The translations under genes and the position numbers were made by a program. The notes beneath the pieces were generated by a model. The model worked only from the letters and a program-made list of their open reading frames with translations. It made no database searches and had not been told where the DNA came from. Below, in pieces: positions 1-30,006 of a stretch of DNA of 30,006 bases. The stretch's first letter is position 1. Each line of letters opens with the position of its first letter. The stretch is from a virus. The stretch lies in the IMG/VR virus record IMGVR_UViG_3300034168_000528, positions 1-30,006 of that record; one strand, 5' to 3'.

Positions 1-395
1 ACTCGAGCTTCGAGCAGACGATCGAGAAGCACGAGCGCCTGGTCGTGCTCGCCCGTGAGAAGTACGAGCGGATGTTGCGTGCCGGTGATGCCGAGGCTGG
101 GCGCTACCAAGTCACGTACAACCAGAGCCTGAAGCAATCGGTCGCCCTTCGGGAAGAGGCCGAGCGTCGGTCGGTGTTTGCTCGCGAGCATATCCGAGCA
201 AGCGAAGCCCGTGAGGCGATGCTCCGTCTGGCTGGCCTGATCGTCGAACGGCTGGACGCGCTGGGCTCGGAGTGCGGTGAGAACGCAAACCCCAAGGACC
301 CGGTGAAGGCCATCGGTGTGCTGACGGAATGGGCGCGTGAGACGCGGGAGAAAGTCGCCCGTGTTTCGGGTTCGCTGGAGGAGCCGAAGCCGTGA
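1..395 (+). CDS. Probable terminase small subunit, 3' part (continues from 29934 if circular)
   Basis: The frame is open from the first base, so the gene is cut by the window edge. A GTG at 45 is a possible but unlikely start. The visible 130 residues are highly charged and helical, with a coiled-coil-like stretch at both ends and no membrane segment. It overlaps the large terminase by 4 bases (GTGA), the usual place of a small subunit, which recognises packaging sites on phage DNA and recruits the motor. Joining the window ends adds 25 residues from an ATG at 29934 and gives 155 residues in total, a normal size for this role. The assignment rests on position, size and helical character; no family motif was recognised. 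Confidence 0.6.
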   Translation, partial: SSFEQTIEKHERLVVLAREKYERMLRAGDAEAGRYQVTYNQSLKQSVALREEAERRSVFAREHIRASEAREAMLRLAGLIVERLDALGSECGENANPKDPVKAIGVLTEWARETREKVARVSGSLEEPKP

Positions 396-2218
396 ACGCC
401 GACGAGCTCTTCGAGGAGGGCTTGGCCGTGGTCAGGCCGTCAGCCTTGAGCGACCCTGTCGCTTACCTGAAGGAGAACGTGAAGAAGATTCCGGCGGGCG
501 TGTTCGACGGCGGGTACAACCCGAAGCGTTGGCCGTGGATCGGTGAGGCTGTCCGCATCTTCAATGCGCCGACGACGTCGCGCCTGTTCATGCCCTGGGC
601 AATCGGCTGCGGGAAGACGCTGACCTTGAAACTGAACGCGACTTACCTGATGGCAAACCGCCGTGCGTCGATGGCCATCTTCCTCGACTCGCAGGACAAG
701 GCGAAGGCGTTCACGCTTAACGAGCTCAGGCCGCTGTTCGACCAGGTGTCGGATATCCGAGGCCAGATGTCCGGTGAGGACAACGACAAGTCGGGCACGC
801 TTCGGTTCGCGGACGGCTCGCTGATTCACAACCGATCGGCCTCTACGGAGAAGCACCTGCAGTCCCTGCACGTCCGCTACGTCTTGGGCTCTGAGTGCTG
901 GCAGTGGCCGAACGGTGCGCTGGCCATGAGCATGAGCCGACTGAAGGCTGCGGCGTTCGCGAGCAAGGCGATCTACGAGAGCCAGCCAGGGAACGTCGAG
1001 GGACAGGGTGCGGAGTTCTGGAAGTATTACCTGATGACCGACCAGCGGGAGTGGATGTTCGTGTGTCCGTCGTGCAACCATCGACAGCCCTGGCTGTGGG
1101 ACTACGTTCGCTTCCCAGAAGGCGCGAAGATGATAGACGGCTGGGACCTTGAGGCCGTGCAACAGGGCACGACCTACGAGTGCTCGAAGTGCCGTCACCG
1201 CATGGAGGACAACGACGAGGTGCGGACGGTCTGCAACGAGGTCGAGCGCGGCGCCGGGTTCGAGGCCACGTCAAAGGCAGAGAAGGCAGGTTACGTCGGA
1301 CTGCACGTCAACGCTCTCGCGTCTACGAGCTGGGGCTCGCTCGCGGTGGACATGATCAAAGCGAAGGAGTCGGCAGAGATGGGCGACAATATTCCTAGGC
1401 AGGTATTCAAGCAGCAGTTCTTGGCTCTCCCTTGGAGTGATGACACCGGGAGCCTCGTCGTCTCGACCGAGTCCTCGGACTATGCGATGGCCGACCCTTG
1501 GGACGCGGTGGCCGCCATCGGTCCGCGCGGTCAGATCGTGGACATGGCCGGAGCACCTGAAGGCTCGGTCAAGTTCCAGACGCTTTCCGTGGACTGTCAG
1601 GGCGACCACTTCTGGACGGTGGTCAGGCAGTGGGCACGAACGGGCCACAGCCGTCTGGTGCACTTCGGCAAGGTGCAGAGCACGGACGGGCTGACGGATT
1701 GGTCGGGCCTCGACGCTCTGGCGGCCAAGCACGGCGTCCACCCTCAGCTCGTCATGGTAGACTCTGGCGACGGCAACTCCACGCAGGAGGTCTACAAGCA
1801 GTGCGCCGTCCGTGGCTGGTACTGTGCCAAGGGTTCAGGCCAGGAGTACTTCAACGTCAAGACGAAGTCGGGCGAGACCGTCCGGCGGTTCTACGCGACG
1901 CCGACCGCGATCCATGTACCGGGCGTCCGTACGCCTACGGCTCTGGTGGTCTGGTCGAATCTCTCAGGCAAGGATTTATTCCACGGCCAGAAAGCGAGGA
2001 AGGTCTTCACGTTTGCCCGTGATGCCGACCCTGCCTACGTGGAACAACTTAACAGCGAGACCCGCGTAAGGGAGCCGGGCGGCAAGGCAATCTGGCGGTT
2101 GCGCCAGGGCGTGAAGCACAACCACGGCTTGGACTGCGAGCTTCTCGGGATGCTCATCGCGGCTCGCTGGGGTCTCATCGGACGAGACGAGGTGCAAACC
2201 TTACCCGCCCCGCAATAA
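392..2218 (+). CDS. terL: Terminase large subunit, lambda GpA family
   Basis: This is the ATPase-nuclease motor that cuts concatemeric DNA and packages it into the prohead. The 608 residues contain a P-loop-like segment AIGCGKT near residues 70-76. Two CxxC pairs follow (CPSC near 225, CSKC near 266), forming the zinc-binding insert typical of the GpA family. The C-terminal nuclease signatures VDCQGD (about 400), MVDSGDG (about 455) and HGLDCELLG (about 578) supply acidic metal-binding positions. The length fits the family (about 600-650). It starts with GTG inside the stop of the small subunit, and its own last codons carry the start-proximal element used by the next gene. The GpA family call is confident. 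Confidence 0.93.
   Translation: MNADELFEEGLAVVRPSALSDPVAYLKENVKKIPAGVFDGGYNPKRWPWIGEAVRIFNAPTTSRLFMPWAIGCGKTLTLKLNATYLMANRRASMAIFLDSQDKAKAFTLNELRPLFDQVSDIRGQMSGEDNDKSGTLRFADGSLIHNRSASTEKHLQSLHVRYVLGSECWQWPNGALAMSMSRLKAAAFASKAIYESQPGNVEGQGAEFWKYYLMTDQREWMFVCPSCNHRQPWLWDYVRFPEGAKMIDGWDLEAVQQGTTYECSKCRHRMEDNDEVRTVCNEVERGAGFEATSKAEKAGYVGLHVNALASTSWGSLAVDMIKAKESAEMGDNIPRQVFKQQFLALPWSDDTGSLVVSTESSDYAMADPWDAVAAIGPRGQIVDMAGAPEGSVKFQTLSVDCQGDHFWTVVRQWARTGHSRLVHFGKVQSTDGLTDWSGLDALAAKHGVHPQLVMVDSGDGNSTQEVYKQCAVRGWYCAKGSGQEYFNVKTKSGETVRRFYATPTAIHVPGVRTPTALVVWSNLSGKDLFHGQKARKVFTFARDADPAYVEQLNSETRVREPGGKAIWRLRQGVKHNHGLDCELLGMLIAARWGLIGRDEVQTLPAPQ
2198..2215 (+). promoter_or_regulatory. Start-proximal element, copy 1 (before gpW-like gene)
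   Basis: ACCTTACCCGCCCCGCAA lies at the very end of the large terminase gene and is followed by TAAGTAT and the ATG at 2223. It matches the 18-base pattern ACCTT(A/G)CC-N5-CGCA(A/C) found before several other genes. Whether it acts as a promoter or a translation signal is not known. Confidence 0.5.
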
Positions 2219-2222
2219 GTAT

Positions 2223-2471
2223 ATGCTCGGCATCTACGTAGGCGTTCCCGAAGACGTCCTCCTGCAATACAAGCAAGAGGCATTGGGCGACCTTGGGAAA
2301 GCCGTGACGTCCTACTCGGACTCCGGCACGAGCGTCAACAAGCAGTTCGGGCTACCCCCCGCCCAGCGTATCCAGGAGATTAACTACGCCCTATCGCGTA
2401 TCGACAGTAAGCGCTATGGCGGTGCTCATACCTCCGTGCAGAAGAACTGGGATATGCGGGTTGACCTCTGA
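2223..2471 (+). CDS. gpW-like head-tail joining protein
   Basis: The product is a small (82-residue) protein between large terminase and portal, exactly where lambda W lies. In lambda, gpW binds below the portal and closes the filled head before tail attachment. The sequence has an N-terminal helix, a short polar beta-like region containing a SYSDSGTSV segment, and a C-terminal helix containing NYALSRIDSKRY, which resembles the alpha-beta-beta-alpha layout of gpW. The ATG follows a GCAATAAGTAT leader with no Shine-Dalgarno sequence. The stop overlaps the portal start as TGATG. The call rests on gene order, size and layout; residue-level similarity is weak. Confidence 0.6.
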   Translation: MLGIYVGVPEDVLLQYKQEALGDLGKAVTSYSDSGTSVNKQFGLPPAQRIQEINYALSRIDSKRYGGAHTSVQKNWDMRVDL

Positions 2472-3943
2472 TGCGAAAGAAGACCACGCCCAAGACAAAG
2501 ACCGAGAAGAAGGGGCCGTCCGCCTCGTATTCTCAGTTCGCCAGCACGACCGACTCGGGTGCTCGGCGTATGCTGTTCATCGGTGCGGTCACCGACCAGC
2601 GTAAGGAGGTCACGTCCGGCACGCGCCTGACGATGGTCGGCACGTCCCGCTGGGCCGTCCGCAACAGCCCGATCTACAAGCAGTGCATCGACGAGGCCGT
2701 GCTGGTCTCCATCGGTGACGGCCTTGTGGCACAGTCCAACGCCAGAGACCCTGCCGTGGCCGTGGCGCATCAGAACTATTTCCGCGACTGGTCCACCCGT
2801 TGCGACCTGACCGGACGCTACAACCTGGGGCAACTGCAGGCCATGTGGATGTCCGGGGCTTTGGTCGATGGCGATAGTTTCGGCATCCTGACCAACGACC
2901 CGAAGACCGGCGTCCCGAAGGTGCAAATCCTCGAGAGTCATAGGGTGGGTACTCCGTCCGACAAGTTCGACACCAGCAACGTGGACGGGGCTTACCTCGG
3001 CACGTATGGCGAAATCACCGGCTGGAATGTCTACACTGACGGCGACAAGAAGGACCGATACGTCCCAGCCCAGTCAATGCTTCAGGTCATGGAGTTCGAG
3101 CGCCCGTCTGCGGTGCGAGGTTATCCAGTTTTGCAGTCTAGCCTGAACTCGGTCCGCGATCACCTGGAGGTCTTCTCCCTCGAGGTCCGAGCGGCCCGCG
3201 ATTCAGCGGACCATACTTTAATCCTCAAAAAGCAGGGCGGGGTGTTGCAAGATGACCCGGCCTCCAAGTTCTCCGGTGATTACAATTCCTGCGAGAAGAT
3301 GGCCAGCCAGATGGGCGGCAAGATGCTGGTGGTCGATACCAACGAGGACCTCTCTCAGCTGACCCAGACCCGCCCCTCTCAAGCGTGGATCGGGATGATG
3401 ACCGCCATCGAGCGCGACATCGTCCGCCTGCTCCCCTACGAATACCAGGTCACGCCCGGAGCCCTCGGCGGTTCCTCGGTCCGCCTAGTCGCTGGCCGCG
3501 TGTCACGATGGGCTGGCAAGTGGCAGAGCATCATCATCGACAGCCTCGACCGTATCTACGACTACGTCATCGCCGACGCCATCGCCAAGGGCAAGTTGCC
3601 CGACGACCCGGACTTCAACCGCAAGTCATGGATCACGCCCCGCGACATTACCGTGGACGCTGGCCGCGAAGCCTCGCAAGACCGTGCCGACCTGCAGATG
3701 GGTCTGACCACGGCGCAGGCCATCCTCGGCAAGAAGGGCATGACCTACGACGAAGTGCTCGAGCAGCGCGCCGTCGAGATGGAGAAGCTCGTGCAGAAGT
3801 CCAAGGAGCGGAACCTCCCGCTTTGGATGCTTTACCAGTCGGCCTTCAACTGGCTGCAGCAGGGTCAGGCTTCGAGCCAGACGCCTGACGCGGTCGCCGA
3901 CAACCTCGACCTCCCTCCTCCCCCAGAACCCTCTAATCCATGA
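2471..3943 (+). CDS. Portal protein, lambda gpB family
   Basis: The portal forms the dodecameric ring at one capsid vertex through which DNA enters and to which the neck attaches. The 490 residues carry features of the lambda-type portal family. Around residues 100-140 there is an RDWSTRCDLTGRYNLGQLQ segment, followed by a GALVDGDSFG motif. A conserved-looking PGALGGSSVRLVAGRVSRW segment lies near 330-350. The N-terminus is lysine-rich and the C-terminus is Gln/Pro-rich and probably disordered. It overlaps both neighbours, with the gpW-like gene before it and the protease after it (ATGA). The length is close to the family norm, and the call is confident. Confidence 0.9.
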   Translation: MRKKTTPKTKTEKKGPSASYSQFASTTDSGARRMLFIGAVTDQRKEVTSGTRLTMVGTSRWAVRNSPIYKQCIDEAVLVSIGDGLVAQSNARDPAVAVAHQNYFRDWSTRCDLTGRYNLGQLQAMWMSGALVDGDSFGILTNDPKTGVPKVQILESHRVGTPSDKFDTSNVDGAYLGTYGEITGWNVYTDGDKKDRYVPAQSMLQVMEFERPSAVRGYPVLQSSLNSVRDHLEVFSLEVRAARDSADHTLILKKQGGVLQDDPASKFSGDYNSCEKMASQMGGKMLVVDTNEDLSQLTQTRPSQAWIGMMTAIERDIVRLLPYEYQVTPGALGGSSVRLVAGRVSRWAGKWQSIIIDSLDRIYDYVIADAIAKGKLPDDPDFNRKSWITPRDITVDAGREASQDRADLQMGLTTAQAILGKKGMTYDEVLEQRAVEMEKLVQKSKERNLPLWMLYQSAFNWLQQGQASSQTPDAVADNLDLPPPPEPSNP

Positions 3944-4743
3944 AGTGCTTAATCAACGGACTGTCCGGGCGCGAGCCCCTGCTATGCGACCCTATCAAGG
4001 CCGCGAACCACATGAAGTACGCCGAGAAGTACGGCGTCGTGGACAGCGTGCTGGATATGTTCTTCAACCCTGTCGCCAAGCCCTACGTCACGCAGGGCGG
4101 CACGGCGGTCATCCCGCTCCAGGGCTTTCTGGGTGTCGGCCTGACCAAGTTCGAGAAACTCACGGGGGCCATGGACATGACCGAGGTAAGCGACCAGATT
4201 GACGAAGCACTCGCCAATCCTGCCGTCCAGCGCATCGCCTTCGAGATTGATTCCCCTGGTGGGACTGTCGTCGGCACGCCCGAACTCGCCGACAAGATTG
4301 CCAGCATCCCGCTGCCGACCATGTCCTACGCCAAGAAGCTGATGGCCTCCGGGGCGTACTACACCGGCTCTCAGGCCGACTACGTTCTGGCCAGCCCCTC
4401 CGCTATGGTGGGCTCGATTGGCGTGATCAGCGTGGACGAGTCCTACGACGAGGCGTTCAAGAACATGGGCCTGAAGGTCGAGGTGTTCCGTGCGGGCAAA
4501 TACAAGGCCCCGAACATCGCCGGCGAAGGCTACACGGAAGAGATGCGCGACCTCGAGCAGAAGGCCGTCGAGGCCATGCACGAAGAGTTCAAGCAGACCG
4601 TCCTCCGCAAGCGCTCGCTCGCCAACCGCGCCGATATGGAAGGCCAGATTTTCACGGGCCGAGAAGCCGCCGCCAAGAACCTCATCACCGGCTTGGCTAC
4701 GTCCTTTGCCGAAGCCCTGGCCGCGTTCGAGCAGTCCGCTTAA
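3940..4743 (+). CDS. S49 (SppA/ClpP-fold) prohead protease, gpC-like
   Basis: This serine protease probably matures the capsid during head assembly. The 267 residues include the oxyanion-region motif EIDSPGGTV near residue 103, the nucleophile region MASGAYYTG near 137, and GSIGVIS near 158. The GKYKAPN segment near 186 carries the lysine expected as general base in S49 peptidases. It lacks the long C-terminal extension that in lambda C contains the nested scaffold Nu3. A separate coiled-coil gene follows instead. The start overlaps the portal stop (ATGA), and no Shine-Dalgarno sequence is visible (CCCTCTAATCC precedes the ATG). The family call is confident. Confidence 0.9.
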   Translation: MKCLINGLSGREPLLCDPIKAANHMKYAEKYGVVDSVLDMFFNPVAKPYVTQGGTAVIPLQGFLGVGLTKFEKLTGAMDMTEVSDQIDEALANPAVQRIAFEIDSPGGTVVGTPELADKIASIPLPTMSYAKKLMASGAYYTGSQADYVLASPSAMVGSIGVISVDESYDEAFKNMGLKVEVFRAGKYKAPNIAGEGYTEEMRDLEQKAVEAMHEEFKQTVLRKRSLANRADMEGQIFTGREAAAKNLITGLATSFAEALAAFEQSA

Positions 4744-4760
4744 CCTTACCCCCTACGCAA
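4743..4760 (+). promoter_or_regulatory. Start-proximal element, copy 2 (before scaffold-like gene)
   Basis: ACCTTACCCCCTACGCAA is followed by TAGTAT and the ATG at 4767. It begins in the stop codon of the protease gene. Spacing and sequence match copies 1 and 3 closely. Confidence 0.5.
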
Positions 4761-4766
4761 TAGTAT

Positions 4767-5165
4767 ATGACCATCGAAGAACGCTTCAAGGCCGCCGAGG
4801 CCGCTGTCGTCTCCCTCACCGCTGAACGCGACGATCTCCGCAAGACGGTCGAAGCCTCCGTGGTCAACGTGTCTGCCGAACTTGACCAGGCTAAGGTCGA
4901 GGCCGCCGCCCAGGCTCAGAAGGTTCAGGAACTGGAAGCCGCTCTCGCCGAGGCCAACGCCAAGGTCGCCGAGCTCGAAGCCTCCAAGGCCACCGCCTCT
5001 GCCGAAGCCGCCAACATCCTCGCCGCCTCTGGTGTCGAGCCTGTCGCCGCCCCGGTCGCAGCCGCTGCCGTCGGCTCCATCGCCGAGCAGTACGCCGCGA
5101 TGCCTGCCGGTCCTGAGCGCCGTGCCTTCCTCAAGAAGCACAAGGCCGTCCTCTTCTCCAAATAA
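4767..5165 (+). CDS. Probable capsid scaffold protein (coiled coil)
   Basis: The product is 132 residues, very rich in Ala, Glu and Lys, with a predicted continuous coiled coil over roughly residues 5-80. An Ala/Pro/Val linker follows, then a basic C-terminal tail (ERRAFLKKHKAVLF). This layout, a long helix ending in a short basic capsid-binding tail, is typical of scaffolding proteins, which direct coat assembly and then leave or are proteolysed. It sits between the protease and the major capsid gene, where lambda-like phages encode the scaffold. No enzyme motif is present. A capsid decoration role is possible but fits the coiled coil less well. Confidence 0.6.
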   Translation: MTIEERFKAAEAAVVSLTAERDDLRKTVEASVVNVSAELDQAKVEAAAQAQKVQELEAALAEANAKVAELEASKATASAEAANILAASGVEPVAAPVAAAAVGSIAEQYAAMPAGPERRAFLKKHKAVLFSK

Positions 5166-5195
5166 TTTCCCCTCACTTCAACCTACTAGCTACCC

Positions 5196-6050
5196 ATGCC
5201 TAACACCATCAACAGCGCTCTGATCGTCGATACCGTCGCCGAGCTCAGCCTCACCTCCCTCTCGAACCGCCTCGCGGCCCTCGGTAACTTCGCCTCCGAC
5301 TTCTCGGCTGACGTGAAGCGCCCGAAGGACGTCGTCCAGGTGGCTCTCTCCACCGCTGGCAGCACCACGCTGACCAACCCGACCGCGTTCAACGTCATCG
5401 GCGACAGCACCCTCGGTGCCACCGCCGTCTCGCTGAACCACCTCTACCAGCCCTTCGGCCTCTCCTACGCCGACATCCAGAACGGCATCAAGCTCGAGAA
5501 GATTCTGAAGATCAACATGGACAAGCTGGCCGACTCCATCTGGGCCGCCGCTACCGCTCCGATCACCGTCGCCAACTTCGGCGCCGCCACGGTCACCGCC
5601 GCTGACTCGGCTGTTACCCCTGGCTCTGCTCAGCTGAAGGCTCTCTGGGCTGGCGTCTCGAAGGCCGGTCGCAAGACCCTCATCGTGAACCCGGGCATCT
5701 ACTCCCAGCTCATCCCGACCAGCACGACCTCCCTCCCGCTCTCCGCTGGTGCTTACGGTTTCGATGGTGGCGTGTTCTACGCTTCCCTCTTCCCGTCCGA
5801 AGCGAAACTGGCTGGTTTCGCGGTTTCCAGCGAAGCCCTGGCGATGGCCGCCGCCGCCCCGGACCTCGACGCTGTCGGCAACGACTTCCTCGTCCGCGAA
5901 GTGGTTCCGATCGAAGGTCTCGGCATCTCGGTCTACTACAACGTCTGGGCTGACAAGAGCACCCGTAACCTCGTCGGTTCCATGGAACTGATGTTCGGCG
6001 CGAACAAGGCGATCACGACTGGTACGCTCGCCTCGGTCTACAACCCCTAA
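5196..6050 (+). CDS. Major capsid protein
   Basis: This is the probable coat protein that builds the icosahedral shell. The 284 residues are rich in Ala, Ser, Thr and Val, with few charges and an almost uniform set of preferred codons (GCC, ACC, CTC), typical of the most highly expressed phage gene. Position after the protease and scaffold and before a strong terminator supports the role. Segments such as KTLIVNPGIYSQL and the late FLVREVVPIEGLGISVYYN strand region look like the P- and A-domain elements of HK97-fold coats. The leader CAACCTACTAGCTACCC has no Shine-Dalgarno sequence. The fold is inferred from context, since no diagnostic motif exists. Confidence 0.8.
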   Translation: MPNTINSALIVDTVAELSLTSLSNRLAALGNFASDFSADVKRPKDVVQVALSTAGSTTLTNPTAFNVIGDSTLGATAVSLNHLYQPFGLSYADIQNGIKLEKILKINMDKLADSIWAAATAPITVANFGAATVTAADSAVTPGSAQLKALWAGVSKAGRKTLIVNPGIYSQLIPTSTTSLPLSAGAYGFDGGVFYASLFPSEAKLAGFAVSSEALAMAAAAPDLDAVGNDFLVREVVPIEGLGISVYYNVWADKSTRNLVGSMELMFGANKAITTGTLASVYNP

Positions 6051-6070
6051 TCGGGGCTGAGTCCTGAAAC

Positions 6071-6095
6071 AGCCCCCAGCGATGGGGGCTTTTTT
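6071..6095 (+). terminator. Rho-independent terminator after major capsid gene
   Basis: A perfect 7-bp stem (AGCCCCC and GGGGGCT, loop AGCGAT) is followed directly by a run of T. It lies 20 bases after the capsid stop codon and probably separates high-level head transcription from the tail genes. Confidence 0.9.
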
Positions 6096-6123
6096 GTATC
6101 CCTAAATCCCTACCCACCCTCTC

Positions 6124-6495
6124 ATGTCCCTATACGGAACCTTTCTCGCAGACTATCAATTGCTCCTGGCTGACATCGGCGTCCCGGCTACGGTCGGGGC
6201 CAACCTTTTCCTCGTTGGCCTGTCCTCCCCGATGAACACCCCCAAGTTCGACGCGGGGGGCTTCACCGAGGAGAAGATGTGGACGGTGCGTTTTGCCGCC
6301 GCTACGGCCCCTTGGACGGCTTCTGATGGCCGGGTGGGAGGTCAGGTAGCCACCATCGTCTCGGGCGTCCCTATGGCCACACTAGCCCCGGGCAAGAAAC
6401 TGACGGTCAACGGGCAGGTCCTCCGGGTCAAAGGCCAGTCCTACAAGCAGGCCAGCGCCGTCATCGAGCTCACCTGCATCGACGACAACCAGTAA
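6124..6495 (+). CDS. Probable head-tail connector protein
   Basis: The 123-residue protein is mostly beta-strand, with a basic segment VNGQVLRVKGQSYKQA before a final strand ending in LTCIDDNQ. The ending resembles small head-closure or stopper proteins (gpFII-like), which have a beta-sandwich and a conserved Gly/Lys-rich loop. It is the first gene after the capsid terminator and its stop overlaps the next start (TAATG), so it opens the neck and tail operon. The leader CCCTACCCACCCTCTC is pyrimidine-rich with no Shine-Dalgarno sequence. The function is assigned from gene order and fold impression only. Confidence 0.5.
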   Translation: MSLYGTFLADYQLLLADIGVPATVGANLFLVGLSSPMNTPKFDAGGFTEEKMWTVRFAAATAPWTASDGRVGGQVATIVSGVPMATLAPGKKLTVNGQVLRVKGQSYKQASAVIELTCIDDNQ

Positions 6496-7457
6496 TGGCC
6501 AAGCAGACGGCCATCGAACCAGCCAGCCTCGCGGATTTCAACGCGGCGCTGAGGCACTTTGCCGAAGAGGTGAAGGCCGACATGGAGATGACAACCCGCG
6601 AGCAGATCAGGCTGATGTGCCGCGACGCCATGACCTTCACCCCGCCGATGCCCAAGGGCGGGGGCCGTGGCCTGAGCGCCGCCGCCCACAAGGCCGGCAT
6701 GGGTAAGACGGCCAAGGACATCAAACGCATCTTCATTCCTGCGGACAGCCCCAAGAAGGGGATGCCCGTCCTGCTGCGCCGCGTCATCAACTCTGTCAGA
6801 GGCGACGACCGACAGGCGTTCATGGAAATCTACGGCAACTTCGATTCAGGCAAGGCACGCGGCATCTCCCCGGTCATGCGTAAGATTCTGGAAGACACCA
6901 GCTGGGAGCGCTCATTCAAGAAGGCCAAGAACTACCTGAACAAGGCGAACATCTTCGGGCAAATCAGGCCGATTGAAGGCCAGACCAACGACCTGCGAGG
7001 CATCCACGACAAATACAAGAACGCCGTGAACGGACGCTGGAAGCGCAACCAGCCCGTTGGCGGACCGCAGTATATGGTCGGCTCAGTCCAACAACTCCAA
7101 GCCTACATAGCCGAACGTCAGGCCAAGGTCGGACGCGTCAAGTCCGGCTGGGCGGCTGTCCTAGCGCAGGTCCCCAAGCCCGTGACCAAGAAGGGCGTCG
7201 AGCGTAACTTCGGCGCCTATGACGCTCCTTGGGTGGACGCAAACAAGCGCTCAGCCCAGGGCGTGTTCAGCGCCAGCCGTAGCCCGGGCTTCGTATCCAT
7301 GACCGTGATGAACCTGATCGGGAACATCAACAACGTGGCAGGAGAAGCCGGGACCGAGAACCTAGTCTACGGCAACCGCGTCAAACAAATGCGTGCCGCC
7401 GTGCTCGCAAGGCTTGAGAAGACGTTGGCTCAGGCTAACGCTCGTAAGACCAAATAA
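6495..7457 (+). CDS. Probable tail completion / HK97 gp10- or gpZ-like protein
   Basis: The 320 residues begin with a helical segment in which Phe and acidic residues alternate (FNAALRHFAEEVKADME). A threonine-proline region FTPPMPKGGGRG follows near residue 55, resembling the TP-x-GG motif after the first helix of gpZ and HK97 gp10 neck proteins, which connect tail to head. The rest is basic and unrecognised and probably extends the core fold. The gene lies between a connector and the tail terminator, exactly where gp10-like proteins occur. It is longer than typical gp10 (about 110-150) and closer to lambda gpZ (about 190), so an extra C-terminal domain is present. Confidence 0.55.
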   Translation: MAKQTAIEPASLADFNAALRHFAEEVKADMEMTTREQIRLMCRDAMTFTPPMPKGGGRGLSAAAHKAGMGKTAKDIKRIFIPADSPKKGMPVLLRRVINSVRGDDRQAFMEIYGNFDSGKARGISPVMRKILEDTSWERSFKKAKNYLNKANIFGQIRPIEGQTNDLRGIHDKYKNAVNGRWKRNQPVGGPQYMVGSVQQLQAYIAERQAKVGRVKSGWAAVLAQVPKPVTKKGVERNFGAYDAPWVDANKRSAQGVFSASRSPGFVSMTVMNLIGNINNVAGEAGTENLVYGNRVKQMRAAVLARLEKTLAQANARKTK

Positions 7458-7461
7458 CTCT

Positions 7462-7899
7462 ATGGGAACCAAATCCGCCCGCCATATCGTGGAAGCCGCC
7501 GTGGCCTCCCACCTCACCGCCCAGGTCGAACTGACCGGGGTCAACATCTACAAGGGCGACAGCGCCGACACGAACGAGCTCCCCAAGGCCATCGTGCTCT
7601 GCGACTCCGCCCGCCTACCTAACGACTTCCCGGACGGCCTCGGCAACTACTCATGCACCGTCCGCGTCACCCTTCTGGACTCTGCCGACGACGTGACCCT
7701 CACGGATCACCGTGCCCGGATGGCTGCCATCGCCGGGGCCATGCAGGACCTCGAAGCGCTGCAGGCGGTGTTCACATTGCAGGCCGACGCCCACTGCTAC
7801 GACATCACCCCTCTGTCCGAGGATGAGGGGGTCAACGAGCGCTCCTGGGCATCGGTCCTAGTCTACGACATTCTGGTGGTCGTGAACCCCGAGGGCTAA
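7462..7899 (+). CDS. Probable tail terminator protein (gpU-like)
   Basis: The 145-residue protein caps the growing tail tube and joins it to the neck, judged by position and layout. Residues 1-35 form a helix and strand. A strand NYSCTVRVTLLDSADDV near residues 65-78 is followed by a helix with DHRARMAAIAGAMQDL, and the protein ends in an edge strand VLVYDILVVV. This alpha/beta pattern matches gpU-like terminators. The ATG at 7462 was chosen because the longer frame from 7393 lies inside the preceding gene and adds an implausible Arg-rich head. The last bases carry element copy 3, used by the tube gene. Confidence 0.6.
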   Translation: MGTKSARHIVEAAVASHLTAQVELTGVNIYKGDSADTNELPKAIVLCDSARLPNDFPDGLGNYSCTVRVTLLDSADDVTLTDHRARMAAIAGAMQDLEALQAVFTLQADAHCYDITPLSEDEGVNERSWASVLVYDILVVVNPEG

Positions 7900-7916
7900 C
7901 CTTACCTTATCCGCAA
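7899..7916 (+). promoter_or_regulatory. Start-proximal element, copy 3 (before tail tube gene)
   Basis: ACCTTACCTTATCCGCAA starts on the last base of the tail terminator stop codon and is followed by TAGTAT and the ATG at 7923. From the CGCAA core to the ATG it is identical to copy 2. Confidence 0.5.
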
Positions 7917-7922
7917 TAGTAT

Positions 7923-8306
7923 ATGGCTGCAATCGTCAAAGGGGTAACCGCAATTTATGGCCTGACGGGCGCAACCGTGTCCAACGCGGTCGTCCAGTCC
8001 TACACCAACGACGGCGAGTTCACGTCCGAAGCGACTATCGTCGATGAGACCGGAAAGACCGTCGCATGGCGCGGCGACGACAGACGCTGCCAGGTGAGCG
8101 TCGAGATTATCGCGAAAACGACGGCGATTCCTCAGCTTGGCGCCAACTTCACGCTGACGGTCAACACCGCTTCCGCTTACACCAGCGGCGCGGCTTCTAC
8201 GGCTTTTTCTGGCTGGGTTACCAAGGTTTCCGACAAGGGCTCGAACCGTGGCTATTCCGCAGTCACCGTGACTGCCGTAGGCTACGAAGGCGTCGTCATC
8301 GCTTAA
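7923..8306 (+). CDS. Probable tail tube protein
   Basis: The 127-residue, beta-rich protein has alternating hydrophobic and polar strands throughout, for example CQVSVEIIAK, NFTLTVNTAS and YSAVTVTAVGYEGVVIA, with Gly/Ser/Thr turns and no long helix. Small beta-sandwich proteins of this type, encoded between the tail terminator and the tape measure, form the stacked rings of the tail tube. It has its own start-proximal element, as expected for a protein needed in many copies. At 127 residues it is short for a siphophage tube, where 150-250 is common, which fits the small tail implied by the tape measure. No sheath gene is present. Confidence 0.55.
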   Translation: MAAIVKGVTAIYGLTGATVSNAVVQSYTNDGEFTSEATIVDETGKTVAWRGDDRRCQVSVEIIAKTTAIPQLGANFTLTVNTASAYTSGAASTAFSGWVTKVSDKGSNRGYSAVTVTAVGYEGVVIA

Positions 8307-8310
8307 CCGC

Positions 8311-8850
8311 ATGGATAAGCGGTTCACATCCGCTTTCACGGACCCAGGGCTTACCAAACTCCTGGGCCGTTTTGTTTCCCCGTTCTGCCTGCTTCACCGC
8401 GTGCAGCTGGAAGCAGCCGAAAGCCCCCTCCTCCGTTCTGGCGCAGGCATCCGTCCGCTCGATCTGCTGGTGGCCGTCAAGATTTGCTCAGGCGAACGCC
8501 TCGACAAGCTGACTTTGAAGGACTCCTGGTATCTCGGGAAGATGACCTCAAACGAGGATTACTTCGTCGAGCAGATTGACCGCTTTTCGAAGTTCGTCCT
8601 GATTGAGGCGTGGCCAAAGTTCTGGGAGAAGAAGGCCAAGGCATCTGAGACCAGCGGGACCCCTTGGGTCCTGACAGTGGTAGCCTCCCTCATTTCCAAC
8701 GGTATCCCAGAGGAGCGCGCGTGGACGATGCCGGAGTGCCAAGCCATCTGGCTCAACTCCACCTTTGCGATCAGCAAGGGAGCCGAACTTAAGGTCCTCA
8801 CCTCTGAGGACGAAGAACTAATCGAAACACTCGAAAAGACCGAAGCATGA
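8311..8850 (+). CDS. Probable tail assembly chaperone
   Basis: The 179-residue helical protein has many Trp residues and an acidic C-terminus (SEDEELIETLEKTEA). It lies between the tail tube and the tape measure, the standard place for the chaperone that coats the tape measure during tail assembly. A segment PEERAWTMPECQAIWLNSTF near residues 135-155 resembles the E-x-A-W-x-M-x-x-x-A-x-W pattern I associate with such chaperones. No second overlapping frame consistent with a -1 or +1 frameshift product was seen, so it appears to be a single-product version. The start overlap with the tape measure is ATGA. Confidence 0.5.
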   Translation: MDKRFTSAFTDPGLTKLLGRFVSPFCLLHRVQLEAAESPLLRSGAGIRPLDLLVAVKICSGERLDKLTLKDSWYLGKMTSNEDYFVEQIDRFSKFVLIEAWPKFWEKKAKASETSGTPWVLTVVASLISNGIPEERAWTMPECQAIWLNSTFAISKGAELKVLTSEDEELIETLEKTEA

Positions 8851-9743
8851 GCAACGTCATCAAGTTCAGCATCAACGGTGATACCAACGCCGAGCAGGTG
8901 ACTGAGAAGGTCAAGAAGTCCATCAGCACCCTCGAGAAGAACATGGAGGGCATCGAGAACCGCTTCAAGTCCTTCGGCAAGGACCTGTTCCTTTCCTTCG
9001 CGGCCCCGATGGTCCTGCTTAACGCGGCCATGAGTTCCATCTCTGCGGCCATCGAAAAGAACCGGCAAGCGGTGCAGGACGCCAAGGCCGTGGCCGAAGG
9101 TGGCGGAAACAAGTATATGCGCGAGGGCACGGTCGGCTCCGCTCAGGAAGCGGCCCGCCGTCGTCAGGACGCCCTAGATCGTCAGAACGCCAAGCTGGCG
9201 GCACAGGCTCTAGCCGAAGAGCAGGGCAAAGAGGGCGGAGTGCTTGGATTCGGAGGAGAAGCCGATGCGGCCATGGTCCAGTACCTCAAAGAGTCTACAG
9301 GTCCTTTGGACTATCTCCGTCGAAATCTAAAAGCCGGTGCAATGTTCTTTGGCGTCAACGACTACTCTAAGGACGAAGAGATGCAGAAGGTACTCGAGAG
9401 CCGTTCGGCTGCTCGCGTCGCCGTTGAGCCAGAGATGGTCGCCAAGCAGAAGGCCGCCGCTGAGGCCGCCGCCGCCAAGCAGGCAGCCGAAACCAAGTCT
9501 GACGCCCAGAAGGCGCTCGATGTCCAAGGCAAGGGAGCCATGGCAGGCGCCGAAGGATTCTCCAATGTCGTCGGAGTGGGAGCCAACCCGGTCCTTGCCG
9601 CCGTCACCGCTCAGCTCGACGAGCAGCGCAAGCACACAGCCCTGCTCCAGCAAATCGCAATGGGTGGCAGTTACACCCCGCCCGACTTCACCAAGCAGGC
9701 TACAGCCAACCCGCAGATTGACGGCTACGGAAGCCAGATGTAA
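8847..9743 (+). CDS. Short tail tape measure protein
   Basis: The 298 residues are almost entirely helical and rich in Ala, Lys, Glu and Gln. There is a hydrophobic segment LFLSFAAPMVLLNAAMSSISAAI near residues 48-70 and a long Ala/Lys coil near 190-225. The start is a Lys/Glu helix preceded by a beta segment (VIKFSINGDTNAEQV) that is common at tape measure N-termini. The C-terminus is Gly/Pro/Gln-rich. Position after the chaperone supports the role, which sets tail length and passes through the tube at infection. Typical siphophage tape measures exceed 700 residues, so this one implies a very short tail. Confidence 0.6.
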   Translation: MSNVIKFSINGDTNAEQVTEKVKKSISTLEKNMEGIENRFKSFGKDLFLSFAAPMVLLNAAMSSISAAIEKNRQAVQDAKAVAEGGGNKYMREGTVGSAQEAARRRQDALDRQNAKLAAQALAEEQGKEGGVLGFGGEADAAMVQYLKESTGPLDYLRRNLKAGAMFFGVNDYSKDEEMQKVLESRSAARVAVEPEMVAKQKAAAEAAAAKQAAETKSDAQKALDVQGKGAMAGAEGFSNVVGVGANPVLAAVTAQLDEQRKHTALLQQIAMGGSYTPPDFTKQATANPQIDGYGSQM

Positions 9744-9752
9744 TTTACCGAC

Positions 9753-10631
9753 ATGGCACGCATCGAAAAAGGCAACGCACTAACCGCTGACATCCTTCAG
9801 CCTGGATGGACGACCACCTCGGACGGCTTCGGCCTGATCGTCATCAACGCGACTTTCAAGTCCGACCAAAACACCGGAGCGTTCGCGCCGTTCGTGCGTG
9901 GCACCGCGTTTCCTGCTGGTGGCTACACTTACTGCAAGTCTCACAAGGGCAGCATCTCTTGGGACAACCTCGGGGTTGCTACCCTGAAGGTTGACTACGT
10001 CGGCATCGACCCGACTGTAAACAGTGGCGTCCGTACCCGGGCGAATACTTCTTCGGCCAACGGCCTCACCGCCGAGAACATCACGAGCCACCCGAACTTC
10101 TTCGAGTCTTCTGGAGGTTTCACTGGTGGCCCTCTGGCTGGCCTGCCTTCCGACTTCGGCGGCGCGTACGACGACTCGACCCTCGGGCCTCCTGTGACGG
10201 TCATCAGTGCCGCCCCTGGTCCTAACTTCGGTAAGCCCGTCGCAGTCCCATCCTCCGAAGGTTACAACGGAGCGTGCTTCGAGACCGGCATGGGTGGCCG
10301 CTTTATCGGCTTCGTAGATCCGTCCGTCCCTGAGCTCTACGGAAAGACCCAGTATCTCGCCCGCACGACCACCTACTCGGGCGTCATGTACACGACTTCA
10401 ATTTCTGACGTGCAGGCTCTTTACGGCCTGCTTGCGAGCGCTACGGCCACTAACTCTTGGGGTATCTTCCAGCTGCTTCCCGCATGGGCTCCGACTGGAT
10501 CTGGTGACTTTGGTAAGCGCAACCTGCTGTCTCAAATCAACGTCGAGGAATACGGATCGCTCTACAAAGTCATGTACGAAATCCGATATTCCAAGGACGG
10601 CTGGCCTCCCAACGTCTACGCAAACATCTAA
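9753..10631 (+). CDS. Unrecognised tail-tip or minor tail protein
   Basis: I do not recognise this 292-residue protein. It is beta-rich and Gly/Ser/Thr/Tyr-rich, with an aromatic C-terminus (EIRYSKDGWPPNVYAN). It has few charged residues and neither signal peptide nor membrane segment. As the first gene after the tape measure it takes the place normally held by the distal tail protein or the tail hub, and its beta-rich, aromatic composition fits a structural protein assembled at the tail tip. No enzyme motif is visible. The gene is followed after 6 bases by another tail-like gene, so translation is probably coupled. Confidence 0.5.
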   Translation: MARIEKGNALTADILQPGWTTTSDGFGLIVINATFKSDQNTGAFAPFVRGTAFPAGGYTYCKSHKGSISWDNLGVATLKVDYVGIDPTVNSGVRTRANTSSANGLTAENITSHPNFFESSGGFTGGPLAGLPSDFGGAYDDSTLGPPVTVISAAPGPNFGKPVAVPSSEGYNGACFETGMGGRFIGFVDPSVPELYGKTQYLARTTTYSGVMYTTSISDVQALYGLLASATATNSWGIFQLLPAWAPTGSGDFGKRNLLSQINVEEYGSLYKVMYEIRYSKDGWPPNVYANI

Positions 10632-10637
10632 GGGCAC

Positions 10638-11249
10638 ATGAGCATCCAGCCAGGAGTCGGTTACACGTTCACCGCGTCAAGCCAAGGGTCCAACCTTAAC
10701 ATCGAAAAGCCCTGGGCGCCTTGGACGACCTATGCCACGACGGAAGAGCCCGGCCACCCGTTCAAGATTGTGAACGTCCAGATCGTGACGTCAGGAGGCT
10801 CTCAGGTCGTTCGCTATCAGGTGCAGTCTGGCACGCTCAACAACCTTGTCCCAGTCCTGGATGACCACGCCAGCGGAACGACGGTCAAGCTCGACCGCGT
10901 TACCGCTGGCGTTCCTAATCCTCCCACCGCTCAGCTAGATCCGGCACAATACAACGGGACGACCAAGACTTCTTACATCTACCTGCGCGCTGGCCCTAAG
11001 CCATCTGCACCCTTCGACTATCCATTCAATGACGTAAGCAGCGAACGATACCCTGCGGTCGGAGGATATAATGGCGAGAGCACGCCTGACACTGACATAT
11101 TCAGTTATCTCAAAATCGGCAGCATCGCCGTGGACAGCATCTCCGCCCCGACTGTTTTCACAGTGACGCAGTTCGTTAACGGCTCGCTCTGGGCTGACCG
11201 CATCAAGCTAGGTACGACCACGGCTAAGTACTACTACGCCCGCATCTGA
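10638..11249 (+). CDS. Unrecognised tail protein
   Basis: I do not recognise the family. The 203 residues are beta-rich, with many Thr, Ser, Tyr and Pro and few acidic clusters. The N-terminus PGVGYTFTASSQGSNLNIEKPWAPW and repeated Val/Thr strands suggest an extracellular-type beta-sandwich. It lies between two other unknown genes in the tail-tip cluster and overlaps the next start (TGATG), so it is probably a structural component of the tip or baseplate. A weak purine patch (AAGGG) lies 4 bases before the ATG, one of the few leaders here resembling a Shine-Dalgarno sequence. Confidence 0.45.
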   Translation: MSIQPGVGYTFTASSQGSNLNIEKPWAPWTTYATTEEPGHPFKIVNVQIVTSGGSQVVRYQVQSGTLNNLVPVLDDHASGTTVKLDRVTAGVPNPPTAQLDPAQYNGTTKTSYIYLRAGPKPSAPFDYPFNDVSSERYPAVGGYNGESTPDTDIFSYLKIGSIAVDSISAPTVFTVTQFVNGSLWADRIKLGTTTAKYYYARI

Positions 11250-11659
11250 TGGGCTACATCATCGGAGTAGACAGCGAGACCCGGACATGGGTATCCACGC
11301 GCCGAGTGGTGACCAATGTAGACGCCACCCCTGTCACTCCTGTCATAGCGGATAATAACACGGAGTATCCTGCCGGGGCTTACTTCATAAAGACCATCGA
11401 GGGCAACGGCTTTATCCGCGGCAACGTGGTCCAGGGCGGTCCAGAGATTAACTTCTCTGAGAATACCGCGCCAATCGAGGACTACTTCATTGCCGGCGGC
11501 TTCGTCGAACCATACCCCGAGGACATGGTGGGCAATACCGTGCAGACCAGCACCAGCGCCTTCATCCTGATCATCGATGCGTTTGATACAGGTCAGACCG
11601 CAGGATTAGACGGCACGAGCCCGGTCACGGACTTCGAATGGTTCGAGAACGTGTCCTGA
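11249..11659 (+). CDS. Unrecognised tail-associated protein
   Basis: This 136-residue protein is not recognised. It is acidic and beta-rich, with a Gly/Asn-rich centre (KTIEGNGFIRGNVVQGGPEINF) and an acidic C-terminus ending in DFEWFENVS. It shares its first base with the stop of the preceding gene (TGATG), so it is translationally coupled within the tail-tip group. Neither membrane nor catalytic motif is seen. A small structural or adaptor protein joining the tail tip to the fibre is the most likely role, by position alone. Confidence 0.45.
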   Translation: MGYIIGVDSETRTWVSTRRVVTNVDATPVTPVIADNNTEYPAGAYFIKTIEGNGFIRGNVVQGGPEINFSENTAPIEDYFIAGGFVEPYPEDMVGNTVQTSTSAFILIIDAFDTGQTAGLDGTSPVTDFEWFENVS

Positions 11660-11674
11660 CCCTGCCCGGGGTAA

Positions 11675-11692
11675 ACCCTACCATTTGCACAA
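11675..11692 (+). promoter_or_regulatory. Start-proximal element, diverged copy 4
   Basis: ACCCTACCATTTGCACAA is followed by TAAGTAGCC and the ATG at 11702. It keeps the 18-base length and shares GCA, AATAAGTA and the CTACC half with the other copies, but it is the least conserved. Confidence 0.35.
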
Positions 11693-11701
11693 TAAGTAGC
11701 C

Positions 11702-12016
11702 ATGTCTGACACCGTCACGCTATCGCAGGGCAACACGTTCGCCTGCACCTTCGTCTGGACCCCTGGCGCTACCGGCCCTGCCAACCTGCTGACCACGACC
11801 CTGACCTCGACTGTGGAGGACAAGTGCGGCAACCTCTACGAGCTGACGATTACCAAGGCGCTGGACGGCCTGTCGTTTACGGTGGCCTACCCGGGCTCAA
11901 CCGCTGACTGGGCCTTGGGCCTAGGCCGATGGGATATCAAGTTCGTCTTCCCTGGCGGCGGCATCTCCCGCACCGAGGTGTTCCGCGTGCAGGTTATCGA
12001 CTCCGTCACCGTCTAA
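11702..12016 (+). CDS. Ig-like beta-sandwich protein upstream of tail fibre
   Basis: The 104 residues form one apparent beta-sandwich domain. Strands include NTFACTFVW, LYELTITKAL, FTVAYPG and WDIKFVFPGGGISRTEVFRVQVIDSVTV. The pattern (a polar strand, two long central strands, then W-D-I-K-F and a T-E-x-F-x-V edge strand) resembles small Ig-like proteins often encoded next to phage tail fibres. The function is probably structural, perhaps fibre attachment. It carries a weak version of the start-proximal element and ends 3 bases before the fibre ATG. The assignment is by fold impression and neighbourhood. Confidence 0.5.
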   Translation: MSDTVTLSQGNTFACTFVWTPGATGPANLLTTTLTSTVEDKCGNLYELTITKALDGLSFTVAYPGSTADWALGLGRWDIKFVFPGGGISRTEVFRVQVIDSVTV

Positions 12017-12019
12017 GCC

Positions 12020-14014
12020 ATGCCTGACGCGACGATCACCTCGACGGCTTCGACCTTTGGGACCATCTCGGGGGTATTTTCCGCTGACCAGTCCACCATC
12101 TCGGGGACCGTCACGGGCATCGTGGCGGGCACGCTGGACGGTTCGGTCGGCGTCCCCGGGCCTGCGGGCGCGGCCGGGCAGGGCGTACCTGCTGGCGGCA
12201 GCTCAGGTCAGTACCTCCAGAAAGTATCTGGGGTCGATTACGCAACGGACTGGGTGACGCTTAACCTCTCGGGCTTGGCCACCGAGTCTTGGGTCACCGC
12301 TGGTTTCTACCCCCTCTCGGGTAACCCATCGGGCTTCCTGACGGCAGCCAGCCTATCAGGATACGCTACGGAGTCGTGGGTGACCTCGCAGGGCTACATC
12401 ACCAGCGCGGCGCTTACTGGGTACGCCCCGATTGCCAGCCCAGTCTTCACGGGCAACCCCACCGCCCCGACCCCGACCTTCGGCGATAACGATACCTCCA
12501 TCGCCACCACGGCCTTCGTCCAGGCTGGCCTTCTTGGCGGCACGGCCAACGCCCGCAACCTCGAGGTCTACGTCCGCAACCAGTCGGGTGCTTCTATCCC
12601 TGCGGGCTCCATCGTCTACATCAGCGGAGCCACGGGCAACCGTCCCCTGATCACGCTGTCCCAGGCTAACAACGACGCGAACTCCGCCCAGACGATGGGC
12701 TTTACGAAGACCGCCATCGCGAACAACGGCTTAGGCTACGTCATCGTCCGCGGCGAAGTCGAGAACCTCGACACGTCAGCTCTGACCGAAGGCGCTCAGC
12801 TGTACCTGTCCCCCACGGTGGCCGGTGCCTACACGACGACCAAACCGACCGCCCCCCAGCACCTCGTCTACGTCGGCATCTGCGTCCGCGCTCACCCGAC
12901 TCAGGGCGTCATTCTCGTCGCTGTCCAGAACGGTTATGAGCTGGGAGAAATCCACGACGTGGCCCTCGGCACGCTGGCGAATAACGACCTGCTGGCCTAC
13001 GAGTCCTCGACCGACCTCTGGAAGAACAAGACGTTCTCGGCCCTCGGCCTGCTGACCTCCAGCGCGGCGGCCTCGACCTACGCCCCGATCGCTTCGCCGA
13101 CGTTCACGGGCACGGTGACCATCCCGGCGGGTGCGTCCATCTCTGGCTTCGCCCCCCTCGCCAGTCCGACCTTCACGGGCACGCCTTCCCTTCCGACTGG
13201 CACGACTGGCGTCACTCAGACCGCTGGCAACAACACCACGGCGCTGGCCACTACGGCGTTCGTGACGGCGGCGGTTCCGGCGTTCGCGACCTTTACGGAT
13301 GTCATTGGCACGCCGTCTTCGACGACTATTTCCCTAAACCCATCTCTCGCACCGTGGTTGATGGCAAACGCCAACGTGCGTTACTTTGGAATGCTTGGAT
13401 TCAGTTCCGTATCCGGAGGCAGTGCTACTAATTATGGGACAACCCGTGAAGTCGCCGCCACCGCCGCAAGCCGGCGTGCGACATATATGGATGCATTATA
13501 TGGTTTTGCGACTTATGGCCTAAGGTCATCTACCGACGCGGCAAATATCAACTTTTCAAAGAAGCATTGGCTTTTCGGTATCTATTTTCCGTCATCGGGT
13601 AACTCTGGAACAAATTTCTACGGCGACGCAAACACGGTTACCCGTATCAACCTTGGAGGGAGGTCTGCAAACGCAACAGGTGGACTGACTCAAAAGGGAA
13701 TCGGGCTTTTTAAGGCTGGAGGAACCGGGTCACTCATCTATCTTACCGTGCACAACGGCACTACGCTGACTAACGTCTCCTCTGGCGTCACCAACGCCAC
13801 AGGTCAGTCATTTAAATATGTCATCTATTCCGACGGCACTGGCAACGTCACCCTCTATTTAGACGGCGTCAGTGTTGCAACGACGAATGCTGGACCCACT
13901 GGCATGACTGCCTCTGGCCGCTCAGTCTATGAAGAGCAGGTGGAAAGCAGCGCGACCTTCTCCGTTGGCCAATGCATGACAGTGACAGGGGCCGGACTTA
14001 TCATCGAACGCTAA
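12020..14014 (+). CDS. Tail fibre / receptor-binding protein
   Basis: The 664-residue host-recognition fibre is modular. After a beta N-terminus there is a short collagen-like patch (GVPGPAGAAGQGVPAGG, near residue 48) and a SSGQYLQKVSG motif. Next come repeats of the type ATESWV...GY and APIASPxFTGxPxxPT...IATTAFV (about 90-175 and 350-430), common in trimeric phage fibres. A domain with LHDV-like EIHDVALGTLANNDLLAY lies near 312-330. The C-terminal part from about residue 435 is a beta-rich, lectin-like domain with lower GC. Ending without a recognisable chaperone domain, it is likely trimeric. The 67-residue gene that follows could be a partner. Confidence 0.85.
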   Translation: MPDATITSTASTFGTISGVFSADQSTISGTVTGIVAGTLDGSVGVPGPAGAAGQGVPAGGSSGQYLQKVSGVDYATDWVTLNLSGLATESWVTAGFYPLSGNPSGFLTAASLSGYATESWVTSQGYITSAALTGYAPIASPVFTGNPTAPTPTFGDNDTSIATTAFVQAGLLGGTANARNLEVYVRNQSGASIPAGSIVYISGATGNRPLITLSQANNDANSAQTMGFTKTAIANNGLGYVIVRGEVENLDTSALTEGAQLYLSPTVAGAYTTTKPTAPQHLVYVGICVRAHPTQGVILVAVQNGYELGEIHDVALGTLANNDLLAYESSTDLWKNKTFSALGLLTSSAAASTYAPIASPTFTGTVTIPAGASISGFAPLASPTFTGTPSLPTGTTGVTQTAGNNTTALATTAFVTAAVPAFATFTDVIGTPSSTTISLNPSLAPWLMANANVRYFGMLGFSSVSGGSATNYGTTREVAATAASRRATYMDALYGFATYGLRSSTDAANINFSKKHWLFGIYFPSSGNSGTNFYGDANTVTRINLGGRSANATGGLTQKGIGLFKAGGTGSLIYLTVHNGTTLTNVSSGVTNATGQSFKYVIYSDGTGNVTLYLDGVSVATTNAGPTGMTASGRSVYEEQVESSATFSVGQCMTVTGAGLIIER

Positions 14015-14217
14015 TGACCTCTTACAAAATCTACTACGCTGGACGGCCTCAACTCGGTGATCCCTACGAACTTATGCGGTCCGTGTTTTCGGCTACACCA
14101 CTAACAGACCCTTACGCGCCTTTTTCCGACGGCGTATCCGTAACCGTCACCTTCGACACCCCGCAGACCCCCGCCAACCTCGGCCCCCTCGTCCGCGTCG
14201 AACTCGTTTCCGAATAA
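14014..14217 (+). CDS. Small unknown protein after tail fibre
   Basis: The start ATG at 14014 shares its A with the fibre stop codon (TAATG), which is why it was preferred over an ATG at 13972 inside the fibre gene. The 67 residues contain two beta-like segments (SYKIYYAGRPQ and VSVTVTFDTP) and a LGPLVRVELVSE ending. The family is not recognised. Small genes coupled to a fibre are often fibre-assembly chaperones or tip proteins, but nothing in this sequence proves it. Confidence 0.5.
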   Translation: MTSYKIYYAGRPQLGDPYELMRSVFSATPLTDPYAPFSDGVSVTVTFDTPQTPANLGPLVRVELVSE

Positions 14218-14221
14218 CACC

Positions 14222-14350
14222 ATGATTACCCTCCTCCTCTGCATCCTCTCCTTCGTCGCAGGCGCCCTCGTTATGAGGAAGCATAAGGCCAAGGCCGACA
14301 CGCTCGAAGCCAAGGGCAAGGCCGCCCTCGACGCCCTCAAGGGTCGCTGA
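14222..14350 (+). CDS. 42-residue membrane protein
   Basis: The product is a single N-terminal membrane segment (LLLCILSFVAGALV, residues about 4-17) followed by a basic helical tail (MRKHKAKADTLEAKGKAALDALKGR). The gene starts at an ATG 4 bases after the preceding stop and ends 3 bases before the lipoprotein gene, so it fits the operon tightly. It lies at the head of the lysis-type cluster. It could be a small pinholin or antiholin-like regulator, or a membrane anchor. No family is recognised. Confidence 0.55.
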   Translation: MITLLLCILSFVAGALVMRKHKAKADTLEAKGKAALDALKGR

Positions 14351-14353
14351 CCT

Positions 14354-15079
14354 ATGCGCCTGCTCCTGGTCATCGCCGTCCTGGCCCTGACCGGGTGCAG
14401 TCTGTTCCGCAAGGGAGACGCGGAGCCCCTGCCCGTCCAGCCGCCCGGCCCGACCAAGCCTGACGTCGTCGCCACGCTAGGCAAAGACCTCGACAAGACG
14501 GATCACCGCGTAGCCTCGGCCCTCGTGGCAATCGAGCGCAACGCCGACAAGCCGAAGGTAGTGGTCGCCGAGTCTCGTCTGGCCCAGTCGTATCTCCCCG
14601 CCCCGCCCGAGTCTGACGTGGCCTTCGCAATGGCCCGGGCTACCAAGGCCGACCCTATCGACTACGCCCGACAGATGGCCTTCGGTCGTCAACTCGCCAC
14701 GTCAGTCACCAAGGCTTGGGAGAAACTGGAAACCCAACAGGCCGAAGCCCTCCGCGTCTCGCAGCTGAAGGACGCCCGCATCGTCGAACTGACCAAGGAG
14801 GTCGAAGCCGTCCGCAAGGAGGGCTCCCGAAATCTCTGGAGTATGGCGGGCGTGGCGGTCGCAGTGGCCGGGGCCTTGGCCTTCGCTTTCACTGGTCCCC
14901 GCATTGGCCTGCCCCTGATGGCCTGCGGTGCGGCGATGGGGGCTTTCCCGTTCGTTGTCGAGTCGCCCCATTGGGACCTGATCGTGACGGTCACCCTTTC
15001 GCTCGGCGCTTGCCTGCTCATCTGGGTCGCTTGGGATTACGCCAGGGACAGGGTCAACGCCAAGCCCCCGCAGGAATGA
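14354..15079 (+). CDS. Lipoprotein with coiled coil and C-terminal membrane segments (spanin-like)
   Basis: The first 15 residues form a lipoprotein signal peptide with lipobox LTGC (Cys 15), so lipid attachment in the outer or inner membrane is likely. Residues about 115-155 form a coiled coil (KLETQQAEALRVSQLKDARIVEL). Then come three hydrophobic segments near 163-180, 185-203 and 209-228. An outer-membrane lipid anchor joined by a coiled coil to a C-terminal inner-membrane segment is the layout of unimolecular spanins, which fuse both membranes at the last lysis step. The neighbouring holin supports a lysis role. Three C-terminal segments instead of one are unusual. Confidence 0.5.
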   Translation: MRLLLVIAVLALTGCSLFRKGDAEPLPVQPPGPTKPDVVATLGKDLDKTDHRVASALVAIERNADKPKVVVAESRLAQSYLPAPPESDVAFAMARATKADPIDYARQMAFGRQLATSVTKAWEKLETQQAEALRVSQLKDARIVELTKEVEAVRKEGSRNLWSMAGVAVAVAGALAFAFTGPRIGLPLMACGAAMGAFPFVVESPHWDLIVTVTLSLGACLLIWVAWDYARDRVNAKPPQE

Positions 15080-15459
15080 GCCCTCCTCCTCCCCCCATCG
15101 ACCCCGAGTCCATCCCGAAGGAACTGAAGGACGGGGTTGTGGCCGCCACGATCGGGGCCATGAGCATGGCCGCCAGACTTTTGCTCAGCACGGAGAAGCA
15201 CACCTGGTCGTGGGTTGCTCGCCGCGTGTGCGCCGCTAGTTTGACCGCCGCAATCGCAGGCTACGCCCTGACCGATTACATCTCCAGCCCGGGCCTGCGG
15301 ATGGGAGCCATCGGGGCCCTTTCTTATTCCAGTCCCGAGGCTTTAGACGCGCTACTACGCTGGGTCAAAGCCCGGGCAGAGCGTGAGGTCGAGAAGGTTT
15401 CCAAGCCTGCCAAGTCCAAGCCCAATGCCAAAGCCAAGCGACCAACCAAGCGCAAGTGA
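15076..15459 (+). CDS. Phage holin
   Basis: The 127 residues start with a Pro-rich segment. Hydrophobic segments follow near residues 20-37 (GVVAATIGAMSMAARLLL), 49-65 (ARRVCAASLTAAIAGYAL) and 70-90. The protein ends in a highly basic Lys-rich tail (AKAKRPTKRK), a hallmark of holins that regulate pore timing. The pattern of a small Gly/Ala helix, an Arg-Arg turn and a Gly-Ala-Ile-Gly-Ala helix resembles the LydA/phage holin 3 superfamily. It would make the inner-membrane hole that lets the endolysin reach the wall or triggers lysis. The start ATG overlaps the stop of the lipoprotein gene (ATGA). Confidence 0.65.
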   Translation: MSPPPPPIDPESIPKELKDGVVAATIGAMSMAARLLLSTEKHTWSWVARRVCAASLTAAIAGYALTDYISSPGLRMGAIGALSYSSPEALDALLRWVKARAEREVEKVSKPAKSKPNAKAKRPTKRK

Positions 15460-15757
15460 GGGGAACCTCCTGCTGGCCGTCTGCCTGCTGGTGACCTTCG
15501 CTGGCATGGCCTCGGTGACCACGGCTTACACGGCTGGGTACGTGATTGACCAGGTGCAGTCAACTGACGCGCTTGTCATGTTGGTCGTTGATGGGGGCAA
15601 GCTGCGGTCCGACTCTGCCGACCTTGAGCGGAATATGTCCTCGGCCACCCTAGCCCTGCAGTCCGTCCGCGAACTAGGGCTGGCCCTATCGTTTGGATGC
15701 CTTGCCGTGGCCGTGGCGGTGGGTATCAGGCTCTGGCGGGGTAGACGGCAGGGTTGA
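15425..15757 (+). CDS. Two-helix membrane protein of lysis cluster
   Basis: The 110 residues have one membrane segment near residues 15-40 (LLLAVCLLVTFAGMASV) and one near 85-103 (LGLALSFGCLAVAVAVGI). Between them lies a polar, partly helical loop. It ends with a basic tail (RLWRGRRQG). The start chosen is the ATG at 15425, which overlaps the holin gene by 35 bases. An ATG at 15383 would overlap further and adds an implausible Ser/Arg-rich head. Two-helix proteins beside a holin are often antiholins or second holins. No family was recognised. Confidence 0.5.
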   Translation: MPKPSDQPSASEGNLLLAVCLLVTFAGMASVTTAYTAGYVIDQVQSTDALVMLVVDGGKLRSDSADLERNMSSATLALQSVRELGLALSFGCLAVAVAVGIRLWRGRRQG

Positions 15758-15762
15758 CCCAC

Positions 15763-15807
15763 AAGCCCCCTTCCTAGGGCATCCTAGGCGGTTTCCCGAT
15801 GGGGCTT
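15763..15807. promoter_or_regulatory. Operator-like repeats before the ligase-side promoter
   Basis: TCCTAGG occurs twice with a 10-base period (15772-15778 and 15782-15788), each containing the palindrome CCTAGG. An outer inverted repeat AAGCCCC (15763-15769) and GGGGCTT (15801-15807) flanks them and overlaps a possible -35 box. This could bind a regulator of the replication genes or fold as a terminator-like hairpin for the late operon. Confidence 0.4.
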
Positions 15808-15849
15808 GACGGCGGGGGGTGGGGCGGACATACCTTGCCTATCCCGCAC
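15806..15849 (+). promoter_or_regulatory. Candidate promoter of the ligase-recombination operon
   Basis: TTGACG (15806-15811) is followed after 19 bases by TACCTT (15831-15836). The segment continues as the shared 18-base element ACCTTGCCTATCCCGCAC (15832-15849), 3 bases before the ATG at 15853. If TACCTT is the -10 box, transcription would start within CCCGCAC, giving a leader of only about 5-10 bases. Confidence 0.45.
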
Positions 15850-15852
15850 AAC

Positions 15853-16740
15853 ATGAGCTCATCCTCCGATCCCAACGCCGACCTCTACGCTTTCATCTTC
15901 AACATGATTGAAAGCCAGCCGCACTTCCGTGTCGGCGCTCGCAAGCCTGCCGCCGCCCCTCTCTCCCCGGCCATGCTGGCCAAGCCCTACAAGGGCATCC
16001 TCCCCGAGTCCTACGCTGTTGAGCCGAAGATTGACGGCGTCCGCGTGATCGTGGAAGTCTGCCGCCAGTCTCTGGCCGTGGGCATGAAGACCCGCAACGG
16101 CAACCCGCTCCCGTCCATCGAGCACCTCGGTGGATGGTTCGCTGACGTCGCTGGCAAGCACGGCGTCTACACCTTCGACTGCGAAGCCGTCTCCGGCGCT
16201 GACTTCTACGACGCGGTCGGCGATATCCGCTCCAGCGAGCCCGCCAAGGACGCGTTCCTCTGGCTCCTCGACCTGCCCGATGACGTCGGAACCTACCGCG
16301 AGCGCCGTGCGCTGATGGCCAAGTTCGAGTTCACCGACACCGTCCGCTTGGTCGAAGCCTTGGGCGGCATCAACCCCAACGATGCTTTCCGCCGCTTCGT
16401 CTCGCAGGGCTTCGAGGGTGCTATGGTCAAGGACCTCGACGCTCCCTACTCGCAGGGCAAACGCTCCAACGCCTGGTTGAAGGTCAAGGCCGTGGACGCC
16501 GAGGACTGCCCGGTAGTCTCCGTGCATGAAGGCCAAGGCCGTCTGGCTGGCACGATGGGCCACGTCGTCGTCGAGAACAACGGTCGCCTCGTCCGCGTCG
16601 GCGGTGGCTTCAGCGACGAGCAGCGCGCCATGATCTGGGCGAACCGCGACACCGTCATCGGCTCTTACCTTGAGGTCACCTTCCAGAGCAAGACGCCCGA
16701 CGGCTCCCTCCGTCACCCCCGCATCCGTGGCGACAAGTAA
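15853..16740 (+). CDS. ATP-dependent DNA ligase
   Basis: The enzyme seals nicks in replicating or recombining phage DNA using an ATP-derived lysyl-AMP intermediate. The 295 residues contain motif I EPKIDGVR with nucleophile Lys 59, motif III-like FDCEAV (Glu 111), motif IV EGAMVKD (about 188-194) and motif V WLKVK (208-212). An OB-fold C-terminus carries the segment TPDGSLRHPRIRGDK. The size matches small phage ligases of the T7 type. The ATG at 15853 was chosen, since a frame-extending ATG at 15799 would run through the promoter-like element. The ATG directly follows the CCCGCACAAC leader. Confidence 0.92.
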   Translation: MSSSSDPNADLYAFIFNMIESQPHFRVGARKPAAAPLSPAMLAKPYKGILPESYAVEPKIDGVRVIVEVCRQSLAVGMKTRNGNPLPSIEHLGGWFADVAGKHGVYTFDCEAVSGADFYDAVGDIRSSEPAKDAFLWLLDLPDDVGTYRERRALMAKFEFTDTVRLVEALGGINPNDAFRRFVSQGFEGAMVKDLDAPYSQGKRSNAWLKVKAVDAEDCPVVSVHEGQGRLAGTMGHVVVENNGRLVRVGGGFSDEQRAMIWANRDTVIGSYLEVTFQSKTPDGSLRHPRIRGDK

Positions 16741-16748
16741 TACGCCGT

Positions 16749-16979
16749 ATGACTACCAAGGAAATCGGTCACTTGATGTTCGTCATCCCTGCTTGCTCCG
16801 TCGTGGCGTTGGCGCTTGGCGTCTGTATCTTGTGCGCATGGGATGCGTCCAAGACCTGCGATGAATTGGAGAAGCACTACGGAAAACCAAACTCCATCAA
16901 ACACCGCGTCCACTTCTTCATCTTCATGCTAATCGTCCTTTGTATGGTAATCGGCGCTATCCTGTCCGACCTCTCCTAA
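16749..16979 (+). CDS. Small two-helix membrane protein
   Basis: The 76 residues have two membrane segments, near 9-31 (MFVIPACSVVALALGVCILCAW) and 54-74 (FFIFMLIVLCMVIGAIL). Between them is a short polar loop with two Cys and a KHYGKPNSIKHR basic region. It lies between ligase and the RecE-like gene on the same strand and is less GC-rich than its neighbours. No family is recognised. Membrane proteins among early genes often act in superinfection exclusion or anti-defence, but this is only a possibility. Confidence 0.5.
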   Translation: MTTKEIGHLMFVIPACSVVALALGVCILCAWDASKTCDELEKHYGKPNSIKHRVHFFIFMLIVLCMVIGAILSDLS

Positions 16980-16992
16980 CTTCCCCCCGCAC

Positions 16993-17781
16993 ATGAATAA
17001 TAAAGAATACCACGCCAGCCCGGCGGTCTCGAACTCGAAGCTCTCCCGCTTCCTCGAGTCCCCGCGTCTGATGAACACGCCCCGCAAGAAGACCCCTTCC
17101 CTCCGTTGGGGTTCGCTTGTCCACACCATCATCCTCGAGCCTCAGCTCATCGGCGACGAATGGGCCGTGATGCCCGAGGGCCTCGACAAGGGCAAAGGAG
17201 CCAAGGCCCGCGAGGAAGAGTTCCTCCTGGCTAACGAGGGCAAGGAGATCGTGAGCCATGATGAGTTCACGCAACTCTCGGCCATCGCCGAAGCCGTCCA
17301 GCAGGATGACGAAGCCGCCGCCCTGCTCTCCGGCGAAGGGGTCAACGAGTCTTCCTACTTCTGGAAGGACTCCGTCACCGGCATCGATATGCGCTGCCGA
17401 CCTGACCGCTACCGCGACGACGGCCTGCTCGTGGACGTGAAAACCACCGCCAGCGTCGAGCATTATGCCTTCCGCCGCTCGGTCTGGGACTATGGCTATG
17501 ACCGCCAGAGTGCGCTGTATACTGACGGCATCGAAGCCGTGACCAGCCGCCGCCCCCGTGGATTTGCCTTCATCGCCATCGAGGGCAAGGACGCCCCAGA
17601 AATCTTCGTCCAGGTGTTCGTGATGACCGAGGCCGACATCGAGATTGGCCGCAAGCGTTACCGCGCTGGCCTCGACCTGATGGATCGCTACATCAAGACC
17701 CACGGCGCTGACCCGATCGCATGGCCCAAGAAGACCGGCGCTGGCGTCATCGAGGTGGACCTCTCCAAGTTCAACGTCTGA
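16993..17781 (+). CDS. RecE-like exonuclease (PD-(D/E)XK, exodeoxyribonuclease VIII family)
   Basis: This 5'-3' exonuclease generates single strands for the annealase encoded next. The 262 residues open with the family's signature YHASPAVSNSKLSRFLESP (residues 6-24). The catalytic core follows: CRPDRY near 136 and VDVKTT near 147-152, with acidic residues and Lys matching the PD-(D/E)XK metal site. The later segment YDRQSALYTDGI near 170-185 matches the conserved Q-x-x-x-Y motif. At 262 residues it is the short phage form rather than E. coli RecE. The ATG is preceded directly by CCCGCAC. The 11-base gap to recT supports a RecET-type pair. Confidence 0.88.
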   Translation: MNNKEYHASPAVSNSKLSRFLESPRLMNTPRKKTPSLRWGSLVHTIILEPQLIGDEWAVMPEGLDKGKGAKAREEEFLLANEGKEIVSHDEFTQLSAIAEAVQQDDEAAALLSGEGVNESSYFWKDSVTGIDMRCRPDRYRDDGLLVDVKTTASVEHYAFRRSVWDYGYDRQSALYTDGIEAVTSRRPRGFAFIAIEGKDAPEIFVQVFVMTEADIEIGRKRYRAGLDLMDRYIKTHGADPIAWPKKTGAGVIEVDLSKFNV

Positions 17782-17792
17782 CCCTTTCCCAT

Positions 17793-18578
17793 ATGAGCAA
17801 CACACCCGCACTCCCCCCTAAGAACACCATCGAACTCGTCCGCTCTGCCGGACTGCAGGAGCAGGTCGCCAAGGCCCTCCCGAACGCCGACGACGCCAGC
17901 CGCTTCATGCGCTGCGTGATCACCGCGTGCAACAAGAACCCCAAGCTGTGGGACTGCACCCCCGCCAGCGTCGCCTCGGTCATCCTGCAGGCCGCCCAGT
18001 GGGGTCTGATGCCTGACGGCCACCACGCCCACCTCATCCCCTACGGCAACGACGCCACCCTGCAGTTCGACTACAAGGGCATCCTTGCGCTCGTCATGCG
18101 ATCGGGCGAAGTCGCCCACATCCACGCCGACATCGTCTGCCAGAATGACAAGTATCGGTTCAACCTGGGCAAGGTCGAGGAGCACGTCGTTGACCTGTCC
18201 AAGGACCGGGGCGAAGCCTTCGCGGTGTACGCCATGGTCCGCTTTAAGGACGGGGAAACCGCCGCAATCCAGATGAGCAAGGCCGAGGTCGAGGCCATCC
18301 GTAAGGCCAGCCGCTCCGGCTCCTCCGGCCCTTGGGCGACCTACCCCATGGAGATGTGGAAGAAGACCGCTTTTAAGCGCCTCGCCAAGTGGCTCCCCCG
18401 CCTGCCGCGTGACGTGCAGGAGGCCATCCGCAAGGACAACGAGGCCGAGTATGGCCAGCGCACGGTCGAAGGCCAGCCGGTCCAGCCCGCTGCCGAAGCC
18501 GTGAAGGACCTGGTCAAGAAGGCCAAGGCCACCGAGCCCGAGGTCGCCCCTCAGGGAGACGAGCCCATCGACGTTTAG
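17793..18578 (+). CDS. recT: RecT single-strand annealing protein
   Basis: RecT anneals complementary single-stranded DNA and works with the preceding exonuclease in phage recombination and replication restart. The 261 residues include the conserved core AAQWGLMPDGHHAHLIPYG (about 67-86), then FDYKGILALVMRSGEVAHI (about 92-110), GEAFAVYAMVRF (about 140), and GPWATYPMEMWKKTAFKRLAKW (about 180-205). These are typical RecT motifs. The C-terminus is an acidic, Ala/Pro-rich tail. The start ATG at 17793 was chosen because an upstream ATG at 17721 lies inside the exonuclease gene. A strong terminator follows the stop. Confidence 0.93.
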   Translation: MSNTPALPPKNTIELVRSAGLQEQVAKALPNADDASRFMRCVITACNKNPKLWDCTPASVASVILQAAQWGLMPDGHHAHLIPYGNDATLQFDYKGILALVMRSGEVAHIHADIVCQNDKYRFNLGKVEEHVVDLSKDRGEAFAVYAMVRFKDGETAAIQMSKAEVEAIRKASRSGSSGPWATYPMEMWKKTAFKRLAKWLPRLPRDVQEAIRKDNEAEYGQRTVEGQPVQPAAEAVKDLVKKAKATEPEVAPQGDEPIDV

Positions 18579-18604
18579 GCTGACGCAGGAGTGCCGTGTA
18601 GCCG

Positions 18605-18639
18605 GGCCCGTCCTCGAAAGGGGGCGGGCCTTATTGTTT
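18605..18639 (+). terminator. Rho-independent terminator after recT
   Basis: A 9-bp stem (GGCCCGTCC with GGGCGGGCC, one G-U pair) and an 8-base loop are followed by TTATTGTTT. It lies 26 bases after the recT stop and separates the ligase-RecET group from the mini-zincin group. No other feature is seen between it and the ATG at 18675. Confidence 0.85.
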
Positions 18640-18674
18640 GCGTAGGTGCAGACGCTGGCAGACAACATCCACCC

Positions 18675-18929
18675 ATGGGAAAGAAACCCAAGGTCCCGAA
18701 GGTCATCGTCCGACCCCTGCCCGGGGACATCGCAGGGCTGGCCTGCAAGAAGGACAACACCATCGAGCTAGACCCGAACATCATCACGGAGCGCGAACGC
18801 CTGCGCGTGACCGTGCACGAGGCCCTCCATATCGGTCAGTGGTCCCTGCCAGAGAAGAAGGTGGACCGCATCTCGCGACTGATCGCGGACGTGCTCTGGA
18901 AACAAGGCTACCGCAGAACTTCCCTATGA
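18675..18929 (+). CDS. Mini-zincin with HExxH motif
   Basis: The 84 residues contain the zinc protease signature HEALH at residues 48-52 on a predicted helix, preceded by a strand-rich basic N-terminus (PKVIVRPLPGDIAGL). A second helix, EKKVDRISRLIADVLWKQGY, provides a possible third ligand (Glu 60). The pattern fits a minimal peptidase-like fold related to SprT or ImmA/IrrE domains, reduced to its core. Targets could be a host repressor or a phage protein. The ATG at 18675 was chosen because upstream ATGs lie in the terminator. The stop overlaps the next ATG (ATGA). Confidence 0.6.
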   Translation: MGKKPKVPKVIVRPLPGDIAGLACKKDNTIELDPNIITERERLRVTVHEALHIGQWSLPEKKVDRISRLIADVLWKQGYRRTSL

Positions 18930-19546
18930 AACACGTACTCATCCCAGTCAGTGGCTTCGCAAGAAGTGGTAAGGATACTTTAGCAGACTCCATCTACGAG
19001 CTGCTGGAACAAGACGAGCCGGAGTATTCCTGCATCGTCCTGAAGTTCGCCGACGCGCTGAAGGAGTCCCTCCAGATTTCCCTCGACGAGGCGGGCGTGA
19101 ACATCGACGCCTTCACCGAGGACACCGCCAAGAAGGCCGCGCTCCGTCCGCTCCTGGTCGCCTACGGGGAATACTGCCGAACCCAGAACCAGAACGTCTG
19201 GGTGGACAAGGTCATCGAGCACATCAACAACTGGGCCGATATCACCTGCAAGGACGCAGGCGCCGAACACTCCGTCATCCTCGTGCCGGATATGCGCTAC
19301 GAGAACGAGTACCTCAAACTCGAGGCCCTCTGCGTCAAACGCGGCTGGGCCTTCGTCCCGATCTACATCGAACGCCAGGGCAACTTGCCCGCCAACAACG
19401 CCGAGGCCGAGTCCATCGGACTGATGGCGGCGCACGACTGCTTCCGTAAGGGCAACGCCCTGCAGGTCTGCTTCCCCGACAACTCCGTTGACGCGATCCG
19501 TCAGTGGGCCCGTAAGTTCACCCAGTCAATGAGCCTATACCGATGA
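18926..19546 (+). CDS. Deoxynucleoside monophosphate kinase-like P-loop protein
   Basis: The 206 residues have a P-loop GFARSGKDT at residues 10-18 in an N-terminal alpha/beta fold. A FADALKE segment near residue 41 and an LVPDMRYENE segment near residue 123 resemble the conserved (D/P)xRYxxE element of phage dNMP kinases (T4 gp1 type). Such enzymes phosphorylate dNMPs recovered from host DNA to supply dNTPs. The C-terminal half is a mixed alpha/beta lid and helix bundle. The start overlaps the mini-zincin stop and the stop overlaps the phosphoesterase start. Sugar or nucleobase specificity cannot be read. Confidence 0.72.
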   Translation: MKHVLIPVSGFARSGKDTLADSIYELLEQDEPEYSCIVLKFADALKESLQISLDEAGVNIDAFTEDTAKKAALRPLLVAYGEYCRTQNQNVWVDKVIEHINNWADITCKDAGAEHSVILVPDMRYENEYLKLEALCVKRGWAFVPIYIERQGNLPANNAEAESIGLMAAHDCFRKGNALQVCFPDNSVDAIRQWARKFTQSMSLYR

Positions 19547-20301
19547 ACATCACCCGGAAGTGGAAGCGGTTCGCAGTCGTCAGTTGCTCGCATGGGCATC
19601 TCATCGACCCGGCGGCAGGCAAGGCCGTCACGGATTTCATCAAGGCTTTCCAGCCTCACCGCTTCGACCACGCCGGGGACTACACCGACCTCTCGCCCAT
19701 GATGGGCAACGGCAAGGGCGACGGCGACCCGCTCGGCCCGGACGTCGAGGAGGGGCTCGCCTTTCTCGAGCAGCTGAAAGCGTACAAGGACCTCGAGCTC
19801 GTCATCCACGACGGCAACCATGAGGTCCGTTTGCGCCGTCTCTCGCACTCATCCAACCAGGTCATAGCCGAGTGCGCCCGCCTGCTGCTCGTCCAGATTC
19901 AACAGCACTGCCTCAAACTGAAGGCCAAGCAAATCCCGTATAACGGCATCTGGGAAGGCTCGCGCATTGGCAACGGCCTGATCACCCACGGCTCCATCTA
20001 TAACGAGAACGCCTGCCGAGACATGGCCGAGATGTACTGCAAGGGCGGGGTGTCCGTGGTCATCTTCGGGCATACCCATTCCCCGGGCATCGCCAAGGGT
20101 CGCCGCGACGACTCTCCCCTGGGCATCAACGTCGGCACGCTGACCCGCATGGGTTGCATGGACTACGCGAACACCCGGAGAAAGACGTTCTCGTGGGGTC
20201 AGGCCATCTGCTACGGGGAGTACTCCGACGACCTGATCGTGCCCACCCTTTACGTCCACCCGCAGGAACTGGCAGGCCAGCCGTGGCGTATCAACGTATG
20301 A
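19543..20301 (+). CDS. Metallophosphoesterase (calcineurin-like)
   Basis: The 252 residues show the blocks of the calcineurin-like superfamily: CSHGH at 15-19 in place of the usual D-x-H, GDYTD near 45, GNHE at 91-94, a THG block near 149 (LITHGSIYN) and GHTH near 176. These bind two metal ions and hydrolyse phosphoesters such as nucleotides, DNA ends or RNA. In most members the first block is D-x-H-G, while here the Asp position is Cys 15, so one metal ligand looks altered. The gene overlaps both neighbours and lies next to a kinase, suggesting nucleotide metabolism. Confidence 0.8.
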   Translation: MNITRKWKRFAVVSCSHGHLIDPAAGKAVTDFIKAFQPHRFDHAGDYTDLSPMMGNGKGDGDPLGPDVEEGLAFLEQLKAYKDLELVIHDGNHEVRLRRLSHSSNQVIAECARLLLVQIQQHCLKLKAKQIPYNGIWEGSRIGNGLITHGSIYNENACRDMAEMYCKGGVSVVIFGHTHSPGIAKGRRDDSPLGINVGTLTRMGCMDYANTRRKTFSWGQAICYGEYSDDLIVPTLYVHPQELAGQPWRINV

Positions 20302-20792
20302 GCACCTCAAGCAAACTCCTCTCGGTCCTGATGGCCGAACTCAACCGCGAGCCCAAGGACTACCCCTGCCCCAAGGGGTGGACCACCGTCGAGCAGATCA
20401 GGGAAGAGCTGAGCATGGCCCACACGCGCAACGCATCCTCCCGCGCGCTCGACCTGCAGCGCCGTGGCCTGCTCGAACGCCAGCCCCATCAGTTCAAGTC
20501 CGGCACAGGCCAGTGCCACATGGCCTACGTCTACCGCCCCGTCCCTCCGTATAAGTCCATCAAGGAGGCCGCCGACCAGATGTTCGTCCACCGCGCCGAC
20601 AAAGTCCCCAAGGGATGGGTGCGCCTGGTCGATTACGCGGTCAACAAGAACGTCTCGGACGTGGCTGTCCGTGGCCGAGTCGCTCGGGCCGGCCTGAAGC
20701 CGAAGTACTGGAAGACCCCTCGCGGTATCATCGGCCTGCACCTGAATGCGTACTACTGGAAGCCAGACCTCGACCGCCTGTATAAAGCATAA
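20298..20792 (+). CDS. Winged-helix-like protein, possible regulator
   Basis: The 164 residues have an N-terminal domain with WTTVEQIREELSMAHTRNASSRALDLQRRGLLER (about 28-60). This pattern, helix, then DNA-recognition helix, then a wing with arginines, is that of winged-helix DNA-binding proteins. The second half (KVPKGWVRLVDYAVNKNVSDVAVRGRVARAGLKP) is another helix-turn-helix-like segment followed by basic residues. The ATG at 20298 overlaps the phosphoesterase stop. It is the last gene before the convergent hairpins. A DNA-binding role, perhaps in the early-late switch, is inferred only from the helical pattern and basic charge. Confidence 0.45.
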   Translation: MSTSSKLLSVLMAELNREPKDYPCPKGWTTVEQIREELSMAHTRNASSRALDLQRRGLLERQPHQFKSGTGQCHMAYVYRPVPPYKSIKEAADQMFVHRADKVPKGWVRLVDYAVNKNVSDVAVRGRVARAGLKPKYWKTPRGIIGLHLNAYYWKPDLDRLYKA

Positions 20793-20863
20793 GGGCCACC
20801 CTTGCGGATGGCCCGAGCCCAGCTGCCCTCTTGCGATCCCGCACAAGTGATTGTGCCGGGCTC
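20793..20863. terminator. Hairpins between converging operons
   Basis: GGGCCA (20793-20798) pairs with TGGCCC (20809-20814). Then GAGCCC (20815-20820) pairs with GGGCTC (20858-20863), enclosing a second hairpin GCACAA/TTGTGC (20841-20856). There is no clear U-run, but the position between converging genes suggests bidirectional termination or RNA stabilisation. Confidence 0.5.
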
Positions 20864-20868
20864 ACAGA

Positions 20869-21342
20869 CTAACGTGCGACGGCAGGGCGTTTTGGCAAGC
20901 CCCAAGCCAGCGTGTTCACCTGCCGCGCCTTGTCGAACTTGACGCGGGGGACGTACGCCCAGCTGAAACCGTAGCGCTCGTAGCCTGACCAGCCCAGATT
21001 CCAAGCCAGCCAGATTTCCCCGGGGTAAGGCTGTCGCCCGATCTGCCCGGCGAGTCTGACCTTCAGGACCGTCAGCCAGGTGCGAGCGTAGTCGCGCGCT
21101 CTGATTGGGGCCTTGGCGTCAGAGTAAGGGTAGACGGCCAGCCCCGCCTTGCGCCGGATAGCCGAGCAGTCGGACCACGCTGAGGAGTGCCACTGTAGGC
21201 ATCCGATAGCCTTCCCTGCGTCCCCGTCGGGGGTCTTAGCCCCACGGCCAGAGGACTCGACCTGCTCGACGGCCTGCAGGGTCTGCTCTGGGATGGCCTC
21301 AGAGGACAGCAGGGCGGCGGAGAGGGCTAGGACTAGGGTCAT
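20869..21342 (-). CDS. Endolysin: exported lysozyme-like transglycosylase
   Basis: The 157 residues begin with a short hydrophobic N-terminus (LVLALSAALLSS) that could be a signal peptide or a signal-anchor-release segment. A catalytic block follows at residues 23-45: AVEQVESSGRG with the probable catalytic Glu 29, then GDAGKAIGCLQW. This E-S-S...G-x-x-Q pattern is typical of SLT/GH23-type transglycosylases, which cut peptidoglycan glycan chains. A WNLGWSGYERYG segment near 115-126 matches the substrate-binding end. It lies on the opposite strand from the holin and is the last gene of the leftward operon. The call is good; export mode is inferred. Confidence 0.75.
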   Translation of the reverse strand: MTLVLALSAALLSSEAIPEQTLQAVEQVESSGRGAKTPDGDAGKAIGCLQWHSSAWSDCSAIRRKAGLAVYPYSDAKAPIRARDYARTWLTVLKVRLAGQIGRQPYPGEIWLAWNLGWSGYERYGFSWAYVPRVKFDKARQVNTLAWGLPKRPAVAR

Positions 21343-21671
21343 GGGGTCGGGCGGCCTTGGCGGGCCACGCAGGGGGTAAGGCCGAGACGCCTGTAGGTAG
21401 CGTAGAGGGTATGACGGGAAACCCCGCTGGTCTCTGACAGTTGCGGGACGGTAAGCCCCTGGTCATGGGCGGCTAGGACCAAGTCCTTGACCGAGCCCTT
21501 CACGCGGCGCTCACGGAGGGAGGGCAGGCCGAGGTGCTTGATGGCGCAGCGGACCGAGCGGAGGTTGTGCCCGGTGATATTGGCGACCATCTGAGCGGTG
21601 AGGTGAGGGTGAGCCGTGGCGATCACGGCGGCCTTGACCACGCCGTAGTTAGTCCGTGATCTCGAGGTCAT
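21339..21671 (-). CDS. Tandem helix-turn-helix protein
   Basis: The 110 residues contain two helix-turn-helix motifs: LTAQMVANITGHNLRSVRCAIKHLGL (about 24-49) and LTVPQLSETSGVSRHTLYATYRRLGL (about 73-98). The basic linker LRERRVKGSVKDL joins them. Two such motifs in one small protein suggest DNA binding at paired or repeated sites, perhaps a regulator of the phage's own promoters. The start overlaps the preceding gene by 23 bases, and its stop overlaps the endolysin start (ATGA). It is not similar to a recognised repressor family, so lysogeny control is not claimed. Confidence 0.55.
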   Translation of the reverse strand: MTSRSRTNYGVVKAAVIATAHPHLTAQMVANITGHNLRSVRCAIKHLGLPSLRERRVKGSVKDLVLAAHDQGLTVPQLSETSGVSRHTLYATYRRLGLTPCVARQGRPTP

Positions 21672-21906
21672 CGGTGGCTTCCTTGATTGCGCGGGTCAGG
21701 CCGACCACCTCGTAGGGGTCAATCTCTTCGCCGTCGGTGTCGATGACCGAGACGATTTCGGTCTCTTCCCAGTTGAGCTCCCAGTGACCGCGAACCTCGG
21801 TCCCGAAGGCGTGGTCGAAGGAGTCGTCCACGTACATGGCCGGGCCGTCGAGGATGACCTGGTACTCGGCGCCACGGTGCTTCACCGTCAGTTCATGCTC
21901 AGCCAC
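21649..21906 (-). CDS. Small acidic protein
   Basis: This 85-residue acidic protein starts with a beta-strand pattern (HELTVKHRGAEYQVILDG). A WELNWEETEIVSVIDTDGEEIDPYEVV stretch follows, and the end is helical and acidic (AIKEATDDLEITD). The alternating Trp/Glu pattern suggests a small alpha/beta fold that may mimic nucleic acid or bind a partner. No family was recognised. It overlaps both neighbours. A DNA-mimic anti-defence role fits the charge but is speculative. Confidence 0.5.
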   Translation of the reverse strand: MAEHELTVKHRGAEYQVILDGPAMYVDDSFDHAFGTEVRGHWELNWEETEIVSVIDTDGEEIDPYEVVGLTRAIKEATDDLEITD

Positions 21907-22126
21907 GGCGCTTACGCTTGGCGGGTTTCGGCTGCGCCGTCGGGGCGTAGGTATACGTCGATACGCCGGGGAGTCCGACCTGCCAGCGTTCGCGGTCCAT
22001 GACCTGACGGATCAGGTCGGTCACGGCCTTGTCGGCCATGGCCTTGAACGCGTCGCGCTGGAGTTCGACCTCGGCAAGGCGTAGCCGGAGCCGGGTGATT
22101 TCATCGTAGTCTGGTAGGTTGCTCAT
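21899..22126 (-). CDS. Small coiled-coil protein with basic tail
   Basis: The 75 residues are helical over about 5-45 (DEITRLRLRLAEVELQRDAFKAM), followed by a Tyr/Pro/Thr linker and a strongly basic C-terminus (KPAKRKRRG). The basic tail suggests nucleic-acid or membrane-surface contact. It overlaps its neighbours by 4 and 8 bases. The family is not recognised, and no enzymatic motif is visible. Confidence 0.5.
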   Translation of the reverse strand: MSNLPDYDEITRLRLRLAEVELQRDAFKAMADKAVTDLIRQVMDRERWQVGLPGVSTYTYAPTAQPKPAKRKRRG

Positions 22127-22479
22127 TTGGTGCGGAGTTTGGGGAGTTTGCGGTATTGGCGGTAGGAGTGGATTGAGTTCGCATCGACGCGGAAGCGTTC
22201 GGCGGCCTCGGTATAGGTGGCGTTATTCTTGTGCGCCCAGTGGTAGGCTTCGCGGCCTAGCTCGCTGGCGAGTTTGCCGACCTTGGGCTTCTTGCCCCTA
22301 GGCTCGACAGGCTTGCGCTTGTCGGTCGGCCAGCAGCCAAGGGCCTTGAGCAGCGCCCTGGTCTGGGCGGCCTTCTGGTAATGCTCCTGCAGGGCGGCTT
22401 CGGGAAGCGGCACGAACTTGTCGATGAGGTCGTGCAGTTCGCTGATGCCCGACGAGCGGGAGTTGTAGGGCGTGGTCAT
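22123..22479 (-). CDS. HTH-containing small protein
   Basis: The 118 residues have an acidic helical N-terminal half (ELHDLIDKFVPLPEAALQEHY) and a basic middle (DKRKPVEPRGKKPKVGKLAS). The C-terminal segment ATYTEAAERFRVDANSIHSYRQYRKLP (about 87-113) has the spacing of a helix-turn-helix with basic flanks. It probably binds DNA. The gene overlaps both neighbours by 4 bases, a tight coupling typical of this cluster. The specific role is unknown. Confidence 0.5.
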   Translation of the reverse strand: MTTPYNSRSSGISELHDLIDKFVPLPEAALQEHYQKAAQTRALLKALGCWPTDKRKPVEPRGKKPKVGKLASELGREAYHWAHKNNATYTEAAERFRVDANSIHSYRQYRKLPKLRTK

Positions 22480-22628
22480 TTGCTCGGCTTCCAGACGTTA
22501 AGGCTGAACAGGTATTCCCAGCGCTTGCGGTGATCGGCGAGACGCTCGGCCACGATGCGCTGCTCGGCGGGGGTGAGTTGCTTAAGCCCGGGACGGCTCC
22601 GCTCGGGGCGGCGCTTCTGCTTAGGCAT
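22476..22628 (-). CDS. 50-residue basic protein
   Basis: This very small basic protein starts with MPKQKRRPERSRPG and continues with a helix LTPAEQRIVAERLADHRKRWEYLF. The ATG at 22628 was chosen because it overlaps the preceding gene's stop by 8 bases; the longer frame from 22685 lies inside that gene. The highly basic N-terminus could bind nucleic acid or act as a localisation tail. No family recognised. Confidence 0.45.
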   Translation of the reverse strand: MPKQKRRPERSRPGLKQLTPAEQRIVAERLADHRKRWEYLFSLNVWKPSK

Positions 22629-22845
22629 GGGGCTTGGTCTCCTTGGCGGCGTTCCAGTCCCTTGCGAAAGCCGAAGCCATAGCAAACATACAGTCCGTGT
22701 TTTCGAGTTCCTTGGTCAGCCGCTCGACCTCGGCCTTGAGACGGGCGTTCTCCTTCCTCAGCTTCGCGATCTCGGCGTCACAGGCCGCGACAGCCTGGTC
22801 GGCGATGTGCAGGGGTATCATCCGCGTGCGGTCGATGTCGCTCAT
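22621..22845 (-). CDS. Small coiled-coil protein
   Basis: The 74 residues contain a strong coiled coil over about 22-50 (EIAKLRKENARLKAEVERLTKEL) with regular Leu spacing, and a short N-terminal basic start (MSDIDRTRM). The helix could act as a dimerisation module. The start at 22845 overlaps the upstream gene by 4 bases; a longer frame from 23073 lies inside two other genes. The family and role are not known. Confidence 0.45.
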   Translation of the reverse strand: MSDIDRTRMIPLHIADQAVAACDAEIAKLRKENARLKAEVERLTKELENTDCMFAMASAFARDWNAAKETKPHA

Positions 22846-23048
22846 AGCACGTTGAACCAAGCCCTCCCCGCGTTGATGCCGAACTTGATGGTGCAGTCCG
22901 GGCAGTGCTGACGTGCGGCGTGGGCGGCGTCGGCCAGCATCAGCTTGGCCTTGGCCACTGACAGGTCCTTCGTGTAGATCAAGCGGTTGATGTGCTCGAC
23001 CTCGGTGGCCATGTGCCGGGTCGCCTGCTGGTGGTGGGTGAGGTTCAT
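22842..23048 (-). CDS. Small helical protein with CxxC motif
   Basis: The 68 residues are helical with His-rich regions (HHQQATRHMATEVEH). A HCPDC motif lies near residues 48-52, two cysteines at CxxC spacing that could bind a metal or form a disulfide; a lone CxxC is not enough for a full zinc finger unless the two His supply the rest. It overlaps its neighbours by 4 bases on both sides. No family recognised. Confidence 0.45.
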   Translation of the reverse strand: MNLTHHQQATRHMATEVEHINRLIYTKDLSVAKAKLMLADAAHAARQHCPDCTIKFGINAGRAWFNVL

Positions 23049-23335
23049 CGGCTGCGCTCCTCCATGTCGGCAATCACGCGCTCGTTATGCATGGCGACGG
23101 CGTAGGCCCGGTCGTGCTTGGCGATCCAGTGGTCGCGGGACCGGGCGAGACCGACGACTTCCATCCTAAGCAGGCGGTTCTCGTTTTCAGTCTTGTCGGC
23201 CATAAACTGAAGGGCCACGGCGTTCTTGTGCAGCTGACGGGCGATGCTCCAGGGGAAGAGCCACCAGAGGCGGGGGAGGGAGTCGGGTTTGACGATGAGC
23301 ATGGGATTGTAGGGGCGGTGGGATGGGTCAGGCAT
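23045..23335 (-). CDS. Small helical protein
   Basis: The 96 residues have an aromatic, Pro-rich N-terminus (LPRLWWLFPWSIARQLHKNA, about 20-40), possibly membrane-associated or amphipathic. A charged helical region ENENRLLRMEVVGLARSRDHW follows, and then a C-terminal helix with many Arg and His. The start overlaps the upstream gene by 8 bases. It is not recognised. A peripheral membrane role is possible. Confidence 0.45.
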   Translation of the reverse strand: MPDPSHRPYNPMLIVKPDSLPRLWWLFPWSIARQLHKNAVALQFMADKTENENRLLRMEVVGLARSRDHWIAKHDRAYAVAMHNERVIADMEERSR

Positions 23336-23630
23336 GGGTGGAGAGGCGGGCCTTGCGGGCGAGGTAGTAGCCTCGGACCTTGTCGGGGTTGGCCTTCTGC
23401 CAAGCCTTGGCCTTGGCCTTCATGACTTCCTTGTTGCGCTGGTAGTAAGCGGCCAAGGCAACCTTGTGCCGATCAGCGTGGGCCTTTGCGTAAGCCTTCT
23501 GGTAGGAGACATACTTCTCGCGGTTGGCCGCACGCCAGGCATAAGCCCGGGCTTTCAGCTTCTCCTTGTTGGCGGCGTAGTAGTGGCGCATCTTGATGGC
23601 GGCCACCTCGTTGGACGTGACAGGGCGCAT
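23328..23630 (-). CDS. Repeat protein with Tyr-Trp-Ala-Asn-Lys helix units
   Basis: The 100 residues are made of repeating helical units of the type YYAANKEKLKARAYAWRAANREK, YQKAYAKAHADRHK, YYQRNKEVMKAKAKAWQKANPDK and YYLARKARLS. Each unit has an aromatic start, an A/N-rich turn and basic residues. The same units occur in the N-terminal part of some phage HNH endonucleases, but no HNH core is present here. The protein is strongly basic, suggesting DNA or RNA binding. The ATG at 23630 was chosen over the in-frame ATG at 23693, which lies inside the neighbouring gene. Confidence 0.5.
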   Translation of the reverse strand: MRPVTSNEVAAIKMRHYYAANKEKLKARAYAWRAANREKYVSYQKAYAKAHADRHKVALAAYYQRNKEVMKAKAKAWQKANPDKVRGYYLARKARLSTHA

Positions 23631-23634
23631 GGTC

Positions 23635-23931
23635 TTACTGTGCGGCCTCCCATGCGACGACCTTGGCCTCGGCGTCGGTCTTCCAGTTGCCACGGAACTC
23701 CACGACCAGGTCGTAGGCCGTGAACAGCGAGGCGATGCGCTTCTTGCCGATCAGCGGGGCGAAGTCGCCCGAGGTGGGGGCGTGGTCTACGCGGTCGAGT
23801 TCGACCTTCCTGCCGAACAGGATGCCGTAGAGCTCGTAGGTCGCCTTCGGTCCGGCCTTCGCCCGGTGTTCGAGGATGAGTTCTTTGCAGGCTTCCAGAC
23901 GGCCTGCGTCGTCGATGTTCTTGGGTTTCAT
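23635..23931 (-). CDS. Small mixed alpha-beta protein
   Basis: The 98 residues start with a charged helix (DDAGRLEACKELILEHRA) followed by a strand region (ATYELYGILFGRKVELDRV). After a loop come two more short segments and the C-terminal FTAYDLVVEFRGNWKTD. A fold is plausible but unknown. The start is preceded by the repeat TAATCTCCCGCAC, and the stop lies 4 bases before the next start. A DNA- or nucleotide-related role is only a guess from the operon. Confidence 0.45.
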   Translation of the reverse strand: MKPKNIDDAGRLEACKELILEHRAKAGPKATYELYGILFGRKVELDRVDHAPTSGDFAPLIGKKRIASLFTAYDLVVEFRGNWKTDAEAKVVAWEAAQ

Positions 23932-23945
23932 GTGCGGGAGATTAG
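23926..23945. repeat. 20-base stop-start junction repeat, copy A
   Basis: The + strand sequence TTTCATGTGCGGGAGATTAG is identical to that at 24351-24370. On the coding strand it is the TAA stop of one gene, the box CTCCCGCAC and the ATG-AAA start of the next. Confidence 0.7.
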
Positions 23946-24244
23946 TCGCGGCGCTTGGCCATGTAGGTGACGGACACCTCGCCAGCGGGGTCGCTGAAGG
24001 TCACGTCGAGCGTGATGCGTCCGAGGGTGATGCCGAAGAAGATGGCCCCGCCGTCGCAGGAGACGCCCGGGGTGGACTTGAACTCGGCGATGGCGGTCTC
24101 GACGTAGCCGATGACTTCCTCCTGAGGCTTGCCTGCGTCCTTCATGATCTGCGCGCCGTCGATGTTCTCCAGCAGGTTGACCAGGGCGTTGCGTCCGAGG
24201 TCGTCGCGGTGACGCGGCTGGGGGATGGTGGGTTTCTTGCTCAT
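23942..24244 (-). CDS. Small hypothetical protein
   Basis: The 100 residues start with a basic Pro-rich segment (MSKKPTIPQPRHRDD) and a helix (LGRNALVNLLENIDGAQIM). An acidic central helix EEVIGYVETAIAEFK follows, then a beta-like C-terminal half (GAIFFGITLGRITLDVTFSDPAGEVSVTYM). The two-part layout suggests a compact alpha/beta domain, and nothing identifies a family. The ATG at 24244 was chosen because it sits 4 bases after the upstream stop; a longer frame from 24292 lies inside that gene. Confidence 0.5.
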   Translation of the reverse strand: MSKKPTIPQPRHRDDLGRNALVNLLENIDGAQIMKDAGKPQEEVIGYVETAIAEFKSTPGVSCDGGAIFFGITLGRITLDVTFSDPAGEVSVTYMAKRRD

Positions 24245-24248
24245 GGAA

Positions 24249-24356
24249 TTAGCGGGCGAGGTCGTTGATGGCGTGGGCGAGTTCCGGGCCACAGAAGGTG
24301 ACCACGGCCAGCCAGCCGAAGATGATGATGAACGTGAGGGCGATTAGGGATTTCAT
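24249..24356 (-). CDS. 35-residue single-helix membrane protein
   Basis: This tiny protein is a single membrane segment (LIALTFIIIFGWLAVVTFCG, residues about 4-23) with a short helical C-terminus (PELAHAINDLAR). Its ATG follows the 20-base junction repeat, and its stop lies 4 bases before the next start. Tiny early membrane proteins often block host or competing-phage processes at the membrane. That role is a guess here, while the coding call is supported by the matching leader and spacing. Confidence 0.5.
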   Translation of the reverse strand: MKSLIALTFIIIFGWLAVVTFCGPELAHAINDLAR

Positions 24357-24370
24357 GTGCGGGAGATTAG
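24351..24370. repeat. 20-base stop-start junction repeat, copy B
   Basis: TTTCATGTGCGGGAGATTAG, identical to copy A at 23926-23945. It spans the junction between the genes ending at 24367 and beginning at 24356. Confidence 0.7.
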
Positions 24371-24645
24371 AGGGAAGCCTGAGAGCGAGCGTATGCGGCT
24401 TCGCGGTCCTTGGCGTGGTCGGTGGCGATACGGACGGCAACCCACGCGGCGTCCACGGCATCGCGCAAGGTCTGGGTGGCGCGCCAGATCGCGGCGGCTT
24501 CTTCGCGGGCCGGGGTGGCTTCGATGGTGTCGAAGCACAGCTTGAAGCAAATGTCGTCGAGGCGCTTGGCTTCGGCGGCAAGAGATCGGGTCACGGCGAC
24601 GGCGTCGGCGTAGGTGGTTTCGTTGGCGTTATGAGGGTGCGTCAT
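24367..24645 (-). CDS. First gene of the leftward operon, helical protein
   Basis: The 92 residues form a continuous helical pattern rich in Ala, Asp, Arg and Glu (for example ADAVAVTRSLAAEAKRLDDICFKLCFDTIEATPAREEAAAIWRATQ). It contains two Cys in ICFKLCF and ends in EAAYARSQASL. It has no known family. As the first gene of the leftward operon, next to the divergent promoter region, it is probably expressed early. The ATG follows the box CTCCCGCACAAC. Confidence 0.5.
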   Translation of the reverse strand: MTHPHNANETTYADAVAVTRSLAAEAKRLDDICFKLCFDTIEATPAREEAAAIWRATQTLRDAVDAAWVAVRIATDHAKDREAAYARSQASL

Positions 24646-24754
24646 GTTGTGCGGGAGGACAGCACGCTAGACCCGCCCCATCCGCTGTAAACCACAAAGC
24701 GTTATAAATCTTTACCCCGATTGGAATGACCCCATCCTGCCCCTATTCCCGCAC
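24646..24754. promoter_or_regulatory. Divergent control region of leftward and rightward replication operons
   Basis: These 109 bases lie between two divergent operons and contain the less GC-rich stretch around 24690-24725 (AAACCACAAAGCGTTATAAATC). On each side the CCCGCAC box directly precedes or almost abuts the start codon (24649-24655 on the - strand, 24748-24754 on the + strand). On the - strand, TTTACA, 16 bases, TAGCGT could be a promoter. No gene is seen. Confidence 0.45.
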
Positions 24755-26128
24755 GTGTTCCCTCTCCGTCCATACCAGCAGGCCGCCGTTGACCAAGTCC
24801 GCGAAGCCTTCAGAGCAGGCCGCCGCAAGCCCCTGCTGGTCGCCCCTACCGGCTCCGGCAAGACCGTCATGTTCTCCTACGTGACGGCCTCAGCTGCGGC
24901 CAAGGGCAACCGCACGCTCATCCTCGTCCACCGCGCCGAACTCCTGGAGCAGTGCCACCGCTCGCTTGCGTCCATGGACGTGCCGCATGGCCTCATCGCC
25001 GCAGGGCTCACGCCTGACCGCAACCAACTGACGCAGGTCGCCAGCGTGCAGACGCTCGTCCGCAGGTTCGACCGCGTCGTGCCGCCTGACCTGATCGTTA
25101 TCGACGAGGCTCATCACGCCACCGCAGGCGCATGGGCATCGGTCCTGGCTCAGTGGCCACAGGCCCGCGTGCTCGGCGTCACCGCGACACCGGCACGGCT
25201 CGACGGCAAGGGCCTCGGCCAAGTGTTCGACGACCTGATCCGTGGGCCCGAGGTTACAAAACTCATAGACGATGGGTACTTATGTAAACCAGTGTATTAC
25301 GCCCCCAAGACCGTAAGCATGGACGGCGTGCATAAGGTAGCCGGAGACTTCAACCGCGCCGAGGTCGCAGAACGCATGGACAAGCCGACCATCACCGGCG
25401 ACGCTGTCACCCATTACCGCAAGTACGCAGAAGGCCAGCCATGCATAGTATTCTGCACAGGAATAAAGCACGCCGAGAACGTGGCCGCCGCGTTCAACGC
25501 ATCAGGCTACCGCTTCAAGGTCATCGACGGCACGCTCGCCAAGGAGGAGCGCGCGGCCCGCGTCGCCGCCCTGGGCTCGGGTCAGCTGCACGGCCTCGTC
25601 TCGGTCGATATCGTGTCAGAGGGTTTCGACCTGCCCTGCGTGGCCGTGGCCATCCTGCTACGCCCTACCGCGTCCCTGTCCCTGCACCTCCAGCAGATCG
25701 GCAGAGTGCTACGCCCCGCACCGAACAAGCCCCGCGCCATCATCCTAGACCACGTGGGCAACTGCAGGCGGCATGGGCTAGCCGAAGAGGTCCGCGACTG
25801 GTCGCTTGACGGCGTACGCAAACGCGTACGCAAGGGCCAGCAGGACGACGTGGCCGACACCCGTCAATGCCCCGAGTGCTTCGCCGTCCATACCCCGAGC
25901 CCTACCTGTCCGCAGTGCTTGCACGTCTACGAAATCAAGGACCGCATCCCTGACGTAGTCGATGGCGAGCTCGAAGAGCTGAAGGCCCGTGAGGCCGTCA
26001 AGCAGCGCAAGCGGGAGCAAGGCACGGCGCAATCCCTGGAGGACCTCATCAAGGTCGGCAAGGCTCGCGGCATGAAGAACCCCTACGGCTGGGCGCACAA
26101 CGTGTTCAAGGCACGGCAGAAGAAATGA
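24755..26128 (+). CDS. SF2 helicase (DEAH-type, zinc-ribbon)
   Basis: The 457-residue protein is an ATP-driven DNA translocase or helicase. Motifs in order are Walker A APTGSGKT (30-37), DEAH (117-120), TATP (143-146), and a C-terminal helicase domain with the SEGFDLP segment (about 288) and QIGRVLRP motif VI (about 313). A treble-clef-like CPEC...CPQC pair lies near 372-387, followed by a charged coil. This layout is common in phage replication modules, where such helicases act with a VRR-NUC nuclease and primase. It starts with GTG directly after CCCGCAC. The frame overlaps the next gene (ATGA). Confidence 0.88.
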   Translation: MFPLRPYQQAAVDQVREAFRAGRRKPLLVAPTGSGKTVMFSYVTASAAAKGNRTLILVHRAELLEQCHRSLASMDVPHGLIAAGLTPDRNQLTQVASVQTLVRRFDRVVPPDLIVIDEAHHATAGAWASVLAQWPQARVLGVTATPARLDGKGLGQVFDDLIRGPEVTKLIDDGYLCKPVYYAPKTVSMDGVHKVAGDFNRAEVAERMDKPTITGDAVTHYRKYAEGQPCIVFCTGIKHAENVAAAFNASGYRFKVIDGTLAKEERAARVAALGSGQLHGLVSVDIVSEGFDLPCVAVAILLRPTASLSLHLQQIGRVLRPAPNKPRAIILDHVGNCRRHGLAEEVRDWSLDGVRKRVRKGQQDDVADTRQCPECFAVHTPSPTCPQCLHVYEIKDRIPDVVDGELEELKAREAVKQRKREQGTAQSLEDLIKVGKARGMKNPYGWAHNVFKARQKK

Positions 26129-26469
26129 GCGAGGCCGCCATCCAGCAGGACATCCGCCTAGCCCTGGGGCAATGCCCGGGCATTAGGGCGTTTCGTCAGA
26201 ACGTCGGCGCATACAAAGACCCACGGTCGGGGCGGGTCATCCGCTACGGCCTTGCAACCGGCTCGGCTGACCTGATCGGCTGGCAGACGGTGGTTATCAC
26301 CGAAGCCATGGTCGGCCAACGCTTTGCCCGTTTCCTGTCGGTCGAGGTCAAGACCCCTACGGGTCGCCTCAGCCCCGAGCAGGAGACATGGCGGCAGGCC
26401 GTGCTCAAGGCCGGAGGCATCGCCGTCGTCGCCCGCAGCGTGGATGATATTAAGTTTCTGATTGCCTGA
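26125..26469 (+). CDS. VRR-NUC domain nuclease
   Basis: The 114 residues form one VRR-NUC domain. The GSADLIG motif near residue 46 and the SVEVKT motif at about 72-77 carry the metal-binding and catalytic Asp, Glu and Lys of the PD-(D/E)XK fold. The following GRLSPEQETWRQAVLKAGGIAVVARS is the family's conserved helix and strand. Such nucleases cleave branched DNA or nicks in replication intermediates. The gene overlaps the helicase stop (ATGA), supporting a shared role. It is slightly larger than the minimal domain, and confidence is high. Confidence 0.9.
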   Translation: MSEAAIQQDIRLALGQCPGIRAFRQNVGAYKDPRSGRVIRYGLATGSADLIGWQTVVITEAMVGQRFARFLSVEVKTPTGRLSPEQETWRQAVLKAGGIAVVARSVDDIKFLIA

Positions 26470-26504
26470 CCCCTCAGGGCGGGACACCTTGGGCCATCCC
26501 GCAC
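26462..26504 (+). promoter_or_regulatory. Candidate promoter before primase-helicase gene
   Basis: TTGCCT (26462-26467) lies 17 bases from CACCTT (26485-26490). The segment ACCTTGGGCCATCCCGCAC (26486-26504) is a one-base-longer copy of the shared element, 3 bases before the ATG at 26508. Confidence 0.45.
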
Positions 26505-26507
26505 CTT

Positions 26508-29144
26508 ATGACTCCCCGTCTCGACTTCGCCGCCGTCAACTCCGCCGCGCTCGGCTCACTTGAATCCCTCTGCTGTGAGTGGTTCCCCGCTGGCAAGAAG
26601 GACGGCCACGAGTTCCGCGTCGGCTCCATCAACGGAGAGCCCGGCTCGTCCCTCTCCATCAACCTGACGAACGGCAAGTGGGCTGACTTCGCCGGTGACC
26701 TCAAGGGCTCCGACCCCATCTCCCTCCTTGCCGCGATCCGTGGATGCAAGCAGGGCGAGGCCGCCAAGGAACTGACCGAGCGTCTCTCCCTCGGTAACCT
26801 AACGGGCTCTGCCCCGCGCGCCGAGTACGAGTCCAAGCCCAGCGCCGCGTCCGAGTGGGAGCCGATGGCCCACGCCCCCGAGGGCTGCCATGAGCCCGAC
26901 CTGAACCACTACAAGCACGGCCAGCCCGTCGCCACGTGGCCCTACCTCACTGCCGAAGGTCACCGCGTCGGCCTGATCTGCAGGTTCGACCTGCCCGACG
27001 GCTCCAAGGAAGTCCTCCCTATCACCTGGTGCAAGCATACCTCAGGCAAGCAGTCGTGGCGCTGGCGCTCCTTCGCCAAACCCCGACCCCTCTACGCCCT
27101 GCCCCGCGTCGTCGCATCCACGGGCTGGGTGCTCATCGTCGAGGGCGAGAAGACCGCCGACGCCGCGCAGCGCCTCATGCCGCACCTCGCCGTCACGACC
27201 TGGTCTGGTGGCTCCAAGGCCGTCAGCCTTGCCGACTGGTCACCGCTCGCCGAGCGCAAGGTCCTGTTCTGGCCTGATGCCGACGAGCCCGGGCGCAAGT
27301 GCATCGAGCTCATCCGCAAGCAACTGCCGAACGTTCGCATCGTCACCCCGCCCACCGGCGTGGCCGAAGGCTGGGACCTTGCCGACGCTGAACAAGAGGG
27401 CTGGGACACCGACCGAGTCCGCGCTCACATCAAGGGCGAGCCCATCGCCACGCCCCAGCCGGCCGAGTCACCCCCTCCCCCCGAAGTCCTCGAGGCCATC
27501 GACTACGCAAACCTCGACGCCCAGCCCCTGCACGAGCCCGACCCTGTCGAGGCAGAGCCGTGGCCGTTCCGCGTCCTCGGCCATGACGAGGGCGTTTACT
27601 TCTACCTGCCCGACTCCAGCCAGCAGATCGTCGCGCTCACCGCCAGCGACCACAAGCACCTGCCGTTCCTGCGTCTCGCTGGAGCCAACTGGTGGGAGAC
27701 TCACTTCCCCGGGCGTGAAGGCGCTGACTGGAAGGCCGCCGCCAACGCTCTCATCCAAGCCAGCCACCGCGAGGGCATCTTCGCCCCCCGCCGCGTCCGT
27801 GGCCGTGGCTGCTGGGTCGATGGCGAGCAGGTCCTGTTCCACGCAGGTGACCGTCTCCTGATCGGTAACGAAGAACGCACCATCCCGTCGTGGCAGTCGA
27901 AGTGGATTTACACCCAAGGCCAGCGACTAGAGGCCGACCAGGCTGAACCCATCTCCAACGCCGAGGCCGCCCGCCTGATGACCCTGACCGACATGATGAA
28001 CTGGAAGGAGCCCATCTTCTCCAAGTTCTTCGCAGGCTGGTGCGTCATCGCCCCGATCTGCGGCGTGCTCGGCTGGCGTCCGCACATCTGGGTCAACGGC
28101 CCGTCCGGCTCCGGCAAGACTTGGCTGCTCAACAACATCCTCGACCCGCTCGTCGGCAGGCTCGCCCTGTCCGTCCAGTCCGCGACGACCGAGGCTTACA
28201 TCCGTCAGCGCCTCAAGTCCGACGCCCTGCCTGTCGTGTTCGACGAGGCCGAGTCCGAAGACAAGCGCGGCCAGATGCGTATGCAGTCCATCCTCGAACT
28301 GGCCCGTGCCGCCTCAGCTGAGACCGGCGCAGGCATCGGCAAGGGCTCCGCATCCGGCAAGGCTCACGAGTACCAGATCCGTTCCTGCTTCGCCTTCGCC
28401 TCTATCGGCGTGGCCGCTAACCAGCGCGCCGACACTAGCCGTATCACCTCCCTCGAACTGCGAAAGGACAACACCGACGGAGGCCGTGAACGCTTCGAGC
28501 AGCTGAAAGCCCTCTGGGCCGAGACCGTGGCCCGCCCTGAGTACGCCGAGGGCATCCGCTCCCGCGCCCTGGCTAACGCCATGAGCATCACCGCCAACGC
28601 CCGCACCTTCGCCAAGGCCGTGGCTATCAAGCTCGGGGACCAGCGCATCGGCGACCAACTCGGGGCTCTCCTATCCGGGGCCTTCTCCCTGACCTCCACG
28701 CGGGTGCTCACCCTTGAGGATGCCACCGCTTGGGTCGAGAAGCAGAACTGGCATGGCTTCATGCCCGACGAGGCTGACCAGGACGAAGTCCGAGCCCTTG
28801 CTTGGATGCTCGATAAGTCCATCCGCTTCGAGCAGGGCGACCACACCTACACCCGATCCATCGGCGAACTGGTGCAGGCTTACTACTCGACTGAGGTCAC
28901 CGTGGACGAGGCCGACAACCTGCGCCTCAACCTGCAGCGCTCTGGCATCCGTCTGGAGGACGATACCGTGGCCATCTCCAACCACCACCCGGCCCTGCGT
29001 ACCCTGTTCATGGACACCTCCTGGGCTGACAAGTGGAAGGATCAGTTTGCAAGAGTACCGGGTGCGGCCCACGTGGCTGGCGTCCGTTTTGGCGCGTCGA
29101 TACACCGAGCGGTCAGGATTCCGAGGTCGGCCTTCCTCGACTGA
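26508..29144 (+). CDS. Primase-helicase with Toprim-like and P-loop ATPase domains
   Basis: The 878 residues combine an N-terminal primase-like domain (FRVGSINGEPGSSLSINL, GKWADF, about 40-65), a Toprim-like region (EGEK at 211-214, PDADEPG near 256), and a long linker. The C-terminal DUF927-like ATPase carries Walker A GPSGSGKT at 531-538 and Walker B VVFDEAE at 576-582. Such proteins prime and unwind phage DNA at the origin. The N-terminal zinc finger expected in many primases has only one visible Cys pair and is probably degenerate. Placing it directly before the repeat-rich non-coding region supports a replication-initiator role. Confidence 0.82.
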   Translation: MTPRLDFAAVNSAALGSLESLCCEWFPAGKKDGHEFRVGSINGEPGSSLSINLTNGKWADFAGDLKGSDPISLLAAIRGCKQGEAAKELTERLSLGNLTGSAPRAEYESKPSAASEWEPMAHAPEGCHEPDLNHYKHGQPVATWPYLTAEGHRVGLICRFDLPDGSKEVLPITWCKHTSGKQSWRWRSFAKPRPLYALPRVVASTGWVLIVEGEKTADAAQRLMPHLAVTTWSGGSKAVSLADWSPLAERKVLFWPDADEPGRKCIELIRKQLPNVRIVTPPTGVAEGWDLADAEQEGWDTDRVRAHIKGEPIATPQPAESPPPPEVLEAIDYANLDAQPLHEPDPVEAEPWPFRVLGHDEGVYFYLPDSSQQIVALTASDHKHLPFLRLAGANWWETHFPGREGADWKAAANALIQASHREGIFAPRRVRGRGCWVDGEQVLFHAGDRLLIGNEERTIPSWQSKWIYTQGQRLEADQAEPISNAEAARLMTLTDMMNWKEPIFSKFFAGWCVIAPICGVLGWRPHIWVNGPSGSGKTWLLNNILDPLVGRLALSVQSATTEAYIRQRLKSDALPVVFDEAESEDKRGQMRMQSILELARAASAETGAGIGKGSASGKAHEYQIRSCFAFASIGVAANQRADTSRITSLELRKDNTDGGRERFEQLKALWAETVARPEYAEGIRSRALANAMSITANARTFAKAVAIKLGDQRIGDQLGALLSGAFSLTSTRVLTLEDATAWVEKQNWHGFMPDEADQDEVRALAWMLDKSIRFEQGDHTYTRSIGELVQAYYSTEVTVDEADNLRLNLQRSGIRLEDDTVAISNHHPALRTLFMDTSWADKWKDQFARVPGAAHVAGVRFGASIHRAVRIPRSAFLD

Positions 29145-29472
29145 CGGTCTGTTGCAACAGTTTCGGCCTACTCTGCAAACGTGCTAAACGTCTGCAGTGG
29201 TAAGGCTTTACGTATGCAAGTCGGTGTTTGCAACTTTCCCACGCTATAGCCCCCTTTATAGGAAGGTCCCTCCTCTCTCCCCTTCTCCTCTCTCTCTCTA
29301 TATATATCTATCTATATAGTTGTAGGTAGTAGTAGTAGTCGTCTGCAAGTCCGTTGCTGGTCAATGGGTTAAGGTGTTTGCAAGTCCTGCAAACGACTGC
29401 AAACGGACGCAAACAAAGCCTGTCGGGTTATAGTTTCACTTCAACCTACCTTGAGCCCTAAAACCTAGCCAA
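29145..29472. other. Non-coding iteron region: candidate replication origin or packaging site
   Basis: This 328-bp stretch has no gene. It holds clustered TGCAA-core repeats: TGCAAACG at 29174, TGCAAG at 29215, TTTGCAAC at 29228, TGCAAG at 29344, TTTGCAAG at 29378, TGCAAACG at 29388 and 29398, and CGCAAAC at 29408. The last units have about 10-base period. A perfect palindrome CTGTTGCAACAG is at 29149-29160. Between the clusters is a low-complexity CT/TA/GTA tract (29282-29340) that could unwind. Repeats plus an easily melted tract beside a primase-helicase suggest an origin. Position upstream of terminase genes also allows a cos/pac site. Confidence 0.65.
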
Positions 29473-29937
29473 GTGGCCGAGACACAGGACAACATCCCGC
29501 AAGAGCACCAGCGCGCCGTTGATGCTCACTTCGACTCCTTGTCCCCTAAGCAGCAGGCCCGGGCCAGAGCCAACGGCTTCAAGCCTTACCGCGAACTGCC
29601 CCGATCAGGTGACACAGTCATGGAGCTCGATGAGGCACGCGCCTGCTTCCGCATCAGGCAGACCGAAGGACCTGACGCGACACAGAGGCCAGCGACCTAT
29701 ACCAGGGATGAGGTACTGTCCGTGCTCGCGGTCGTACTCGACACGATCGGAGGCAAGCGCTGCCCGGTACTACGTGGGCAGGCAGAGGTGGTCCGCATCG
29801 GCCTAGGCATCGGCTCGAAGCTGACCCACAAACAAATCTCAAAGCTACTCGGCTGTTCGCGGGTGTCGGTGGTACAGCAAGTAGCCTGCTTCCGCACGCG
29901 CATGGAGGGCGGCTTGCGCCGTGTACGCGGGGAATGA
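29473..29937 (+). CDS. HTH-like DNA-binding protein before small terminase
   Basis: The 154 residues start with GTG at 29473. An acidic N-terminal helix (HQRAVDAHFDSLSPKQQARARANG) leads to a C-terminal segment LTHKQISKLLGCSRVSVVQQVACFRTR (about 117-143), with the spacing and Gly turn of a helix-turn-helix motif. It directly follows the iteron region and overlaps the next start (ATGA at 29934), so it is coupled to the terminase operon. It may bind the TGCAAAC repeats, as origin factor, regulator or packaging helper. The family is not recognised. The GTG start lacks a Shine-Dalgarno sequence. Confidence 0.55.
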   Translation: MAETQDNIPQEHQRAVDAHFDSLSPKQQARARANGFKPYRELPRSGDTVMELDEARACFRIRQTEGPDATQRPATYTRDEVLSVLAVVLDTIGGKRCPVLRGQAEVVRIGLGIGSKLTHKQISKLLGCSRVSVVQQVACFRTRMEGGLRRVRGE

Positions 29938-30006
29938 GGAAAACCCACGGAAAGGGCGTCAAAGGAATCTTTTACCACCCCCCCCGCTTATCGCGTGGCT
30001 TGCCAC
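29934..30006 (+). CDS. Probable terminase small subunit, 5' part (continues at position 1)
   Basis: An ATG overlaps the stop of the preceding gene (ATGA), as at many junctions in this genome, and the frame stays open to the last base. Continuing at base 1 puts it in the frame of the interrupted gene ending at 395 and yields 155 residues. The N-terminus is basic (MRKTHGKGVKGIFYHPPRLS), as expected for a DNA-contacting segment. A run of eight C at 29978-29985 is a place where a sequencing length error would break the frame. The reading depends on the circular join being real. Confidence 0.6.
   Translation, partial: MRKTHGKGVKGIFYHPPRLSRGLP

Follow-up and report, generated by a model that had tools for sequence, protein, structure and literature searches.

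A short element placed just before the start codons of late genes was found in a large, mostly uncultured group of lake phages. This late element is real and phage-specific. It is diversified by lineage and has a strong candidate partner protein, encoded by a gene (20298-20792) that swaps together with the element's core box between lineages. The element is probably a late-promoter-type signal, read as double-stranded DNA by the product of this gene acting with the host RNA polymerase. The sequence in which it was characterized, hereafter the window, is a 30,006-base IMG/VR phage record with 62% GC.

The late element in the window

The late element has the form AACC(T/C)TACC-N7-CAATA, followed by TA and ATG, and is present in the window at 2197, 4742, 7898 and 11674, with no other sites. 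The first copy (AACCTTACCCGCCCCGCAATA, 2197..2217, +) matches the pattern exactly, is also found in relatives, and is held by the final codons of the terminase large subunit gene (terL, 392..2218, +); the next start codon lies at 2223 and the predicted +1 is the A at 2221. Within terL the box spells the leucine codon TTA, which makes up 11 of the 758 leucine codons in the window. The second copy (AACCTTACCCCCTACGCAATA, 4742..4762, +) stands 5' of a putative scaffold gene (ATG 4767, predicted +1 A 4765) and the third (AACCTTACCTTATCCGCAATA, 7898..7918, +) 5' of a putative tail tube gene (ATG 7923, predicted +1 A 7921). The fourth, a variant (AACCCTACCATTTGCACAATA, 11674..11694, +), precedes a gene for 104 amino acids (ATG 11702, predicted +1 A 11698). 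All are on the + strand, 4-7 nt before ATG. When the pattern was written as AACCTTAC-N8-CAATA (variant AACCCTAC), matches were again confined to these four positions, each directly 5' of an ORF.

The initial annotation had described an 18-base element before start codons in both gene modules. Its six sequences were all found as written and the late element stood; however, two distinct elements had been merged. The late copies, at 2198, 4743, 7899 and, diverged, 11675 in the numbering of the 18-mer, extend beyond it and read AACCTTACC-N7-CAATA-(n)-GTAT-ATG. In the exact copies ATG lies 3-7 nt downstream of the 18-mer, in agreement with the 3-9 bases claimed, and N is variable between invariant flanks, as expected of one recognised signal with constant half-site spacing. 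The names given to the genes (gpW-like, scaffold, tail tube, Ig-like) have position and length as their basis and were not confirmed: for the genes at 2223, 4767, 7923 and 11702, PHROGs returned nothing and Pfam no significant match.

Near-exact copies greatly exceeded chance expectation. ACCTTRCC-N5-CGCAM had four exact matches on the + strand and none on the - strand, compared with a mean of 0.015 and a maximum of 1 in 200 dinucleotide shuffles, and the strict late form ACCTTACC-N5-CGCAATA had three copies, compared with 0.0 in 200 shuffles. Tolerating three mismatches brought the pattern to chance level (35 found, 28 expected), so that only near-exact copies are meaningful. Motif discovery before all starts, suggested along with the 18-mer, recovered the late element: in an unbiased search for gapped pairs upstream of all called starts in the window, TACC-N8-AATA ranked first, and four of its five copies in the record, counting both strands, precede starts.

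A separate element at early genes

The copies at 15832 and 26486, before the DNA ligase and primase genes, belong to an early-gene element. They had been taken as the same element as the late one, an assignment dropped after comparison of relatives; late and early sites are thus different elements, and the claim of a single signal in both gene modules fell. The early class conserves CCCGCAC alone, 0-4 nt 5' of the start codon. The copy originally singled out, at 15832-15849, is the weaker, separate early-class leader of DNA ligase (+; ATG 15853; conserved CCCGCAC 15843-15849), and that of primase, the largest ORF of the window, lies at 26486..26504 (+; ATG 26508; CCCGCAC 26498-26504). In relatives the ACCTT half drifts to ACCTTTGCC, TATCTTGGC, GTCTGTCC or CACCGTTGCC while CCCGCAC is kept beside the start codon. 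Among them the leader takes the forms ACCTTGCCTATCCCGCAC, ACCTTTGCCTATCCCGCAC, ATCTTGGCTTATCCCGCAC or GTCTGTCCGTATCCCGCAC before ligase and ACCTTGGGCCATCCCGCAC or ACCGTTGCCAATCCCGCAC before primase, with CCCGCAC constant in both.

Seven of the 14 copies of CCCGCAC in the window lie within 6 nt of a start (0.08 expected), at seven early genes on both strands; this count takes in the ligase site, with its ATG 3 nt downstream. The remaining sites are directly 5' of the exonuclease start at 16993 (16986..16992, +) and of the GTG start of helicase at 24755 (24748..24754, +), and before the minus-strand genes 24367-24645 (24649..24655, -), 24249-24356 (24357..24363, -) and 23635-23931 (23932..23938, -). 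Among the genomes checked, CCCGCAC occurred at starts in clades A and B and not at starts in clades C and D, a distribution independent of factor type. The primase leaders of G001, G010 and G014 read TTGCCAATCCCGCA, which is the late box of clade D with a 3-nt spacer, unlike the late boxes of these same genomes, which are of type A or B.

Lineage-specific boxes in related phages

Relatives were gathered by a pattern scan of IMG/VR, which gave 96 stretches, and by a terL search, which gave 79 loci, mostly of 77-100% identity. Genes were called with a home-made caller, and orthology across clades was assigned by position and length. Among 40 distinct terL ends, 33 carried the A box, six the B box and one (L141) a CAACCCTACC variant. 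With the strict pattern, 15 clade-A records, window included, had sites at the same late genes and none on the other strand. The number per record was 3 or 4, varying with completeness and drift, and a related 16.6-kb record (G021) had 3.

Clade B (G010, G014 and G016), with 88% identity to clade A in the major capsid protein and 80% in terL, carries AACCCGAACT-N6-CAATA, of equal overall length, at the same genes. The box of clade D (G018 and many loci) is TTGCCAAT-N4-GCA(A/G)G, that of clades E/F (G019, G020) T(T/A)CCAA-N5-GCAA, also given as TTCCAAT-N4-GCAA, and that of clade C (G024, G025, G026) TTGACTCCCGCGTTG, in four or five copies. Each clade's box is internally uniform, differs from those of other clades and stands before corresponding late genes. 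These sites are found after terL, at the scaffold gene, after the capsid gene (clades C-F), at the tail tube gene and at the gene of about 104 amino acids, so the idea that the element would precede orthologous genes in related phages was borne out. With unbiased gapped-pair discovery it emerged from several clade A, B, C, D and E genomes; the element pairs were not prominent in G014 and G020.

Boxes A and D share TTrCC and GCA, 11-12 nt apart. Boxes A and B share AACC and CAATA and differ in the core, which is TTACC in A and CGAAC in B. In clade D (G018, L250:10538) the putative scaffold gene begins within the protease ORF, and TTGCCAAT-N4-GCA lies just 5' of the internal ATG.

Predicted start site and terminators

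Downstream of the box an A is invariant. It lies 6 nt after GCA in all 64 distinct copies of clade D, preceded by a pyrimidine in 52 of them, and in 33 of 33 copies of clades E/F; in clade C it lies 5 nt after the box in 10 of 10 copies; and in clade A one inserted base moves the equivalent A by one. The distance from box to ATG, by comparison, ranges from about 3 to 22 nt overall (5-13 nt after GCA in D, 4-22 nt after the box in C). A fixed pyrimidine-A step at variable distance from the start codon fits a transcription start followed by a very short leader. The pattern suggests that the conserved A is the transcription start and that the messages are near-leaderless, and it lends support to the almost leaderless transcripts proposed earlier.

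Terminators are placed accordingly in several clades. An intrinsic-terminator-like hairpin with a T-run follows the putative major capsid gene of the window (6071..6090, +), and a strong hairpin is also found after the capsid gene in relatives of clades A, B, D and E/F. The capsid-gene terminator of a clade-D relative (11916-11937) ends 14 nt before the element at 11951, and in clade C one terminator (2719-2733) abuts the element at 2737 and another (7548-7571) precedes that at 7620. With strong terminators before elements in D and C, transcription must restart there. As a class, terminator-like sites showed no enrichment over shuffles, and only the few strong ones matter.

These data also bear on whether the box acts in RNA. 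It might be a start-associated signal at the level of translation, recruiting or regulating ribosomes in a Shine-Dalgarno-poor host, possibly through RNA binding by the winged-HTH protein described below. In every case the box is in sense orientation and a short way 5' of ATG; the late genes that carry it lack a Shine-Dalgarno site, no AGGAG/GGAGG core being present in their leaders; and Shine-Dalgarno scarcity is reported for A. muciniphila and Verrucomicrobia bacterium IMCC26134 (PMC10783764). We nevertheless regard this reading as unlikely. The box is present at only 4-6 genes per genome, of about 40-50 called, its distance to ATG varies widely, over about 3 to 22 nt, while the downstream A is fixed, and boxes abut or follow terminators. 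A candidate host metagenome-assembled genome (MAG) has no copies beyond the phage contig. A general translation signal in place of Shine-Dalgarno, as the initial annotation had offered, is at odds with these observations. An RNA hairpin was also rejected: the half sites are non-complementary in A, B and C, and the TTGC/GCAA pairing of D is broken by the common GCAG. The fixed pyrimidine-A step and the terminators and T-runs beside elements make a DNA-level, transcriptional reading preferable to a translational one.

Known promoter classes and the host

Sigma-54-like, sigma-70 and Bacteroidota readings of the box were rejected, as its spacing and invariant positions do not fit. Between positions 1 and 16200, only two sigma-70-like pairs with 16-18 nt spacing were found where 2.8 were expected, and these two, at 13976 (+) and 4789 (-), do not drive any element's gene. 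No -10-like hexamer occurs at -12 to -7 of the predicted start, so ACCTT could not be upheld as a -10 box. The proposed resemblance to the Bacteroidota -7 box also failed: TAnnTTTG was absent from logos built on 88 copies of clade A, 33 of the variant and 17 of clade B, and relatives point to Verrucomicrobiota. A T7-type promoter was discarded because it needs a continuous block from -17 to about -5, and the middle 4-7 nt of the box are variable in A, B, D and E/F. No sigma-70 region 2 (PF04542) was detected in 10 genomes in a search whose controls gave matches; T7-type RNA polymerase (PF00940) was without match in the same number of genomes, in a search whose positive control was silent too.

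The host is probably Opitutia/Verrucomicrobiota. One terL relative lies on a contig of an Opitutia MAG and one on a contig of an Aurantimicrobium MAG. All three copies of the element in the Opitutia MAG (1.4 Mb, incomplete) are on the phage contig and none elsewhere.

The box could alternatively be read by a host sigma factor of unusual specificity, in which case the phage protein would be unrelated and its divergence in clade B a coincidence. Phages often use the host RNA polymerase, and neither a polymerase nor a sigma factor of the phage was recognised here. This explanation is very improbable in our view, since the A and B boxes differ between phages whose capsid proteins are 88% identical and whose hosts are presumably similar, and since the strict box is absent from the incomplete 1.4-Mb candidate host MAG beyond the phage contig.

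A candidate partner protein

Gene 20298-20792 (+), the last gene of the rightward early operon, encodes a candidate specificity factor of 164 amino acids with a predicted tandem winged-HTH. In a per-gene identity table inspected by eye, it was the only gene with at least 62% identity in all covering clade-A genomes (62-87%) that was at 27% or unmatched in both clade-B genomes (27% in G010, unmatched in G014), where most neighbouring genes were at 60-98%. The metallophosphoesterase gene (19543-20301) is mosaic, with 53% identity in some close relatives and 98-100% in others, including the clade-B genome G010.

The putative major capsid gene (5196..6050, +), which aligned with P8625 gp11 (annotated as containing P22 coat protein), was used as a phylogenetic yardstick. 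Between the window and clade B, identities of capsid, terL and factor were 88, 80 and 24%; for clade D they were 20, 46 and 69%, and for clade C 19, 31 and 27%, the linkage of factor and box being based on two clade-B and three clade-C genomes. A and D have factors 69% identical and share TTrCC...GCA, whereas A and B have factors 24% identical and differ in the core; the core therefore follows the factor, and the rest follows the lineage. The downstream CAATA, common to A and B despite their different factors, is of the latter kind. Another HTH gene (21339-21671, -) was rejected as partner because its identity pattern does not track the box: it was unmatched in G005, which has box A, and at 48-54% in both A and B genomes.

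A DNA-binding fold is predicted for the factor. AF2 modelled the A-type protein as two winged helices (pLDDT 88.9) and the B homologue with an identical order of elements (pLDDT 79.9). Single domains resembled wHTH domains of MarR/TFE type (Z up to 6.3) and of Xis/BldC/RacA type (Z up to 6.1), all below Z 8 and hence similar at the level of fold only. PHROG and Pfam assigned the window factor to no significant family, a PDB structure search returned no match at E below 0.001, and BFVD contained one full-length match, an uncharacterised protein of an uncultured phage (TM 0.78, 26% identity). A tblastn search (E 0.01) found the factor in none of the isolate phages of the collection.

Proposed mechanism

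We favour the promoter reading, in which the factor would be made from the early operon early in infection and would contact a TTrCC-like and a GCA half site 11-12 bp apart. This spacing of about one helical turn fits a protein that has a pair of DNA-binding domains. Host RNA polymerase would then be brought to a start at the conserved A of the pyrimidine-A step, 6 nt after GCA, or 7 nt in copies with one inserted base, placing the box at about -20 to -6 and leaving 0 to about 20 nt of leader, in most cases 0-8. Four late units would thereby gain additional transcription, the putative scaffold/capsid and tail tube genes among them; in this reading the factor would activate rather than repress.

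A protein at -20 to -6 overlaps the region of normal sigma/-10 contact, and ordinary activation geometry does not fit. On account of this unusual position a repressing or a sigma-like role has to be weighed. In the latter, the factor would be a promoter-specificity factor that takes over the start-locating job of sigma, recognising the half-site pair at -20 to -6 and positioning host polymerase at a leaderless start codon, and its specificity would have changed several times together with the boxes; this stronger version is possible but doubtful. The boxes could also be operators from which the factor represses late transcription, stoperator-like, until late infection. Protein on DNA at -20 to -6 would obstruct RNA polymerase, and the box resembles cluster A stoperators in being asymmetric, in a single orientation and in short gaps at gene starts (PMC3203893). 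We hold repression to be quite unlikely: the boxes have no overlapping consensus sigma-70 promoter, the sites are confined to late genes with none near early starts, and no integrase match was obtained among the window proteins scanned, nor was a lytic/lysogenic switch seen.

If the promoter reading is correct, late expression in these phages is switched on without any recognised sigma or polymerase gene, and their messages are near-leaderless in hosts reported to be Shine-Dalgarno-poor. They would also allow the pairing of recognition helices with half sites to be tested as a code, in a natural set of matched boxes and factors with at least four box types and factor types from 24% to over 60% identical. 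The phages concerned are abundant and mostly uncultured, with Opitutia/Verrucomicrobiota as likely hosts.

Comparison with known systems

In T4, host RNA polymerase is redirected by a phage factor both at middle promoters, which combine a MotA box centred near -30 with a sigma-70 -10, and at late promoters, where gp55 reads TATAAATA. The proposed likeness lies in a phage-encoded factor redirecting host polymerase at a class of promoters, whereas neither the sequence nor the geometry of the MotA and gp55 promoters is present in the late element. A literature search found no description of the boxes reported here.

The isolated Verrucomicrobia phage P8625 (L162) has a similar late gene order and repeated sites shortly before the ATG of late genes. 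Sequences like TTGACA/TTGCCA-17-TATTGG were seen upstream of 5448, 9656, 10772, 15594 and 17541, about 7 nt 5' of the ATG, and several of these late sites also carry a GTATCC-N7-GGATAC dyad. The late promoters predicted here for P8625 are thus probably near-leaderless, an independent hint of such late messages in a Verrucomicrobiota-type host group. The sigma-70-like -35, the spacing and the GTATCC/GGATAC dyad set P8625 apart, and tblastn detected no homologue of the tandem winged-HTH protein in it. The P8625 genome paper does not mention promoters (PMC4642752).

Like the stoperators of cluster A (L5), which are bound by a phage protein, the boxes are short, asymmetric, one-orientation sites in intergenic gaps. 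Stoperators are bound by the immunity repressor, whereas the boxes are promoter-positioned and restricted to four to six late genes, and no integrase or repressor family was recognised among the window proteins scanned. The closest described case is that of the SAS and ESAS of cluster K mycobacteriophages, which are likewise short asymmetric repeats, all oriented the same way and a few nt 5' of start codons. The SAS has an AGGAG core and lies 3-7 bp before the start codons of non-structural genes, in one orientation, and the ESAS has a subcluster-specific consensus that its authors read as reflecting differing specificities of DNA-binding proteins (PMC3203893). In contrast to the cluster K SAS, the late element is devoid of a Shine-Dalgarno core, belongs to the structural module and has a named candidate protein partner.
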